The translations under genes were made by a program, and so were the position numbers. The notes below the pieces were generated by a model. The model worked only from the letters and a program-made list of their open reading frames with translations, did no database searches and was not told the origin of the DNA. 64,000 nucleotides of DNA, taken from Streptococcus vestibularis (lineage in GTDB: Bacteria > Bacillota > Bacilli > Lactobacillales > Streptococcaceae). Shown piece by piece: positions 1 to 64,000 of this stretch. The DNA is taken from positions 158,533 to 222,532 of the forward strand of contig JAABLG010000002.1 in NCBI GenBank assembly GCA_010604095.1, written 5' to 3'. How positions within the stretch are numbered: position 1 is the stretch's first letter; each line of letters starts with the position of its first letter.

Positions 1-380
1 CCCATGAAAAGACCAGTCGCTACGATTGCTGGAAGCAATGGAACGAAAACGTCACCGAATGAACGGATAGCACGTTGGAACCAGTTCCCTTGTTTAGCAG
101 CTTCTGCTTTTTGTTCGTCTTTAGATGCTGTTGGAAGACCTTGAGCAACGACTTCGTCGTAAATCTTGTTAACAGTACCTGTACCAAAAATCATTTGGTA
201 TTGACCTGAGTTAAAGAAAGCACCTTGAACTTTTTCAATGTTCTCAGCCTTTTCTTTATTGATTTTGTTTTCATCTTTGACCATCACACGTAGACGAGTC
301 GCACAGTGAGCAACACTGTTGACGTTTTCACGTCCACCGAGGGCATCGATGACTTCTTTTGCAATTTGTTTGTTATCCAT
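1..380 (-). CDS. scrA: Sucrose-specific PTS enzyme II (5' end only)
   Basis: This is the N-terminal part (about 126 codons) of a sucrose phosphotransferase permease that imports and phosphorylates sucrose to sucrose-6-phosphate; the rest lies beyond the window. The visible part is the EIIB domain, with the phospho-acceptor Cys26 in HCATRLR, followed by the start of the EIIC membrane domain. An AAGGAG sequence lies before the ATG at 380. It is divergent from scrB, whose product hydrolyses the sucrose-6-phosphate made here, and operator-like sites lie between them. Sucrose specificity is inferred mainly from that neighbourhood; a trehalose-type EII is less likely. Confidence 0.9.
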   Translation of the reverse strand, partial: MDNKQIAKEVIDALGGRENVNSVAHCATRLRVMVKDENKINKEKAENIEKVQGAFFNSGQYQMIFGTGTVNKIYDEVVAQGLPTASKDEQKAEAAKQGNWFQRAIRSFGDVFVPLLPAIVATGLFM

Positions 381-410
381 TTGCAAAATTCTCCTTAATA
401 AAATTTGGTA

Positions 411-480
411 TGAAAGCGTTTAGCTTTTCTTTACGATAACTATTTTAGCATCTTTCTGCCATATGTCAACCGTTTAGCAT
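411..480 (-). promoter_or_regulatory. scrA promoter with flanking ScrR/CcpA-like operators
   Basis: On the minus strand TTGACA (464-469) and TAAAAT (442-447) are separated by 16 nt. Two related operator-like sites, with cores AGCGTTTAGC (411-425) and ACCGTTTAGC (468-480), flank the promoter. Such sites fit LacI-family binding by ScrR or CcpA; which protein binds which site cannot be told from sequence. Confidence 0.7.
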
Positions 481-506
481 ATTTTTTTATTTTTTGTTAT
501 AAATCG

Positions 507-538
507 TTGATTTTTATAGGTAAAACGTTTACTATATT
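507..538 (+). promoter_or_regulatory. scrB promoter region with operator GTAAAACGTTTAC
   Basis: A near-palindromic site GTAAAACGTTTAC (520-532) lies just upstream of a TATATT -10-like box (533-538), with TTGATT at 507-512 as a poor -35. The site resembles the two on the scrA side, so ScrR, encoded two genes downstream, probably autoregulates from here. The exact -35/-10 pair is uncertain because the spacing is about 20 nt. Confidence 0.55.
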
Positions 539-568
539 ATTAACAAATAGATTAGGAGATTACTAAAT

Positions 569-2011
569 ATGAATCTACCAACAGAAGTTCGTTACCGTCC
601 ATACGCAGATTGGACAGACGAAGAAAAAACAAAGATTAGAGAAAATGTCGCTAAATCACCTTGGCGTGCAAGTTACCATATCGAACCAGAAACAGGGCTT
701 CTTAATGATCCAAACGGTTTTTCTTACTTTAATGGTAAGTTCCAACTTTTCTACCAAAGTTGGCCATTTGGAGCTGCTCATGGTTTGAAACAATGGGTGC
801 ATACTGAAACTGAAGATTTGGTTCACTTTACAGAAACTGGTGTCAAACTCTTGCCAGACCATGAAAATGATAGCCACGGTGCCTACTCAGGTTCTGCTTA
901 TCAAATCGGTGATAAACTCTTTATCTTCTATACTGGGAACGTTCGTGATGAAAACTGGATTCGTGACCCACGTCAAATCGGCGCTTGGATGGATAAAGAC
1001 GGCAAAATCGAAAAATTCGACAAGGTTCTTATCAAACAACCTGCTGACGCTACTGGGCACTTCCGTGACCCTCAAATCTTCGATTACAAGGGACAATTCT
1101 ACGCTATCGTAGGTGCTCAAAACCACGATAAACAAGGTTATATCAAACTTTACAAGGCAGTAGACAATGATGTCGAAAACTGGGTTGAGGTTGGTAATCT
1201 TGACTTTGGTGGCACTGGGTCAGAGTACATGATTGAGTGTCCTAACCTTGTCTTTGTAGATGGCAAACCTGTTCTTCTTTATAGCCCACAAGGTCTTGAT
1301 AAAGAAGAACTTGACTATGGCAATATTTACCCTAATACTTATAAGATTTTCCAAGATTTCGACCCTGAGAAACCTGCCCTTGTTGATGGTACGTCAATTA
1401 TTAACTTGGACTACGGGTTCGAAGCTTATGCTACTCAAGGATTTAACACTCCTGATGGTCGTGCCCTTATTGTTAGCTGGATTGGTCTCCCAGACGTGGA
1501 CTATCCAACTGACAAATACGACTACCAAGGTGCTATGAGCTTGGTTAAAGAGTTGTCTATTAAAGATGGCAAACTTTACCAATACCCAGTAGAAGCTATT
1601 ACAAGCTTACGTGCTAACCAAGAAGATTTCGCTGAAAAAACAGCTACAACTAATACTTACGAGCTTGAACTTAACTTCCAAGCTAATAGTCAAACCGAGC
1701 TTGTTCTTTTCGCAGACCAAGAAGGAAATGGCTTGTCACTTATCGTTGATACTGAAAACGGAAAAGTTATTCTTGACCGTTCTAAAGCTGGTGAACAGTA
1801 TGCTACAGACTTTGGCACAAGCCGTGAATGTACTCTTGAGGCCGGTCAAGCTGCAACAGCAAACATCTTTGTAGATAATTCAATCATTGAAATCTTCTTT
1901 AACAAAGGTGAAAAGGTCTTCACCAGCCGTGTCTTCCCAAGTGCAGAACAAACTGGTATCAAAGTGGTATCAGGAAAGGTTTCTGGTCACTACTTCGATT
2001 TAAAATACTAA
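569..2011 (+). CDS. scrB: Sucrose-6-phosphate hydrolase (GH32)
   Basis: A cytoplasmic glycoside hydrolase family 32 enzyme that cleaves sucrose-6-phosphate to glucose-6-phosphate and fructose. The N-terminal five-blade propeller contains the nucleophile motif LLNDPNGF near residue 44, the FRDPQ motif and the ECPNL acid/base motif; a C-terminal beta-sandwich follows. At 480 residues it is the normal family length and has no signal peptide. It is separated by 8 nt from scrR, and AGGAG lies before the start, so the two are very probably one transcript. Confidence 0.96.
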   Translation: MNLPTEVRYRPYADWTDEEKTKIRENVAKSPWRASYHIEPETGLLNDPNGFSYFNGKFQLFYQSWPFGAAHGLKQWVHTETEDLVHFTETGVKLLPDHENDSHGAYSGSAYQIGDKLFIFYTGNVRDENWIRDPRQIGAWMDKDGKIEKFDKVLIKQPADATGHFRDPQIFDYKGQFYAIVGAQNHDKQGYIKLYKAVDNDVENWVEVGNLDFGGTGSEYMIECPNLVFVDGKPVLLYSPQGLDKEELDYGNIYPNTYKIFQDFDPEKPALVDGTSIINLDYGFEAYATQGFNTPDGRALIVSWIGLPDVDYPTDKYDYQGAMSLVKELSIKDGKLYQYPVEAITSLRANQEDFAEKTATTNTYELELNFQANSQTELVLFADQEGNGLSLIVDTENGKVILDRSKAGEQYATDFGTSRECTLEAGQAATANIFVDNSIIEIFFNKGEKVFTSRVFPSAEQTGIKVVSGKVSGHYFDLKY

Positions 2012-2019
2012 GGTGATTT

Positions 2020-2985
2020 ATGGTCGCAAAGCTTACTGACGTTGCCGAACTTGCTGGTGTAAGCCCAACCACAGTTTCCCGCGTCATAAACAAAAAGGGC
2101 TACCTCTCACAAAAGACCATTGACAAGGTTCACGCTGCTATGCAAGAACTCAACTATAAACCTAATAATTTAGCTCGAGGTCTTCAAGGAAAGTCGGCCA
2201 AACTTGTTGGTTTGATTTTCCCAAATATTTCCAATATATTTTATGCTGAGCTTATCGAACGCCTTGAGGACGAACTCTTTAAACAAGGTTACAAAACAAT
2301 CATCTGTAACAGTGAGCATGATCCTAACAAGGAAAAAGACTATTTGGAGATGCTTGCCGCCAACCAATGTGATGGCATCATCTCGTCCAGTCACAATCTT
2401 GGTATCGAAGATTATGAGAAGGTTGAAGCTCCTATTGTCGCCTTCGACCGTAATCTGGCTCCAAAGATCCCCATTATCTCATCCGATAACTTTGAAGGGG
2501 GAAAATTAGCCGCAAGAGCTCTGCTAAAGGCTGGCTGTCAGCGTATTGTCATGATTACAGGCTATGATAATTCTGACTCTCCAACGGGACTTCGACAGCT
2601 TGGTTTTAATTATAAATTGGACAAACAAGGTATTATCTGTCCTGTTCCAAATGATTTGTCGCTCATGCGTCGTGAGATGGAAATCAAATCGATTATTTCT
2701 CGTGAAAAACCAGATGGCATCTTTGTTTCTGATGATTTAACAGCTATCCTAGTTATGAAGGTGGCGAAGCATCTAGGACTTTCTATTCCAGATGATTTAA
2801 AAATCATTGGTTATGACGGTACTGCCTTTATCCGTCACTTCCACTCCGAACTGGCCACTATCCAGCAACCCTTGGAAGAAATCGCCAAGTTGTGTGTGGA
2901 AATTCTCCTAAAGAAAATTAAAGGCGAACCCGTTAATCGTGATTATGTACTACCAGTAAACCTCATTTCTGGTGGTAGTATATAA
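2020..2985 (+). CDS. scrR: Sucrose operon repressor, LacI/GalR family
   Basis: A 321-residue LacI-type regulator: an N-terminal helix-turn-helix (LTDVAELAGVSPTTVSRVIN), a hinge helix, then a periplasmic-binding-protein-like effector domain. Its position directly behind scrB and the LacI-type operators between scrA and scrB identify it as the local repressor ScrR. The start is an ATG 8 nt behind the scrB stop, and a terminator follows the stop. The inducer, probably a phosphorylated sugar, is inferred from the family. Confidence 0.94.
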   Translation: MVAKLTDVAELAGVSPTTVSRVINKKGYLSQKTIDKVHAAMQELNYKPNNLARGLQGKSAKLVGLIFPNISNIFYAELIERLEDELFKQGYKTIICNSEHDPNKEKDYLEMLAANQCDGIISSSHNLGIEDYEKVEAPIVAFDRNLAPKIPIISSDNFEGGKLAARALLKAGCQRIVMITGYDNSDSPTGLRQLGFNYKLDKQGIICPVPNDLSLMRREMEIKSIISREKPDGIFVSDDLTAILVMKVAKHLGLSIPDDLKIIGYDGTAFIRHFHSELATIQQPLEEIAKLCVEILLKKIKGEPVNRDYVLPVNLISGGSI

Positions 2986-2987
2986 AG

Positions 2988-3023
2988 AAAAAATCGCAAG
3001 AAATCTCCACTTGCGATTTTTTT
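2988..3023 (+). terminator. Rho-independent terminator after scrR
   Basis: An AAAATCGCAAG/CTTGCGATTTT stem with a 9-nt loop is followed by a T run. The A run on the other side gives it partial bidirectional character. Confidence 0.88.
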
Positions 3024-3039
3024 CTTGTCTAATTTGTAG

Positions 3040-3074
3040 AAAAAAGAAGTTGAAACAGTGCTTCAACTTCCTTG
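3040..3074 (-). terminator. Terminator after nusB
   Basis: On the minus strand GAAGTTGAA and TTCAACTTC form a stem followed by six T residues, directly behind the nusB stop. Confidence 0.88.
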
Positions 3075-3076
3075 TC

Positions 3077-3511
3077 TTAGGCTTCATCTGTCACAAACTG
3101 GCTAAGCACACCGTTAATGAACTTAGCAGATGTTTCATCAGAGTATTTTTTAGCAATTTCAATAATTTCATTAATAGCCACACGTCCTGGTGTTTCTTCA
3201 AAAGACGTGATTTCATAGAGTCCCAAACGAAGAAGGGTACGGTCAGTCACAATCAGACGTGAGAGACTCCAACCTTCTTTCAATTTTGCTTCAATCTGAC
3301 TGTCAAGTTGAGCCAAATCTCCTCGAACACCAGTAACCAAGTTAAGAAGAAAAGCTGGTACATCAACTTCAGTTTCTTCCCCAATTGGTTTGTCAAAGGT
3401 ATAAGCAAAATGCGCTTGTTCTAGGACTTCACCACCAAATTCCAGAGCAAAGAGCGTTTGAAAAGCACGCTCACGAAGGTCACGACGTGAATCTTTAAAG
3501 ATATTAGTCAT
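3077..3511 (-). CDS. nusB: Transcription antitermination factor NusB
   Basis: An all-helical RNA-binding protein of 144 residues that joins NusE (S10) on boxA RNA in rRNA antitermination. The motifs [17 protein letters not shown] near the N-terminus and [22 protein letters not shown] near the C-terminus are typical. It is the last gene of an efp, Asp23-like, nusB run and overlaps the upstream Asp23-like gene by 8 nt, which suggests translational coupling. Confidence 0.96.
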
Positions 3512-3893
3512 TCAAAAAATCCTCGTTAAACAATTCAGCCAAGTCTGGTTTTTGTGATTTCTCAGTGACAATAGACTCAACGTGGACGTTAACATCTGAA
3601 ATTGCCACTTCGGCCATATCATAGACAGCGGCTTTGACTGCTTTTTGAATCTCAATCGAAACCGCAGGAACATTAACGCCATACTGAAGAGAAACGTAGA
3701 TATCAGCGTTTACTGTACCATCTTCCTCCGTTTGGAGGTAAACACCACGGCCCAAGCTTGTTTTGCTAAGACTGTCAGTGACATTTTTGTTTTGAAGGGC
3801 GTAAACACCTTCCACTTTAGTTGCAGCGATACCTGTAATCACTTCAAGCACACGAGGGGCAATAACGATTTCACCGATATTTTCTGTAGTCAT
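3504..3893 (-). CDS. Asp23/Gls24 family envelope stress protein (YqhY-like)
   Basis: A small Asp23-fold protein (129 residues) with the family patterns [14 protein letters not shown] and [10 protein letters not shown], followed by an alternating beta-strand region. The ATG at 3893 is preferred over an upstream in-frame codon because GGAAAGGAAAC lies just before it. In Firmicutes the paralogue next to nusB (YqhY) is linked to control of acetyl-CoA carboxylase; that role here is inference from gene order. It lies between efp and nusB. Confidence 0.9.
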
Positions 3894-3963
3894 CCCATGT
3901 TTCCTTTCCGTTAGTTTGGAAAATAAGGCCTTCAAACCAGTGATTTGAAAGACTTAGTTAGGC

Positions 3964-4524
3964 TTAGGCACGTGATACGTAAGTACCTTCAGCTGTGTTG
4001 ATAACCAATTTTTGACCAGCTTCGATAAAGTCTGGAACGTTAACCACAAGACCAGTTTCAAGTGTTGCAGGTTTACCTGAACCTGTAACTGTCGCACCTT
4101 TGATTGAAGGTTGTGTTTCAGTAACAGTCAATTCAACAGTTGTTGGTACTTGAACACCGATAACTTCTGTTCCGTAGAATTGAATTTTGACGTCTGAGTT
4201 TTCAAGGACGTATTTCAATTCTTCTTGAACGTTAGCTACTGGAATTTCATATTGGTCATATGTTTCAGTATTCATGAAGTATGCAGTATCATCCATTTGG
4301 TACAAGTATTGTGCTGGTACTGTTTCGATGATTGCTTGTTCAAATTTTTCTTCTGGACGGTAGCTAGTGTCAAATGTTGACCCAGAACGCACATCACGCA
4401 ATTTCATACGCATGATAGTATTACCTTTACCAGGTTTGTGGTGGCTAGCTTCAAGAACTTTGATCAATTTGCCATCATTAGTTACGAAAGTCATACCCGC
4501 ACGGAGTTTACTTGCTTCAATCAT
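3964..4524 (-). CDS. efp: Translation elongation factor P
   Basis: EF-P (186 residues) relieves ribosome stalling at polyproline stretches. The three-domain architecture begins with the KOW-like domain ([13 protein letters not shown]); the tip loop reads HHKPGKGNT, so the modifiable lysine position is present. EF-P of this type is modified by YmfI-type enzymes in some Firmicutes, but no modifying gene is seen here. An extended -10 promoter (TGGTAGAAT on the minus strand, near 4562) and a good ribosome binding site (AAAGAGG) precede it. Confidence 0.97.
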
Positions 4525-4639
4525 TATTAAATACCTCTTTGTAAAAATTATTATCAGTTTATTCTACCATAAATGACAGTAGGGCTCAAATGTTTTATAG
4601 AATCAGGCCCTAGCCCTAAGCTCTTTACAAAGAAAAGAA

Positions 4640-5095
4640 CTAGTCATCCATTCCCAAACGAACCTCTGGAACATCATGTTGGACATAAGAAACACCCTTT
4701 TGCTGCATCAGTTCCATAGCAAAGCCATGAGGACGATAGTTGGCCTTATAAGTAATCTTAACGATACCAGCCTGCAAGAGAGCTTTAGTACAGTTTATAC
4801 AAGGAAAATGCGTCACATAAATCTCTGTATTTTTAGTTGAAATACCTTCTTTAGCGCACTGAATGAGGGCATTCATCTCTGCGTGAACCGTTCTGATACA
4901 GTGGCCATCTTCCATATAGTGACCTACTTCGTTACAGTTATCAGTCTCAGAAACCCCACCGTTATAACCAGTAGCAATAATACGATTATCCTTGACCAAA
5001 ACAGCCCCAACATAAGCACGATCACAGGTAGAACGTTTAGAAATTAGCTCAGCATTAGCCATAAAATAGTCTTGCCAAGAAAGACGGTTTGGCAT
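4640..5095 (-). CDS. comEB: Deoxycytidylate (dCMP) deaminase, ComEB-like
   Basis: A cytoplasmic zinc enzyme that converts dCMP to dUMP for thymidylate synthesis. The zinc and catalytic motifs HAEMNA and PCINC are intact, along with an N-terminal [11 protein letters not shown] segment. The ATG at 5095 is chosen because GGAGGAAAG lies at the right distance; an upstream in-frame codon lacks one. It is called ComEB in competence operons, but here it is next to pepP and no comE genes are present, so a competence role is not implied. Confidence 0.93.
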
Positions 5096-5113
5096 AAATC
5101 TTTCCTCCAAATC

Positions 5114-6175
5114 TTAGAGCACAATCAATTCCTTAGGTGCAAGTGTAATCAACTCACAACCATTCTCAGTGATAATAATGTCATCTTCAATACGAACACC
5201 ATATTTATCAGCCAAATAGACACCTGGTTCATCCGTCAAGACCATACCAGCCTTAATGGTCTCATCAGAATTTCCAAAGTAAGGAATTTCGTGAATGTCA
5301 AGGCCAATACCGTGTCCGATACCATGTGTAAAGTGGGCACCATAGCCCGCTTCAACAATAACGTCACGCGCAACCTTATCATAGTCACGACGTGTCATAC
5401 CAGCCTTAGCAGCATCAATCAAAGCCTGATTAGAACGTAAAACAATATCGTAAATCTCACGCTCCTCATCAGTCGTGTCCCCAATATGGATGGTACGAGT
5501 CATGTCACTAACATAGTGATTGTAGTAACAACCAAAGTCCATCGTCAAGGTCTCACCTGACTGAATAACCTTTTCTGAAGCTACACCGTGAGGCATGGCT
5601 GAACGATAGCCTGAAGCAATGATAGACTCAAAGGAAGTTCCAGAAGCCCCATACTCACGCATACGAAAATCAAGGAAGTTAGCCACTTGGAGTTCAGTCG
5701 TTTGACCCGGCTTAATAAAATCAAGAACATCTGTGAAAGCACGGTCTGAAATAGAACAAGCCTTACGTATAGTCGCCAATTCTTTATCATCCTTAATCAT
5801 ACGTAACTCTTCCATAAAGTTATTTTGTGGTGACAAAGTGTAACCTTCAAAAATAGCTTGGAGCCCTTGATAATAAGCGAATGACACCTGATTATCAAAA
5901 CCGATTGTTTCAAGTTTGTCAGCTTCAATCAGTTTAACAATATCTTTAAGGGGGTCTTTACTTTCAATAATATCAAAACCATGCACAGATTGTTTAGCAA
6001 TAAGCGTATAACGTGAATCTGTTAAAAAGAGACGACGATTTTTCGTAATGAAAACAGTCGCATTTGTTCCCCAGAAATTCGTCAAATAGTAAATATTATT
6101 TTGTCCTGTCACAAGCAAGGCATCAAGCCCTGATTGGGCAAGTTTAGCATCAAATCGTTCAAGTCTACGTTGCAT
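5114..6175 (-). CDS. pepP: Xaa-Pro aminopeptidase (M24)
   Basis: A cytoplasmic metallopeptidase of 353 residues that removes an N-terminal residue preceding proline. The N-terminal creatinase-like domain is followed by the pita-bread domain, with metal ligands visible in MDFG, SDMTRT, THGIGHGIGLDIHE, TDEPG and RIEDD. It is transcribed from an extended -10 (TGGTATAAT, minus strand, near 6206) with AAAGGAG before the ATG. A prolidase (PepQ) call is possible, since the two families are hard to separate by eye. Confidence 0.9.
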   Translation of the reverse strand: MQRRLERFDAKLAQSGLDALLVTGQNNIYYLTNFWGTNATVFITKNRRLFLTDSRYTLIAKQSVHGFDIIESKDPLKDIVKLIEADKLETIGFDNQVSFAYYQGLQAIFEGYTLSPQNNFMEELRMIKDDKELATIRKACSISDRAFTDVLDFIKPGQTTELQVANFLDFRMREYGASGTSFESIIASGYRSAMPHGVASEKVIQSGETLTMDFGCYYNHYVSDMTRTIHIGDTTDEEREIYDIVLRSNQALIDAAKAGMTRRDYDKVARDVIVEAGYGAHFTHGIGHGIGLDIHEIPYFGNSDETIKAGMVLTDEPGVYLADKYGVRIEDDIIITENGCELITLAPKELIVL

Positions 6176-6273
6176 TATGAATTACTCCTTTGGTATTTTA
6201 GGTTAATTATACCAAATTTTCAGATTTTAAAGGATTAAATTGACATTTTAGCTTGTTTTTTTGAGGTCATAAA

Positions 6274-6301
6274 GAAAAAGCCAGATCAAACTCTGACTTT
6301 A
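6274..6301 (-). terminator. Terminator after the ABC transporter operon
   Basis: On the minus strand AAGTCAGA and TCTGGCTT pair around a 6-nt loop, followed by a T run, 7 nt behind the permease stop. It ends the ComR-type bacteriocin-like operon. Confidence 0.82.
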
Positions 6302-6307
6302 TTAGCA

Positions 6308-7030
6308 TTACACAAAGGCTCGCTTTTCGTAGATAGTTGGCATAAAAAGGAGCAAAACCAAAGTCCAAACAAACAAAACAAGGGCTTCGCGAAGATTAAA
6401 GAACTCTTGACCACTAGTAAAGACTGCTCGCATAAAACTAAATGGCACATAAGTCATCAGCTTAGTCATGGTATCCCCTAAACTAGCCAAATAGAGCGTG
6501 AAGAAAGTCATTCCTGTTACTCCAAAATAAGCCGTTACAAAGGCAGTTAAGGTATTCTTCACAAACAAAACAAGCAAAGAGGAAATCATATAAATAAAGG
6601 CTCCATAGAGTAGGAAATCAATATAGATGTTTCTAATATAATCCCACAAAGGAAAATCTACATGTTGCACAGAATATTTGTAGAAGGCCAACTCCAAAAC
6701 CAAAATAGTAGCAGCAACTATAGACAACACAAGGAAACTTAAGAGTTTTCGAAGAATAACCTCGCGTCCAGATAAGGAAGACACACGAATCATATTAATT
6801 GTTCGATTCTGAAATTCTCGTCCAAGACTAGATACTGCTAGATAAGCAAAGACGATATCCACGATAAAGGAATAACTGGCTATAATCGCTGATGGCCCAA
6901 GGTAATCTCCCTTATAGCCATCACATAAGACTACAATTGCACCAATCAAGGCTACCAATCCAAGACAAATAAAGACACTCCTTGTCACACATTCCTGCTT
7001 TAAAAATACCGTTCTCAATTTACTTTTCAT
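6308..7030 (-). CDS. ABC transporter permease, ABC-2 type
   Basis: A membrane protein of 240 residues with about six predicted hydrophobic helices, the usual partner of a stand-alone ABC ATPase. It overlaps the ATPase gene by 11 nt, and the start at 7030 has GAGGTG at the right distance, so translation is probably coupled. Its position at the end of the bacteriocin-like peptide operon suggests self-immunity or export of a small peptide. No peptidase domain is present, so it should not itself cleave double-glycine leaders. The substrate is unknown. Confidence 0.85.
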   Translation of the reverse strand: MKSKLRTVFLKQECVTRSVFICLGLVALIGAIVVLCDGYKGDYLGPSAIIASYSFIVDIVFAYLAVSSLGREFQNRTINMIRVSSLSGREVILRKLLSFLVLSIVAATILVLELAFYKYSVQHVDFPLWDYIRNIYIDFLLYGAFIYMISSLLVLFVKNTLTAFVTAYFGVTGMTFFTLYLASLGDTMTKLMTYVPFSFMRAVFTSGQEFFNLREALVLFVWTLVLLLFMPTIYEKRAFV

Positions 7031-7841
7031 TGAATAGCACCTCACTTAATCCTTCTTTTTCATAAGTAAAAGGAATTCCCTCCCGATCCATAACCTGCTT
7101 AACAGCTGCTAATCCTTTGACTAAGATGTCATGCTTTTGTCGTTCAAAAGGTATACCATTTAATTTGAACAGAGATATTAATGACTTCAAACTTAAATCC
7201 TCAGTGTAAATTTTATATTTGGCATTTGCATCATCGTCCAAACAAGTCAATTTGTGATTCTTCAACAAATAGTTTTTTGTACAAACCTGTTCTAGATTGG
7301 ATAGGATGTGGCTAGAAATGATAAAAGTTAGACCATGATTTTTAGCTAACCTTTCAATCAAGGCCAGAAGACTATTGATACCATTAGGGTCCAGACCGTT
7401 AGTAGGTTCATCAAGAAGGATAAATTCGTCTGATGCAATTAAAGTGATAAACAAACCTACACGTTGCTTCATCCCCAAGGACAACTTTGAAGCCTTACGC
7501 TTGAGATAGGTTGCTACCTCCAAATCTTCTTTATAGCAATCAATCAATGAATAATCTTTATGATAAAGTCTGCAATAAAACTTAAGGTTAGCTTCAACCG
7601 TCATGTTGGGATATAAGGCTGGAGCCTCAATCAAGGCACCCACAGTTTGGGTTTTTAAGTCAATAGTTCCATTAGTCCTCTCTAAGATACCCGAAATTAA
7701 TTTCATTAAGGTCGTCTTTCCTGCACCATTATTGCCAATCAGCCCAGCAATATCCCCCTTTTCCAAGGTTAACGAGATATCATCCAAGACAGGTTGCTTC
7801 CCAAAACTATAGTTTAACCCTATCACCTCTAGTACTGTCAT
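7020..7841 (-). CDS. ABC transporter ATP-binding protein
   Basis: A 273-residue ATPase with Walker A (GNNGAGKTT near residue 36), the signature LSLGMKQRV and Walker B FILLDEPTNGLD. The C-terminal 70 residues are extra and may contact the permease. The family resembles lantibiotic-type self-protection exporters (BcrA-like). It follows three bacteriocin-like peptide genes on the same strand after a 137-nt spacer holding a perfect hairpin, and has AAAGGT as ribosome binding site. An immunity role is inferred from context. Confidence 0.9.
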   Translation of the reverse strand: MTVLEVIGLNYSFGKQPVLDDISLTLEKGDIAGLIGNNGAGKTTLMKLISGILERTNGTIDLKTQTVGALIEAPALYPNMTVEANLKFYCRLYHKDYSLIDCYKEDLEVATYLKRKASKLSLGMKQRVGLFITLIASDEFILLDEPTNGLDPNGINSLLALIERLAKNHGLTFIISSHILSNLEQVCTKNYLLKNHKLTCLDDDANAKYKIYTEDLSLKSLISLFKLNGIPFERQKHDILVKGLAAVKQVMDREGIPFTYEKEGLSEVLFNEK

Positions 7842-7891
7842 GTATTTACCTTTCTTTGTTTAAATATATTTCTAATATAAATCTTTAACAT

Positions 7892-7912
7892 CCAAGTGAA
7901 TAGTTCACTTGG
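7892..7912 (-). other. Perfect 9-bp hairpin between peptide genes and ABC genes
   Basis: CCAAGTGAA and TTCACTTGG form a perfect stem with a 3-nt loop in the mRNA spacer. No T run follows, so it is more likely an RNA processing or stability element, or a weak attenuator, than a terminator. It could set the ratio of peptide to transporter transcripts. Confidence 0.6.
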
Positions 7913-7978
7913 ACGATGAAAACTTATAACGCTAATTCTTTTTGACTCTCATGAAAATAAGAGTTATTTAATAACCTG

Positions 7979-8131
7979 CTATCTTATTTTTCTCAGTTTT
8001 AAAATCTCAACTGCAATATAACTTACTTGTCCAACTCCATAACCAATGTCATATGCTACATTTCCTCCAACAATTTCAGAAAGCTGATCAATAGACAAAC
8101 AATCAAATCTATTCATTGTCATTACATCCAT
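7979..8131 (-). CDS. Double-glycine bacteriocin-like peptide C (50 residues)
   Basis: A short gene encoding a leader that ends in LSIDQLSEIVGG (residues 12-23) followed by a 27-residue predicted mature peptide beginning NVAYDIGYGVGQ. The GYGVG segment gives a GxxxG motif (Gly30, Gly34), which in two-peptide class IIb bacteriocins mediates helix pairing. The ribosome binding site AAGGGG lies 8 nt before the ATG. It follows peptide B after 12 nt and shares GYGVG with it, so B and C may act as a pair. Cleavage would need a ComA/BlpA-type peptidase exporter encoded elsewhere. Confidence 0.8.
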   Translation of the reverse strand: MDVMTMNRFDCLSIDQLSEIVGGNVAYDIGYGVGQVSYIAVEILKLRKIR

Positions 8132-8143
8132 ATAAAATTCCCC

Positions 8144-8293
8144 TTAACCTCTAAATCCATCTACAAATCCACGACCAAAATCATAAACCGTGTGAGTAAC
8201 TACTCCGACTCCATATCCCACAGATGAGTAAATACTTCCACCAACTACAATTGCTAAATCTTTAATATCAATTTTTTGAAATGTATTTTTCAT
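8144..8293 (-). CDS. Double-glycine bacteriocin-like peptide B (49 residues)
   Basis: A short gene with the leader MKNTFQKIDIKDLAIVVGG and a 30-residue mature part that is glycine rich: GYGVG (residues 26-30) and GRGFVDG (residues 40-46) each contain GxxxG. This pattern fits a class IIb bacteriocin subunit. AGGAG lies 5 nt before the ATG. It sits between peptide A and peptide C in one transcript driven by a ComR-type promoter. There are no cysteines, so it is neither a lantibiotic nor a pediocin-type peptide. Confidence 0.82.
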   Translation of the reverse strand: MKNTFQKIDIKDLAIVVGGSIYSSVGYGVGVVTHTVYDFGRGFVDGFRG

Positions 8294-8330
8294 GTTTTCT
8301 CCTATTCTTTATTTAATTGACTTCGACTAC

Positions 8331-8465
8331 CTACCACGCTTGACGAAAACCTTTTACAAATTCATTAATAACGTACTTGCCATATTTTACCGGATTAAAA
8401 CCACCGGTAATTTGCTCCAAGTCGGCATCGGATAACACCTTAAATAATTGTTTTTCCTCTAACAT
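8331..8465 (-). CDS. Double-glycine bacteriocin-like peptide A (44 residues)
   Basis: The leader MLEEKQLFKVLSDADLEQITGG is a textbook double-glycine leader (Leu-Ser-x-x-Leu-x-x-Ile-x-Gly-Gly). The mature part is only 22 residues (begins FNPVKYGKYV, ends FRQAW), basic and amphipathic. The ATG at 8465 is preferred over an upstream in-frame codon because AAAGGAG lies just before it and the leader starts there. It is the first gene behind ComR-type box 1. The short mature length leaves open that it is a signal peptide rather than a bacteriocin. Confidence 0.82.
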   Translation of the reverse strand: MLEEKQLFKVLSDADLEQITGGFNPVKYGKYVINEFVKGFRQAW

Positions 8466-8545
8466 TGCAAAACTCCTTTCTAATTTAAACCATAAAGTTA
8501 GCTCTTTCATCAAGGCCTTTACAACCTTGTTTAAGCTATGAATTC

Positions 8546-8590
8546 ATTATATAAGCGAATCCAAAGAAAAAATAGTGACATAAATGTCAC
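8546..8590 (-). promoter_or_regulatory. ComR-type box 1 and promoter of the bacteriocin-like operon
   Basis: Read on the minus strand: the palindrome GTGACATTTATGTCAC (8575-8590), then a T tract (TATTTTTT), then TATAAT (8546-8551). There are exactly 23 nt between palindrome and -10. Palindrome containing GACA-N4-TGTC, T tract and -10 is the published layout of ComR-activated promoters in salivarius-group streptococci. No -35 is visible, as expected for an activated promoter. Confidence 0.85.
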
Positions 8591-8616
8591 CATCCCACTA
8601 GAATAATGCAAGACAC

Positions 8617-8643
8617 AAAAAAACTGAGCCAATGAGCTCAGTC
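8617..8643 (-). terminator. Terminator after the 71-residue membrane protein gene
   Basis: On the minus strand ACTGAGC and GCTCAGT pair and a run of seven T follows. It separates the second ComR-type unit from the promoter of the bacteriocin-like operon. Confidence 0.88.
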
Positions 8644-8670
8644 TAAGCTTATAGAGGTAACTAGCGAAAA

Positions 8671-8886
8671 TCATCTTTCTTTGTCCTTACTAGCTAGTCT
8701 AAGTGCAAACAAAGAGACAGCCAATGAAAGAGTTGCCCAGACAAGGCTATGGTCAATAAAAGCGATGCCTTCTGTAAAACTTAAAGTAGCGTTCATCATT
8801 ACAATAAATAGCCATACAATCACAATAACAAGGGTCAACCCATTAATAAGATTTGCTTTTTGTTTATCCATATTTTTCTTCTCCAT
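8671..8886 (-). CDS. Small membrane protein, 71 residues, in second ComR-type unit
   Basis: Two predicted hydrophobic helices (LTLVIVIVWLFIVMM and HSLVWATLSLAVSLFALRL) with charged ends (MEKKNMDKQK, SKDKER). The family is not recognised. The ATG at 8886 is chosen because AAAGGACC lies before it; an in-frame ATG 15 nt upstream lacks one. It lies about 150 nt behind ComR-type box 2 and next to the bacteriocin-like operon, so an immunity function is a reasonable but unproven guess. Confidence 0.7.
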   Translation of the reverse strand: MEKKNMDKQKANLINGLTLVIVIVWLFIVMMNATLSFTEGIAFIDHSLVWATLSLAVSLFALRLASKDKER

Positions 8887-9039
8887 ATCTGGTCCTTTCA
8901 AAGCTGGTCATTCTAACCCCTAATAACTCTAAAAACAGCTGTTCTTGAGCAATTTTTTAGATAAGATTTGAAGCCGAAAGATACGGCTACTCTCTTAATT
9001 TTCTAACCTTTAGCAGTTAGCTTTACAGGGCTTGCCTCT

Positions 9040-9084
9040 ATTATAGAACCTCCTGTTTCAAAAAAATAGTGACATAAATGTCAC
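9040..9084 (-). promoter_or_regulatory. ComR-type box 2 and promoter
   Basis: Minus strand: GTGACATTTATGTCAC (9069-9084), T tract (TATTTTTTT), TATAAT (9040-9045), again with 23 nt between palindrome and -10. The core through the T tract is identical to box 1. It drives a leader of about 150 nt containing several short hairpins (for example AGCCG/CGGCT and CTAAC/GTTAG), then the 71-residue membrane protein. Confidence 0.85.
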
Positions 9085-9112
9085 CATAATCAGACATGAT
9101 AAGGACCAGTCG

Positions 9113-9355
9113 CTATAAGACTTGTCCTAAAATGTGTTTACTTTTACGGTATCTCATAATAAGAAACAAAATCATCTCAAAAAGGAGGAAACTAACATAA
9201 ATACCTATAACATAAAGTAAGGTTTCCCATTTATCCGTAGTTGATTGAAAATGACCATGATGATCCACTGTGCGAATACTGATTAAAAGACAAATATCCA
9301 AAAATAGAGCTAGAAGAATACCGTTAAACCCTATGAAAAAACGCTTTTTTACCAT
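9113..9355 (-). CDS. Small membrane protein, 80 residues
   Basis: Two predicted transmembrane helices (GILLALFLDICLLISI and LLYVIGIYVSFLLFEMILFLIM) separated by a histidine-rich outer loop (TVDHHGHFQSTTDKW), with a basic C-terminus. The family is not recognised. CAGGAG lies 7 nt before the ATG. It lies just upstream of ComR-type box 2 on the same strand and is not itself controlled by that box. Its proximity to bacteriocin-like genes suggests, weakly, an immunity protein. Confidence 0.7.
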   Translation of the reverse strand: MVKKRFFIGFNGILLALFLDICLLISIRTVDHHGHFQSTTDKWETLLYVIGIYVSFLLFEMILFLIMRYRKSKHILGQVL

Positions 9356-9449
9356 AGTCTGACTCCTGTATGTTTTTTTCTTAACAAGAGAATAGCAAAC
9401 TCAACTTAAACCAGCCTAAAGCAAAAAAGACTCAGAGAGCCTTCTTCTT

Positions 9450-12284
9450 TTATTTCAATTTTTCTTTCAAATACTGTCCTGTGTAGCTTTCTGGAACAGC
9501 TGCTACTTCTTCGGGGGTACCTGTAGCTACGATGGTACCGCCACCAACACCACCTTCAGGACCTAAATCAATGATATGGTCTGCGGTCTTGATAACATCC
9601 AGATTATGCTCAATCACGAGAACTGTGTTACCATCGTCCGCAAAACGCTCAAGCACCTTCAAAAGACGTGCGATGTCATCGGTATGAAGACCAGTCGTAG
9701 GTTCATCTAAAATGTAGAAAGACTTCCCAGTAGAACGCTTGTGCAACTCACTAGCCAGCTTCATACGTTGGGCTTCACCACCTGATAGGGTTGTTGCGGG
9801 TTGTCCCAAGGTCACATAGCCAAGTCCCACGTCCTTGATAGTCTGCACCTTACGAGCAATCTTAGGAATAGCCGCAAAGAAATCAACCGCATCATCAACT
9901 GTCATATCCAGAATTTCAGCAATATTTTTTCCCTTATAACGAACCTCTAAAGTCTCAGAATTATAGCGTGTGCCATGACAAACCTCACAAGGCACATAAA
10001 CATCGGGCAAGAAATGCATCTCAATCTTGATAATACCATCACCAGAGCAGGCTTCACAACGGCCACCCTTGACATTGAAAGAGAAACGCCCCTTCTTGTA
10101 ACCACGAATCTTGGCCTCATTGGTTTGAGCAAAAAGGTCACGGATATCGTCAAAAACACCTGTATAAGTGGCTGGATTAGAACGAGGTGTACGGCCAATT
10201 GGACTTTGGTCAATGTCAATCAAGCGCTCGATATGCTCGATGCCAGTCACGGATTTGTGTTTTCCAGGTTTCTCACTATTTCGATTCAGCTCTTGGGCAA
10301 TTTTTTTCTTGAGAATACCATTAACCAAAGTCGATTTTCCTGAACCAGAGACACCTGTCACTGAGATTAATTTCCCAAGTGGGAATTTGACCGACACATT
10401 TTTAAGGTTATTTTCACTGGCACCCTTAACTTCGATAAAACGACCATTCCCTACACGGCGTTCCGTCGGTACAGGAATTGATTTAGCACCTGACAGGTAT
10501 TGACCAGTAATTGATTTTTTGTTTTTAGCCACTTCCTCTGGGGTTCCCGAGGCCATGATTTGCCCACCAAAGGCACCAGCACCAGGTCCCACGTCAATGA
10601 GCCAGTCAGCTTCACGCATGGTATCTTCATCGTGCTCTACCACAATCAAGGTATTGCCCAAGTCACGCATTTTCTTAAGACTTGAAATCAAGCGGTCATT
10701 ATCACGCTGATGAAGCCCGATAGAAGGCTCATCCAAAACATATAGGACTCCAGAAAGGTTAGAACCAATCTGTGTCGCCAAACGGATACGTTGGCTCTCA
10801 CCACCTGAGAGGGTACCAGCCATACGAGAAAGGGTCAAGTAATTAAGGCCGACATTATTTAGGAAGGTCAAACGATCCTTGATTTCCTTGATAATTGGAC
10901 GGGCAATCATTCCTTCATTTTCACCCAATTCCAAGCTATCGATTTCCTCAAGATGATCTGAAATAGACAAATCAGAGATTTGACCAATATTTAGGCCATT
11001 CTCACCACCAACACGAACCGAGAGAGCCGCTTCGTTGAGACGATAGCCATGACAAGTTGGACATGACAACTCATTCATATAACCACGCATAACATTGCGA
11101 GTGAAATCACTATTGGTCTCGTGGTAACGGCGATTGATATTGGTCACAACCCCTTCAAAAGGAATGTCAATATCACGCACCCCACCAAAATCATTAACAT
11201 AATGGAAATGGAATTCACGATCTCCAGACCCATAAAGAATCAAATCCTGCTCTTCTTTTTTCAGGTTTTCAAATGGCGTATCCATATCCACGCCAAACTG
11301 CTCCATGGCTTGCTCAAGCATGGCTGGATAGTAGTTGGATGAAATCGGATTCCAAGGTGCTAGTGCACCCTCACGCAAGGTCTTACTAGCATCAGGAACG
11401 ACCAAATCCATATCAACTTCCAGTTTATTACCTAAACCATCACAGGTCGGACAAGAGCCAAATGGCGCATTAAATGAAAAGAGACGAGGCTCCAACTCAG
11501 GAACTGTAAAGCCACAAACCGGACAAGAATAATGCTCTGAGTAGAGCAATTCGTTATCATCCATAGTGTCCACAATCAAGTAGCCATCCGCTAATCGCAG
11601 CGCTGCTTCTACTGAATCAAAGAGTCGGCTACGGATACCATCCTTATTCACCAAGCGGTCTACAACCACCTCGATGTTGTGCATCTTAGACTTAGATAAT
11701 TCAGGGACTTCCGTCACGTCATATATCTCACCGTCCACACGAACACGAACATACCCATCCTTTTGCACGCGCTCAAAAATAGACTTGTGTTGCCCCTTTC
11801 GGCGACGAACAATCGGCGCCAAAATCTGCATACGTGTCCGTTCAGGAAGGGCTAAAACCTCATCTACAATCTGTTCCACAGAGGATGACTGAATAGCTCC
11901 GTGTCCATTAGGACAATAGGGAACACCCACACGAGCATAAAGAAGACGAAGATAATCATTAATCTCCGTTGCTGTCCCTACAGTTGATCGAGGGTTCTTA
12001 CTCGTTGTTTTCTGGTCAATGGAGATGGCAGGACTAAGACCGTCAATCGAATCCACATCAGGTTTCTCCATATTTCCCAAAAACTGACGGGCATAAGCTG
12101 AAAGACTCTCCACATAACGGCGTTGACCCTCTGCATAAATGGTATCAAAAGCCAAAGAAGACTTACCAGACCCCGACAACCCCGTTACGACGACGAGCTT
12201 GTCACGAGGAATCTCCACATCAATATTTTTTAAATTGTGAGCTCTTGCTCCATGAATCACTAACTTATCTTGCATATTTTTCAA
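9450..12284 (-). CDS. uvrA: Excinuclease ABC subunit A
   Basis: A 944-residue nucleotide-excision repair ATPase that loads UvrB at lesions. It contains two ABC modules (Walker [15 protein letters not shown] near residue 35 and [13 protein letters not shown] near 645; signatures [12 protein letters not shown] and [12 protein letters not shown]) and zinc motifs CPVCGF..CPTCDG and [14 protein letters not shown]. Full length and intact. The first codon is TTG at 12284 or ATG at 12275; no strong Shine-Dalgarno decides. An extended -10 (TGTTATAAT) lies near 12355, divergent from corA. Confidence 0.97.
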
Positions 12285-12399
12285 GAGGCCCCAGCCCTAA
12301 AGCCACTGCCACTCCTTTCTACAGACGGATGGAAACGCCATCCCGACTTTCTCTCATATTATAACAAAATTTCAATTTATCCAGCCCAAAAATGTTTCA

Positions 12400-12578
12400 A
12401 ATGTAGTATAATGGTTGAGTATGTAAAATAGGCAAAGAACATCGTCTCTAGGCCTCAATTGACATCACTAAAAAGCTAAGTGCTGCTGATTTATCTGACT
12501 TTTTCTGGTCCAAGAACGGACAAGACATTTTGAGATAAACATGCCAACACTTAACGAATGACAAAGGAGGGGTTCCCA
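12400..12578 (+). promoter_or_regulatory. corA promoter and about 160-nt leader
   Basis: A TATAAT -10 lies near 12406 and is divergent from the uvrA promoter. The leader holds a GTCC/GGAC hairpin and a six-codon uORF (MPTLNE, 12541-12561) just before the corA ribosome binding site. It does not match the M-box consensus that I know. Whether it responds to magnesium cannot be told. Confidence 0.45.
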
Positions 12579-13523
12579 TTGAAACAAATGTTCTTATCCA
12601 CTGGAAAAGAATTCAAAGAAATTGAGACATTCGAGCCGGGTGCTTGGATTCATTTGGTAAACCCTTCTCAGGAAGAGGCCATGAAGGTCGCTGAACGTTT
12701 TGACATTGATATCCAAGACCTCCGCGCCCCTCTAGACGTGGAAGAAACATCACGTATTGATGTCGAAGACGACTATACCTTGATTCTGGTCGACGTTCCA
12801 ACCCAAGAAGAGCGTAATAACAAAAGCTACTACGTCACCATTCCCTTGGGTATCATCGTTACGGATGAAGTTGTTGTTACCACCTGTCTCGAGGATATCA
12901 GTCTCATGGATAATTTCCTCAATCACCGTGTGCGCAACTTCTACACCTTCATGAAGACACGCTTCGTCTTTCAGATTCTTTACCGCAATGCCCAACTTTA
13001 CCTAACTGCCCTACGTTCTATCGACCGTCAGAGCGATAAATTGGAAGCTCAATTGGAAAATGCGACAAAGAACGAGCATCTGATTGACATGATGGAATTG
13101 GAAAAATCCATTGTCTATCTAAAAGCCTCACTTAAGATGAATGAACGAATTGTCAAAAAGCTAACAGGTAACGCCTCTAGCTTGAAAAAATACATCGAAG
13201 ACGAAGACCTCTTGGAAGACACCTTGGTCGAAACCCAACAGGCCATTGAGATGGCAGGCATCTATGAAAATGTCTTGAACGCCATGGCTGAAACGTCTGC
13301 CTCTATCATCGGTAATAACCAGAACACTATCATGAAAACACTGGCTCTTATGACTATGGCTCTGGACATCCCAACCGTTATCTTCTCCGCTTACGGTATG
13401 AACTTTAAAAACAATTCTATGCCCCTAAACGATTTAGATAACGCCTTTTGGGTCATCTTCTTCATGGCAGCCCTCGGGTCATCCTGCGTTGTTATCTACT
13501 TTATCAGGAAAAAATGGTTCTAA
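12579..13523 (+). CDS. corA: CorA family magnesium/divalent cation transporter
   Basis: A 314-residue pentameric ion channel with a cytoplasmic funnel and two C-terminal helices. The ion-selectivity signature YGMNF is present near residue 275, and the C-terminus is basic (RKKWF). The start is taken as TTG at 12579 because AAAGGAGGGG lies 6 nt before it; an in-frame ATG at 12558 lies upstream of that site and one at 12588 is too far away. The transported ion (Mg, Co or Zn) cannot be told from sequence alone. Confidence 0.92.
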   Translation: MKQMFLSTGKEFKEIETFEPGAWIHLVNPSQEEAMKVAERFDIDIQDLRAPLDVEETSRIDVEDDYTLILVDVPTQEERNNKSYYVTIPLGIIVTDEVVVTTCLEDISLMDNFLNHRVRNFYTFMKTRFVFQILYRNAQLYLTALRSIDRQSDKLEAQLENATKNEHLIDMMELEKSIVYLKASLKMNERIVKKLTGNASSLKKYIEDEDLLEDTLVETQQAIEMAGIYENVLNAMAETSASIIGNNQNTIMKTLALMTMALDIPTVIFSAYGMNFKNNSMPLNDLDNAFWVIFFMAALGSSCVVIYFIRKKWF

Positions 13524-13592
13524 CATAGAACCTCTTCTTTTCCCTAAACTGCTAAACTAAAAAATTAATACTATTTATCGAAAGGTCATCTC

Positions 13593-14264
13593 ATGGACAT
13601 CCAAAAACTCACCAAGAAAAACCAAGAATTCATCCACATCGCAACCAATCAGCTTATCAAAGACGGTAAGTCAGACCAAGAAATCAAAGACATCCTTGGC
13701 AATGTCATTCCTGAACTCCTTGAAAATCAGAAAAAAGGAATCACAGGACGCAGTCTCCTTGGTGCTCCAACGGTCTGGGCAGCTAGTTTCTCTCCTGAAA
13801 AACATCCACAACCTAACTCAGACAAGACCAGCAAAGAAGTCCCAGAAACAGACAAAACACCTTGGAAGATGTGGCTTGATACCTCACTTTTCCTTCTCGC
13901 CATTGTTGCCATCATGAATGCAGTCTTTGGTTTTTCTGGTACGCAAACAAGCTACGGCCTCACAACTCTTCTATCCGTATCATTCATTGGTGGTCTTGCT
14001 ATGTATACCCCTTACCACTATATTTACCGCCACAGTAACAAACCAAAAGAAGAACGTCCAAAATGGTGGTTCAGCATGACCATCATCACACTTTCTTTCA
14101 TCGCATGGTTTGCTCTCTTCAGCCTTACGGCACTTCTTCCTAGCTATCTCAATCCAGGACTGTCACCAATTGTCGTTCTCATCATTGGTATTGTCGCGGG
14201 TGTTGCTAAATATTTCTTCAAACGTCGCTACAACGTACAAAGCACTTACGCACCTGCATCTTAA
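13593..14264 (+). CDS. DUF1129 family membrane protein
   Basis: A 223-residue protein with a soluble N-terminus (about 90 residues, MDIQKLTKKNQEFIHIATNQ) and four to five hydrophobic helices, ending in a basic tail. The layout matches the DUF1129 family common in streptococci, usually found next to corA as here. It follows corA by 69 nt with GAAAGG upstream and is probably cotranscribed. The function is unknown; a helper role in ion homeostasis is only suggested by the neighbourhood. Confidence 0.85.
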   Translation: MDIQKLTKKNQEFIHIATNQLIKDGKSDQEIKDILGNVIPELLENQKKGITGRSLLGAPTVWAASFSPEKHPQPNSDKTSKEVPETDKTPWKMWLDTSLFLLAIVAIMNAVFGFSGTQTSYGLTTLLSVSFIGGLAMYTPYHYIYRHSNKPKEERPKWWFSMTIITLSFIAWFALFSLTALLPSYLNPGLSPIVVLIIGIVAGVAKYFFKRRYNVQSTYAPAS

Positions 14265-14271
14265 GCAGTAT

Positions 14272-14299
14272 TTAAGCACCCTGAGGGGTGTCTTTTTGT
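14272..14299 (+). terminator. Terminator after the corA-DUF1129 unit
   Basis: GCACCC and GGGGTGT pair around a short loop, with five T residues following. Confidence 0.75.
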
Positions 14300-14375
14300 A
14301 CCAGAAATCTTGACACAGTTGGCTCTTCTATACTAAAATATTAAAGCTAACAAACAAAAGAAAGAACCCCAATAA

Positions 14376-15260
14376 ATGCGTATCAAATTCCCCCTACTTA
14401 TCATCGCTTGTTGCCTATTACTGATGGCTTGCAGCCACAAGCATAAGACTACTCTAAAAAACTATCAAGCTTACTATAGCTTCAATAACGTAACTACTTC
14501 ATCTCAGGAAAAGCAACTAGCCAAAGACTTAAGAAGCAAAGGTATTCCCACAAAAAACTGGGATACTCTAGAACCTTATATCAGCCACTACAACCAGGAA
14601 AACACAGGCATTCAACCAGTTGTCAAAAAATGGACGCAAAGTAAAATTGGCAAGGATAAGAATCAGTTTGTCACCTCCCTAGATGAGAAAATAGTTGAAG
14701 ATAATAAGTCTCACTTCACCGATGACTTAAACTACCGACAAGCATCCTTTCTTCTCCTCCATAGCCTCCTGACTAGCTCAAGCGATCTTACTAAACGAGA
14801 TCTCCCCCTGCAAAATGAGTACCTGAATTTAAAATCTCACCACAAGGAGTTAACTGCCAAGGACCAAGCCCTCTATAGTCTCCTATTTGGGGATAACCCC
14901 AACTACCAATCTACAGATGAACTCCTCAAAGCCTGGAAAAAAGCTGGACTCAAGTTTCCAGAAAAAGTTAAACTCCTATCAGTCTTTCAAAATAGCTCCG
15001 ATAATGTTAGCAATATCTATACTGCTATAGCTTATGAGAAAGACGGTAGCGTTTATGTCTTTGAAAAACAAGATCCCACACTTCCTTACCGCTGGAGTCG
15101 CTTCAACACCTGGGCAGACATCAAAACACACTGGTTGTCTAACCGTTTCAAGGTCTTCAAAGATAACCTTGATATCCTCGTTAACGACCAGAAATTCGAT
15201 GATTTCTTAAAAGACTCTATCCTCATACCCAAAAACAACCAACTAGCTTTTCAAGAGTAA
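14376..15260 (+). CDS. Putative lipoprotein, 294 residues
   Basis: A type II signal peptide with lipobox LMAC (Cys19) indicates a membrane-anchored lipoprotein. The mature part is hydrophilic, with no cysteine or recognisable catalytic motif. The family was not identified. The start has AAAGAAAGAA upstream, and a promoter-like TACTAAAAT lies just behind the corA terminator, so it is probably its own unit. Codon use resembles its neighbours. Confidence 0.78.
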   Translation: MRIKFPLLIIACCLLLMACSHKHKTTLKNYQAYYSFNNVTTSSQEKQLAKDLRSKGIPTKNWDTLEPYISHYNQENTGIQPVVKKWTQSKIGKDKNQFVTSLDEKIVEDNKSHFTDDLNYRQASFLLLHSLLTSSSDLTKRDLPLQNEYLNLKSHHKELTAKDQALYSLLFGDNPNYQSTDELLKAWKKAGLKFPEKVKLLSVFQNSSDNVSNIYTAIAYEKDGSVYVFEKQDPTLPYRWSRFNTWADIKTHWLSNRFKVFKDNLDILVNDQKFDDFLKDSILIPKNNQLAFQE

Positions 15261-15287
15261 TTGAAAAGACCAGTTGGTTTTTCTTTA
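15236..15287 (+). terminator. Terminator overlapping the lipoprotein stop
   Basis: A long interrupted stem, AACCAACT with AGTTGGTT and CTTTTCAA with TTGAAAAG, is followed by T residues. The left arm lies inside the last codons of the lipoprotein gene. Confidence 0.8.
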
Positions 15288-15385
15288 TTTCCATACAGCT
15301 AAGAAGGCTTAAAAATTGAATAAAATGAAACTTTTCGAGCCATAACATCTCGAAATCATGAGGTGATTACCTAAATTCAGCCATA

Positions 15386-15411
15386 AAAAAATGCTCTCAA
15401 GCGAGAGCATT
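15386..15411 (-). terminator. Terminator of the rpsF-ssb-rpsR operon
   Basis: Minus strand: AATGCTCTC and GAGAGCATT with a 4-nt loop, then a T run. Confidence 0.9.
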
Positions 15412-15415
15412 ATGT

Positions 15416-15655
15416 TTAGTCTTCGTTTACGAAAGGCATAAGTGCCATAACACGAGCGCGTTTAATCGCTGTTGTTACTTTACGTTGGTTTTTAGCTGAA
15501 GTTCCTGTTACACGACGTGGAAGAATTTTACCACGTTCTGAAACGAAACGGCTAAGAAGCTCAGTATCTTTGTAATCAACATATTCGATTTTGTTAGCTG
15601 CGATGTAATCAACTTTTTTACGGCGTTTGAATCCGCCACGACGTTGTTGAGCCAT
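15416..15655 (-). CDS. rpsR: 30S ribosomal protein S18
   Basis: S18 (79 residues) binds S6 on the platform of the small subunit. The N-terminus ([17 protein letters not shown]) and the body [28 protein letters not shown] are characteristic. There are no zinc-binding cysteines, so this is the cysteine-free form. It is last in the conserved rpsF-ssb-rpsR operon, with GGAG ahead of the start. Confidence 0.97.
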
Positions 15656-15696
15656 GTTTATTTCTCCTTTATATATTTAATTCGTTTTGTCCATCC

Positions 15697-16215
15697 TTAG
15701 AATGGAAGATCGTCATCTGAAATATCCATAGGATTTGAGTTTCCAAATGGACTTTCATCACGACCGAAGTTTGGTGTAGATTGTGCAGGTTGTGATCCAC
15801 CAAATGAACCACCAGCTGAAGCTTCACCACCGAATGAGTTTGAATTATCAAACCCTCCAGCGTTGTATGAACCACCACTGTGACCTTCACGTGTCGCACG
15901 GCTTTCCAACATTTGGAAATTGTCAGCGACTACTTCTGTTACGTAAACACGTTGACCTTGTTGATTTTCATAGTTACGAGTCTGAATACGACCTGTAATG
16001 CCAATCAATGCGCCTTTCTTAGCCCAGTTAGCCAAATTTTCAGCTTGCTGGCGCCAGATAACACAGTTAATAAAGTCTGTTTCACGTTCACCATTAGCAC
16101 CCTTGAAGTTACGGTTAACTGCAAGGCTAAAAGTTGCTACTGCAACATTACTTGGTGTATAACGAAGTTCCGCATCACGGGTCATGCGACCAACGAGTAC
16201 GACATTATTAATCAT
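15697..16215 (-). CDS. ssb: Single-stranded DNA-binding protein
   Basis: The essential replicative SSB (172 residues): OB-fold from residue 1 to about 105 ([20 protein letters not shown]), a glycine/serine/asparagine-rich flexible linker, and the acidic tip DISDDDLPF that recruits repair proteins. It lies between rpsF and rpsR in the canonical operon, so it is the housekeeping SsbA and not the competence-induced SsbB, which is usually a lone gene with a SigX box. Confidence 0.97.
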
Positions 16216-16236
16216 AATCTACCTTCATCTACCTTC

Positions 16237-16527
16237 TTAAGCGTCAAGTTTAACGATCATGTGACGAAGAATGTCACCGTTGATTTTTGAAAGACGGTCA
16301 AACTCATTAAGAGCAAAATCGTTATCAGATTCAACGTTAACAACGTGGTAAAGTCCTTCACGGAAATCTTGGATTTCGTATGCAAGACGACGTTTTTCCC
16401 AATCTTTTGATTCAACAACAGTTGCACCGTTGTCAGTCAAGATAGAATCGAAACGTGCTACCAAAGCGTTTTTAGCTTCTTCTTCAATGTTTGGACGAAT
16501 GATATAAAGAATTTCGTATTTAGCCAT
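16237..16527 (-). CDS. rpsF: 30S ribosomal protein S6
   Basis: S6 (96 residues) forms a heterodimer with S18 in the 30S platform. Typical segments are [19 protein letters not shown] and [20 protein letters not shown]. The ATG at 16527 is chosen over a longer frame because AGGAGG lies 8-10 nt upstream and the family starts with this motif. The gene opens the rpsF-ssb-rpsR operon and lies 22 nt before ssb. Confidence 0.97.
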
Positions 16528-16632
16528 TGATATTTTCCTCCTCTTTTGGTCTAATGACTCATGGTCTTTCGCCACGAGTAAGTGAGGTGCACTCACAGGA
16601 TATAATTCTACCAAAGATTAAAGGATAATGCA
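16528..16632 (-). promoter_or_regulatory. rpsF operon promoter and structured leader
   Basis: Minus strand: TTGCAT, 17 nt, TAGAAT (about 16604-16632). The leader holds two hairpins, GTGAG/CTCAC and CTCGTGG/CCATGAG, before the AGGAGG site. S6:S18 leaders are autoregulatory in many bacteria, but I cannot confirm the conserved CCG-bulge motif here. Confidence 0.65.
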
Positions 16633-16788
16633 AGGAAAAAAGAGTAAGTAGTATGTGTCCTTTTTTGGGAGAAACTAAAATCACCAAGAGAGTAGGAACA
16701 CAGCCCCCTTACCTTTCTATCGTATGGCACCTCAAATAACGTTAAAAACTTCCAACAAGCGTCATAAAAAACTGAAATGAGAGCTAAC

Positions 16789-16824
16789 AAAAAGCTCATC
16801 CTTACACGCTAGAATGAGCTTTTT
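16789..16824 (-). terminator. Terminator of the RYKNGD micro-ORF array
   Basis: On the minus strand AAAAAGCTCATTC and GATGAGCTTTTT form an 11-12 bp stem followed by T residues. It ends the micro-ORF transcript before the rpsF promoter. The A run on the other side makes it potentially bidirectional. Confidence 0.88.
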
Positions 16825-16894
16825 AAGAATCTTCTATTGTCATCAGACTATTCCTTTTAGAATTTTTGTAAAAATATTTTTTCATAAGGAGGTG

Positions 16895-16930
16895 TCACTG
16901 TGTGTCACCATTTTTCAATCTAGCAATCAT
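16895..16930 (-). CDS. Micro-ORF 6 of the array: MIARLKNGDTQ
   Basis: An 11-codon ORF with GGAGGT 5-10 nt upstream of ATG. It has RLKNGD in place of RYKNGD. A complementary ACCTCC lies just behind its stop, so the ribosome binding site could be sequestered in a hairpin spanning the whole ORF. It is the last motif-bearing unit before the terminator. Confidence 0.6.
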   Translation of the reverse strand: MIARLKNGDTQ

Positions 16931-16982
16931 AGATTACCTCCATTAACTTAAAAAAGAATTGTAACTAAGTCACGATTTTCTA

Positions 16983-16988
16983 TTACAT
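16983..16988 (-). other. Orphan start: Shine-Dalgarno followed by ATG TAA
   Basis: The sequence AAGGAGTGATACCA followed immediately by ATG and a stop codon. The upstream 25 nt (AAAATAGCTTAAGGAGTGAT) recur nearly unchanged near 17355-17390 and, more diverged, at 17241-17270. It looks like a start site whose coding part has been lost, or a start-stop element. Confidence 0.5.
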
Positions 16989-17005
16989 TGGTATCACTCC
17001 TTAAG

Positions 17006-17065
17006 CTATTTTGTGCAATAACCTGAAGAGTCTCCATTTTTATAACGTCCTAGATTCATCATCAT
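17006..17065 (-). CDS. Micro-ORF 5 of the array: MMMNLGRYKNGD plus 7 residues
   Basis: A 19-codon ORF, GRYKNGD followed by the extension SSGYCTK; AGAGGTGA lies upstream of ATG. The stop codon lies in the repeated AAAATAGCT segment that follows other units, so the extension looks like a lost original stop. It is the only array peptide containing a cysteine. Confidence 0.68.
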   Translation of the reverse strand: MMMNLGRYKNGDSSGYCTK

Positions 17066-17126
17066 AGCAATCACCTCTGATTCTTATCATCTGGGACCCA
17101 TCTTCCTATTGACCACTCAATGAGAC

Positions 17127-17171
17127 TTATTTATCGCCGTTCTTATAACGACTCACATCAAACATCAACAT
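17127..17171 (-). CDS. Micro-ORF 4 of the array: MLMFDVSRYKNGDK
   Basis: A 14-codon ORF with GAGGTGA before the ATG (a second in-frame ATG is two codons later). SRYKNGD is encoded with codons different from those in units 1 and 3 (CGT TAT AAG AAC GGC GAT). Confidence 0.7.
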   Translation of the reverse strand: MLMFDVSRYKNGDK

Positions 17172-17226
17172 AAGCGTCACCTCGGTACTTTGTAACAAGA
17201 TTTAAGTATTAAATGCTTCCGATAAA

Positions 17227-17241
17227 TTATTCTACTCGCAT
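17227..17241 (-). other. Degenerate unit MRVE behind a conserved start region
   Basis: AAGAAGTGATATCC-ATG opens a four-codon ORF without the motif. The upstream segment resembles the other orphan start at 16983, so this is probably a decayed unit. Confidence 0.45.
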
Positions 17242-17275
17242 GGATATCACTTCTTAAGCCATCTTAAACAACAAC

Positions 17276-17314
17276 TTAAGTATCTCCATTTTTATATCTA
17301 CTAACATTTCTCAT
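17276..17314 (-). CDS. Micro-ORF 3 of the array: MRNVSRYKNGDT
   Basis: A 12-codon ORF; GTGAGGT lies about 8 nt before ATG. It carries SRYKNGD with codons AGA TAT AAA AAT GGA GAT. Confidence 0.72.
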   Translation of the reverse strand: MRNVSRYKNGDT

Positions 17315-17407
17315 GAGCTTTACCTCACTTTTTGACGTTAATCTTTTAAAATTTAGCTTGCGATTTCTGGTGGTATCACTCCCTTGTAGCTATTTTATGC
17401 GACTCTC

Positions 17408-17440
17408 TTAATCTCCGTTCTTGTAACGCCCTACTGTCAT
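17408..17440 (-). CDS. Micro-ORF 2 of the array: MTVGRYKNGD
   Basis: A 10-codon ORF, the shortest unit, with AAGGAGTG upstream. Codons of the motif are CGT TAC AAG AAC GGA GAT, differing from unit 1 at five of six codons while the amino acids are identical. Confidence 0.75.
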   Translation of the reverse strand: MTVGRYKNGD

Positions 17441-17504
17441 ACTGCTACACTCCTTAGAGACCAATTGTAAAGTTTTTGTTTTGCCTACTGTTTTATTAGA
17501 GAGC

Positions 17505-17546
17505 TCAGTCTCCATTTTTATACCTTGAAATATTGATCGTCACCAT
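17505..17546 (-). CDS. Micro-ORF 1 of the array: MVTINISRYKNGD
   Basis: A 13-codon ORF, the first behind the promoter, with a strong AAGGAGGT 8-10 nt before ATG. It ends in SRYKNGD. There is no signal peptide, so if the peptide leaves the cell it needs a dedicated exporter. The function is unknown; I do not recognise this family. Confidence 0.75.
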   Translation of the reverse strand: MVTINISRYKNGD

Positions 17547-17589
17547 GGCTACTACCTCCTTGATGAATCCTTATCTTCTTTACAGTTTT

Positions 17590-17618
17590 ATTATAATGTA
17601 AACGCTTACTTTTGTCAA
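17590..17618 (-). promoter_or_regulatory. Strong promoter with internal cre site for the array
   Basis: Minus strand TTGACA (17613-17618) and TATAAT (17590-17595), both consensus, are separated by the ideal 17 nt. The spacer is almost wholly a catabolite-responsive element, TGTAAACGCTTACT (plus strand 17597-17610), one base from the usual symmetric cre. CcpA binding here would block polymerase, so the array should be glucose-repressed. Confidence 0.85.
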
Positions 17619-17664
17619 TCTTTTAACTCGAAAACGCAAGATTTTTTGAAAAAAGATTTCTTTG

Positions 17665-17678
17665 CTACAATAGAGACA
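17665..17678 (+). promoter_or_regulatory. Leaderless promoter of mutY
   Basis: An extended -10, TGCTACAAT, ends at 17671, only 6 nt before the ATG, so transcription should begin at or next to the start codon. A TTGAAA -35-like site lies near 17646. No ribosome binding site can fit. Confidence 0.65.
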
Positions 17679-18829
17679 TGTTAGATTTAAAAGATTACGG
17701 CATCATCATGTGGGATGCTGAGAAGATTGCTTCCTTCCGTCGCACGCTCCTCGACTGGTACGATCGTGAAAAACGTGATTTACCTTGGCGTAGGACCAAA
17801 AATCCTTATTATATCTGGGTCAGTGAAATCATGCTACAACAAACCCAGGTACAGACTGTCATTCCTTATTACGAGCGCTTCTTAGACTGGTTCCCTTCCG
17901 TTAGGGATCTGGCTGAAGCTCCAGAAGAAAAACTCCTCAAGGCCTGGGAAGGATTGGGTTACTATTCACGTGTCCGAAACATGCAAAAGGCTGCCCAGCA
18001 AATCATGGATGACTTTGATGGTCAGTTTCCAGATACATATGAAAACATTGCCAAACTCAAGGGCATCGGACCCTATACTGCTGGTGCTATTTCTAGCATC
18101 GCTTTTGGACTCCCAGAGCCCGCTGTTGATGGTAATGTTATGCGGGTTATGGCCCGTCTCTTTGAGGTTAACTACGATATCGGAGACCCCAAAAATCGTA
18201 AAATTTTCCAAGCAATCATGGAGATTCTAATTGACCCTAACCGACCCGGCGACTTTAATCAGGCCCTTATGGACCTCGGGACCGATATTGAATCTGCCAA
18301 AAATCCAAGACCAGACGAAAGCCCTATTCGCTTTTTCTGTGCAGCCTATCTCAACGGAACCTATGACAAATACCCCATCAAATTACCTAAGAAAAAGCCC
18401 AAGCCAATGCAAATTCAGGCTTTTGTTATCAGAAATATGAAGGGTGAATTTCTGCTCGAAAAAAATATCGAGGGGCGCCTACTAGGTGGTTTCTGGTCCT
18501 TCCCTATCATGGAGACGGACTTTATTGGCCAACAACTCAGTCTTTTTGAAAACGATAATTATGTCCTCGAAACCGTTTCACAAAAAGCTATTTTCGAGGA
18601 AAATTACGCCCTCAAACCAGACTGGACAGATAATGGTTTTACACCTGTAAAACATACCTTCAGCCACCAAAAATGGACCATCGAGATGGTGGAAGGTAGT
18701 GTTAAAGACGATAAACTCATTACCGATAAGGAGCTATGCTGGGTAGCAGCTGAGGACTTCGACCAGTTCCCAATGGCCACTCCACAAAAGAAAATGATTA
18801 AAACTTATGAAGACAGCAAAAAAGGATAG
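17678..18829 (+). CDS. mutY: Adenine DNA glycosylase MutY, without iron-sulfur ligands
   Basis: A base-excision enzyme that removes adenine opposite 8-oxoguanine. The HhH-GPD domain contains LPWRRTKNPYYIWVSEIMLQ, QTQVQTVIPYYERF and the hairpin LKGIGPYTAGAI followed by the catalytic Asp (VDGNVMRVMAR); a C-terminal NUDIX-like oxoG-recognition domain follows. The four cysteines that bind the [4Fe-4S] cluster (C-x6-C-x2-C-x5-C) are missing; that segment reads DLGTDIESAKNPRPDESPIR with one unrelated Cys later. Cluster-less MutY is known from some lactic acid bacteria. Full length, so not a pseudogene. It is transcribed divergently from the RYKNGD array. Confidence 0.95.
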   Translation: MLDLKDYGIIMWDAEKIASFRRTLLDWYDREKRDLPWRRTKNPYYIWVSEIMLQQTQVQTVIPYYERFLDWFPSVRDLAEAPEEKLLKAWEGLGYYSRVRNMQKAAQQIMDDFDGQFPDTYENIAKLKGIGPYTAGAISSIAFGLPEPAVDGNVMRVMARLFEVNYDIGDPKNRKIFQAIMEILIDPNRPGDFNQALMDLGTDIESAKNPRPDESPIRFFCAAYLNGTYDKYPIKLPKKKPKPMQIQAFVIRNMKGEFLLEKNIEGRLLGGFWSFPIMETDFIGQQLSLFENDNYVLETVSQKAIFEENYALKPDWTDNGFTPVKHTFSHQKWTIEMVEGSVKDDKLITDKELCWVAAEDFDQFPMATPQKKMIKTYEDSKKG

Positions 18830-18850
18830 CATTGAGTGCTACCCTTTTTC
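18819..18850. terminator. Bidirectional terminator between mutY and the 42-residue peptide gene
   Basis: GGATAGCATTGAGTGCTACC forms a 7-bp stem, with A and T runs on both sides. It serves mutY on the plus strand and the peptide gene on the minus strand. Confidence 0.85.
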
Positions 18851-18979
18851 TTATGCGTCAAGTTTAGCGTGCTTACGACCACGCAAGGCAAGGTATACTT
18901 TTGAAAGAACTACTCCCGAAAAAATATCAAACAAGTCCAAATAAGTCACATTTTTTGACATCAAAATTGCAATCATCAT
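18851..18979 (-). CDS. 42-residue peptide under a ComR-type promoter
   Basis: The product begins MMIAILMSKNVTYLDLFDIF and ends in a basic tail (LRGRKHAKLDA). There is no double-glycine leader and no cysteine. The middle is weakly hydrophobic, so a membrane-associated or amphipathic peptide is possible. AAAGGAGC lies 5-6 nt before the first of two tandem ATG codons. It is the only gene between ComR-type box 3 and the terminator, so it appears to be a dedicated output of that regulator. I do not recognise the family. Confidence 0.72.
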   Translation of the reverse strand: MMIAILMSKNVTYLDLFDIFSGVVLSKVYLALRGRKHAKLDA

Positions 18980-19031
18980 ACGACGCTCCTTTTGATTAAG
19001 AACTCCTGTCGCTGTCCTCAGTTATGCTTTT

Positions 19032-19076
19032 ATTATAGGTAAGATAGCCAATAAAAAATAGTGACATAAATGTCAC
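19032..19076 (-). promoter_or_regulatory. ComR-type box 3 and promoter
   Basis: Minus strand: GTGACATTTATGTCAC (19061-19076), T tract (TATTTTTT), TATAAT (19032-19037), with the same 23-nt distance as in boxes 1 and 2. The start of transcription would be near 19025, giving a leader of about 45 nt to the 42-residue peptide. Confidence 0.85.
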
Positions 19077-19126
19077 TATGGAGAAAACAAAAAAGCCGAA
19101 ACGATTAAATTTCAGCTTGTGAATTT

Positions 19127-20227
19127 TTAGTCTACTTTGTAGAAGAAGTAACTGTCGTCAGTGGTGCCATAAAGTGACTGCCCTACCCAAAGACGCTCCT
19201 TGGTCTTATCAGATTGGTCATCAGCTTTCTCATTTGGTGATGATGTTACAGAACCAGTCAAAGACACTCCTTTTGGTAAGAATGCTATTGCTCCTCCGCC
19301 AACTCCAACACCAGATTTCGGACCTGTACTCGATTTAAGGTAGCCATCAGTAATTTTACCATATTCAATTGCTACCTTCTCAGTATCACTCACTAACCCA
19401 TTCTTATCAAAGGTCATTGTATAGCCTTTGCCATTCTTCCAAGTTCCAGCGATACTTGAGAAATCACCATTCTGAATAGCATTGATGTCCATACCAGTCT
19501 CTTTATTAGACTTACTGTCGCTACTACTATCTTTTGTCTCGTCGCTACTTGAGTCGTCAAAGTCATACCAATCTTCGGAAGATAAATCCAAAGTCTGTTC
19601 GTTACCTAAGCCAACCTTACTGGCACCATCAGTTGTCTCAGACATACTGAAATCAACCGATTGAAGTTGGTTAAAGACTCCATCCTTGATTTCATAGGTC
19701 TCAGCCTTTGCTTCAGGCTTCATTCTATGAAATAACTGAGAATAAATAATCCCATTTTTATAAAAATGCAATGTGTTCAAGTAACCGCTCTGAGCAAAAG
19801 TTCCAGCACTTATGGCAAATACAGGCTTATCATCATTATCAAGATAATATAGCGCATGAACACTATCAGGAGTACCAATCAAAAGCTCGGCTGAGCCATC
19901 ATCGTTGATGTCTACATAGCTATATTGGACTTTTTCACCCACTCTATTGGCTTCAAAAATCGTATTAGTTGAATAAGCTTCCTCAGTTGAGAGGTTGCTT
20001 GGAACAGCTGATGTATCGCCGTTCAGAGCAATCGGGCGGTAGAGATCCAAGACTGAAGCATAGAGATCATCGTAGCTCACTTCCTCGGTTTCGGACGAAT
20101 CGCCACTTACTTGTTCAGACTTAGCAGTACTGTCTTTCGAGCCTGAACCACCCGTATTTGTTGCGTTACAAGCCGTCAGCAAGAATAAACTTGACAGAAG
20201 CGCAAATCCTGTTAATTTCTTTTTCAT
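19127..20227 (-). CDS. Lipoprotein with serine/aspartate-rich linker, 366 residues
   Basis: A lipobox LTAC (Cys20) follows a hydrophobic signal. After a serine-rich stretch (about residues 25-50) comes a domain of about 170 residues containing YVDINDDGSAELLIGT, reminiscent of calcium-binding or integrin-like repeats; then an Asp/Ser-rich linker (DDSSSDETKDSSSDSKSN) and a beta-rich C-terminal domain (SIAGTWKNGKGYTMTFDKNG). The domains are common in streptococcal lipoproteins of unknown function. It is the last gene of a run with another lipoprotein, a membrane protein and an AAA+ protein. Confidence 0.8.
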   Translation of the reverse strand: MKKKLTGFALLSSLFLLTACNATNTGGSGSKDSTAKSEQVSGDSSETEEVSYDDLYASVLDLYRPIALNGDTSAVPSNLSTEEAYSTNTIFEANRVGEKVQYSYVDINDDGSAELLIGTPDSVHALYYLDNDDKPVFAISAGTFAQSGYLNTLHFYKNGIIYSQLFHRMKPEAKAETYEIKDGVFNQLQSVDFSMSETTDGASKVGLGNEQTLDLSSEDWYDFDDSSSDETKDSSSDSKSNKETGMDINAIQNGDFSSIAGTWKNGKGYTMTFDKNGLVSDTEKVAIEYGKITDGYLKSSTGPKSGVGVGGGAIAFLPKGVSLTGSVTSSPNEKADDQSDKTKERLWVGQSLYGTTDDSYFFYKVD

Positions 20228-20244
20228 AACTATCCTTTCATAAG

Positions 20245-20280
20245 AAACGACCTAACGTTATTTTTAGCGTTAAGTCGTTT
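20245..20280. terminator. Stem-loop between the two lipoprotein genes
   Basis: ACGACTTAACG and CGTTAGGTCGT form an 11-bp stem with flanking A/T runs. It may terminate or attenuate transcription between the two lipoprotein genes on the minus strand. Confidence 0.7.
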
Positions 20281-20294
20281 TTGCATAAGTCTAT

Positions 20295-20606
20295 TTATTT
20301 TTCTTTGGTAAACTTAATCGTCACACCACCACCAGAAATAGCTAAAGTATCTCCATCTTGAGTATAGTTATAGGTTGCACCAGTATCAGACTTCATTTTT
20401 TTCTCTTTAGCATTAATTGTAAGTTCTTCTTTAGTCTCTCCCAACCAACTAGATTCACCCGTCATGGTTCCTTTTTTACCATCAACTTTGAGGGTTACAT
20501 CAGAACCCATCAACTTTCCTTTATAGGTTCCTTTAGGACCGGAGCTACATGCCACCAAGACCACACTCATGGTTAAAAATAGCAAACCTAAAAATAGTTT
20601 TTTCAT
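20295..20606 (-). CDS. Small lipoprotein, 103 residues
   Basis: Signal peptide and lipobox LVAC (Cys20), then a compact beta-rich domain (GTYKGKLMGSDVTLKVDGKKGTM...). It resembles the C-terminal domain of the neighbouring larger lipoprotein in its GTW/GTY-KG start and beta-hairpin pattern, so the two may recognise the same thing. The function is unknown. Coding direction and strand match the run behind it; AGGAG is near the start. Confidence 0.8.
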   Translation of the reverse strand: MKKLFLGLLFLTMSVVLVACSSGPKGTYKGKLMGSDVTLKVDGKKGTMTGESSWLGETKEELTINAKEKKMKSDTGATYNYTQDGDTLAISGGGVTIKFTKEK

Positions 20607-20696
20607 TGTTCTTAATTACTCTCCTTCTTACACAAAATTAATGTTTAAGTCTTTTTATTTAATTTCTATTCTTTTTCAAATATTCATAACTATAAC

Positions 20697-21272
20697 TTAC
20701 TTATTTGATGAATCACTAGCCAAAACTTTAAAAACAACGAATAGGAAAACAACAACTACTACTAGTAAAATAAGAGCACTAATGATAATACTAGCAATTA
20801 GCCACGCAGAGACTGCAATGAACCAACCATGTTCTTTTATTAGTTCTTCAATTCTTGGGAAATACCCCATTAAACCACCAAAATAACAGATTGCCAATAA
20901 ATTAGGAGCAACAAAGAGAGTTGCCATCAAAACACCTTGCCACCAATTAAGATCAGGTGTTATTGTACCTGCGACGGCAATAGTAATTGCACTAAGCAAT
21001 TGATACCAAATAATATTTCCTATTACCAATGTTATTGTGGCTAAAACAAAACCTTTGAGTTTACTCATTGGTTCCTTTACTTGTTCAACCCCTGAAGTAT
21101 TATAATTTTCATATTGTCTATCTTCTGCATTTGATGATACTACATAGTCAGTTTGCTGATTAGAATTAGCTGTTGGCGGAGCAACATAGTCTGTCTTCTG
21201 TTCATTAGCAGAAGGTGGTGCAACATAGTCTGTTGCTGTCGGTGGTTTTACATAATCATTTTCATTTGTCAT
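20697..21272 (-). CDS. Membrane protein with DYVxPP repeats, 191 residues
   Basis: The N-terminal 60 residues contain near-repeats DYVKPPTA, DYVAPPSA, DYVAPPTA and DYVVSSNA, separated by short Gln/Asn-rich linkers. Three to four hydrophobic helices follow (about residues 70-185). The stop is only 1 nt from the AAA+ gene start region upstream, so they are tightly linked. The repeats could be docking motifs; that is inference. No known family was recognised. Confidence 0.8.
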   Translation of the reverse strand: MTNENDYVKPPTATDYVAPPSANEQKTDYVAPPTANSNQQTDYVVSSNAEDRQYENYNTSGVEQVKEPMSKLKGFVLATITLVIGNIIWYQLLSAITIAVAGTITPDLNWWQGVLMATLFVAPNLLAICYFGGLMGYFPRIEELIKEHGWFIAVSAWLIASIIISALILLVVVVVFLFVVFKVLASDSSNK

Positions 21273-21273
21273 A

Positions 21274-24003
21274 TTATCTCTCCCTCACATTTTCAATATC
21301 TTGATCTGTAATTGTATTATAGTCAGTACTTCCTTCTCTGTTAACACGTGTTGAAACATATCTAAGCAATCTTTCATTAAAGTTTCTGACCCAGCGACCA
21401 TTACTATGGTCATTTGTTACCGAATAATTCTGGGTAACGACCTCGGCGTAAAGTGCCTCATTAACTTCATAATCTTGCTTATGAAGCCCTAACAAACCAA
21501 TCTGTACAATCTCTTCTGGCGTATAATCTTCAAAATCAAACGTTGTTGGAATGCGACTACGAAGACCTGAATTCGTCTCTAAAAATTCGGCCATTTCTTT
21601 GGTATAACCTGCAAAGATAATAACAATATCTCGTCTATGATCTTCCATAAATTTTAGAATCTCATCAATGGCTTCTTTACCAAAATCGTTTGCACCACCT
21701 GAGCTAAGTGTATAAGCTTCATCAATAAACAAAACTCCACCTAACGCACTTTCCAAGACTTCCTTAGTCTTGATTGCTGTATGACCAATGTAACCGCCCA
21801 CCAAATCGCTTCGAGAAACCTCGATAAACTTGTTCTGACTTATTACACCTTTTTGGTAGAGAATACTACCTACAATACGAGCGACCGTTGTCTTGCCTGT
21901 ACCTGGATTTCCCAAGAATAGAGAATGTAGCGTTGTATCATCTACAGTACCACCTTGCTCTGCACGTTTTTTATTAAACTCTGCCATGTCAATAAACTGT
22001 TTGACCTGTTCTTTGACTTTAGAAATACCAATCAAATTATCCAAAGTGACCATGGCATCTTCTTGTCCATCTACACCTTCTTTATATTTATCTTCTTCAA
22101 AGACTGCATCGATATCCACATTCATGATTGTCTCAATATCTTCTGAATCTTGCTCATTGACGCGGGCAGCAAACGTTTTAACTAATTTCTCATTTAAGTT
22201 ACGAATCCATCTACCATTGCTCTTATCAAGCGATACATCATAAGCACGTTTAACATGTTGAGCATAATAATCTGAATTTTCTAGTTTATAACCTCCTTTA
22301 GCAAGGAATGACTTACCTAGTTGGACAATTTCATCATCACTATAATCTTCAAATATAAAGGTATTTGGAACACGCGACTTTAGACCTGGATTAGTTTGAA
22401 GGAATTGCTCCATTTCTTTCGTGTAACCCGCAAAGATAATCATTATATCATCACGATTATCTTCCATATATTTCAAGATGGTGTTAATTGCTTCAATACC
22501 ATGATCTACGCCTTGTTTCTTATGCAGAGTATAAGCTTCATCAATAAATAAGATGCCACCTTTAGCCTTTTCTAATAAACGTTGAGTTTGTTCAGCAGTA
22601 CCGCCCACATTAGACGAAATCAAATCAGATTCTGTCGCTTCAACAAATCGGAAAGAATCGCCTGACAATACTCCATTTTGATAGAGAACCTCACCTAACA
22701 AACGAGCTACTGTAGTCTTACCTGTACCTGGATTTCCCATAAAAACAGAATGAAGTGTCTGCTTTTCAGGCGGTAATCCCTTTTCAATACGCTTTTTGTT
22801 GAAGTCAACCATACGAACCATCTTTTTAATCTCTTGCTTAACCTTATCAAGACCAACAAGATTATTTAGTTCCTCAAGAGCATTATTTTCATTTTCTTTC
22901 GGTTGAATCTGTACTTCGGAAGTTTCTAAAACATACTTACTATCATCGGAAATCTCATAATTTAAATCTGCGATATCTCCTTCGGGATAGCTCAGATTTT
23001 TTATTTGAAGATAGGAAGAACTCGACACACGACAGTTAGGCTCAACACTACGATGAAGGACTAAACAATCGGCAAAGATTGCACTGTTATCATTTAATTC
23101 TAAATCTATCTTTTCGCTGTTATTTCCAAGAAAATTAATCTCACCTCTAAAAACACCAAAAGATTTTTCGTTTAAGAGTATAATATCAGTAATTGTTGTT
23201 TGCTCTAAGTACACTTGACTTGAATAAGTATTTATTGACGTAATTCTGTCATTTTGAGACGAAAATAATACATTTTCAGACAAGTTAATTGAATTTATAT
23301 AGTTTGGTTGTACCATTGATGTCGACTCAGAAGCCCAGACAACATTTTCTAACCAAATCAAAGGAAGATTATTTTGAGTATTTCCACCTTTAATTGTTGA
23401 GCTTTTTACCGTTATTCTAGAGTCAGTAGCACAAATTGCATTTTTAGTATAATGCTCCAAGTGAACACTGTTCATCATCATTCTAGACCCTTGCTCTAAA
23501 TCTAATTGACCCAAAATTCTAGAATTTTCAATGATTAACTCTGAGGAAAAAACACCAACTGTCGTAGTTGAGCCATTAACCACCTTCATCCCTACTTCAT
23601 TCAGATGAAGCTTAGCGTTATTGCTTGCATAAAGTAAGAACTTCTCATTGTTTAAAATTTGCTCTTCAAAATAAATATTCGTACAAAAAACATCTGCCCC
23701 ATTTGTTACAGAAAGAGCAACTCTATTATCACTCGTTTTAAACCATAGATTTTCAAAGGTCACCTTCGCTCCATTTGTCACATCAAAATATGCGTTAAGA
23801 ACATTATGAAAAGTACTGTTACCTGCTTTCTTTTCCACGTGTCCAACAAAGTGTAGGTCCTTTTCAATTACCTGTACACTGAAAGATGGAAGCTCATATG
23901 TATATCCTTTATCAAACTCAATGATATCACCATTTTTAGCAGCATTGTAGGCATCAGTAAAATTCCAACAATTGCTACCTGTACCCACTAAATATCGTGC
24001 CAT
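21274..24003 (-). CDS. Beta-helix protein with two CbxX/SpoVK-type AAA+ domains, 909 residues
   Basis: The N-terminal region of about 370 residues consists of repeated short strands with Asn/Ser-rich turns, typical of a right-handed beta-helix (pectate-lyase-like). Two AAA+ domains of the CbxX/SpoVK/EccA type follow: Walker A GNPGTGKTTVARLLG near residue 423 and GNPGTGKTTVARIVG near 697; Walker B GGILFIDEAYTL and GGVLFIDEAYTL. Both ATP sites look intact. There is no signal peptide, so it is cytoplasmic. This fold is known next to type VII secretion and other systems, but no secretion genes are seen here. AGGAGGGG precedes the ATG. Confidence 0.88.
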   Translation of the reverse strand: MARYLVGTGSNCWNFTDAYNAAKNGDIIEFDKGYTYELPSFSVQVIEKDLHFVGHVEKKAGNSTFHNVLNAYFDVTNGAKVTFENLWFKTSDNRVALSVTNGADVFCTNIYFEEQILNNEKFLLYASNNAKLHLNEVGMKVVNGSTTTVGVFSSELIIENSRILGQLDLEQGSRMMMNSVHLEHYTKNAICATDSRITVKSSTIKGGNTQNNLPLIWLENVVWASESTSMVQPNYINSINLSENVLFSSQNDRITSINTYSSQVYLEQTTITDIILLNEKSFGVFRGEINFLGNNSEKIDLELNDNSAIFADCLVLHRSVEPNCRVSSSSYLQIKNLSYPEGDIADLNYEISDDSKYVLETSEVQIQPKENENNALEELNNLVGLDKVKQEIKKMVRMVDFNKKRIEKGLPPEKQTLHSVFMGNPGTGKTTVARLLGEVLYQNGVLSGDSFRFVEATESDLISSNVGGTAEQTQRLLEKAKGGILFIDEAYTLHKKQGVDHGIEAINTILKYMEDNRDDIMIIFAGYTKEMEQFLQTNPGLKSRVPNTFIFEDYSDDEIVQLGKSFLAKGGYKLENSDYYAQHVKRAYDVSLDKSNGRWIRNLNEKLVKTFAARVNEQDSEDIETIMNVDIDAVFEEDKYKEGVDGQEDAMVTLDNLIGISKVKEQVKQFIDMAEFNKKRAEQGGTVDDTTLHSLFLGNPGTGKTTVARIVGSILYQKGVISQNKFIEVSRSDLVGGYIGHTAIKTKEVLESALGGVLFIDEAYTLSSGGANDFGKEAIDEILKFMEDHRRDIVIIFAGYTKEMAEFLETNSGLRSRIPTTFDFEDYTPEEIVQIGLLGLHKQDYEVNEALYAEVVTQNYSVTNDHSNGRWVRNFNERLLRYVSTRVNREGSTDYNTITDQDIENVRER

Positions 24004-24066
24004 TGCTCCCCTCCTAATTACTTATGTATATATTTAGTATCATAAAGCTCTTTTAACACTAGACTA

Positions 24067-24095
24067 AATAATCTCATCAAATTGATGAGATTATT
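24067..24095. terminator. Perfect palindromic terminator
   Basis: AATAATCTCATCAA and TTGATGAGATTATT form a perfect 14-bp stem with a 1-nt loop. It separates the surface protease gene from the AAA+ gene and ends the protease transcript. Confidence 0.8.
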
Positions 24096-24111
24096 CAGCT
24101 CTTACAAGATA

Positions 24112-26781
24112 CTATACATGACGCCTACGAGTAGCTACTCCCGCAAGTCCAACCATCCCCAAACCTGCTAAGACGTAAACAGCTGTATCTGCTTCACCTG
24201 TTTGTGGTAGAGATGCTTGGTAGTCTGTTGCACCACGGCGATTTACCACTGCTTGTGTAGCTTCCACGGTAGCGTCTTGATTAGTAGAGACTTGTTCTAA
24301 CTTAGCTGATACTACATGAGCTTTCTCAACTTTTGGTGTTTTTTGGCTAATAGCTACTTGTGGTTTAGTTGCTACTACTGGTTTCACAGCTGGGTGATGT
24401 TGTTGCTCAGACTGGATTTCTGGCTTCAATTCAGGTTTTTTAGCTGGTTGCTCTACTTGTTTAGGAGCATCTACTTTGGTAACCTTAGTTCCAACATAAA
24501 CAACCTTTTCAACCATAGGTGTAACAACTTTAGTTTCACTTGATGTGATTTCCCCTGTTACAGGATCTAACTTATACGTAGTCGTTACTGTTGTGTAACC
24601 TCGTGAACCAACATGTTTGTCGTCTGCTTTTTCTACACCTTTATCAAGAGTTGCATCTTGAACATACTTGATAGCAGTAGGAATCACATCAGTAATAGCA
24701 GTTTTTGTCTTAGTTCCTTTAGTCACTACTTTATCAACAGCAGCAATATCAGATAAGACTTTTTCAACTGCTTCAGGTTTATTATCTTTCAAAACGTAGC
24801 TTGTGCGGATAACCTTTTCACCATTCTTACCACCAACTTCAGCAATATAACCAAAGTCCTTGCTGTCATCTGACTTATAGATAACTTTAAATGGTGTTGT
24901 TATTGTTTTTTCAGTAGGTTTAGCACCATAAACCACAAGACCATTTTGAACATCGGTTTTAGTGACAGTCTTGCTGTTTTTCATTGTAACTACAGCTGGG
25001 TCTTCGAAAAGCTTAGCGTATAACTTAGAATAGTAACCTGTCTCAGCTTCTGCAGTGAGTACTGGGCTATATGCTTCCGGGCTGTCGTATAAAAAATCTC
25101 CCTTAATTAACTTAATCGTATGGATTTTTCCATCTTTATCAGGACGATTAATATAGCGTTTAGGTTGGATACCAAAAATTCTTAGTTTAATGTACTCTCC
25201 TAAAGAATCTGCGAATGCTTCCATATTATTATCCCTTGTGTACTCCTCAACAACTTTATCTTTAAAGTAGGTATTATAGATTGCTTTAAATTCATCACTA
25301 TCAGAAAAACCAACAAGGTTTTTATCGCTAAGTCCAAGTAATTGATATCCGCTAGAAAAGTCAATTATATGAGATAATTCATGTAATACATTAGAAAACA
25401 TTACTCTAGGTTGAGTAACCGATACATTTGTTTTTTCAACAGCTAATTCTTTACCGTCCACTTCTTCTACTACATAAATAGGGTCAGTTAACTTACGGTA
25501 ATTTTTTAGTATAATATGCTTTGTATTCCCAAAGGCCGTTGCCCCAGCTGGAGTACCTTTATATGTTTTCTCTAATTGATTATCTGTTACAATCAATTTC
25601 AAAATATTTTGACGAATCGCAAGTGGTAATTTTTTTAGATTTGTTTCAAACTCTTCACGTTCTTCAGCGGTCATAGTTGGAGCAGTTGTGTAGTCAATTT
25701 TAGTTCCGTAATAACCTCTACTATTGTTATAGCGTTGTGTTATGGTATCAAATGCATTTTGAACAAATTGATAGTTTTTTTCTGCCCCATCATCCCATAA
25801 ATTACTACCTTGCTCTTGATCATTTTTTTTAATACGATTTGCCACATCTTGAGCACGCATAAAGGCTGCTTTGGCATCCGCATACATACCGTCAGTGATG
25901 TACTGACCAGAAAAATAACGTTTAATATCGTCAGAGTCGCTACTTTGAAGTGGTAAAATTTTTGAAAGGTATGAACCACTAGAAATATTATAAATTTTAC
26001 CAGCAACAGTATTGAAATATTTCATTTCGTCCGTCGCATCATAGTCAACTATGCCAGGATGAAATTTCGTTGGTTTATAATACTCCTGTGGTATAAACTT
26101 ATTCGTTTCCTTTGATACGACAAAAGCATACCCTGTTGATGCTAATTCACGAGGGGATTTCGCTGAATTCCTAAAATCGATTTTCTCCACCTCAGGAGTG
26201 AGATCCAAGTAAATCTTATCAATAACGATACGATCACTTGGGACTTCTTTACTGTTATCAATATGATAAAACTTCTCAGTCACATAACGGTTAGTGTCAT
26301 CTTTAACTCTTGGGTCAATAAGAGTGTCGAAGTCTGTTTGTTTAACTTCTGTTTTTTCTGTTGTCGTCGTTTGACCATCTTTAGCTTCTGAAACTACTTT
26401 AGTCACTCCAGCATCAAGATTTTCATCCAATCGATATTCCGTAGTTGCTTTAACAGTTTCTGTACTTGTTTTGCTATTCGTATCAACTCCTAGAAAAACA
26501 ACGTCTGATGATTGCTTAGAATCTGTTGTAGTAGTTGTCGATGTTGTAACAGATTCAACAGCTGGTGCACTAGCTGTTGTCACAGCTGTATTAGCCTCAG
26601 CAGGAGTTGATGTATTATCTCCTCCACTTGTAGCTACAAGCTCTGTAACTGGGTTCGTTGTTGTATCTACGCTATCCGCATGTACTACCAATGGAGTTCC
26701 TCCAATAATAGCCATTCCTAAAATAACAGAGCACAATCCAATTTTCTTTTTACGCAAAGAAAAAAGTTGCTTCTTTTTCAT
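24112..26781 (-). CDS. LPXTG-anchored zinc metalloprotease, ATLF-like
   Basis: An 889-residue surface protein. The N-terminus has the YSIRK-type signal (FSLRKKKIGLCSVILG) ending in VHADS. Low-complexity Thr/Ser regions follow. The catalytic core has HELSH at residues 467-471 and a downstream Glu521 in NMEAF, the zinc arrangement of anthrax-lethal-factor-like (ATLF) proteases. After a linker of Val/Thr-rich repeats come a Lys/Pro/Gln-rich wall-spanning region and LPQTG (residue 858), a hydrophobic segment and a basic tail for sortase anchoring. The substrate is unknown; ATLF relatives cut host or envelope proteins. Confidence 0.88.
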   Translation of the reverse strand: MKKKQLFSLRKKKIGLCSVILGMAIIGGTPLVVHADSVDTTTNPVTELVATSGGDNTSTPAEANTAVTTASAPAVESVTTSTTTTTDSKQSSDVVFLGVDTNSKTSTETVKATTEYRLDENLDAGVTKVVSEAKDGQTTTTEKTEVKQTDFDTLIDPRVKDDTNRYVTEKFYHIDNSKEVPSDRIVIDKIYLDLTPEVEKIDFRNSAKSPRELASTGYAFVVSKETNKFIPQEYYKPTKFHPGIVDYDATDEMKYFNTVAGKIYNISSGSYLSKILPLQSSDSDDIKRYFSGQYITDGMYADAKAAFMRAQDVANRIKKNDQEQGSNLWDDGAEKNYQFVQNAFDTITQRYNNSRGYYGTKIDYTTAPTMTAEEREEFETNLKKLPLAIRQNILKLIVTDNQLEKTYKGTPAGATAFGNTKHIILKNYRKLTDPIYVVEEVDGKELAVEKTNVSVTQPRVMFSNVLHELSHIIDFSSGYQLLGLSDKNLVGFSDSDEFKAIYNTYFKDKVVEEYTRDNNMEAFADSLGEYIKLRIFGIQPKRYINRPDKDGKIHTIKLIKGDFLYDSPEAYSPVLTAEAETGYYSKLYAKLFEDPAVVTMKNSKTVTKTDVQNGLVVYGAKPTEKTITTPFKVIYKSDDSKDFGYIAEVGGKNGEKVIRTSYVLKDNKPEAVEKVLSDIAAVDKVVTKGTKTKTAITDVIPTAIKYVQDATLDKGVEKADDKHVGSRGYTTVTTTYKLDPVTGEITSSETKVVTPMVEKVVYVGTKVTKVDAPKQVEQPAKKPELKPEIQSEQQHHPAVKPVVATKPQVAISQKTPKVEKAHVVSAKLEQVSTNQDATVEATQAVVNRRGATDYQASLPQTGEADTAVYVLAGLGMVGLAGVATRRRHV

Positions 26782-26811
26782 AATTTTCTCTCCTTTTAAC
26801 TTTATGTTAGA

Positions 26812-26840
26812 ATTTTACTCCCGGAATTTAAGAGTGTCAA
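26812..26840 (-). promoter_or_regulatory. Promoter of the LPXTG metalloprotease gene
   Basis: Minus strand: TTGACA (26835-26840), 17 nt, TAAAAT (26812-26817), then AAAGGAGAG and ATG. Confidence 0.8.
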
Positions 26841-27320
26841 GTATTTTTTGAAAATTTAAATCATTATTTCGAGTTGTTAAACCCCTTTAAAATAAGATTT
26901 TTCAAGATATTATAGAACTAGTATTATCATTTTATTATTATTAAGATTAGATTGATAATTAAAAAATAATTGTTTTTACACAATTTTAAAAATCGTAAAA
27001 CCATTACAATTCCAGTGATAATGTCAATGTATGTTCGTTTTATTTTCCTTTAATATTTTGAGAGTATAGAAAGCTAAACCTTCACACATTCATCATGATT
27101 TCTAATTTAAATTTTCTTAAAAGCATCCAAATAATTCTACTTTTTAAAAATAAAATTTGTATAAATAACGGTATATTTTTCACTAAATATTGAAAAATAC
27201 TCCTCATAAAAGATACCATCAACACATTTTAGTTCAAAATACATAAATACGACACACAAACTTAATATCATTTTATAAAGTAACTCAAAACTTTTAGAAA
27301 AGAAGCTCATAATATTCACA
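26841..27320. other. AT-rich intergenic stretch of about 500 nt
   Basis: Very AT-rich sequence between the protease promoter and the polA unit. The only open frame, about 60 codons at 27137-27319 on the minus strand, starts with GTG and has no ribosome binding site. I see no RNA gene or repeat in it. Confidence 0.5.
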
Positions 27321-27341
27321 CAAAATACTTAAACGCATCAA

Positions 27342-27372
27342 AAAAAGCCGGACCTCAGTCCAACTTTCATCT
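27342..27372 (-). terminator. Terminator after polA and the 38-residue ORF
   Basis: Minus strand: AGTTGGAC and GTCCGGCT form a stem with a 4-nt loop, followed by seven T. Confidence 0.85.
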
Positions 27373-27380
27373 TTCTAATT

Positions 27381-27497
27381 CTACTTAGTCATAAAGTAGG
27401 TGATAATCACCAATACTGCTACGATAGCTAGGACAACGGCTAGAAATCCCAACATATAACGCAAGAGAAAGTAGGTAAATGGAAAATTTTCTTTCAT
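27381..27497 (-). CDS. Small single-span membrane peptide, 38 residues, behind polA
   Basis: Three nt behind the polA stop: MKENFPFTYFLLRYMLGFLA, then a hydrophobic stretch, VLVIITYFMTK. There is one strongly predicted membrane helix and no clear ribosome binding site, so translation probably depends on coupling to polA. It is followed directly by the terminator. I do not recognise the family. Confidence 0.6.
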   Translation of the reverse strand: MKENFPFTYFLLRYMLGFLAVVLAIVAVLVIITYFMTK

Positions 27498-27500
27498 GTT

Positions 27501-30140
27501 TTACTTTGCCTCATACCATGTACGGCCGTCATTCTCATCTGCAATGAGTGGGACAGCGAGTTCGACTGCAGCTTCCATAGTTTCTTTAACCAAGGCTTTC
27601 ATGGCTACAAGTTCATCGTTTGGCACCTCAAGGACGATTTCATCGTGCACTTGGAGGAGCATTTTAGTTTTATACCCACCTTCTACCAAAGCCTTGTCTA
27701 AGTTAATCATAGCAATCTTGAGGATATCAGCAGCACTTCCCTGAATAGGCGAGTTGATGGCTGTACGCTCTGCGAAGTTGCGAACATTAAAGTTACGAGA
27801 ATTGATATCTGGCAACTCACGACGGCGATGGAAGAGGGTTTCTACATAACCCTTATCCTTGGCCTCACGAACCACATTATCCATATAGGCCTTGATACCA
27901 GGATAACGCTCAAAGTAGGTGTCGATATACTCCTTGGCCTTCTTACGGCTAATGCCAAGGTTGTTAGAAAGGCCGAAGTCAGAAATGCCATAAACGATAC
28001 CAAAGTTCACAGCCTTGGCGTTACGACGATCGTTAGGTGTGACATCCTCTGGCTTTTCAATACCAAAGACACGCATAGCTGTAGAGGTATGGATATCTGC
28101 CCCCTCTTTAAAGGCTGCAATCAAATGCTCATCTCCCGAAATGTGGGCAAGCACGCGCAACTCAATCTGTGAGTAATCCGAGCTTAAAAGTACTGCGTCC
28201 TCAGTCGATGGGACAAAAGCCTTACGGATGAGACGACCTTGCTCCAAGCGAACAGGGATATTTTGCAAGTTTGGATCCACTGATGAGAGGCGACCTGTCT
28301 GAGTTAGATCTTGCACATAACGTGTATGGATCTTGCCATCCTCAAGGATATAATCCTGAAGCCCCAAGACATAGGTAGACTGAAGCTTAGTGATTTGGCG
28401 GTACTCCAAAATCTTAGCTACGATTGGAGCAATTGGTGCCAAACGTTCAAGGACATCAACAGCTGTCGAGTAACCGGTCTTGGTTTTCTTAGTGTATTCC
28501 AAAGGTAGTCCCATCTTTTCGAAGAGGATGACACCCAACTGTTTTGGCGAGTTGATATTAAACTCTTCGCCCGCCATCTCATAGATTTCTTGGGTCAATT
28601 TATCGATGACTACTTGGTTTTCCACTGCCATCTCGTTAAGGGTTTGCCCCTTGACCTTAATACCAGCGATTTCCATCTTAGCTAGCACATTTGCCAGTGG
28701 TAACTCCATGTCAAAGAGAAGCTCTGATTGACCGTGTTCAGCCAATTTTTCAAGCATAACCGGTTTAGCAACCTGAAGGACCTTGACTTTTTTAGCTAGA
28801 TGGCTGAGCAAGACCTCTTTTTCAGGAACCGCACGCTTAGCTCCCTTGCCATAGACCACTTCATCTGTTTCCAACGGTAGGTCCGTATAGAGACGGGCAA
28901 TGGTTGACAATTCATTGTCTTCAACGGTTGATAGCAGATACTTGGCCAGACGTGCATCAAAATTAGCCGTAGGCAAGTCAATCCCTAAATGGCTCAAAAG
29001 CACCTTACTACGCTTGAAATCGTAGATATTAACAGCTTTTGAAAGAGCTGTCTGGAATGCCTCTGATTTGAGTAGGTCAGTATCTGTAGACGCATAAATC
29101 TGCTTGTCATTCCCCCAAGCAAAACCGATGATAGGTTCTGTGTGATAATTGTCACCAAGGATTTCAAAATAGAAGAAATCTTCAGAGCTAAAGTGATCTT
29201 CTGTCACTTGACTAGGCTCTGCGTAGGCCACATCAAAATCTTGTGGCACAGCCTCGCCACCTAGGGCATTTTTGAACTGAACAAAGCCCATTTCGTCATA
29301 AAAGGCTGCCAATTTTTCAAGGTCAGGTCCCGTAAAGGCCGTATCATCTAGGCCAATTTCAATAGGAGACTGGGTATCAATGGTCGCCAAGGTCTTAGAA
29401 AGGAAGGCCTGTTCCTTATCATTGATGAGATTTTCCTTCATTTTGGACTTCTTCATCTCATCAATATGCTCATAGATACCTTCAAGGGAACCGTGTTCCA
29501 AGAGGAGCTTGAGACCAGTCTTTTCACCAATCTTAGTAACTCCTGGAATATTATCGGACTTATCACCCATGAGAGCCTTAAGGTCGATGAATTGCGCAGG
29601 GGTAATACCCATTTTCTCCATGAGGTAGTCAGGTGTGAAGGCCTCAAACTCAGCCACACCTTTCTTCGAAATCTCAACGACAGTATTTTCATCAGTCAGC
29701 TGAATCAAGTCTTTATCCCCAGAGACAACAGTAATTTGATAGTCCTCACTGGTATTTTCAGCCATCTTAGCCAAGGTACCGATAATGTCGTCTGCCTCGT
29801 ACTGAGCCAGATCATAATAGGCGATACCACGTGCAGCCAACATCTCACGGATATAAGGGAACTGCTCACGGAATTCCTCTGGAGTCTTGGCACGACCAGC
29901 CTTATAGTCCGCAAACATCTCTGTACGGAAAGTTGTTTTCCCAGCATCAAAGGCTACCAAAACATGAGTCGGTTGGATACGCTCAAGCAGGTTGTCCAAC
30001 ATAAGGTGGAAACCGTAGATAGCATTGGTATGAAGGCCATTATTGTTACGAAAACGGTCAATTTGATTATAAAGTGCGAAAAAAGCACGAAAGGCAACGG
30101 ATGAACCGTCAATTAGGAGTAATTTTTTCTGATTAGTCAT
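27501..30140 (-). CDS. polA: DNA polymerase I
   Basis: The repair and Okazaki-fragment polymerase (879 residues). The N-terminal 5'-3' exonuclease domain begins LLLIDGSSVAFRAFFAL; the middle 3'-5' exonuclease-like domain lacks the DxE motif (it reads FYFEILGD) and is probably inactive, as in Gram-positive relatives; the C-terminal polymerase domain contains DYSQIELRV, RRNAKAVNFGIVYG and VHDEIVLEVP. The -10 (TATAAT, 30147-30152) ends 6 nt before the ATG with no ribosome binding site, so the mRNA is probably leaderless. Confidence 0.97.
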   Translation of the reverse strand: MTNQKKLLLIDGSSVAFRAFFALYNQIDRFRNNNGLHTNAIYGFHLMLDNLLERIQPTHVLVAFDAGKTTFRTEMFADYKAGRAKTPEEFREQFPYIREMLAARGIAYYDLAQYEADDIIGTLAKMAENTSEDYQITVVSGDKDLIQLTDENTVVEISKKGVAEFEAFTPDYLMEKMGITPAQFIDLKALMGDKSDNIPGVTKIGEKTGLKLLLEHGSLEGIYEHIDEMKKSKMKENLINDKEQAFLSKTLATIDTQSPIEIGLDDTAFTGPDLEKLAAFYDEMGFVQFKNALGGEAVPQDFDVAYAEPSQVTEDHFSSEDFFYFEILGDNYHTEPIIGFAWGNDKQIYASTDTDLLKSEAFQTALSKAVNIYDFKRSKVLLSHLGIDLPTANFDARLAKYLLSTVEDNELSTIARLYTDLPLETDEVVYGKGAKRAVPEKEVLLSHLAKKVKVLQVAKPVMLEKLAEHGQSELLFDMELPLANVLAKMEIAGIKVKGQTLNEMAVENQVVIDKLTQEIYEMAGEEFNINSPKQLGVILFEKMGLPLEYTKKTKTGYSTAVDVLERLAPIAPIVAKILEYRQITKLQSTYVLGLQDYILEDGKIHTRYVQDLTQTGRLSSVDPNLQNIPVRLEQGRLIRKAFVPSTEDAVLLSSDYSQIELRVLAHISGDEHLIAAFKEGADIHTSTAMRVFGIEKPEDVTPNDRRNAKAVNFGIVYGISDFGLSNNLGISRKKAKEYIDTYFERYPGIKAYMDNVVREAKDKGYVETLFHRRRELPDINSRNFNVRNFAERTAINSPIQGSAADILKIAMINLDKALVEGGYKTKMLLQVHDEIVLEVPNDELVAMKALVKETMEAAVELAVPLIADENDGRTWYEAK

Positions 30141-30146
30141 AGGTTT

Positions 30147-30155
30147 ATTATAGCA
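30147..30155 (-). promoter_or_regulatory. Leaderless extended -10 promoter of polA
   Basis: TGCTATAAT (minus strand) ends 6 nt before the polA ATG. Confidence 0.65.
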
Positions 30156-30298
30156 TAGATGAGAGCATTGGTTTTAATTGAAAATCTCTTATTTTAGGGA
30201 GACTCTTTTGTAAAAATAGCTAGTCAACATCTGATGACAAAAGTCCGCCCATAAAACGACCTCAGGCATTTCCCACCTCCACGCCCCATAGGCAAATG

Positions 30299-30314
30299 TG
30301 CTATAATAGAAGCT
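30299..30314 (+). promoter_or_regulatory. Leaderless extended -10 promoter of mutS2
   Basis: TGCTATAAT ends at 30307, 7 nt before the ATG at 30315. Confidence 0.65.
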
Positions 30315-32663
30315 ATGAACACAAAGATTTTAGACCAATTAGAATTTAACAAGGTCAAGGACCAGTTCACAGAATACCTGCAGACCGAACAGGCTCAGGC
30401 GGAGTTACGTAACTTGGTGCCTATGACCAATCCAGAAAGAATTCAAAATCAATTTACAGAAATTCAAGAAATGGCAGAGATTTTCGTAGAGCACCATAGC
30501 TTTGCCATTGGTAGCTTGCGAGATATTTCTGAGCCCTTGCGTCGCTTAGAGCTAGATGCTGACCTCAACATTCATGAGCTCATTGCTATCAAGAGGGTGC
30601 TACAAGCTTCAGCTGACCTAGGTCGTTTCTACGCTGACCTTGAAAATGTAGAGCTCATCGCCCTTAAACGTCTTTTTGATAAGATTGAAGCCTTCCCAAG
30701 TCTACAAGGCAGTCTTCAGAGCATCAATGACGGTGGTTTTATTGAGCATTTTGCTAGCCCAGAGTTGCAAAATATTCGTCGCCAACTTAAATCTTGTGAT
30801 GATGCCATTCGCCAGACCTTGCAAGACATTCTCAAGAAATCTGGCCACATGTTGGCTGAGAGTTTGATTGCTAGTCGTAACGGTCGTTCGGTGCTTCCTG
30901 TCAAAAACACCTACCGTAACCGTATTGCTGGAGTTGTGCATGACATCTCAAGCTCTGGAAACACAGTATATATCGAGCCACGCGCCGTTATCCAGCTTAA
31001 CGAAGAAATTACACAATTACGTGCAGACGAACGCCACGAGATGGCCCGCATCCTGCATGAACTGTCTGACCAACTCCGTCCACAAGCGACTGCTATCGCC
31101 AACAACGCTTGGATTTTGGGCCACATGGATTTCATTCGAGGAAAATACCTCTATCTCCATGATAAAAAAGCGGTTATTCCAAAGATTAGTGACAACCAAA
31201 CACTACAACTACTTAACGTTCGTCACCCTCTTTTGGTCAATCCTGTAGCCAACGATTTGCACTTTGATGAGGACCTTACGGCCATTGTCATCACAGGTCC
31301 CAATACTGGTGGTAAAACGGTCATGCTTAAAACGCTAGGACTAGCACAACTAATGGCTCAATCTGGTCTACCAATTTTAGCTGATAAGGGCAGCCGTGTC
31401 GCCATTTTCCAAGAGATTTTTGCGGATATCGGAGATGAACAGTCTATCGAACAGAGTTTGTCAACATTCTCTAGTCACATGACCCACATTGTTGAGATTC
31501 TGAATGCTGCCAACAGTAACAGTCTGGTCTTGGTCGATGAGCTTGGGGCTGGTACCGACCCTCAGGAAGGGGCTAGTCTAGCCATGGCAATCCTAGAGCA
31601 CCTCCGTTTGAGCCAGATTAAGACCATGGCTACTACTCACTATCCTGAGCTTAAGGCCTATGGGATTGAGACGCAACATGTGGAAAATGCCAGCATGGAG
31701 TTTGACACAGCGACTTTAAGTCCTACCTATCGTTTTATGCAAGGGGTTCCTGGTCGTTCTAATGCCTTTGAAATTGCTCGACGCCTCGGTTTGAATGAGA
31801 TTATTGTCAAGGAGGCAGAAAACCTCACGGATACTGATAGTGATGTCAACCGTATCATCGAGCAACTTGAGGCCCAAACTGTGGAAACACAAAAACGTCT
31901 GGAACACATCAAGGACGTTGAGCAAGAGAACCTTAAATTCAACCGTGCGGTTAAGAAACTCTATAATGAATTCTCCCATGAGTACGACAAGGAACTCGAA
32001 AAAGCTCAAAAAGAAATTCAGGATATGGTTGATACAGCTTTGGCTGAGAGCGATAGTATTCTCAAAAATCTCCATGATAAGAGTCAACTCAAGCCTCATG
32101 AAGTTATCGATGCCAAAGGAAAACTCAAGAAACTTGCCCCACAAGTGGACCTCTCTAAGAATAAGGTCCTTCGTAAGGCTAAGAAAGAAAAGGCTGCGCG
32201 TGCCCCTCGTGTTGGAGATGATATCATCGTTACCGCCTATGGTCAACGTGGTACTCTTACCAGTCAGACCAAAAATGGTAACTGGGAAGCTCAAGTAGGT
32301 CTCATCAAGATGACACTCAAAGCGGATGAATTCACTCTGGTTCGTGCCCAAGCTGAAGCCCAACAACCTAAGAAGAAACAGATTAACGTGGTTAAAAAAG
32401 CCAAGAAGGCATCTGGTGGTCCTCGTGCCCGTCTAGACCTTCGTGGGAAACGTTACGAAGAAGCTATGCAAGAGCTTGATGCCTTTATTGACCAAGCCCT
32501 ACTTAATAACATGAGTCAGGTGGACATCATCCACGGTATTGGTACAGGTGTTATCCGTGATGCTGTTACCAAATATCTCCGCCGTCATCGCCATGTTAAA
32601 AGTTTTGAATATGCCCCACAAAGTGCCGGTGGTTCTGGATGTACCATTGCAACTCTAGGGTAA
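30315..32663 (+). CDS. mutS2: Endonuclease MutS2
   Basis: A 782-residue MutS paralogue: lever and clamp helices, ATPase domain (Walker [15 protein letters not shown], Walker [14 protein letters not shown]) near residues 325-420, a coiled coil (about 510-620), and a C-terminal Smr domain ([26 protein letters not shown]). MutS2 is implicated in recombination suppression and in rescue of collided ribosomes. The gene is divergent from polA. The -10 box ends 7 nt before ATG, so the message is probably leaderless. Confidence 0.96.
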
Positions 32664-32673
32664 GCAATATAAG

Positions 32674-32704
32674 AAAGACTGAGACACTATGTCCAGTCTT
32701 TTTC
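32674..32704 (+). terminator. Terminator after mutS2
   Basis: AAGACTG and CAGTCTT with an inner GACA/GTC pair form a stem followed by T residues. Confidence 0.85.
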
Positions 32705-32724
32705 ATACGCTCCAAATCCAGTAA

Positions 32725-32766
32725 CAAAAAAAAGGCTCCCTCAATCAAGGAAGACTTCTTTTTTCT
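32725..32766. terminator. Terminator overlapping the cvpA stop
   Basis: A run of A and T flanks an imperfect stem (AAGGCTCCC/GGAAGACTT). It serves the minus-strand cvpA unit. Confidence 0.65.
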
Positions 32767-33307
32767 ATATCACACTGGTCCACAAGTGCTGGATGATTTG
32801 ACTCACTGGAAAATAGTAATTAATCAAAAAACGTAATACCCAACTTGATGACAGGAGTGTTTGGATGTTGTTCATAGGCACAGTTGCAAGAATGTTACCT
32901 AACATGGTCACGGGAACAAGGCTCACCAATGAAGCCAAGACACCACCTACCACTTGGTAACGTCTCTGGTCAAGTCGCTCAATTCTCACAAAATGAAAGA
33001 AAATCCCAAGAAAACGCAAACCATAATAAGCCACACAGTAGATGGCGAAATAAGCGACACCAGCATAGTAGACACGGTCAAGTGAAAAAATATTCTGGTC
33101 TGTAAAGAAAGCTATGCTAGCATCCCTAGTCGGATTGGTATAAGGTACCCAAAGATTAATAGCCTCGCCTAGCGGTTGATAAAAATAAGCAGCCACACCC
33201 ATGGCGATAATGACTGAAACCACATAATAGGCTTGCATAAAGAGACCACGACGGTAGCCAATGTAAAAATTCCAAGCTACAATGGCTAAGACAAGAAGCC
33301 CAATCAT
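32765..33307 (-). CDS. CvpA family membrane protein
   Basis: A 180-residue membrane protein with four hydrophobic helices (MIGLLVLAIVAWNFYIGYRRG...). It matches the CvpA family, whose Escherichia member affects colicin V production; the function in streptococci is unclear. It overlaps the upstream zapA-like gene by 4 nt (ATGA) and is cotranscribed with it. Confidence 0.85.
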   Translation of the reverse strand: MIGLLVLAIVAWNFYIGYRRGLFMQAYYVVSVIIAMGVAAYFYQPLGEAINLWVPYTNPTRDASIAFFTDQNIFSLDRVYYAGVAYFAIYCVAYYGLRFLGIFFHFVRIERLDQRRYQVVGGVLASLVSLVPVTMLGNILATVPMNNIQTLLSSSWVLRFLINYYFPVSQIIQHLWTSVI

Positions 33308-33615
33308 GCGTCATCCCCATTACGCTTAGCCGTTGCTTTGCCTTTTAGTTGTTCGAGTTGCTTAGCTCTTAGGATTTCCAACTCTTTTTCCATATCTTCC
33401 ACTTGGATTTCACGTTCTAATTGCGTTGACAATGAATTAATAGCCATTAAAATAGCGATGGTTTCATTGTCAGCCTTTTTCATCTGCTCCTTGATAATAT
33501 TATATTTTTCATGAGCAACACGCTCTACTTCTTCCATGAATAGATTATCCTTGTCAGTCGTTAGCGTCAGTTTTTTCTCTCCAAAATGAAATTTGTAACG
33601 GTTTTTACTTGCCAT
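33304..33615 (-). CDS. zapA: ZapA-like cell-division protein
   Basis: A 103-residue mostly helical protein. The N-terminal segment (KNRYKFHFGEKKLTLTTD) and the helical C-terminus with coiled-coil heptads (LSTQLEREIQVEDMEKELEIL) fit ZapA-like proteins that bind FtsZ. It precedes cvpA in an overlapping pair. The identification is by pattern, so confidence is moderate. Confidence 0.75.
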   Translation of the reverse strand: MASKNRYKFHFGEKKLTLTTDKDNLFMEEVERVAHEKYNIIKEQMKKADNETIAILMAINSLSTQLEREIQVEDMEKELEILRAKQLEQLKGKATAKRNGDDA

Positions 33616-33934
33616 TTGCTTATTAACTGCCTAATTAATGGTGGTCATAGATTGTCCACCGCAGCTTCTCCTTACTTATTAGTGTAGTAGATTTCCTTCT
33701 TACCGAACAAGATTTATACACTTGCCTTGGGGCGTATTTGATACTCAAATGCCAGACACTCTTTTACAATTTAGAAAAAAAGGCAAAAATCGGCATTCTC
33801 TTTTTAATCATTATATCCTAAATTTTAACTTTCGTAAATTTTAGACTTTGCACTTCCCCAGAAAAATCATTTTTCAAGACTTAGTCCCTGTAAAATATCT
33901 GCCAATTCTCCTTTTTTGTGCTAAAATAGATTCC
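33616..33934. other. Intergenic stretch with rnhC promoter
   Basis: About 320 nt between the divergent zapA-like and rnhC genes. It contains the rnhC -10 (TAAAAT, 33922-33927). No other gene or RNA was seen. Confidence 0.6.
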
Positions 33935-34825
33935 ATGGGCACAATCGTATTAAAAATGACAGCAAAGCAGATTTCAACACTTCAGAAAGACCTGGCAAGC
34001 TATGCGACTGCGACTAACAATCCCTATGCTAGTTTTTCAGCCAAGGTCAATGGCACAAGTGTTATTGCCTATACTTCAGGTAAGGTAACCTTCCAGGGTG
34101 CTAAACCAGAGGTTCTAGCTAGCCGTTTTGGCTACCAAGCTGAGCCTAAGCAGTCACCTGAAGGGCAAAATCTAGCCCTAATTGGATCAGACGAAGTGGG
34201 AAATGGCTCCTATTTTGGTGGACTAGCGGTCGTAGCTAGTCTAGTGACACCAGCCGACCATGCTTTATTGAAGTCCTTGGGGGTCGATGATTCTAAAAAT
34301 CTCAATGATAGCAAGATTCGTCAGCTTGCCCCGCTCTTGGAGGAGAAGATTCCTCACAAGGCACTACTACTTTCACCCCAGAAGTACAATGAAGTGGTAG
34401 GAGACGGCAAGGCACACAATGCTGTATCAGTCAAAGTAGCCCTCCACAATCAAGCTATTTTCCTACTGTTACAAGCAGGAGCGAAACCAGATAAGATTGT
34501 CATCGATGCTTTTACCAGTGAGAAAAATTATCAAAAATACCTTAAGAAGGAGCGCAATCGCTTTGACAATCCCATCACCTTAGAAGAGAAAGCTGAAGGC
34601 AAATACCTAGCTGTGGCGGTAAGTTCTATCATCGCTCGCAATCTCTTCCTGGAAAATCTGGATAAACTCAGCCAAGAAGTGGGCTATACCCTGCCTTCGG
34701 GAGCAGGAACCAAGTCCGATCAGGTCGCTGCCAAGCTCCTACAAGCATATGGAGATCAGGCTCTCCAAGCAACTGCTAAATATCATTTCGCCAATACTAA
34801 AAAAGCCTACCAACGCTTAAAATAA
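33935..34825 (+). CDS. rnhC: Ribonuclease HIII
   Basis: A 296-residue enzyme that removes RNA from RNA-DNA hybrids. It has the N-terminal TBP-like domain (to about residue 85) and the catalytic domain with [14 protein letters not shown], in which the DE motif identifies HIII; further acidic residues are in VDDSKNLND and VIDAFTSE. The ATG at 33935 is chosen because the extended -10 TGCTAAAAT ends 7 nt before it; a longer frame would start upstream of that promoter. Confidence 0.93.
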
Positions 34826-34843
34826 TCCTGAAAGGCCTTAACT

Positions 34844-35467
34844 ATGCAAAACAAATGGACCCAATTATTCCTCAAATTCCTTCGTGAATGGGGAGTTTTC
34901 ATCCTCTTTATCACCTTCTTCCTCTTGACACGTCTTTTCCTCTGGCTCCCTGTCCAAGTTGACGGCCACTCAATGGATCCAACCCTAGCAGATAGACAGC
35001 GTGTTATCGTTTTGAAGCACACGTCTATTGAACGTTTTGACATTGTCGTTGCCAAGGAAGTTGAAGAAGGTAAGACCAAACAAATTGTAAAACGTGTCAT
35101 TGGGATGCCAGGTGATACCATTACCTATCAAAATGATAAACTTACCGTCAATGGCAAGGAAGTTAAAGAGAAATATCTCAAGGAATTTCAGGCTGCCTTT
35201 GCTAAGGACAAATTACAAAAAGAATATGACTACCGCGATTACTTCCAACAGTTAGCCAAGGATGCCAAGGCCTTCACAGTCAATGCTGAGGGCAATACGA
35301 CCTTCACGGTTACTGTTCCAGAAGGCAAATATTTCCTACTTGGAGACAACCGTATCGTTTCTAAAGATAGCCGTGCAGTTGGTTACTTTGATGAAAGTGC
35401 TCTTGTAGGAGAAGTCAAATTCCGCTTCTGGCCACTTAATAAAATCGGTGGCGTTGAGGACAACTAA
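34844..35467 (+). CDS. lepB: Signal peptidase I
   Basis: A 207-residue membrane protease that removes signal peptides. There is one N-terminal membrane anchor (LREWGVFILFITFFLLTRLFLW), then the catalytic Ser in DGHSMDPTL and the general-base Lys in KQIVKRVIGMPGD; the C-terminal GDNRIVSKDSRAVG motif is present. It follows rnhC by 18 nt and is probably cotranscribed. Confidence 0.95.
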   Translation: MQNKWTQLFLKFLREWGVFILFITFFLLTRLFLWLPVQVDGHSMDPTLADRQRVIVLKHTSIERFDIVVAKEVEEGKTKQIVKRVIGMPGDTITYQNDKLTVNGKEVKEKYLKEFQAAFAKDKLQKEYDYRDYFQQLAKDAKAFTVNAEGNTTFTVTVPEGKYFLLGDNRIVSKDSRAVGYFDESALVGEVKFRFWPLNKIGGVEDN

Positions 35468-35528
35468 TCACACTAAATAAGATAAGGTTGGGGAAACCCA
35501 GCCTTATTATGTATCTAGGAAAACACAC

Positions 35529-38033
35529 ATGCAAGAATATTATTTTTCAGGAACTATTCAACGTGTCATTTTTGAAAATGCCAGTAATTTCTTTCGTATC
35601 CTACTCTTAGAGATTGACGAAACTGACAGTGACTTTGAAGACTTTGAAATCATTGTCACGGGAACCATGGGAGATGTCATGGAGGGGGAAGATTATACCT
35701 TCTGGGGGCAGCTAACCAACCACCCAAAATATGGCGAACAGCTACAAATGACTCGCTACGAACGTTCAAAACCTTCTGCCAGTGGCCTTATCAAGTATTT
35801 CTCTAGCGACAATTTTAAGGGAATTGGTAAGAAAACAGCTGAGCGCATTGTCGATCTTTATGGAGAAGATCCTATTGACAAAATTCTCGAGGGCCCGAAC
35901 AAGTTAGAACAGATTCCTAACCTTTCAAAGGTTAACCGAGAAGCCTTCGTTGCAAAGTTAAAAATCAACTATGGAACCGAGCAAATCTTGTCCAAGCTTT
36001 CCAGCTATGGACTGACACCAAAGGCTGCTTCACAAATTTTCAATCAATACAAGGAAGAATCGCTCAGCCTCATCGAAGAACATCCCTATCTCTTAGTAGA
36101 GGAAGTTCAGGGTATTGGCTTTAAAATGGCCGATCAGTTGGCTGAACGTCTGGGGATTGCTAGCGATGCCCCTGAACGTCTACGAGCCGCCCTAATACAT
36201 TGCCTGCTAGAGGCCTGTATGGAAGAGGGGGACACCTACATCGAAGCCAAGGCTTTGCTTGAAAGGACGATTACCCTTTTGGAGGGTGCCCGCCAGATTG
36301 AGCTGGACCCTGCCTTGGTCGCTAAGGAATTAACCAATCTCATCCAAGAGGATAAGGTGCAAAATGTAGAGACTAAAATCTTTGATAATACCCTATATTT
36401 TGCGGAACAAGGCATCTATACCCACCTAACTCGTATCATGAAAGACCAACCTGACATCAGTGCTGAGGACAAAATCCAAGCAAGTCTTGAAGAGGTGGAA
36501 GAGGAGCTTGGTATTACTTATGATAAGGTGCAAAAAGATGCCATTATCAAAGCCCTACAAAGCAAGGTCTTCATCCTAACAGGTGGTCCCGGAACAGGGA
36601 AAACCACTGTTATTAACGGCATTATTAAAACCTATGCCGACCTTCATGGTCTAGATCTCAAAAAGTCTGATTTGCCTATTATTTTAGCGGCGCCAACGGG
36701 ACGGGCTGCTCGTCGAATGAACGAACTCACCCAACTCCCTAGTGCCACTATCCATAGACATTTGGGACTCAATAGCGAGGACGATTTCAAGACCTTAGAG
36801 GACTATCTCGATTGCGACTTGATTATCATCGATGAGTTTTCTATGGTTGATACTTGGTTGGCCAATCAACTCTTTGAAAGTATCTCTGATTCAACCCAAG
36901 TCATCATTGTGGGTGACCAAGACCAACTGCCTTCCGTAGGTCCTGGCCAGGTCTTGGCTGACCTTTTGCAGATTGATGACTTGCCTAAGGTTTCTCTGAC
37001 CAAAATTTTCAGACAATCCGAGGATTCCACCATCGTTACCTTAGCTAGCCAGATGCGCCAAGGCCAACTACCCGCTGATTTCACAGAGAAAAAGGCTGAT
37101 CGCTCTTACTTTGAGGCCAATGCCAACCATATTCCACAGATGGTTCCTAAAATTGTCTCTGCCGCTATAAAGAGCGGGATCGCTGCTCAGGATGTGCAGA
37201 TTCTAGCCCCCATGTACCGAGGACAGGCCGGTATCAACAATCTCAATACCATTATGCAGGACCTACTTAATCCTCAAGAAAAGGCCAATCAGTTTGCCTT
37301 TAATGATATTTTCTTCCGTAAGAACGACAAAATTCTCCATCTGGTCAACGATACCGAACTCAATGTCTTCAATGGCGACATCGGCATCATTACCGATCTC
37401 ATCCCTGGTAAATATACTGAAAGCAAGCAGGACGAAATTTACATGTCCTTTGATGGCAATGAGGTTATCTATCCTCGTAACGAATGGAATAAGATTACTC
37501 TGGCCTATGCCATGTCAATCCACAAATCCCAAGGGAGTGAGTTTCCAGTCGTTATCCTTCCCATCACACGCCAAAGTGGACGTATGCTACAACGTAACCT
37601 CATCTACACCGCCATCACACGCGCCAAGAGTAAGCTAGTCATGTTAGGGGAAATCGCAGCCTTTGATTATGCCGTTCGCAACGAAGGAGCTAAACGAAAT
37701 ACTTATCTCATCCAACGTTTTGAACAAACTTATACACAAGTTGTTGATAAGTCTGTCGAAAAGATTGTTAAAAACGAGACAACAGAGGCACCCAATCAAA
37801 CAAAAACGAAAAACAACTACCCCTCAGAAACCTTTGAAAATAAAGGATTCTCAGAAGATGTCAATACAGATACAACTCTTATCAACACTTATTCACAAGC
37901 TGTGGATAAGTCTGTTAACAAACCTGTGCAAATAGTAGAAAACTATCGTTTAACTGAAGACAATTGGGCCACTATTGACCCAATGATTGGTCTCAGCGAA
38001 GATGATATTGCAGCCTTTTTTAACAGCAACTAA
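35529..38033 (+). CDS. recD2: RecD2-type helicase
   Basis: An 834-residue SF1B 5'-3' DNA helicase. The N-terminal OB/helix-hairpin-helix part is followed by Walker A GGPGTGKTT near residue 352, motif II DEFSM, the RecD-like APTGRAARRM and the C-terminal TAITRAK motif. RecD2 without RecBC partners is typical of Firmicutes and works in repair and replication restart. The last 110 residues are a low-complexity tail with two related blocks (QVVDKSVEKIV and QAVDKSVNKPV), whose DNA contains several DnaA-box-like sequences. Confidence 0.94.
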   Translation: MQEYYFSGTIQRVIFENASNFFRILLLEIDETDSDFEDFEIIVTGTMGDVMEGEDYTFWGQLTNHPKYGEQLQMTRYERSKPSASGLIKYFSSDNFKGIGKKTAERIVDLYGEDPIDKILEGPNKLEQIPNLSKVNREAFVAKLKINYGTEQILSKLSSYGLTPKAASQIFNQYKEESLSLIEEHPYLLVEEVQGIGFKMADQLAERLGIASDAPERLRAALIHCLLEACMEEGDTYIEAKALLERTITLLEGARQIELDPALVAKELTNLIQEDKVQNVETKIFDNTLYFAEQGIYTHLTRIMKDQPDISAEDKIQASLEEVEEELGITYDKVQKDAIIKALQSKVFILTGGPGTGKTTVINGIIKTYADLHGLDLKKSDLPIILAAPTGRAARRMNELTQLPSATIHRHLGLNSEDDFKTLEDYLDCDLIIIDEFSMVDTWLANQLFESISDSTQVIIVGDQDQLPSVGPGQVLADLLQIDDLPKVSLTKIFRQSEDSTIVTLASQMRQGQLPADFTEKKADRSYFEANANHIPQMVPKIVSAAIKSGIAAQDVQILAPMYRGQAGINNLNTIMQDLLNPQEKANQFAFNDIFFRKNDKILHLVNDTELNVFNGDIGIITDLIPGKYTESKQDEIYMSFDGNEVIYPRNEWNKITLAYAMSIHKSQGSEFPVVILPITRQSGRMLQRNLIYTAITRAKSKLVMLGEIAAFDYAVRNEGAKRNTYLIQRFEQTYTQVVDKSVEKIVKNETTEAPNQTKTKNNYPSETFENKGFSEDVNTDTTLINTYSQAVDKSVNKPVQIVENYRLTEDNWATIDPMIGLSEDDIAAFFNSN
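37730..37909. repeat. Cluster of five DnaA-box-like 9-mers inside recD2
   Basis: TTATACACA (37730) faces TGTTGATAA (37742); TTATCAACA (37879), TTATTCACA (37889) and TGTGGATAA (37901, the exact complement of the consensus TTATCCACA) follow. Two inverted pairs have 3-nt spacers. All are in coding sequence for the recD2 tail. Binding by DnaA is inference. Confidence 0.45.
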
Positions 38034-38035
38034 AG

Positions 38036-38082
38036 AAAAAGACTTGGAAAGCGTCTCACTGAGAGCAACTCCAAGTCTTTTC
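38036..38082 (+). terminator. Terminator after recD2
   Basis: AAAGACTTGG and CCAAGTCTTT form a stem with a long internal loop that contains a second short hairpin; T residues follow. Confidence 0.8.
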
Positions 38083-38087
38083 ATTTA

Positions 38088-38414
38088 TTAAAATACTAAT
38101 CGAATCAGGGCCATGGACACAATACCAACGATCACAGCATAGAGGAGATTCTTACTCTTAAATGCTACAATTACCGTTGGCACCGTAGCCAGTATTTCCA
38201 TCCACTTAAACTGCGGCAAGTGACCGATTTTCTCAGTCATGAGGCTTGAGAGAATCAGGGCAAAGAGAATAGAAACTGGTAGATAGTGCAAAAATCGAAC
38301 AATAATATCTGGTAAGCCCTTGTATTTAACCAAGACAAAGGGAAGAACACGAGGAACCCAGCTGACCACAAACCCAAGTAGAATAGCAATGAGAATAAAC
38401 TTATTGACGGCCAT
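38088..38414 (-). CDS. azlD: Branched-chain amino acid exporter subunit AzlD
   Basis: A small membrane protein (108 residues) with about three helices, partner of AzlC. It overlaps azlC by 14 nt. The start is ATG at 38414 or GTG at 38417, with GGGGGTGA upstream. Confidence 0.85.
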   Translation of the reverse strand: MAVNKFILIAILLGFVVSWVPRVLPFVLVKYKGLPDIIVRFLHYLPVSILFALILSSLMTEKIGHLPQFKWMEILATVPTVIVAFKSKNLLYAVIVGIVSMALIRLVF

Positions 38415-39093
38415 CACACATCACCCCCACACTACATCCAATCAAAGTTGCCACTAGAACTGCCAAAGATTCTGATAAGATGATACTAAAGCTCAGATAA
38501 GTCACCGCAATAGATAGTAGAATCAAGAGTAGCTTACGCACACCTTCCCCTAACAAGGCATCAATCTGGCTACTTAACAAGCCGATAAACATAGCAATTA
38601 AGGCAAAATCCAAGCCAAAAAGCTCAGGATTAGGAATCATTGAACCAATCAAGCAACCAATTACTGATAATACAATCCAAACCAGATAACTGAAAATATT
38701 GTTACCATGCATCCAGTTAGCGGAAATATCTTTATGATGCACATATTCTCCCAACAAGACTCCGTAACTTTCATCCGTAATCAGACTACCAATTCCCAGC
38801 TGATTCCAGAGACTTGTTTTTGTAAAAATCGTCGTTGCATGTAAACTCATCAACATGTTACGCAAATTAACCAAGAAAACAGTCAAGGTTAACTCACCCA
38901 GGCTGGCCCCTGCAACCACTAAGGCACACATGGCAAATTGAGCCGAACCACCGTAAACCAAGGCACACATAAGACCAACTTCAAGAGCTGATAGTCCCGA
39001 AGCCGCTGCTACCACACCAAAGGCAAGGCCAATAGCCACATAACCTAGAGCTGTGGGTACTGCGGCTTTCACACCCAAACGAAAGTCAGACAC
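38401..39093 (-). CDS. azlC: Branched-chain amino acid exporter subunit AzlC
   Basis: A membrane protein of 230 residues with about six to seven helices. The N-terminal segment FRLGVKAAVPTALGYVAIGLAFG matches AzlC. AzlCD exports branched-chain amino acids and analogues. The start is GTG at 39093 (AGAAAGGA ahead) or TTG at 39099. It lies 52 nt downstream of tsaD, behind a terminator. Confidence 0.88.
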   Translation of the reverse strand: MSDFRLGVKAAVPTALGYVAIGLAFGVVAAASGLSALEVGLMCALVYGGSAQFAMCALVVAGASLGELTLTVFLVNLRNMLMSLHATTIFTKTSLWNQLGIGSLITDESYGVLLGEYVHHKDISANWMHGNNIFSYLVWIVLSVIGCLIGSMIPNPELFGLDFALIAMFIGLLSSQIDALLGEGVRKLLLILLSIAVTYLSFSIILSESLAVLVATLIGCSVGVMCDGRQ

Positions 39094-39108
39094 ACACAAT
39101 CCTTTCTA

Positions 39109-39144
39109 AAGGAACCTCTTACCAGACTAGTAAGAGGTTCTTCT
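39109..39144. terminator. Terminator after tsaD
   Basis: GGAACCTCTTAC and GTAAGAGGTTCTT form a strong stem, with A/T on both flanks, overlapping the tsaD stop. It separates the tsaB-rimI-tsaD unit from azlCD. Confidence 0.8.
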
Positions 39145-40157
39145 TATTCTTCAAATCCTTCAAAAGCTAGACTTGGCTTAGCATTCAAGTCCAAATCAGA
39201 AAAATGTTTCTTATCACATTCAATAGCTGCTGCTAAGGCAATCATGCCAGCATTATCACCACAGAGACGTAAAGGTGGGATGACTACATCCACATCTGTG
39301 ATTTCTTCAGCCAAACGTTCACGTAATCCCTGATTAGCTGCTACGCCACCAGCCACAACAAATGTCTTGACAGAATAACGGTCCAAGGCTTTCTTGGTCT
39401 TAGCTAGGAGAATATCCAAAACAGCTGCTTGGAAGGAAGCACAAAGGTCTTCTTTGACTAGAACTTCTCCCTTTTGCTCTGCATTGTGATGTAAATTGAT
39501 AAAGGCTGACTTCAAACCTGAAAATGAAAATTCCAAGTTTTCTTCTTTAATCATAGCACGTGGAAAATCATAAACATCTTTCCCTTTATGAGCCAATTCA
39601 TCAATTTCACGTCCGGCTGGATAGGTCAAGCCCATCACACGCCCGACCTTGTCATAGGCCTCACCAACTGCATCATCACGTGTCTCACCAACAATCTTGT
39701 AATTTCCCGGTTCTGACACATAAACCAACTCTGTATGTCCCCCAGACACCAAAAGTGCTAAGAGGGGATATTCTAACTCTTGAACCTCACGCGCCGCCAT
39801 CAGATGCCCAGCCATATGATTAACTGGAATCAAAGGCAAACCATGAGCCCAAGCAAAGGCCTTAGCCGCTGCCATGCCAACTAAAAGTGCCCCGACCAAA
39901 CCTGGACCATAGGTTACCGCTACAGCATCTAGTTGTTCAGCACTAATGCCCGCATCTGAAAGGGCATCCTTAATACAAAGAGTCACCACTTCCACATGGT
40001 GACGACTAGCCACCTCAGGAACAACACCACCAAAACGTTTATGGCTTTCCACCTGACTGGCAATAATATTACTTAAAAGTTCCTTTTCATTTTTCAAAAC
40101 GGCAACTGAAGTCTCGTCACACGAGCTCTCCACTGCCAAAATATATCTATCTGCCAT
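39144..40157 (-). CDS. tsaD: tRNA N6-threonylcarbamoyladenosine synthase subunit TsaD
   Basis: The catalytic subunit (337 residues) for t6A modification of ANN-decoding tRNAs. ASKHA ATPase fold with the metal motif NHMAGH (HxxxH) near residue 110, start [15 protein letters not shown] and SGGHTELV. It abuts rimI (1 nt overlap) and lies downstream of tsaB, forming the conserved tsaB-rimI-tsaD cluster. Confidence 0.97.
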
Positions 40158-40597
40158 TAGACTTCCTCTCGCCTCATGATAACCGCATCCTCTTGAGGCT
40201 CATGATAATAATTTTTTCGAATTCCTAGATTTTCAAAACCAAATTTTCTATAAAGTGCCTGAGCGACTTGATTTGAAGCCCTAACTTCAAGAAAGATTGG
40301 CTCACTACGATCTTCCAAATGCTTCATCAACTGACTAGCATAACCACGCCCTTGATAAGCTTTTAAAACGGCGATATTGGTCACCTCAAGCTCACCCACC
40401 AAATTTTGAAGAGCTAAAAAACCAACAACTTCTTCCTGATCATACACATAGAAATATTCCGTAGTATCTAAAGCCAAGTCTGCTGCCACTTGTTCTATCG
40501 TCCAAGGAGACTTGTCATAAACATCCGACAAAATCTGATAAATCAGTTGAGCTTGCTCTTGGCTACTCAATCTAGACGCGCTTGATGTAGTTGTCAC
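40157..40597 (-). CDS. rimI: Ribosomal protein S18-alanine N-acetyltransferase
   Basis: A GNAT-family acetyltransferase (146 residues). The acetyl-CoA loop is in [12 protein letters not shown], and [18 protein letters not shown] and ALYRKFGFE are typical. The start is GTG at 40597, with AGGAGA 6 nt upstream, inside the 3' end of tsaB (26-nt overlap); longer frames lack such a site. The target S18 is named from the family only. Confidence 0.88.
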
Positions 40598-41258
40598 GAT
40601 TAGTCTCCTCATGCGTCTTGAGCCAATTCTCCTCTGCCTCAACCCGCTTCAAGTAATGTGGAACAAAAGCATCCACATCAACAGAAGGCAAATACAAACC
40701 TAAACGACCAATTAACTGAGCTGATGGAAGGCTTGACAAAACAGTTGCATTTGGAAGATTTTCCTTAATCTGATCCACAAAATTAGCCACTTCACCGACA
40801 AATGTTACCTTCTCATAAGCTTTAGCCTGCTCTAAAACATCTGCAAAAGCGGCATGATGGTCAGAAACGATGGCTTGACCATTTTCATAAAAGCCAACGT
40901 AGACATTGTTACGACGGGCATCCATAATAGGAATCACAATGCCATCAGCCGTAAGGTCCGTCAGGGCCTGTAGACTTGAAACTCCCACCAAATCAATACC
41001 AAGAGCATAGGCCAAAGTCTTGGCAGTTGCGACAGCCACACGAAGCCCTGTATAGGATCCAGGACCCTGGGCAACTACTATACGTTCTAAATCAGCTGGC
41101 TGCCATCCTGCCTGAGCAACCAAAAAATCAATAGTCGGCATCAAACTAATGCTGTGGTTCTTTTTTACCGTCACAGTTGACTCTGCCACTAGGTTCTCAT
41201 CTTCCAACAAAGCTACTGACAAAGCCGTACTAGAAGTATCAAATGCTAATATTTTCAT
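40572..41258 (-). CDS. tsaB: tRNA threonylcarbamoyladenosine biosynthesis protein TsaB
   Basis: The non-catalytic ASKHA partner of TsaD (228 residues). Start MKILAFDTSSTALSVALL is characteristic, and GPGSYTGLRV lies near residue 66. The ATG at 41258 is chosen because AAGGAAAAAAG precedes it; an upstream in-frame start lacks a site. It opens the tsaB-rimI-tsaD operon. Confidence 0.94.
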   Translation of the reverse strand: MKILAFDTSSTALSVALLEDENLVAESTVTVKKNHSISLMPTIDFLVAQAGWQPADLERIVVAQGPGSYTGLRVAVATAKTLAYALGIDLVGVSSLQALTDLTADGIVIPIMDARRNNVYVGFYENGQAIVSDHHAAFADVLEQAKAYEKVTFVGEVANFVDQIKENLPNATVLSSLPSAQLIGRLGLYLPSVDVDAFVPHYLKRVEAEENWLKTHEETNRDNYIKRV

Positions 41259-41371
41259 CTTTTTTCCTTGCTTCCTTTTATGCTTCTCTATTATAACACA
41301 AGTCTCTACTTCCCATAAACGAACATTTTCCAACTTTTTCCGCCATTTTCTTTATCTAGCCCCTATCTTAT

Positions 41372-41481
41372 GGTACAATAATAGTAATTGCAAACGAATC
41401 AAGGCTACTAGCTATTACTCATAAAAGTGAATATCATAACGTCAAGTGAATCCCTGAATGATTGACTTGACCGGTTTTTTT
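41372..41481 (+). promoter_or_regulatory. rpoY-rnjA promoter and leader with terminator-like hairpin
   Basis: Extended -10 TGGTACAAT (41371-41379) gives a leader of about 130 nt. It contains GTCAAGTGAATC/GATTGACTTGAC (41441-41472), a 12-position stem with one mismatch, followed by GGTTTTTTT: a complete intrinsic terminator before the first gene. This suggests attenuation. A weak TAGAAT behind it (near 41484) could be a second promoter. Confidence 0.6.
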
Positions 41482-41518
41482 ATAGAATGGCAGAGCCTTT
41501 TGTAAAGAAAGGAAAACC

Positions 41519-41749
41519 ATGATTTATAAAGTTTTTTACCAAGAAACTAAAGAGCGTAACCCACGCCGTGAACAGACAAAATCACTCTACTTAGATATTG
41601 ATGCAGAAAATGAGCTTGCAGGCCGTATCCAAGCTCGTCAAATTATTGAAAATAACACCGCCTACAACATCGAATACATCGAGCTTCTTTCAGAAAAAGC
41701 TCTTGAATACGAAAAGGAAACAGGCGTGTTTGAAGTAACGGAGTTCTAA
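41519..41749 (+). CDS. rpoY: RNA polymerase epsilon subunit (DUF1447)
   Basis: A 76-residue protein, start [20 protein letters not shown]. Conserved in Firmicutes next to rnjA; the epsilon subunit binds the polymerase core near the downstream DNA channel. AAGGAAAACC precedes the ATG. It is 4 nt before rnjA, so the two are cotranscribed. Confidence 0.93.
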
Positions 41750-41753
41750 GACC

Positions 41754-43436
41754 ATGACATCAAAAATCAATCTAAAACCTGAAGAAGTTGGGGTTTATGC
41801 GATTGGTGGTTTGGGAGAAATCGGTAAGAACACCTACGGTATTGAATACCAAGATGAGATTATCATCGTCGATGCAGGTATTAAATTCCCTGAGGATGAT
41901 CTTCTCGGTATTGACTATGTCATCCCAGACTATTCTTACATCGTTGAAAACGTTGACCGTGTCAAGGCTCTTGTCATTACTCACGGTCACGAAGACCATA
42001 TCGGTGGTATCCCCTTCCTTCTTAAGCAGGCAAATATCCCAATCTACGCAGGGCCGCTTGCCCTCGCCCTCATCAAAGGAAAATTGGAAGAACACGGACT
42101 ACTTCGTGACGCACAACTCTACGAAATTAATGCTAATACAGAGCTTACTTTCAAAAATCTTAGCGTAACTTTCTTCCGTACGACTCACTCTATTCCAGAG
42201 CCGCTCGGAATTGTCATCCATACACCTCAAGGTAAAGTCGTTTGTACCGGTGACTTTAAGTTCGACTTCACTCCAGTTGGTGAACCAGCAGACCTTCATC
42301 GCATGGCTGCTCTTGGTGAAGAAGGCGTCCTTTGCCTCCTCTCCGACTCAACCAATGCCGAAGTACCAACTTTCACTAATTCTGAGAAGGTGGTTGGCCA
42401 ATCCATCATGAAAATCATTGAAGGCATTCATGGACGTATTATCTTCGCTTCATTTGCCTCTAACATTTTCCGTCTTCAACAAGCTGCTGAGGCCGCTGTA
42501 AAAACCGGTCGTAAGATTGTTGTCTTTGGACGCTCTATGGAAAAAGCCATTGTTAATGGTGTAGAGCTAGGTTATATCAAGGTTCCAAAAGGAACTATCA
42601 TCGATCCTAGTGAGATGAAGAATTATCATGCTAGTGAGATTCTTATCATGTGTACCGGTTCTCAAGGAGAACCTATGGCAGCCCTAGCACGTATCGCTAA
42701 TGGTATGCACCGACAAGTGACACTACAACCTGGTGATACTGTCATCTTCTCATCTAGCCCTATTCCAGGAAACACAACCAGCGTTAACCGTTTGATTAAT
42801 ACTATCCAAGAAGCTGGTGTAGATGTCATCCATGGTAAGATTAACAACATCCATACCTCTGGACACGGTGGTCAACAAGAGCAAAAACTGATGCTTCGTT
42901 TGATCAAACCAAAATTCTTTATGCCTGTTCACGGTGAATACCGTATGCAGAAAGTCCACGCAGGACTTGCAATTGACTGTGATATTCCTAAAGATAATAT
43001 CTTTATCATGGAAAACGGTGATGTTCTTGCCCTAACTAAAGACTCTGCTCGTCGTGCAGGTCACTTCAATGCCCAAGACATCTATGTAGATGGTAATGGT
43101 GTCGGTGATATTGGAGCTGCAGTCCTACGTGACCGCCGAGATCTTTCAGAAGATGGGGTTGTCCTTGCCGTAGCAACTGTTGATTTCAAATCTAAGATGA
43201 TTTTGGCTGGTCCAGACATCCTTAGCCGTGGTTTTATCTACATGCGTGAATCAGGCGATCTCATTCGTGAAAGCCAACGTATTCTATTTAATGCTATTCG
43301 TATCGCCCTTAAAAATAAGGATGCTAGCATACAATCCGTTAACGGAGCTATCGTCAATGCGTTACGACCATTCCTATACGAAAAAACAGAGCGTGAGCCT
43401 ATCATCATCCCAATGATTCTCACTCCTGATAAATAA
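41754..43436 (+). CDS. rnjA: Ribonuclease J1
   Basis: A 560-residue metallo-beta-lactamase/beta-CASP nuclease with 5'-3' exo- and endonuclease activity, central to mRNA decay. The zinc motif [10 protein letters not shown] is near residue 76; beta-CASP and [11 protein letters not shown] motifs follow, then the C-terminal domain. It is cotranscribed with rpoY behind the leader hairpin. Confidence 0.97.
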
Positions 43437-43471
43437 AAAAATATGGTAGCTTTGTCGCTACCATATTTTTT
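43434..43471. terminator. Bidirectional terminator after rnjA
   Basis: ATATGGTAGC and GCTACCATAT pair with a 5-nt loop, with A and T runs on both sides. Confidence 0.9.
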
Positions 43472-43508
43472 CGGCTCTAATTTCACCCAGTGTACAACTC
43501 TTCTCAAG

Positions 43509-43533
43509 TAAAAAAGCGCCGCAATGAGCGCTT
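43509..43533 (-). terminator. Terminator after the LysM-CHAP gene
   Basis: Minus strand: AAGCGC and GCGCTT around an 8-nt loop, followed by six T residues. Confidence 0.7.
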
Positions 43534-43537
43534 CTTC

Positions 43538-44173
43538 TTATGCACCTGGATAAATGTAAGATACTGAACCTGGTGTTGTTGAATTTTGTGGGTCAAACCA
43601 ACCACGATAGTTATCGATGTGTTGCTGATTGTTATAGTTAGATTCCAAGATTTGAATTTGTCCATCTTGACCGACTTGTGTGACATATCCAACGTGTCCA
43701 TAGCCACCATCAGTCCAACATACAATTGACCCAGCAGCAGGTGTCGAACCTACAGCATAACCTTGGCTAGCAGCGCTTCCTGCCCAATCACCACCATTAC
43801 CCCACCAGTTACTTGCCCATGGAGCAACTTCTTTAACACCCCATGTACATTGACCAACTGGATAACGATTCCAGGTAGCGTCTGAATCAGAAGCTGTAAC
43901 CTCTGAAGAAGTTTCAGTTGCCTCTGTATCTGCTACAGTAGCAGTTGCCCCAGAAACGTCCAGAGTTTCACCAGGAACAATAGTTGACCAGATAGTCATA
44001 CCGTTCTCAGCTGCTAATTGATAAGGGTCTACCCCATACTGACTGGCAATTCCAAAGAACGAATCTCCATTTTGAATTGTATAAGCATCAGCCTTGGCTG
44101 TTTGTGCGACTGTAAGACCTAGTAATAATGCACTTGAAGCTGCTGCCAGAGCAGCTTTTTTTGTAGTTTTCAT
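43538..44173 (-). CDS. Secreted LysM-CHAP cell-wall hydrolase or immunogenic protein
   Basis: A 211-residue secreted protein: signal peptide ending AQTAKADA, one LysM domain (YTIQNGDSFFGIASQYGVDPYQLAAENG) that binds peptidoglycan, a Thr/Ser/Glu-rich linker, and a CHAP domain with catalytic-type Cys (YPVGQCTWGVK) and His (YGHVGYV). It is likely an amidase or endopeptidase acting in cell separation. AGGGGG precedes the ATG. Confidence 0.9.
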   Translation of the reverse strand: MKTTKKAALAAASSALLLGLTVAQTAKADAYTIQNGDSFFGIASQYGVDPYQLAAENGMTIWSTIVPGETLDVSGATATVADTEATETSSEVTASDSDATWNRYPVGQCTWGVKEVAPWASNWWGNGGDWAGSAASQGYAVGSTPAAGSIVCWTDGGYGHVGYVTQVGQDGQIQILESNYNNQQHIDNYRGWFDPQNSTTPGSVSYIYPGA

Positions 44174-44311
44174 AATTCCCCCTGAATAAGATTAATATGG
44201 AATAAGTGTAACACTCTCATATTTTAATGCGATTAAGGAAGAGTAAAGAAATATAACAAAAATAAACAAGTCTGTTAAAAGTACGTAATTTGTCCAAGAA
44301 CTTAATTAATC

Positions 44312-44340
44312 AAAAAGAAAACCAGGAAAACCTGGTTTTC
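44312..44340 (-). terminator. Terminator after glnA
   Basis: Minus strand: AACCAGG and CCTGGTT pair, followed by T residues. Confidence 0.88.
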
Positions 44341-44352
44341 AAAGAAATATTA

Positions 44353-45696
44353 TTAGTAAATATCCAAATAATTATCAATTTCCCATTGTGAAACGAAGGT
44401 TGCGTAACTTGCCCATTCCATACGTTTCGCGTCAAGGAAGTTTGTATAGATATGATTACCCAAAGCTTGACGAACCACTTCATCTGTTTCCAAGGCTTTA
44501 AGAGCGTTACGAAGTGTTGATGGCAAATCAATGATCCCAGCTTCTTTACGTTCTTCAGGAGACATTGAATAAATGTTTGTTTCAACTGGCTCTGGTGCTT
44601 CAATCTTGTTAATAATACCATCAAGACCTGCTTCCAAAAGAACAGCAAGTGCCAAGTATGGGTTTGCCATTGGGTCTACTGAGCGCAATTCCAAACGTGT
44701 ACCCATACCACGAGAAGCAGGAACGCGGATTAATGGTGAACGGTTGCTACCTGCCCATGCAATATATACAGGAGCTTCGTAACCTGGAACCAAACGTTTA
44801 TAAGAGTTAACCGTTGGGTTAATAATGGCAGTATAGTTATAGGCGTGTTTCATCAATCCACCAAGGAAGTAATAGGCATCTTGAGATAATTGCATACCAC
44901 GTGGATCTTCTGGATCGAAGAAAGCATTTCCTTCATCAGTGAAGAGAGACATATTACAGTGCATACCACTACCAGCAATACCGTATTTAGGTTTCGCCAT
45001 AAATGTAGCATAGAGACCATGTTTACGAGCAATTGTCTTAACAACTAGCTTAAACATTTGAATATTATCACATGCTTTCAAAACATCAGCATATTTGAAA
45101 TCAATTTCATGTTGACCAACTGCTACTTCATGGTGAGAAGCTTCAACTTCAAAGCCCATTTCTGTCAAAACGTTAACAATTTCACGGCGTGTATTATCTG
45201 CAAGGTCAGTTGGAGCAAGGTCGAAATAACCACCTTTATCGTTTACTTCAAGTGTAGGATTGCCTAGTTCATCCAATTTGAAAAGGAAGAATTCTGGTTC
45301 TGGTCCAAGGTTAAATGATTTGTAACCCACTTCTTCCATATGACGCAATGCCTTTTTCAAGTTACCACGTGGATCACCTGCAAATGGTTCTCCTGCAGAA
45401 GTATAAATATCACAAATAAGACCTGCCACTGCACCATTTTCATCACCCCAAGGGAAAACTGTCCAAGTATCAAGATCTGGGTAAAGATACATATCAGATT
45501 CATTGATACGAACGAATCCCTCAATTGATGAACCATCAAACATTGCTTTATTTGAAAGTACCTTATCCAACTGTTCATCTGTCGCAGGAATTTCAACATT
45601 CTTCATAACTCCAAGGATATCAGAGAACATTAAACGCAAGAAAGTAACATTCTTTTCTTTGACTTCGCGACGAATATCAGCTGCTGTGATTGCCAT
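44353..45696 (-). CDS. glnA: Glutamine synthetase, type I-alpha
   Basis: The ATP-dependent enzyme making glutamine from glutamate and ammonia (447 residues, the short I-alpha length). Key segments [18 protein letters not shown] and [15 protein letters not shown] are present; the adenylylation loop of the long I-beta type is missing, so regulation is by feedback and by GlnR. It lies 50 nt behind glnR, forming the usual glnRA operon. Confidence 0.97.
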
Positions 45697-45746
45697 AATA
45701 GGGGTCTCCTTTATAAAAAACCAAAAAATAAAAGTTCAAGGCGTAA

Positions 45747-46121
45747 TTAGATACGCAAGTTACCAAATTGTTGTGACGGGGTCGTAAAACGGCCTTGCTG
45801 GAGGAGTTCATCATGCAAAATACGTCGAACATCTGCATCCGTTAAGGTCACTTGTTTTTGTTGTGCACGAACTTCACGTTCTTCGTATTCACGTTTAATC
45901 GCTGCAATATTATAACCATCATCTAAAAAATCTTTGATTTCCAACAAACGGTCCATATCATTCAGTGAGTACATACGACGATTTCCTGCTGTACGCTCAG
46001 GTTGAATCAACCCTTGATCTTCATAGTAACGAATTTGACGAGCAGTTAAATCTGTCAACTTCATAACTGTTCCAATCGGAAAAACAGCCAAGGAACGTCT
46101 CAGTTCTTTTTCTCTTGCCAT
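45747..46121 (-). CDS. glnR: MerR-family nitrogen repressor GlnR
   Basis: A 124-residue MerR-type repressor: winged helix (MKLTDLTARQIRYYEDQGLI) and coil, with a C-terminal tail that senses glutamine-bound GlnA. A perfect GlnR operator lies just upstream of its promoter, so the operon is autoregulated. AAAGGAGG precedes the ATG. Confidence 0.96.
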   Translation of the reverse strand: MAREKELRRSLAVFPIGTVMKLTDLTARQIRYYEDQGLIQPERTAGNRRMYSLNDMDRLLEIKDFLDDGYNIAAIKREYEEREVRAQQKQVTLTDADVRRILHDELLQQGRFTTPSQQFGNLRI

Positions 46122-46142
46122 GATTATCCTCCTTTCCTAACA

Positions 46143-46196
46143 ATTATATTCTGAATATTTCTACATGTCAACCGTTTATGTTACTTTTTCTAACAT
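46143..46196 (-). promoter_or_regulatory. glnRA promoter with GlnR operator
   Basis: Minus strand: the GlnR box ATGTTAGAAAAAGTAACAT (46178-46196, fits TGTnA-N7-TnACA exactly), then TTGACA (46166-46171), 17 nt, TATAAT (46143-46148). Confidence 0.92.
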
Positions 46197-46263
46197 AATG
46201 AGTAATTCCCGAACATTTCGTCATTTATTTACTTAAATTGTGGAGTTTTGTCATTGAAAACAG

Positions 46264-46292
46264 AAAAATAGAGCCCCTGAGAACTCTATTAT
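46264..46292 (-). terminator. Terminator after the FUSC-like gene
   Basis: Minus strand: ATAGAG and CTCTAT around a short loop, with five T. Confidence 0.75.
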
Positions 46293-46294
46293 TC

Positions 46295-46798
46295 TTATTT
46301 TAGGTATTTAATCAGCCAATTATAATCATAGTTCACGAGGATAGCAATAAAAACACCACAAAAGGTCTCAAAAACCCGGGCAATAACATAAACAAAAGTA
46401 TCATTAGGTGGGATAGATAAGGTAATAATTAGCAGTGCCGCAACTCCTCCAATAACACCAGAGGAATTATTGAAAGACACATTAATCACAATAGTTAACA
46501 TGGTTAAAATTGGAATCAATATCAATGTCACCCAAACCGAATGATCAAACAACATATTCACAAAATAAAATAAAAGAGACAGCAGACCTCCAACCGTGTT
46601 TGCAAAAATACGTGACTTCCCAAATTGAATACTTCTATCAAAGTTTTCACGAAGGCTGAAGACAGCAGTTAAACAACCAATCTGAAGCCCTTCCCATCCT
46701 AAAGCAGAAAACAAGCCTAAAACAAGAAAGACAGCAATCCCCGTCTTCAGTGTACGCATACCAAATTTAAATTTTTTCGGTTCAAATTTCAATCCCAT
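46295..46798 (-). CDS. FUSC/aromatic-acid exporter-like membrane protein
   Basis: A 167-residue membrane protein with about four helices. The start FGMRTLKTGIAVFLVLGLF and SLRENFDRSIQFGKSRI match the ArAE_1/DUF939 group of transport-related membrane proteins, although it is shorter than full two-domain exporters. The substrate is unknown. Confidence 0.75.
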   Translation of the reverse strand: MGLKFEPKKFKFGMRTLKTGIAVFLVLGLFSALGWEGLQIGCLTAVFSLRENFDRSIQFGKSRIFANTVGGLLSLLFYFVNMLFDHSVWVTLILIPILTMLTIVINVSFNNSSGVIGGVAALLIITLSIPPNDTFVYVIARVFETFCGVFIAILVNYDYNWLIKYLK

Positions 46799-46889
46799 TC
46801 AACTATTTTAACATGATTATGAAACTTTTGGCTATTCTAAATGATTTTGATTACATATTCTTCACTAAATATTTTTAAAATGACAACGT

Positions 46890-46917
46890 AAAAAGAGTTG
46901 GTTACCCAACTCTTTTC
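46890..46917 (-). terminator. Terminator after pgk
   Basis: AAAGAGTTGG and CCAACTCTTT pair with a 4-nt loop, followed by T residues on the minus strand. Confidence 0.9.
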
Positions 46918-46929
46918 ATTCTAATTAGA

Positions 46930-48129
46930 TTATTTATCAGTAAGAGCAGCCAATCCTGGAAGTTCTTTACCTTCAAGGAGTTCCATAGATGCACCACCAC
47001 CAGTAGAGATCCATGAGAATTTATCTGCACGTCCAAGGTTGATGGCAGCTGCTGCTGAGTCACCACCACCGATGATTGATTTAACACCTGGTTGTTTCAC
47101 AATAGCATCCATCACACCGATTGTACCAGCTTGGAAGTCAGGGTTTTCAAATACACCCATAGGACCGTTCCATACAACTGTTTTCGCACCAGTCAAGGCT
47201 TTATCGAATTCAGCAATTGATTTAGGACCGATATCAAGTCCAAGGAATCCTGGATCTACTGCTTCACCTTCAGTGTCTTTCACTTCAGTGTAGTCAGCAA
47301 ATGCATTAGCTTCTTTTGAGTCAACTGGCAATATCAATTTACCATTTGATTTTTCAAGAAGAGCTTTAGCAACATCAAGTTTGTCTTCTTCTACAAGTGA
47401 GTTACCAATTTCGATACCTTGTGCTTTATAGAATGTGTAAGTCATACCACCACCGATAAGGACTTTATCAGCTTTAGCAAGAAGGTTTTCGATAACACCA
47501 ATCTTGTCAGATACTTTAGATCCACCAAGGATTGCTACGAATGGACGTTCTGGAGTTTCAACTGCTTCTTTGATGTAAGCAATTTCGTTTTCAAGAAGGA
47601 AACCAGCAACAGCTTTATCAACGTTTGCTGAAATACCAACGTTTGATGCGTGTGCACGGTGAGCTGTACCGAATGCATCGTTTACGAAGATGCCATCCCC
47701 AAGTGATGCCCAGTATTTACCAAGTTCAGGATCGTTTTTAGATTCTTTCTTGCCATCAACATCTTCGAAACGAGTGTTTTCAACCAAGAGAACTTGTCCA
47801 TCTTCAAGAGCGTTAACAGCTGCTTCCAATTCAGCACCACGTGTAACACCTGGGATAAATTTCACTTCTTGACCCAATTTAGCAGCCAAGTCAGCAGCTA
47901 CAGGAGCAAGTGATTTACCTTCTTTATCAGCTTCTTCTTTTACACGTCCAAGGTGAGAGAAGAGGATTGCACGCCCACCTTGTTCAAGGATATACTTGAT
48001 TGTTGGAAGAGCAGCAGTGATACGGTTATCATTAGTGATCACACCGTCTTTTACAGGAACGTTGAAGTCAACACGAACGAGAACTTTTTTCCCTTTCAAG
48101 TCAACATCTTTAACAGTCAATTTAGCCAT
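46930..48129 (-). CDS. pgk: Phosphoglycerate kinase
   Basis: A 399-residue glycolytic enzyme producing ATP from 1,3-bisphosphoglycerate. Signature [14 protein letters not shown] near residue 15; substrate and nucleotide motifs [17 protein letters not shown] and GGGDSAAA are present. It is monocistronic behind an extended -10 (TGATATAAT, minus strand, near 48165) with AAGGAG before the ATG. Confidence 0.98.
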
Positions 48130-48277
48130 TTGATCAGACTCCTTAATTTTTTAATACGTTTTCATTATATCACAAAATACCTAAAAGAGATAGCAAAATC
48201 AGAAGGATTTCTAGCTTATTACTAGTACAAGTACAAGTACATCTATCATATAATCAAAATAGAAAGGTAGAATAGTA

Positions 48278-48556
48278 ATGAAAAAACTACTAAATAAAAT
48301 TCAGAAAGAAGCTAATCACGATTTTAATATAATCCTCAAACTTACACTTAATCCTCTTTTCTTCTTTCTTACTTTTAAACAAACACTATTTTCCTACATT
48401 AACCAAACCTCAGTCTCACTATGGACACGTTTAATCCTATTAGCCAGTTTGCAATTTGCCATTGCAGTTTTTGAAACGCTTTTTAACTTGCTTCAAAAGA
48501 GCCATTATTTTCTGTACAAAAAAGAAGAGCCTAAGCCCTTCTTAATATACTATTGA
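48278..48556 (+). CDS. Putative small membrane-associated protein, 92 residues
   Basis: An ORF with AGAAAGG before ATG, a basic N-terminus (MKKLLNKIQKEANHD) and two hydrophobic segments. A TATAAT lies at 48249-48254. The last codons coincide with the gap terminator on the other strand. The family is not recognised, so this may be a real small gene or a chance ORF. Confidence 0.4.
   Translation: MKKLLNKIQKEANHDFNIILKLTLNPLFFFLTFKQTLFSYINQTSVSLWTRLILLASLQFAIAVFETLFNLLQKSHYFLYKKEEPKPFLIYY
48518..48544 (-). terminator. Terminator after gap
   Basis: Minus strand: AGAAGGGC and GCTCTTCT pair with a 4-nt loop, followed by six T. It lies inside the end of the small plus-strand ORF. Confidence 0.82.
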
Positions 48557-48557
48557 A

Positions 48558-49571
48558 TTATTTAGCAATTTTTGCGAAGTATTCAAGAGTACGTACAAGT
48601 TGTGAAGTGTATGACATTTCATTGTCGTACCATGACACAGTTTTAACCAATTGATGTCCATCAACAGTTTGAACTTTAGTTTGAGTTGCGTCAAACAATG
48701 AACCGAATGACATACCAACAACGTCAGAAGATACGATTGGATCTTCAGTGTAACCGTAAGATTCGTTAGCAGCTGCTTTCATTGCTGCGTTAACTTCATC
48801 AACAGTTACTTCTTTGTTAAGGACTGAAACCAATTCAGTTACAGAACCTGTTGGAACTGGAACACGTTGAGCAGCACCGTCAAGTTTACCGTTCAATTCA
48901 GGGATAACCAAACCGATAGCTTTAGCAGCACCAGTTGAGTTAGGAACGATGTTAGCAGCACCAGCACGAGCACGACGCAAATCACCTTTACGGTGTGGTC
49001 CATCAAGAATCATTTGGTCTCCAGTGTAAGCGTGGATAGTAGTCATCAAACCTTGTTTAATACCAAAGTTATCTTGCAATGCTTTAGCCATTGGTGCCAA
49101 ACAGTTAGTTGTACATGAAGCACCTGAAATAACTGTTTCAGTACCATCAAGTGTATCGTGGTTAGTGTTGAATACGATTGTTTTAACATCGCTTCCACCA
49201 GGAGCAGTGATAACAACTTTCTTAGCACCACCGTTAGCGTGCAAGTGTTTTTCAGCAGCTGCTTTAGTTGCAAAGAAACCAGTTGCTTCAAGAACGATTT
49301 CTACACCGTCACTAGCCCAGTCAATTTGTTCTGGATCACGTTCAGCAGAAACTTTAACGAATTTACCGTTAACTTCAAATCCACCTTCTTTTACTTCAAC
49401 AGTTCCGTTGAAACGACCTTGAGTTGTGTCATATTTCAACAAATGTGCAAGCATTGTAGGATCTGTAAGGTCATTGATGCGAGTAACTTCAACACCTTCT
49501 ACGTTTTGGATACGACGGAAAGCAAGACGACCAATACGACCGAAACCGTTAATACCGACTTTAACTACCAT
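48558..49571 (-). CDS. gap: Glyceraldehyde-3-phosphate dehydrogenase
   Basis: The glycolytic NAD-dependent enzyme (337 residues). Start [17 protein letters not shown] (NAD-binding), catalytic Cys in [12 protein letters not shown], and the substrate segment [10 protein letters not shown]. The ATG at 49571 is chosen over a longer frame because AAGGAGG lies before it. A consensus promoter and a cre site lie upstream. Confidence 0.98.
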
Positions 49572-49646
49572 TAGTGATTTCCTCCTTATGAAAATCAAAT
49601 AAATATAATTTTGAGAGCAAGCTCTCCCTATTGTGAAAAGATTAAC

Positions 49647-49709
49647 TTGAGCGCTTTCAATCTAACCTTTCAACAGTCATATTATATAATTTTTTTCAAA
49701 AAATTGCAA
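49647..49709 (-). promoter_or_regulatory. gap promoter with downstream cre-like site
   Basis: Minus strand: TTGCAA (49704-49709), 17 nt, TATAAT (49681-49686). TTGAAAGCGCTCAA (49647-49660), a symmetric cre-like site, lies near +20, where CcpA could act. Confidence 0.7.
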
Positions 49710-49713
49710 ATAG

Positions 49714-49742
49714 AAAAGGCACTTACTTTCATAAGTACCTTA
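49714..49742 (-). terminator. Terminator after fusA
   Basis: Minus strand: AAGGTACTTA and GTAAGTGCCTTTT pair with a short loop. Confidence 0.8.
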
Positions 49743-49759
49743 ACTTTTATATGTGCTAA

Positions 49760-51841
49760 TTAAGCTTCACCAGAGTTTTTCTTGATGATTTCTTCTTGAA
49801 CTGATTTAGGAACATCTTCATAGTGGTCAAATACCATCATGAATGTACCACGTCCTTGAGTTGCAGAACGAAGTGTTGTTGCATAACCGAACATTTCAGC
49901 AAGTGGAACATATGCACGAACGATTTGGCTATTACCGTGTGCTTCCATACCATCAACACGTCCACGACGAGCTGTAACGTGACCCATAACATCACCAAGG
50001 TTTTCTTCAGGAACTGTGATTGTTACAAGCATCATTGGTTCAAGGATAGTTGGTTGTGCAGTCTTAGCAGCTTCTTTAAGTGCGAGAGATGCAGCGATCT
50101 TGAAGGCAGTTTCAGATGAATCGACATCGTGGTATGAACCATCGTAAAGCTTAGCTTTGATGTCAACCATTGGGTATCCAGCAAGGACACCGTTAGCCAT
50201 AGATTCTTCCAATCCTTTTTCTACTGCAGGGATGAATTCACGTGGAACCACACCACCGACAATAGCATTTTCGAATTCGAAACCTTTACCTTCTTCGTTT
50301 GGAGTAAATTCAATCCAAACGTCACCAAATTGACCTTTACCACCTGATTGGCGTTTGAAGAATCCACGTGCTTGTGTAGCTGCACGGAATGTTTCACGGT
50401 ATGATACCTGTGGAGCACCAACATTGGCTTCAACTTTGTGTTCACGTTTCAAACGGTCAACAAGGACGTCAAGGTGAAGCTCACCCATACCAGAGATAAC
50501 TGTTTCACCTGTTTCAGGGTTTGTTTCAACACGGAATGTTGGATCTTCTTCAGCAAGTTTTTGAAGACCGATACCCATCTTATCTTGGTCAGCTTTAGTC
50601 TTAGGTTCAACCATCAATTGGATAACTGGTTCTGGAACTTCGATTGATTCAAGAATGATTTTTGCTTTTTCATCAGTCAATGAGTCACCAGTTGTTGTAT
50701 CTTTCAAACCGATAGCTGCGGCGATATCACCAGCATAAACTTGTTCAATTTCGTGACGGCTGTTAGCGTGCATTTGAAGGATACGTCCGATACGTTCACG
50801 TTTACCCTTAGAAGTGTTCATTACATATGAACCAGATTGAAGGACACCTGAGTAAACACGGATGAATGTCAAACGACCTACGAATGGGTCAGTCATAATC
50901 TTGAAGGCAAGAGCTGCAAATGGCTCATCATCAGATGCTGGACGAGTTTCTTCTTCGTCAGTATCTGGGTTAACACCTTTGATTGCTGGAATATCAAGTG
51001 GGCTTGGAAGGTAATCAATAACTGCATCAAGCATCAATTGAACACCTTTGTTCTTGAAGGCAGAACCACAAAGAACTGGGAAGAATTCAACATTGATTGT
51101 TGCACGACGGATAGCTGCTTTCAATTCTTCATTTGTGATTTCTTCACCTTCAAGGTATTTCATCATCAAATCTTCGTCAGTTTCAGCTACAGCTTCAATC
51201 AATTTTTCACGGTATTCGTTAGCTTGATCAACGTATTCAGCTGGGATATCTTCTTCAAGAATATCTGTACCAAGGTCGTTAGTATAGATTTCAGCCTTCA
51301 TCTTAATCAAGTCAATGATACCACGGAAATCATCTTCAGCACCGATTGGCAATTGAATTGGGTGAGCGTTCGCTTGAAGACGATCGTGAAGTGTGCTTAC
51401 TGAGTAAAGGAAGTCAGCACCGATTTTATCCATCTTGTTGGCAAATACGATACGTGGAACACCATACTCAGTTGCTTGACGCCAAACTGTTTCAGTTTGA
51501 GGTTCTACACCTGATTGTGAGTCAAGAACGGTTACGGCACCATCCAATACACGGAGTGAACGTTGTACTTCGATAGTGAAGTCCACGTGTCCTGGTGTAT
51601 CGATGATATTAACACGGTGACCATCCCATTGCGCTGTTGTAGCGGCAGAAGTGATTGTGATACCACGTTCTTGTTCTTGCTCCATCCAGTCCATTTGTGA
51701 TGCACCTTCGTGAGTTTCACCGATTTTGTGAATTTTACCAGTGTAGTAAAGGATACGCTCTGTTGTAGTTGTTTTACCGGCATCGACGTGGGCCATGATA
51801 CCGATATTACGAGTTTTTGCAAGTGAAAATTCGCGTGCCAT
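49760..51841 (-). CDS. fusA: Elongation factor G
   Basis: The translocation GTPase (693 residues). G1 [12 protein letters not shown] near residue 17, G3 DTPGHVDF, G4 NKMD; domains II to V follow, with RRGRVDGME in the C-terminal part. It is the standard fusA, located behind rpsL-rpsG but separated by a terminator and an extended -10 (TGTTATAAT) on the minus strand. Confidence 0.98.
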
Positions 51842-51897
51842 TAGGTTTATTCTCCTATAAAAATTTTAGTTTACTTATTTATTATAACATTATTGTC

Positions 51898-51926
51898 AAA
51901 AAACGGATAGGCAGGACCTACCCGTT
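51898..51926 (-). terminator. Terminator between rpsG and fusA
   Basis: Minus strand: AACGGGTAGG and CCTATCCGTT pair with a 4-nt loop plus T run. fusA is thus transcribed mainly from its own promoter (51881-51889). Confidence 0.8.
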
Positions 51927-52111
51927 CTCATTGGTCTTTGATTTGTTGCTTTCAACTCGCAGATGAGTTGAAAAAGAACTCAAGAGCTACCCGAGCTCAA
52001 TTGAACCCAGGCTAAAAGCTTGGAAAATAGATAAGCTTTCCTAGAATCTTTGATTCTACGTCAAGCTTCCTAATTTTCAATCGCTTTTTTAACGCCCTCA
52101 GTATCTTATTC

Positions 52112-52582
52112 TTACCAGCGGAAGTGAGCAAAGGCACGGTTAGCTTCAGCCATTTTGTGAGTATCTTCACGTTTCTTAACTGATGCACCAGTGTTGTTTG
52201 CAGCATCCATAATTTCTTTAGCAAGGCGGTCTTTCATAGTGTGTTCACCACGCGCACGTGATGCGTTAACCAACCAACGTAGGCCAAGTGTTGTACGACG
52301 TTCTGGACGAACTTCAACTGGGACTTGGTAGTTTGAACCACCGACACGACGTGCACGTACTTCAAGTACAGGCATGATGTTGTCCATAGCTGTTTCAAAT
52401 ACTTCAAGAGCATCGTTTCCAGTTGCTTCTTTGATTTGTTCGAAAGCATCGTATACGATTGTTGCAGCAGTACCACGTTTACCGTCAAGCATTACACGGT
52501 TGATAAGACGTGTAACGATTTTTGAATTGTACAATGGATCTGCCAATACTTCGCGTTTAGGCGCTCTATTTTTACGACTCAT
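52112..52582 (-). CDS. rpsG: 30S ribosomal protein S7
   Basis: The 156-residue head assembly protein of the 30S. Start [20 protein letters not shown], and [19 protein letters not shown] is typical. It lies 18 nt behind rpsL in the str operon, followed by a spacer of about 270 nt before fusA. Confidence 0.98.
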
Positions 52583-52600
52583 TTTATCTTATCTCCCTTC

Positions 52601-53014
52601 TTATCCTTTAGGACGTTTAGCACCGTATTTAGAACGGCTTTGTTTACGATCAGCTACACCTGCAGTATCAAGTGCACCACGGACGATGTGGTAACGTACC
52701 CCTGGAAGGTCTTTTACACGTCCACCACGGATAAGAACAACGCTGTGTTCTTGGAGGTTGTGTCCAATACCTGGGATGTAAGCAGTAACTTCGATAAGGT
52801 TGCTCAAACGTACACGAGCGAATTTACGAAGGGCTGAGTTAGGTTTTTTAGGTGTCATTGTTCCAACACGTGTTGCAACACCACGTTTTTGTGGTGAAGA
52901 TACATTAGTTTGAACTTTTTTGTGGCTATTGTAACCAACGTTCAAAGCTGGTGATTTAGATTTAACAACTTTTGATTGACGTGGTTTACGAACCAATTGG
53001 TTAATTGTAGGCAT
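52601..53014 (-). CDS. rpsL: 30S ribosomal protein S12
   Basis: The 137-residue decoding-centre protein. [11 protein letters not shown] is intact, with Lys56 at the position where substitutions give streptomycin resistance, so this allele is of the sensitive type. It opens the rpsL-rpsG unit; the leader has a GATATGG/CCATATC hairpin and an extended -10 upstream. Confidence 0.98.
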
Positions 53015-53150
53015 CTACATTCTCCTGTGTTTTTTATTTTTGGTTGATATGGCACTTGGTGACAGCCCATATCTGGGTGTACTTTTGCAACTTATGTCAG
53101 CACGTCTCTGTACACTTTTGAGAGACCAAAAGTAAAAAGTACCGTCTAAT

Positions 53151-53181
53151 ATAATACCATTTTTTGAGGAACCTTGTCAAG
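53151..53181 (-). promoter_or_regulatory. rpsL operon promoter
   Basis: Minus strand: TTGACA (53176-53181) and TGGTATTAT extended -10 (TATTAT, 53151-53156), with a wide spacer of about 19 nt. Confidence 0.6.
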
Positions 53182-53191
53182 AATTTCTTGC

Positions 53192-53227
53192 CAAAAAGAA
53201 AATTCCTAAGCATTAGATTAGGAATTA
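53192..53227 (-). terminator. Terminator after purR
   Basis: Minus strand: AATTCCTAA and TTAGGAATT pair with a 7-nt loop, followed by T residues. Confidence 0.85.
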
Positions 53228-53240
53228 CCTTTTAAGTTTT

Positions 53241-54056
53241 TTATTTATCGAAAATATTACCTACTTCAACTTCTACTTTTTGCGATTTTACATCGATATC
53301 AGATACAGTAAGCAATGATTTGTATTCATGAATATCTCGGTCGCCTTTGGCATTCTCTGCAAATACAGCTACACCCACTAATTCACTATCAAATTCTGAA
53401 AGTAAGCTAATCATACCGGTAATGGTGCCGCCACCCTTAAGAAAATCGTCAACAATAAGCACACGACTATTGGGTTTCAAGCTACGTTTTGATAGAAACA
53501 TTTTTTCAATACGGTCACTTGATCCGCTGACATAGTTCACTGAGACGGTAGAGCCTTCTGTGATTTTCAAATCACGACGTACAATAACAAAGGGAATGTT
53601 TAGGACATCTGCTACTGCATTTGCCAAAGGAACACCTTTTGTTGCAACAGTCATAACAGCATCAATCTTTTGACCCTTAAATGCGCTAGCAATAATACGT
53701 CCAACATTCTTCAAAATAGAAGGCGTACTCAATAAATCAGACAAATAGAGATACCCACCCGGTAGGATACGATCACTCTCAGAAAGTCTCTCACAGAGAC
53801 CTTCGACTAAACTTCTTGCATCTTCATCGGAAATGGTTGGTGTAAACATAACACCACCAGAGGCCCCTGTTACTGTTTCAATTTCACCTATCTGACTCTC
53901 TTCAAAAGCTTTCTTAATGATTGCAATATCTTCTGAGATTGAAGATTTTGCAGCTTCATAACGCTCTGCAAAGGTATTAAGACTTGTCAACTGATAGGGA
54001 TTATTAATCAGGTAGTTTGAAATCACTACCATGCGCTCACTTCGTTTTAATTTCAT
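53241..54056 (-). CDS. purR: Purine operon repressor PurR (Gram-positive type)
   Basis: A 271-residue regulator: N-terminal winged helix (MKLKRSERMVVISNYLINNPYQ) and a C-terminal phosphoribosyltransferase-like domain with the PRPP loop VLIVDDFLKGGGTI. PRPP relieves or modulates its DNA binding. It has its own extended -10 (TGGTATAAT, minus strand, near 54094). Confidence 0.95.
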   Translation of the reverse strand: MKLKRSERMVVISNYLINNPYQLTSLNTFAERYEAAKSSISEDIAIIKKAFEESQIGEIETVTGASGGVMFTPTISDEDARSLVEGLCERLSESDRILPGGYLYLSDLLSTPSILKNVGRIIASAFKGQKIDAVMTVATKGVPLANAVADVLNIPFVIVRRDLKITEGSTVSVNYVSGSSDRIEKMFLSKRSLKPNSRVLIVDDFLKGGGTITGMISLLSEFDSELVGVAVFAENAKGDRDIHEYKSLLTVSDIDVKSQKVEVEVGNIFDK

Positions 54057-54105
54057 AAATCACCTATAATTTCTGTACTTTTTTACTATTATACCATAAC
54101 ACATT

Positions 54106-54134
54106 AAAAAACGAACATTTTTGCCTTAATGCTC
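54106..54134 (-). terminator. Terminator after yhaM
   Basis: Minus strand: AACGAGCATT and AATGTTCGTT pair with an A-rich loop, with T residues after. Confidence 0.8.
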
Positions 54135-54148
54135 GTTTACTTTCGATT

Positions 54149-55090
54149 TTAATCAAATTTTGGTTTATAGAAGGAACGATTGTCCATAGCAAAGAGACGA
54201 TTAGTCATTTCTCCAGGTCCAACTAGGTTAAGAGCTGTCATCATCATCATCATACTAGCATCAAGATTATCAATCATATGGATAACCTCCGCTTCCATGA
54301 TACGAGGACGAACTGGGCTTCCGTATTCTAATTGTCCGTGGTGACTTAAAATGACATGACGTAAAACAACAACATCCTCACGTGTATCATCAATGTTAAG
54401 TTCCATGAGAACCTTGGTAATTTCTTCATCAATCAAGGCGATATGCCCAATCAAGTTACCTCGAACAGTATACTCTGTATTTTCCGGACCAGTCAATTCA
54501 ATAACTTTAGCCAAATCATGGAGCATGATTCCCGCAAAGAGCAGACTCTTATTTAGTTCCGGATAAACATCCCCAATACTGTCTGCTAAACGAACCATTG
54601 TAGCTGTATGATAGGCCAACCCACTTTCAAAAGCATGGTGATTTGTTTTAGCAGCAGGAAAACTAAAAAACTCCTTGTTATACTTTCGATAAAGAGCACG
54701 GACCACACGTTGCCATGTAGCTTCCTCTATTTTGAAAATCATCTGTTCAAGATACTCACGCACTTCAGACGGATTTACCGGTGGTTTTTCCTTAAAATCA
54801 GCTGGATCATTTGGTTCTCCAAATGCAGGCAAACGTAAAGTAATTTGATTTACCTGAGGAGTATTATTATAAACCTCTCGACGTCCTTCCATATGAACTA
54901 CCTTACCAGCTGTAAATTCCTCAACATTATAAGGCTGAGCATCCCAAAGATTTCCCGAAATTTCACCAGAATCATCTTGGAAGGTAAAGGCAATATAGTC
55001 TTTACCAGCCCTTGTCTTACGTACTTCTGCACGCTTAATCAGATAAAAGCCTTCAAAATACTCGTCTTTTTTCATTTGATTAATTTTCAT
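54149..55090 (-). CDS. yhaM: 3'-5' exoribonuclease YhaM (Cbf1-like)
   Basis: A 313-residue nuclease with an N-terminal OB-fold domain (YIAFTFQDDSGEISGNLWDA) and an HD phosphohydrolase domain (LLFAGIMLHDLAKV, LSHHGQLEYG). The ATG at 55090 is used because GAGGACAAGC lies before it. It overlaps the 3' end of rmuC by 11 nt, which suggests coupling. Confidence 0.9.
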   Translation of the reverse strand: MKINQMKKDEYFEGFYLIKRAEVRKTRAGKDYIAFTFQDDSGEISGNLWDAQPYNVEEFTAGKVVHMEGRREVYNNTPQVNQITLRLPAFGEPNDPADFKEKPPVNPSEVREYLEQMIFKIEEATWQRVVRALYRKYNKEFFSFPAAKTNHHAFESGLAYHTATMVRLADSIGDVYPELNKSLLFAGIMLHDLAKVIELTGPENTEYTVRGNLIGHIALIDEEITKVLMELNIDDTREDVVVLRHVILSHHGQLEYGSPVRPRIMEAEVIHMIDNLDASMMMMMTALNLVGPGEMTNRLFAMDNRSFYKPKFD

Positions 55091-56354
55091 GCTTGTCCTC
55101 ATTTTCTAATTGTGGTAGATCTAACAAACTTTGTGTCGCACTATCTTGGTAGGTTTCAATGGTATCAAGAGCTCTAACAATAGCCCTGCTTCTTGTATTG
55201 AGCAGACTATCAACAGTTTTACTGGCTGTATTTAATTGTTTTTGAGCCTTGGCAAGCATATCTCCAAACTTACCGAACTCCAGTTTGACGTTGCCTAAAA
55301 TCTTACTGATATCATCCGCATTTTTTTGAATGTTCAAGGTCCTGAATCCTACTGACAATGAATTCAATAGTGCAGACAATGTTGATGGCCCGGCAATAAC
55401 AATATTCTCCTCACGACGAAGAGCGTCAAAGAATGAGGGTTGACGTACGACCTCAGCATAAAGCCCTTCCGTCGGCAAAAATAATATACCAAAATTTGTG
55501 GTTTCAGGTGGATTAAGATACTTCTTGTTAATATCCTTAGCAAATCGCTTAATGCTAGCCAAAAGTGATTTACGATGATTCTCGATTTGCTCTTTATTTC
55601 CGGACTCATAAGCATCTTCCAAGCGATAGTAGTCTTCAAGAGGAAACTTAGAGTCAATAGGCAGATAGATATATTCGTCCTTGTGGTTTCCTGGCATCTT
55701 AACCGCATATTCAACTCGCTCAGTTGAACCCGACACTGTCGGAAACTCTCTCTCGTATTGATTAGCAGTCAATATATCTTCAATAATTTGTCCTAATTGA
55801 AGTTCTCCCATAATACCACGTGTTTTTGTATTTGAAAGGACCTTATTGAGACTTCCAACATCCCTAGCAACATTTTTCATTTCCCCCAGACCTTGGTTAA
55901 CAGACTCCAGCTGTCTTGACACCGTCTCAAAGGAAGCTTGTAATCGTGTCTGTAATGTTTGCTCAAGTTTCTCTTCAACTGTCTGACGCATTTGTTCCAA
56001 ACGTTTCTCATTGGAATCCTGCATTTCTTTAACGGCCTTCGTCAAGCTCTGGTTTATTTGCTCTAGGCGCTGGTCAGAGCGATCTCGATTATCAGACAAG
56101 TTTTGGTGTAAAACTTCTCTGATATCCGTTAATTGTCGATAGAGTTCTTTCTGCAATTGATTCAATTGCCTTGTTGTTTCAAGTTGGTTTGCCTTGGCAA
56201 AGCTTTCTAACTGAAAAGACAGTTGATCTGAAAGATTATCTGCATTTCCCTCCAGACTCTTATTAATCTGACCCTTTAACTCCGCATTTTTCAATAAAAG
56301 AACAACAAGAATTCCTAAACTTAACAAGGTCAAAAGTGTAAGCAGGTAAATCAT
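55080..56354 (-). CDS. rmuC: DNA recombination protein RmuC
   Basis: A 424-residue membrane-anchored protein: one N-terminal membrane helix, a long coiled coil (about residues 40-180), and a nuclease-like core (NHKDEYIYLPIDSKFPLEDY). RmuC limits recombination of repeats. The ATG at 56354 has AGGAG in front. It overlaps yhaM and follows thiN closely. Confidence 0.9.
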   Translation of the reverse strand: MIYLLTLLTLLSLGILVVLLLKNAELKGQINKSLEGNADNLSDQLSFQLESFAKANQLETTRQLNQLQKELYRQLTDIREVLHQNLSDNRDRSDQRLEQINQSLTKAVKEMQDSNEKRLEQMRQTVEEKLEQTLQTRLQASFETVSRQLESVNQGLGEMKNVARDVGSLNKVLSNTKTRGIMGELQLGQIIEDILTANQYEREFPTVSGSTERVEYAVKMPGNHKDEYIYLPIDSKFPLEDYYRLEDAYESGNKEQIENHRKSLLASIKRFAKDINKKYLNPPETTNFGILFLPTEGLYAEVVRQPSFFDALRREENIVIAGPSTLSALLNSLSVGFRTLNIQKNADDISKILGNVKLEFGKFGDMLAKAQKQLNTASKTVDSLLNTRSRAIVRALDTIETYQDSATQSLLDLPQLENEDKHEN

Positions 56355-56355
56355 A

Positions 56356-56988
56356 CTAACTCCTATCTTTAGTCTGAATGACAATCACGTATCCATTTGG
56401 AACTACAACATGAATGGGGCCATCAAGGAATTCATTACTAGAATAGTTTTTCTTTTGAAAATAATTCCTATCAGTTAATTCGTACTTTGCGCCCAAAATC
56501 GTCAATTCCCCAGTTCCTTCTTGTAAGAAAGAAACGTAAGTCATCCCTGGTTCAGGAAAAATATCATGTTTTCCTTCTGGACAATAAGTAACCTTATTTT
56601 GCTTATCTCTCAAACAGATACGACTCATAAAGGGAGCTAGTTCAGGATCACTAGCCAGAAATACATTTGACAACATATGGTCCAATCTACCACCAAATGC
56701 ACCAAAAATAGTTACTTCAGCTTCAGGGAAAGCTTGAAAAATCAATTTTAAAGCTAACTCAGTGTCCGTGTCATCCTTCTCAGCGGGAGCCTTCTTACAA
56801 GATTTAGCTATCGATTGAATGACGTTTAATTCTGACTCGGAGACAGAATCAAAATCCCCTACAGCCAAGTCAAGAGGTAACCCCCACTCCAATAAGTACA
56901 AACAAGCACGGTCCACTCCAACAAAATAATCAAAATCGGTAGTGAACCAATCTAGCTCACCACCGACAAACAAAGCTACTTTAGGCAT
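56356..56988 (-). CDS. thiN: Thiamine pyrophosphokinase
   Basis: A 210-residue enzyme converting thiamine to TPP. VGVDRACLYLLEWGLPLDLAVGDFDS and KDDTDTELAL are characteristic; DHMLSN lies near residue 97. The ATG at 56988 lies inside the 3' end of rpe (8-nt overlap) and gives the family-typical start MPKVALFVGG. Confidence 0.92.
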   Translation of the reverse strand: MPKVALFVGGELDWFTTDFDYFVGVDRACLYLLEWGLPLDLAVGDFDSVSESELNVIQSIAKSCKKAPAEKDDTDTELALKLIFQAFPEAEVTIFGAFGGRLDHMLSNVFLASDPELAPFMSRICLRDKQNKVTYCPEGKHDIFPEPGMTYVSFLQEGTGELTILGAKYELTDRNYFQKKNYSSNEFLDGPIHVVVPNGYVIVIQTKDRS

Positions 56989-57640
56989 CGATAGCATCAC
57001 GAAGTGTTTGAACTTGAGCAGTTAAATCAGGATTCTTAAAGAGATAAGAACCTGCTACAAATACGTTAGCTCCTGCCTTGGCACATGCAGCAATCGTCTT
57101 ATTATCTACACCACCATCAACCTCAATATCAAATGAATAGCCACCTTTTTGGCGAAGTTCGACAACACGTTCCACTTTAGACATCATTTCTGGAATGAAA
57201 GCTTGACCGCCAAAGCCTGGATTTACAGTCATGATGAGCACTTGATCCACTAAATCAAGCACAGGAATAAGTGCCTCAACTGGGGTTCCTGGATTAATCA
57301 CAGCACCTGCTTTCATACCAGCAGCCTTTATCTTCTGAAGAGCACCATGAATATGTTTAGTCGCTTCAACATGAATCGTCATGATATCTGCACCAGCTTG
57401 TGCATAGGCATCCACATAACGCTCAGGATCAACAACCATAAGGTGACAATCAAAAACTAACTTGCTGTGTTTACGCATACTAGCAACCACATCTGCTCCC
57501 CAACTAATATTAGGAACAAACTGACCGTCCATAATATCAATGTGAACATATTCTGCACCCGATGCATCAACACGAGCCAATTCTGAAGCAAAATTAGCGT
57601 AATCAGCAGCTAGGATAGAAGGAGCAATTTTATATGACAT
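56981..57640 (-). CDS. rpe: Ribulose-phosphate 3-epimerase
   Basis: A 219-residue TIM-barrel enzyme of the pentose phosphate pathway interconverting ribulose-5-P and xylulose-5-P. Start MSYKIAPSILAADYANF; metal ligands are in HIDIMDGQFVPN and VDGGV. The ATG at 57640 lies 8 nt behind the rsgA stop and has GAAAGTAGGT upstream. Confidence 0.96.
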   Translation of the reverse strand: MSYKIAPSILAADYANFASELARVDASGAEYVHIDIMDGQFVPNISWGADVVASMRKHSKLVFDCHLMVVDPERYVDAYAQAGADIMTIHVEATKHIHGALQKIKAAGMKAGAVINPGTPVEALIPVLDLVDQVLIMTVNPGFGGQAFIPEMMSKVERVVELRQKGGYSFDIEVDGGVDNKTIAACAKAGANVFVAGSYLFKNPDLTAQVQTLRDAIDA

Positions 57641-57647
57641 GAGAGAC

Positions 57648-58520
57648 CTACTTTCTTTTGATAGTTTTTTTATATGTTTCGCGACGGTTTTCAATTTCAC
57701 TCAAAAATTGAAGGTAATTATCATAACGCACTTGCCAGATTCGTCCATTCTCCACCTCATCTTTAACAGCGCAAGAAGGCTCGTGCGTATGGGTACAAGA
57801 TCGAAACTTACAACCATGACTGGCTTGACGAATTTCTGGAAAAGATTCACTCAAATCTTCTGCATTATCCACTTCATAATCTAAGGAAGAAAATCCAGGT
57901 GTATCTGCAATTTTCCCACCATGCACATCATAAAGACTCACAGCTCTTGTTGTGTGACGTCCACGCCCCAGACTGTCGGAAATTTCACCCGTTTCTAGCT
58001 TCAACTCAGGAGCAATACGGTTCAATAAAGTTGATTTACCCACACCTGTCTGCCCCATAAATACGGTAACTTTATGGGCCAAGAGAGGTAAGAGTTCTTC
58101 CAAAGTGAAAACGAAATCAAAACCAATTTTTTGGTACTTTTTTTGAATCTCCTTCATTTCCGAATCATCTTCAATCAAATCCATTTTAGAAATATAGATT
58201 ACAGGTTTTATATGTTTGTGTTCTAATAAGACCAAAAAACGGTCCAAAAGATTACTATTAAAATCTGGTTCCTTAGCAGACATAATAACCACAGCCTGAT
58301 CAATATTGACAATAGGTGGACGCACTAAACTATTAATGCGTTGCCCAATTTTAAGAATATAGCCTTCTGAATTTTCCTCCGCTGAAAATTCAACAAAATC
58401 TCCAACGTAAGGCGTCTGCCCTTTTTTTCTAAAATTTCCTCGTGCACGCGTCTGGTATACAACACCATCATGCTCTACATAATAGAAACCTGCCAGCGCT
58501 TTGATAATTCTTCCTTGCAA
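57648..58520 (-). CDS. rsgA: Ribosome small-subunit GTPase RsgA
   Basis: A 290-residue circularly permuted GTPase: OB domain first, then the GTP site (GQTGVGKS near residue 164, DTPGFSS), then a zinc domain [16 protein letters not shown]. It acts in late 30S maturation. It opens the rsgA-rpe-thiN-rmuC-yhaM run. Confidence 0.96.
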
Positions 58521-58616
58521 GTGAACTCCTCATTCGTTTAATAGCCTTATTATACCACAAAACTGCAAGCATATCTGACCCAAAACAAGTAAGGAGCTCA
58601 ATTCCTTTGGGCTCCT

Positions 58617-58643
58617 TGCATTTTTACTAATTTGCAGTATAAT
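58617..58643 (+). promoter_or_regulatory. Promoter of tRNA-Leu
   Basis: TTGCAT (58617-58622), about 15-16 nt, TATAAT (58638-58643). A hairpin (AAGGAGC/GCTCCTT) lies just upstream. Confidence 0.65.
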
Positions 58644-58656
58644 AAGCATAACATCT

Positions 58657-58739
58657 GCGGAGGTGGTGGAATGGCAGACACGCATGCTTCAGGCGCATGT
58701 GCTCTTACGAGCGTGAGGGTTCAAATCCCTTTCTCCGCA
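58657..58739 (+). tRNA. tRNA-Leu (anticodon CAG)
   Basis: The acceptor GCGGAGG pairs with TTCTCCGC and the discriminator is A. The anticodon stem CATGC/GCATG encloses TTCAGGC, so the anticodon is CAG and reads CUG. There is a long variable arm, and the T-arm is GAGGGTTCAAATCCCTT. CCA is not encoded. 83 nt. Confidence 0.9.
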
Positions 58740-58751
58740 TCATTGTACAGA

Positions 58752-58786
58752 AAATTCCGCTGACATTTATGTTCAGTGGGATTTTT
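58752..58786 (+). terminator. Terminator after tRNA-Leu
   Basis: TCCGCTGA and TCAGTGGGA pair with an 8-nt loop, followed by five T. Confidence 0.82.
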
Positions 58787-58789
58787 AAG

Positions 58790-59662
58790 CTATAAACCTG
58801 CTTCGCTCAAAGCATCAGATAAACGGGCAAAATCAGGTATAGATAGAGCCTCTCCACGAATAGAAGGCTTTATATTTGCATTTCCCAAAGCCTGCTCAAG
58901 TTTAGTTTTGACTTCTTCAGATTTACCAAAATGACTTGTCAAATTATTCCAAAGTGTCTTACGACGATGCACAAAGCTAATCTTCGATACACGGAAAAAG
59001 AAATCTTCGTCTTTAACTTCAACCAGAGGTTGCTCACGACGCGTCATCTTCAAAATAGCCGAGTCAACATTAGGTGCTGGTACAAAAACTGTACGTGGGA
59101 CAACAAATGCCACCTTAGCAGTCATATAATACTGAACAGCGATTGATAACGAACCATAGGCCTTGGTATTGGGCTCTGCAGAAATACGGTCAGCAACCTC
59201 TTTTTGCATCATAACAACAAATTCTGCAAAAGGAATCTTACTCTCAATCAAATGCATTAAAATTGGTGTCGTAATATAGTATGGTAGGTTGGCTACGACC
59301 TTAATTGGTAGGTTTGGATTTTTAAATTCTTTGACACGTGTCTGTAAATCTGCCTTGAGAACATCTTCGTTAATCACTTTAATATTATCATGGTCACGTA
59401 GTGTATCTTCCAAAATTGGAACCAAACGCTCATCGATTTCAAAAGCCATAACCTCTGCAGCATTTTCAGCCAAAAACTCAGTTAATGCTCCGATACCAGG
59501 TCCAATTTCGATAACATTGACATTTTTATCAATCTCTGCCGTATCTACTATCTTTTGTAAAATATTTGTATCTGTTAAAAAGTTCTGTCCAAAAGACTTC
59601 TTAAAGGTAAAGCCGTGACGCTCAAGAACAGCCTTGGTCACGCTATAATCTGCAATTCTCAT
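58790..59662 (-). CDS. rsmA: 16S rRNA dimethyladenosine transferase (KsgA)
   Basis: A 290-residue SAM enzyme that dimethylates two adenosines near the 3' end of 16S rRNA. SAM site [15 protein letters not shown] near residue 50 and catalytic [10 protein letters not shown] near 125. It follows rnmV-tatD on the same strand, the usual Firmicutes neighbourhood. Confidence 0.97.
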
Positions 59663-59805
59663 TTCTTCTCTCTTCTTATTGTTATATTACGATTCTGCTT
59701 ACTCGAGCCAAAAATAAGGTTGATACTTTTACAGTTCATTAACTGGAATAACTATTTCAAATTCAACCTCAGCAGTCACCTGCCTAATCAGAACACCGAT
59801 ATATT

Positions 59806-60366
59806 CTAGTAACGGGCCATAGCCTCTTCAAGCTCCTCTAATGTAATTCCAAATAATTCCAAACGTTTTAAAAGCTGCTTTCCATTGCAATAACCAATAC
59901 GAAGCGTTTCTCCCAAATATTCTCGACGTTTTCGACTGTCTGCTCCCATTACTAGTCCTAAACGCATAAGATCTGATTTCCTAATATCAAACTGATTATC
60001 ATCATCATAACTACCTAGGACTCCTGCCAAAGCTTTTTGAAGATCCTCGAAACTAGCATGCTCAACCCCTAGAGAACGCCCCTTTGTCTTGGATTTGGGA
60101 ACAGCTTCACCACGATTTAAAAAAGCATGCTTGGCCGTTGGGACAGCTCCCATAATGATTTTACGGATACGTTCTCCATTATAATCCGGATCAGTAAAAA
60201 CAATAACACCACGTAAGTCATTAAGCTTATCAATACGCTCTAAGTCATCTTCATTAATAGCAGAACCTCTAGTTTCATAGGTGTCCACCTCATAAAAACG
60301 TCTCAAGTTTGCCGTATCATCCTTACCCTCTACAACGATGACTTCTTGAATTTTTATTTTAGTCAT
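59806..60366 (-). CDS. rnmV: Ribonuclease M5
   Basis: A 186-residue Toprim nuclease that matures 5S rRNA. Toprim motif IQEVIVVEGKDDTANLR at the N-terminus and VIVFTDPDYNGERIRK near residue 56. The start ATG at 60366 overlaps the tatD stop by 8 nt. Confidence 0.95.
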   Translation of the reverse strand: MTKIKIQEVIVVEGKDDTANLRRFYEVDTYETRGSAINEDDLERIDKLNDLRGVIVFTDPDYNGERIRKIIMGAVPTAKHAFLNRGEAVPKSKTKGRSLGVEHASFEDLQKALAGVLGSYDDDNQFDIRKSDLMRLGLVMGADSRKRREYLGETLRIGYCNGKQLLKRLELFGITLEELEEAMARY

Positions 60367-61135
60367 TAAGCCCAAAAATCCTCATTGCATTGTCATAAGT
60401 AGCTCTTGCAACTTCTTCACTTGTTAATCCACGAAGCTCAGCAATCTTGTCTACTACGTAACGTGTATAGCCGGTACGATTCTCACGACCACGTTTCGGA
60501 ACAGGTGCCAAATAAGGTGCATCCGTTTCAACCAGAATCCTATCTAAAGGCAATTTCTGAGCAGCTTCTTGGACATCCAATGCTTTTTTAAAGGTAACAA
60601 CACCTGAAAAGGAAATCATCATTCCAAGATCAACAAATTTTTGAGCCATTTCTAAGGATCCTGAGTACGAGTGCATAATACCACCACGGGGACCAACTCC
60701 AACTTCTTTAATGACATCGTAAGTATCTTCAAGTGCATCTCGTGTATGGACAACAAAAGGTAAATTATATTTCTTTGATAAGCCTATTTGACGCTTAAAG
60801 ACCTCAATCTGAACCTCTTTAGGATCTTCCATCCAATAGTAGTCCAATCCAATTTCACCAAGTGCCACTACTTTCGGATTATCCAATTGTGATACAATCA
60901 TATCCTCAATTTCCTGAGAATAGGACCCCGCTTCTGTAGGATGCCATCCAATCGTACTATAGAGTTGATCATATTGCTCTGAAAGTTCTAAAGACTTATC
61001 AATTGTCGGTTTATCAAAACCAACAATATTCATTTTAGTAACACCAAGTTCCGCTGCAAAATCTATTTCTTCTTGTTCTTTTCCTGCAAAATTATCCACA
61101 TTAAGATGGGTATGCGTATCAAAAATTTTAATCAT
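60359..61135 (-). CDS. tatD: TatD family hydrolase
   Basis: A 258-residue TIM-barrel metal-dependent DNase. Metal residues are in FDTHTHLN, GEIGLDYYW and PFVVHTRDA; ETDAPYLAP is near residue 205. The -10 (TATAAT, 61142-61147) ends 6 nt before the ATG, so it appears leaderless. It is followed by rnmV. Confidence 0.94.
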   Translation of the reverse strand: MIKIFDTHTHLNVDNFAGKEQEEIDFAAELGVTKMNIVGFDKPTIDKSLELSEQYDQLYSTIGWHPTEAGSYSQEIEDMIVSQLDNPKVVALGEIGLDYYWMEDPKEVQIEVFKRQIGLSKKYNLPFVVHTRDALEDTYDVIKEVGVGPRGGIMHSYSGSLEMAQKFVDLGMMISFSGVVTFKKALDVQEAAQKLPLDRILVETDAPYLAPVPKRGRENRTGYTRYVVDKIAELRGLTSEEVARATYDNAMRIFGLND

Positions 61136-61148
61136 AGGTCTATTATAA

Positions 61149-61181
61149 CAAAAAGGAGCGAGCTTAGCTCACTCATCCTTT
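61149..61181 (-). terminator. Terminator after the CoA-binding protein gene
   Basis: Minus strand: GAGTGAGC and GCTCGCTC pair around TAA, followed by CCTTTTTGTT. It lies directly before the tatD promoter. Confidence 0.75.
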
Positions 61182-61187
61182 CATTTA

Positions 61188-61619
61188 TTAAACAAAGAGT
61201 CGCATATATTCTATCTTTGTACAGCGATTCATTACAATATCCTGGTGTCCTGCCTGACGTAGCATGATTTCAGCTTCTTCATTTTCAATACCAATCTGAC
61301 TCCAAAAAACTTTGGCATCCGCTTCAAGGAAATCAGAGGCAACATCTGGCAAAAACTCACTACGTCGAAAAACATCAACAATATCGACCGAAAACGGAAT
61401 ATCCTTTAGTTGACCATAGACATGCTCTCCAAGAATTTCTTGCCCCTCAAGCTTCGGATTAACCGGTACAATACGATAGCCGGCAGTTTTTAAAAAATGC
61501 GCAACTTGGTAGGCTGCTGTTTCTTTTCTATGAGACAAACCAACAATGGCAATCGTTTTGGCCGATTTCAAATAAGAATCGATAACCTCTTCACTAGGAT
61601 TTTGAAATGTGTAAGTCAT
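61188..61619 (-). CDS. CoA-binding domain protein (YccU-like)
   Basis: A 143-residue Rossmann-fold protein. TIAIVGLSHRKETAAYQVAHFL is the CoA-binding signature; VDIVDVFRRSEFLPDVA follows. The biological role is unknown. It lies between trxA and tatD, with AGGAGG before ATG. Confidence 0.87.
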   Translation of the reverse strand: MTYTFQNPSEEVIDSYLKSAKTIAIVGLSHRKETAAYQVAHFLKTAGYRIVPVNPKLEGQEILGEHVYGQLKDIPFSVDIVDVFRRSEFLPDVASDFLEADAKVFWSQIGIENEEAEIMLRQAGHQDIVMNRCTKIEYMRLFV

Positions 61620-61651
61620 AAGAATCTCCTCCTATTTCAATTAACTAAAAT

Positions 61652-61672
61652 AAAAATCCCTGAACGGGATTT
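61652..61672 (-). terminator. Terminator after trxA
   Basis: Minus strand: AAATCCC and GGGATTT with a 5-nt loop, then T residues. Confidence 0.78.
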
Positions 61673-61682
61673 CGTCGATTAC

Positions 61683-61997
61683 TTAACCAAGCTCAGCAAC
61701 GATGGCCTTAATTTGATCTTTCGTATGTACACCTGCAACCTGCTTAACAACTTCACCATCTTTTTTGAAGAGCAAAGTTGGAATAGACATAATTCCAAAC
61801 TTTTGAGCTGTTTCTGGATTCTCATCAACATCAATTTTGACAATCTTGAGTTCGTCCTCTGAAACCTCTTCAGAAAGCTGTTCAAGAATAGGGGCCTGCA
61901 TCAAACAAGGCCCACACCAAGTTGCCCAGAAATCAATCAAAACCAGACCCTCAGCTGTCTCTTTTTCAAAGGTAGCATCTGTTACTACTTGCGTCAT
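61683..61997 (-). CDS. trxA: Thioredoxin
   Basis: A 104-residue thioredoxin fold protein with active site WCGPC near residues 27-31 and cis-Pro in SIPTLLF. It reduces cytoplasmic disulfides. AGGAGG lies before the ATG. Confidence 0.97.
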   Translation of the reverse strand: MTQVVTDATFEKETAEGLVLIDFWATWCGPCLMQAPILEQLSEEVSEDELKIVKIDVDENPETAQKFGIMSIPTLLFKKDGEVVKQVAGVHTKDQIKAIVAELG

Positions 61998-62192
61998 TTC
62001 ATTATCCTCCTAGATATAGTAAACATTTGTAGACCTATTCTATATGATTCTACAGAGCATTGCAAGAATTTGATACAGACATAAAAAATTCATATCAAAT
62101 ATTAGTCATTGCCTATCATAGACATCGCTTGCCCACAACATAGCTTGGATGTATAATAATAAAAACACTATAAAAAATAGAAAAGAGTACAT

Positions 62193-62975
62193 ATGGATAA
62201 AGATGCAATGATTACCTATCTCATAGGTGAACTCAAAAAAGAAAATCTAGAATTACATGATTTGATTGTTCCAGAAGAGCTCGAGAAAAAGCAAAGACTT
62301 CTAAGAGCACTCTTTAATACACGTAAACCAATGGCAGCGTCAACACAATTCTTGACCATCCAAGACCTTTACCTACAAGTTAGAAAAGGAGAACGTGGAA
62401 TTGTACAACTCAACACACTCCGTCCAATTCCTCAAGATGACCAAATTTACATCTGGAAAGGTGATATCACAAAACTCGAAGTAGATGCTATCGTAAATGC
62501 TGCAAATAAGACCTTACTGGGTTGCATGAAGCCACTTCATGATTGTGTTGATAATGCTATCCACACTTATGCAGGAGTACAGCTTCGCCAATCTTGTTAC
62601 GAACTCATTTTAGAGCAAGGATATGAGGAACCAGTAGGAATGGCTAAAATTACGCCAGCTTACAATCTTCCTTCTGCATTCGTTATACACACAGTAGGCC
62701 CAAAGATAGAAAACCAACCAACACAAATTGATGAAGATCTTTTAGCTAAATGCTATCTATCTGTATTGGCACTAGCTGAAAAAAATAACATTGAGTCCAT
62801 CGCAATTCCATGCATCTCAACAGGAGACTTTAATTTCCCAAAACAAAAGGCTGCGACAATTGCAATTCAGACTGTTAAAGACTTTATAAAAGACTCTACA
62901 ACCGTTAAAAAAGTTATTTTTAATGTATTTGATGATGATAATTTAAGTATTTATCAAGAACTCCTTACAAAATAA
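62193..62975 (+). CDS. Zinc-dependent macrodomain ADP-ribosylhydrolase
   Basis: A 260-residue protein: a helical N-terminal extension, then a macrodomain (WKGDITKLEVDAIVNAANKTLLGCMKPL with the zinc-binding Cys/His cluster GCMKPLHDCVDNAIH). Relatives in Streptococcus and Staphylococcus remove ADP-ribose from proteins and are usually next to a sirtuin SirTM and GcvH-L lipoate genes; none of these are seen in the neighbouring genes here. It has its own -10-like AATAAT/TATAAT region upstream and a terminator behind. Confidence 0.9.
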   Translation: MDKDAMITYLIGELKKENLELHDLIVPEELEKKQRLLRALFNTRKPMAASTQFLTIQDLYLQVRKGERGIVQLNTLRPIPQDDQIYIWKGDITKLEVDAIVNAANKTLLGCMKPLHDCVDNAIHTYAGVQLRQSCYELILEQGYEEPVGMAKITPAYNLPSAFVIHTVGPKIENQPTQIDEDLLAKCYLSVLALAEKNNIESIAIPCISTGDFNFPKQKAATIAIQTVKDFIKDSTTVKKVIFNVFDDDNLSIYQELLTK

Positions 62976-63003
62976 AAAGGTTAGAATAAAAATTCTAACC
63001 TTA
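62974..63003 (+). terminator. Terminator after the macrodomain gene
   Basis: AAGGTTAGAAT and ATTCTAACCTT form a perfect stem; A residues lie before and T residues only sparsely after it. Confidence 0.7.
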
Positions 63004-63034
63004 AGTATTAAACAGGTAAACTTAAAACAGCCAG

Positions 63035-63071
63035 TGAGGCAAGACAATCATTTAAAACAATTGTCTTACTT
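63035..63071. other. Long imperfect hairpin between convergent genes
   Basis: GTGAGGCAAGACAAT and ATTGTCTTACTTCAC pair with two mismatches, followed by a T run on the plus strand. It may be a second terminator for the macrodomain gene. Confidence 0.6.
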
Positions 63072-63078
63072 CACTTTT

Positions 63079-63492
63079 TTATTTTAACTCAGACTGTTCT
63101 TTTAACAAATCAAAGAATATTGGATAATCTCGTTTTAGATTAACAAACTTACCTTCTTTAGACATAAAGCTATGTTCAGAAACAGCAGTACAAACAATAG
63201 TCCCATCTTGATTTAGCATACGATATTCAAAAGAAAGTCTTGCAGATTTAACTCCTTTAACAGTAATCTCTATAGAGATCTCATCCGCAAAAGTCGAAGT
63301 AGCTTTATATTCACAAGACAGAGAAGTAACCGGAGAAATTATTCCTTCCTCTTCTATTCTTTCATAAGGCCAACCAATTTCCCTAAGAAATAATGTTCTA
63401 GCCTCCTCCATCCATCGAACATAATTAGAATGATGAGTAATACCCATTCTATCCGTTTCATAATACTGGACCTCGTGTTTATAAATAAACAT
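63079..63492 (-). CDS. Acyl-CoA thioesterase, 4HBT family
   Basis: A 137-residue hotdog-fold enzyme. The start FIYKHEVQYYETDRMGITHHSNYVRW contains the catalytic Asp in the HEVQYYETD region, typical of YbgC/4HBT proteins. The ATG at 63492 has GGGAGG upstream. The substrate is unknown. Confidence 0.85.
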   Translation of the reverse strand: MFIYKHEVQYYETDRMGITHHSNYVRWMEEARTLFLREIGWPYERIEEEGIISPVTSLSCEYKATSTFADEISIEITVKGVKSARLSFEYRMLNQDGTIVCTAVSEHSFMSKEGKFVNLKRDYPIFFDLLKEQSELK

Positions 63493-63516
63493 AAGAACCT
63501 CCCAATACATTAAAAA

Positions 63517-63852
63517 TTAGGAAATAAAATCCAAAATATCTTCTTCAGAAAGTGAAGAATCACAAACGACCTTGACAGAACCATTTTCTGATACAAAAAG
63601 TGCCGGAACAGTTGCAATACCATATCGATTACGTAACCCTTGAATTTCCTCAAGTTCTTCCTCATTTTCACTATTAACGTAGAAAATATTAAAATTAGAA
63701 CTATGAGCAACATTCGATAATTTAGGTTCAAAACGTTGACAATAAGGACAAGAAGGTCTACCAATAAATAAAATGAACTTTTCTCCAGAAGCAATTTTCT
63801 CTTTAACTAAAGACACTGAAGCTGGAGTAAAATCCGAAGCAAAAATAGACAT
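63517..63852 (-). CDS. Thioredoxin-like protein, PedC/bacteriocin-accessory type
   Basis: A 111-residue thioredoxin fold with CPYC (in GRPSCPYCQRF) and the cis-Pro segment ATVPALFVSENG. It resembles the thioredoxin-like bacteriocin transport accessory proteins of lactic acid bacteria, but no bacteriocin genes are next to it here; a general redox role is possible. It lies 24 nt before the thioesterase gene and is probably cotranscribed with it. Confidence 0.8.
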   Translation of the reverse strand: MSIFASDFTPASVSLVKEKIASGEKFILFIGRPSCPYCQRFEPKLSNVAHSSNFNIFYVNSENEEELEEIQGLRNRYGIATVPALFVSENGSVKVVCDSSLSEEDILDFIS

Positions 63853-63929
63853 AATGACACCTCACAAATAAAAGTATAGTCCTATGATAGCTGAATTCGA
63901 CCTAATAAACAAGTAAATAAATTGAAAAC

Positions 63930-63954
63930 AAAAAAGGTCAGACAAAGTCTGACC
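63930..63954 (-). terminator. Terminator of a tRNA operon entering from the right
   Basis: Minus strand: GGTCAGAC and GTCTGACC with a 3-nt loop plus T run. Confidence 0.88.
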
Positions 63955-63966
63955 ACAAGTACTATA

Positions 63967-64000
63967 CTCCGCCAGTAGGACTCGAACCTACGACATCATG
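63967..64000 (-). tRNA. tRNA 3' end (partial, identity not certain)
   Basis: Only the T-arm (GTAGGTTCGAGTCCTAC) and 3' acceptor strand (TGGCGGA) are present. The T-arm sequence and a G discriminator fit tRNA-Asn, but the anticodon lies beyond the window, so the identity is open. Confidence 0.75.

What the first reader, a model, noticed from the sequence alone, without database searches (positions are those of the whole stretch)
16789..17618. Tandem array of micro-ORFs encoding RYKNGD peptides: a candidate undescribed peptide system
Seen in sequence: on the minus strand one consensus promoter, six ORFs of 10-19 codons each with its own Shine-Dalgarno sequence, and a terminator. Five peptides contain RYKNGD and one RLKNGD; the N-terminal parts vary in length and sequence. 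The motif codons differ between units (Arg AGG, CGT or AGA; Tyr TAT or TAC; Lys AAA or AAG; Asn AAT or AAC; Gly GGA or GGC; Asp GAC or GAT), which indicates selection on the peptide and argues against a structural RNA repeat. Inference: the products could be signal peptides, decoys for a peptide receptor or import system, substrates of a modification enzyme encoded elsewhere, or a translational sensor. I know of no family with this motif.
Basis: partly seen in the sequence, partly recalled or inferred. Interest (0 to 1): 0.94.

Follow-up and report, generated by a model that had tools for sequence, protein, structure and literature searches.

The report
Tandem RYKNGD ribosome-pausing micro-genes
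About a fifth of the streptococcal genomes searched carry a string of tiny genes, mostly 10-20 codons long and nearly all containing the peptide RYKNGD; the string is predicted to switch on when glucose runs out, and each tiny gene likely makes the ribosome pause at one fixed codon and so reshape the RNA behind it, an arrangement for which we found no description.

Summary
The array is real. Six SD-led micro-ORFs (five RYKNGD, one RLKNGD) follow a perfect promoter whose spacer holds a CcpA cre-like site; a hairpin terminator ends the unit. RYKNGD is encoded nowhere else in this genome. Clusters of two to eight units occur in 58 of 284 Streptococcus genomes, S. mutans among them, mostly between mutY and rpsF with the same cre promoter. 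Codons vary while the peptide barely does, so the peptide is selected. Single RYKNGD micro-ORFs occur in other Firmicutes and in streptococcal bacteriocin cassettes, in 11 of 13 contexts just 5' of a gene for an exported or hydrophobic product. My best reading, untested, is a nascent-peptide pausing device that works like ErmBL; a trans-acting peptide is the main rival. Against it: no SD sequestration was found in single units, covariation is weak, and only about a fifth of array units carry the hairpin by strict detection. No paper found names the motif.

The parts
17590..17618 (-). sigma-70 promoter, perfect -35 and -10 hexamers, 17-nt spacer
   Evidence: 12 of 12; the same layout in 42 of 46 Streptococcus array loci by the pattern
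17596..17611 (.). CcpA cre-like site in the promoter spacer
   Evidence: 1 mismatch to the cre consensus; conserved; binding not tested
17555..17585 (-). 5' leader TGTAAAG...AAGGAGG with the SD of unit 1; its start can pair with CTTTACA at 17466-17472
17505..17546 (-). micro-ORF 1 MVTINISRYKNGD
17466..17488 (-). conserved non-coding element GTAGGCA...CTTTACA after unit 1
   Evidence: GTAGGCA within 260 nt of the promoter in 34 arrays; 39 arrays had a promoter by the same pattern
17408..17440 (-). micro-ORF 2 MTVGRYKNGD
17371..17407 (-). element B, degenerate copy (SD-like, no start codon, hairpin z only -0.4)
17276..17314 (-). micro-ORF 3 MRNVSRYKNGDT
17227..17280 (-). element B, degenerate copy ending in a 4-codon ORF (MRVE)
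17127..17171 (-). micro-ORF 4 MLMFDVSRYKNGDK
17006..17065 (-). micro-ORF 5 MMMNLGRYKNGDSSGYCTK
16983..17029 (-). element B, intact: hairpin directly after the Asp codon, SD in its 3' arm, then AUG-UAA
   Evidence: z -2.5
16895..16930 (-). micro-ORF 6 MIARLKNGDTQ (RLKNGD variant)
16823..16843 (-). last short ORF MTIEDS, just before the terminator hairpin
   Evidence: S. mutans has an SD-led MTL near its terminator (read from the sequence)
16789..16824 (-). terminator-like hairpin
   Evidence: not listed by the scan

Best explanation
This is a stand-alone transcript of tandem micro-ORFs, predicted to be repressed by CcpA, whose nascent RYKNGD peptides likely pause the ribosome at the Asp codon and so likely open the RNA hairpins that lie directly behind it. 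Shown from sequence: the tandem ORFs, the cre-like site in a perfect promoter, selection on the peptide, an abrupt fall of conservation after Asp, and hairpins or anti-SD words placed in the first 12-13 nt after Asp in a part of the units. Inferred: that RYKNGD slows the ribosome; that a ribosome held there covers the 5' arm and frees the SD in the 3' arm, letting a second ribosome sit on the AUG-UAA or 2-5-codon ORF; and that the result is a long-lived, ribosome-loaded RNA made when glucose is gone. In other Firmicutes the same single micro-ORF would act as a leader that holds a ribosome near the 5' end of mRNAs for exported, bacteriocin-like proteins.
For: Sharp boundary: information is 4.2 bits at Asp and 1.1 bits one residue later over 138 distinct peptides; tail pN/pS 0.63 against 0.041 in the core. 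In 34 distinct element-B hairpins the Asp-to-loop gap is 12-13 nt in 30 (hand count), about the reach of a ribosome with Asp in its P-site (footprint length recalled); 28 of 34 have z < -2, mean -3.9, against base shuffles. In 39 first units anti-SD words occur 0.61 per unit at +1..+12 after Asp and 0.24 per unit over all of +13..+72. Little decay: 150 of 154 distinct units have the exact motif, and an open scan found almost only single changes at Y, K or N and, among matches of four or more of six, none at R, G or D. Single units stand in leader position. Nearest precedent: ErmBL stalls at Asp10, Arg7 and Val9-Lys11 are critical, its C-terminal region is not needed for induction, and Asp, Glu and Gly stall best at that place (PMC8274638, abstract and passages; PMC4935803, passages).
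Against: No ribosome data exist here. For 9 single units a ribosome modelled on RYKNGD raised access to the next SD by at most 0.06, and the SDs are not clearly more hidden than in shuffles, L037 apart; between successive array units most values did not move either, a few rose (largest 0.24 to 0.52 in L023). Only 34 of 172 distinct array segments carry element B by strict detection (a looser filter flags 59 of 143). The anti-SD peak at +1..+12 is a property of first units; the 104 other units have 0.23 there and 0.32 at +13..+24. RNAalifold on the MAFFT alignment predicted no pairs; on a hand-anchored alignment pairing beats all 1000 re-deals, but narrowly (295 against a maximum of 293), and double-sided changes do not stand out (15 against a mean of 11.2; 108 of 1000 reach it). 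Arg lies at codon 8 in 106 of 154 units, which a free 13-mer explains more simply. The opened SD serves a start-stop or tiny ORF, whose use is unexplained. Some decayed units exist (an SD-led SYKNSE remnant in S. mutans, read; two degenerate B copies in the window).
Confidence: 0.4

Rival explanations
1. The peptides act in trans: many copies give a high dose of a cytosolic or exported 10-13-residue peptide that binds a conserved receptor or enzyme, and tandem ORFs raise the dose.
For: The array is self-contained and is not tied to one site (beside eno in S. sp. DD12, seen in L041 and L169, which are one genome; 5.5 kb from mutY in L168). Fixed length M+6+RYKNGD in 106 of 154 units. In three Streptococcus cassette types the single unit follows an ORF that looks Phr-like by eye (L161, L162, L163/L164); beside L162 lies a regulator with the RRNPP domain RNPP_C (32.1 bits, cut-off 26.5), beside L161 an HTH regulator.
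Against: Tails after Asp run from 0 to 23 residues. No receptor gene is consistently adjacent. Hairpins at fixed distance from Asp and start-stop ORFs have no role in this reading. Copies show little decay although there are up to eight.
Confidence: 0.3
2. The RNA is the product: a CcpA-controlled regulatory RNA or sponge whose SD-AUG baits or TCTCC words pair with other RNAs, with the ORFs serving mainly to load ribosomes.
For: Conserved non-coding elements: GTAGGCA in 34 arrays, a 5'/3' helix longer than in shuffles (mean 6.12 against 5.25, largest shuffle mean 5.74), element B. RosA, an RNA sponge in B. subtilis, is a comparison taken from a search listing (PMC8216469, title and start of abstract); its CcpA control is recalled.
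Against: Synonymous sites in the motif vary freely while amino acids do not, so the peptide is under selection. A search for further copies of the bait in the own genome gave 15 hits at up to 3 mismatches, two of them in the array, against 4 for the reversed control, with no clear partner; the other hits were not followed.
Confidence: 0.15
3. The ORFs are precursors of a modified peptide (RiPP) or of an exported pheromone.
For: Single units lie in bacteriocin and RiPP neighbourhoods.
Against: No leader-core layout, no modification enzyme recognised by eye beside the arrays; a radical SAM gene (L165) and a YcaO-like cluster (L161, by eye) were seen near single units only.
Confidence: 0.06

Closest known systems
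ErmBL and other macrolide-dependent leader peptides (ErmCL, MsrDL)
   Same: Very short ORF, Asp as the decisive residue, an Arg a few residues before it, residues after the stall not needed (PMC8274638, abstract and passages; PMC4935803, passages).
   Different: Those precede one resistance gene and need a drug. Arrays have up to eight copies, no gene before the terminator, and a cre promoter.
TprA/PhrA and related RRNPP quorum-sensing bacteriocin loci
   Same: Three Streptococcus cassette types carry a Phr-like ORF followed by one RYKNGD micro-ORF; TprA/PhrA is reported to be CcpA-controlled (PMC6753895, passages).
   Different: RYKNGD units have no signal peptide by eye, are not the PhrA peptide, and the arrays examined have no such regulator beside them.
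SIP, the leaderless peptide signal upstream of speB
   Same: Leaderless micro-ORF just 5' of a gene for a secreted protein (SIP details recalled; PMC6565748 seen as title and start of abstract).
   Different: SIP is hydrophobic and single (recalled); RYKNGD is polar, tandem and spread over several orders.
PSM-alpha-type operons of tandem small peptides (recalled)
   Same: Polycistronic run of tiny ORFs, each with its own SD.
   Different: PSMs are amphipathic secreted toxins; these are mostly 10-20 residues, polar, with an almost invariant hexapeptide.
CcpA-regulated dual-function RNAs and sponges such as SR1 and RosA (recalled, except the RosA listing)
   Same: Sugar-controlled small transcript with coding and/or non-coding parts.
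   Different: No tandem ORFs with one motif and no start-stop cistrons known to me.

Membership tests
Nascent-peptide leader attenuators (ErmBL type) | short SD-led ORF with amino-acid-level conservation up to the stall codon and little after it | tested here: met
Nascent-peptide leader attenuators (ErmBL type) | RNA structure 3' of the stall codon that a held ribosome would open | tested here: inconclusive
   met by layout in element-B units and many first units; RNAalifold found no consensus, covariation is weak, and most other units lack it
Nascent-peptide leader attenuators (ErmBL type) | a regulated gene directly downstream in the same transcript | tested here: not met
   the window array ends in a terminator-like hairpin before rpsF and the neighbouring gene varies between genomes; met only for single units elsewhere
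Nascent-peptide leader attenuators (ErmBL type) | downstream SD hidden and freed by the stalled ribosome | tested here: not met
   nine single units; by layout only in element B
Nascent-peptide leader attenuators (ErmBL type) | ribosome stalling | not testable with these tools
   needs toeprinting or ribosome profiling
RRNPP pheromones (Phr, PhrA, SHP) | precursor with export signal and cognate regulator next to it | tested here: not met
   by eye no signal peptide in the short polar units (no predictor run); regulators only beside some Streptococcus cassettes
Known structured RNA families | match to an Rfam model at its gathering score | tested here: not met
   only a tRNA in the window at gathering scores; best match in the array 29.5 bits against a gathering score of 45
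CcpA regulon | cre site at the promoter | tested here: met
   by consensus pattern; binding and expression not tested here

The most novel reading that the evidence does not exclude
The array is a ribosome-parking RNA: on loss of glucose it holds ribosomes on paused RYKNGD ORFs and on AUG-UAA start-stop sites, making a regulator or reserve built from initiation sites, and the single units are the same parking module used as a 5' clamp that keeps bacteriocin mRNAs alive.
Probability: 0.2. Interest if true: 0.95.

Novelty: categorically new. Interest (0 to 1): 0.87.

Why it matters
If the reading holds, a common genus that includes dental and veterinary pathogens uses tandem, almost gene-free ORFs as a sugar-controlled device whose working part is the paused ribosome. 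Even if only the peptide matters, it is an unannotated family below the usual length limits of gene callers, strictly conserved and recurrent at bacteriocin loci, and it can be tested at once because S. mutans carries a two-unit version. It would also give a natural drug-free candidate for an ErmBL-like stall and a natural case of AUG-stop cistrons.

Tried and rejected
Macrolide '+x+' motif (RYK): weakened, because RYSNGD units exist. SD sequestration ahead of single units: no support. Co-travelling partner gene: none recognised in the seven stretches. Long proteins with the motif: several single SYKNGD hits in Streptococcus are an ABC transporter N-terminus, and other hits lie in unrelated proteins or chance frames. 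Phages: only weak Serratia phage hits. Rfam: nothing near a gathering score. The Erysipelotrichaceae lipoprotein that begins MVSRYKNGD has relatives that begin MTSKYKK or MTSKYQK, so that copy may be chance; the micro-ORF before it remains. SMU.1862 in the S. mutans CcpA data: not shown to be the array. Core pN/pS is biased downwards, because units were picked with R, K and G fixed in the search pattern; the open scan is the fairer view; the 31 pairs are disjoint pairs out of 92. The census may hold a few chance ORFs. My first hairpin energy test used 25 hairpins and left out most of the weak ones; one search repeats it on all 34. Not followed: 6 of the 27 places outside Streptococcus, 2 of the 24 outside the order, and a lone match in G152.

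Full report
What is there. The window is streptococcal: the array lies between mutY (plus strand) and rpsF-ssb-rpsR (minus strand) (gene names by eye and by tblastn between the loci). Genus identity follows because the genomes that the tool calls same genus include contigs of the same length as named S. equinus, S. gallolyticus and S. alactolyticus records with the same arrays. On the minus strand there is one perfect promoter with a cre-like site in its spacer, six micro-ORFs with SD-like words, a seventh short ORF (MTIEDS) and a terminator-like hairpin. The degenerate motif pattern occurs five times in the genome, all here, with none for the reversed pattern.

How widespread. In 284 Streptococcus genomes 104 have at least one match of the pattern, but several single matches are SYKNGD in an ABC transporter or chance. 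By hand count of the listings, 58 of 284 genomes have two to eight matches with neighbours within 700 nt on one strand; the reversed control never exceeds two per genome (its positions are not shown). Of 46 Streptococcus array loci examined (several genomes are in twice through two collections), 42 have a near-perfect promoter with a cre-like site by the pattern used, and 42 have MutY and/or RpsF encoded in the fetched stretch. Of the others, the array of S. sp. DD12 (G211) lies beside eno, one lies 2 kb and one 5.5 kb from mutY. Named hosts include S. equinus, S. gallolyticus, S. vicugnae, S. alactolyticus, S. macacae, S. saliviloxodontae and S. sp. DD12. S. mutans is included by inference: G111 matches 139 of 139 nt of an S. 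mutans sequence printed in PMC7521000 (passages read) about 530 bp from its two-unit array.

Outside the genus no clusters like this were seen in the order and class draws. In 395 genomes of the order, 324 of them not Streptococcus, 25 of these have 27 matches; I read 21 of the 27, and seven genomes have candidate RYKNGD micro-ORFs, one of them two. Five have a clear SD and ATG; in G579 the SD is weak and in G411 the start codon is unclear. In the class scan of 398 genomes, 359 of them outside the order, I read 22 of 24 matches and found one more micro-ORF. Further cases are an Anaerococcus prevotii plasmid and two closely related Erysipelotrichaceae/Firmicutes MAG contigs with two motifs each. 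No genome labelled same family but other genus was drawn, so close relatives such as Lactococcus were not shown to be covered.

The peptide is selected. Over 154 distinct micro-ORF sequences 150 have exactly RYKNGD; Arg uses six codons, Gly three, and the other residues both codons. In 31 disjoint pairs of related units pN/pS is 0.041 in the core, 0.35 in the N-terminal part and 0.63 in the tail; the core value is biased by the search pattern. An open scan for three to five matches of six found variants almost only with one change: K to R or S, Y to F or L, N to S or D; one doubtful RNQNGD unit; and, at three of six, sequences that look like chance. Preferences: Asn, Asp or His three before Arg; a hydrophobic residue two before; Gly, Ser or Ala just before; Arg at codon 8 in 106 of 154.

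The RNA is conserved as well. After some Asp codons comes element B: in 34 distinct copies the loop begins 10-14 nt after Asp (12-13 in 30), then an SD, then AUG- or GUG-UAA in 20, a 2-5-codon ORF in 9, and no start codon in 5 (hand count on the listing). Strict detection gives 34 of 172 segments. Pairing on the hand-anchored alignment is 295 of 402 cells against a mean of 276.5 and a maximum of 293 in 1000 re-deals of arms, and 93-184 when slid; double-sided changes are not in excess. RNAalifold on the MAFFT alignment gave no pairs. Minimum free energies lie below base shuffles: mean z -3.9, 28 of 34 below -2. After first units, anti-SD words concentrate in the 12 nt after Asp; the other units do not show this. 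A GTAGGCA element lies near the promoter in 34 arrays, and a helix between the 5' end and CTTTACA is longer than in shuffles.

Single units. I took 13 contexts as independent: L153 twice, L154, L155 with L165, L156, L157, L158, L159, L160, L161, L162, L163 with L164 (and its copies L127 and L147), L037 with L042. Left out are Streptococcus loci with one exact motif in array-type surroundings (L048, L049, L056, L059, L130, L139, L146) and the out-of-frame copies (L060 and others). In 11 of the 13 the next gene encodes, by eye, a signal-peptide protein or a small hydrophobic peptide; the Anaerococcus one is broken by stop codons; the other two are followed by a Cys-rich RiPP-like peptide (L161) and a membrane protein (L158). 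No signal-peptide predictor was run. One next protein resembles lactococcin 972 weakly (TIGR01653, 16.7 bits, cut-off 32.1); of the eight exported-type proteins scanned none reaches a Pfam cut-off. Three Streptococcus cassette types carry a Phr-like ORF before the unit. A cre-like site beats 96% or more of shuffles in 6 of 17 stretches tested, two of them copies of one cassette.

How it may work. Conservation that ends at Asp, hairpins whose 5' arm fills the ribosome's reach beyond Asp, and a leader position elsewhere point to a ribosome held at Asp. ErmBL is the nearest precedent: it stalls at Asp10 with Arg7 and Val9-Lys11 critical, and its C-terminal region is not needed (PMC8274638, abstract and passages; PMC4935803, passages). 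Stalling itself is inferred. Against it stand the negative SD test in single units, the absence of a gene to regulate in arrays, the weak covariation, the many units without a hairpin, and the fixed 13-mer length. A peptide acting in trans is almost as likely.

Expression lead. RNA-seq of S. mutans lists SMU.1862 as raised in a ccpA mutant (log2 2.3 on glucose) and on galactose (log2 2.1), and reports an intergenic region with PredSmallRNA-204/205 whose expression changes with CcpA and, for 204, with sugar (PMC3610829, abstract, passages and section 18 read). The reads are not strand-specific. PMC7521000 places its sRNA0600, which lies near the array, between SMU_1862 and SMU_1865; that SMU.1862 or those RNAs are the array was not shown, and I did not see their coordinates. 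This is a lead only.

Novelty. Full-text searches for RYKNGD (0 papers) and YKNGD (4 papers, judged irrelevant from titles and abstract starts), and searches that combine Streptococcus with mutY, rpsF and small-RNA terms (0 papers, 6 papers seen as listings), found no description in the held open-access library. Subscription papers are not covered. The array fails two defining features of leader attenuators, so I do not file it there, though it may work like one.

Noticed in passing
L060, L047, L050, L051, L053, L055, L062, L064, L141 (several Streptococcus genomes): The RYKNGD codons are intact but out of frame with the nearby SD-led ATG, with nearly identical DNA in all copies; in L060 they follow a phrA-like ORF. 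Broken unit or frameshift, not decided.
   Followed up: partly
L161 / L046 (G064): TprA-like regulator, PhrA-like ORF ending SNGLDVGKAD, a RYKNGD unit, then a short peptide with a CCCC-rich end and downstream genes that look, by eye, like a peptide-modification cluster.
   Followed up: partly
L175 3818-3956 (S. mutans, G111): sRNA0600 of PMC7521000 lies about 0.5 kb from the array on the opposite strand, at a 40-aa ORF.
   Followed up: partly
L037, L042: A thioredoxin-like lipoprotein of an Erysipelotrichaceae MAG begins MVSRYKNGD directly before its signal peptide, one cistron after a RYKNGD micro-ORF.
   Followed up: yes
L166 about 770-870 (Macrococcoides plasmid): A lactococcin-972-like gene with a cre-like site at its promoter and no RYKNGD unit seen in the stretch read.
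   Followed up: partly
window 21274-24003 (-) and 24112-26781 (-): A 909-aa protein with two AAA-type ATPase stretches, and an 889-aa protein with an HELSH motif and an LPQTG sorting-signal-like end (labels by eye).
   Followed up: no
L165 (Anaerococcus prevotii plasmid) and L155 (G561): Nearly the same response-regulator end plus MxYENPHRYKNGD unit in two distant genomes, suggesting recent transfer; transposase-like ORFs (by eye) lie next to the G561 copy.
   Followed up: partly
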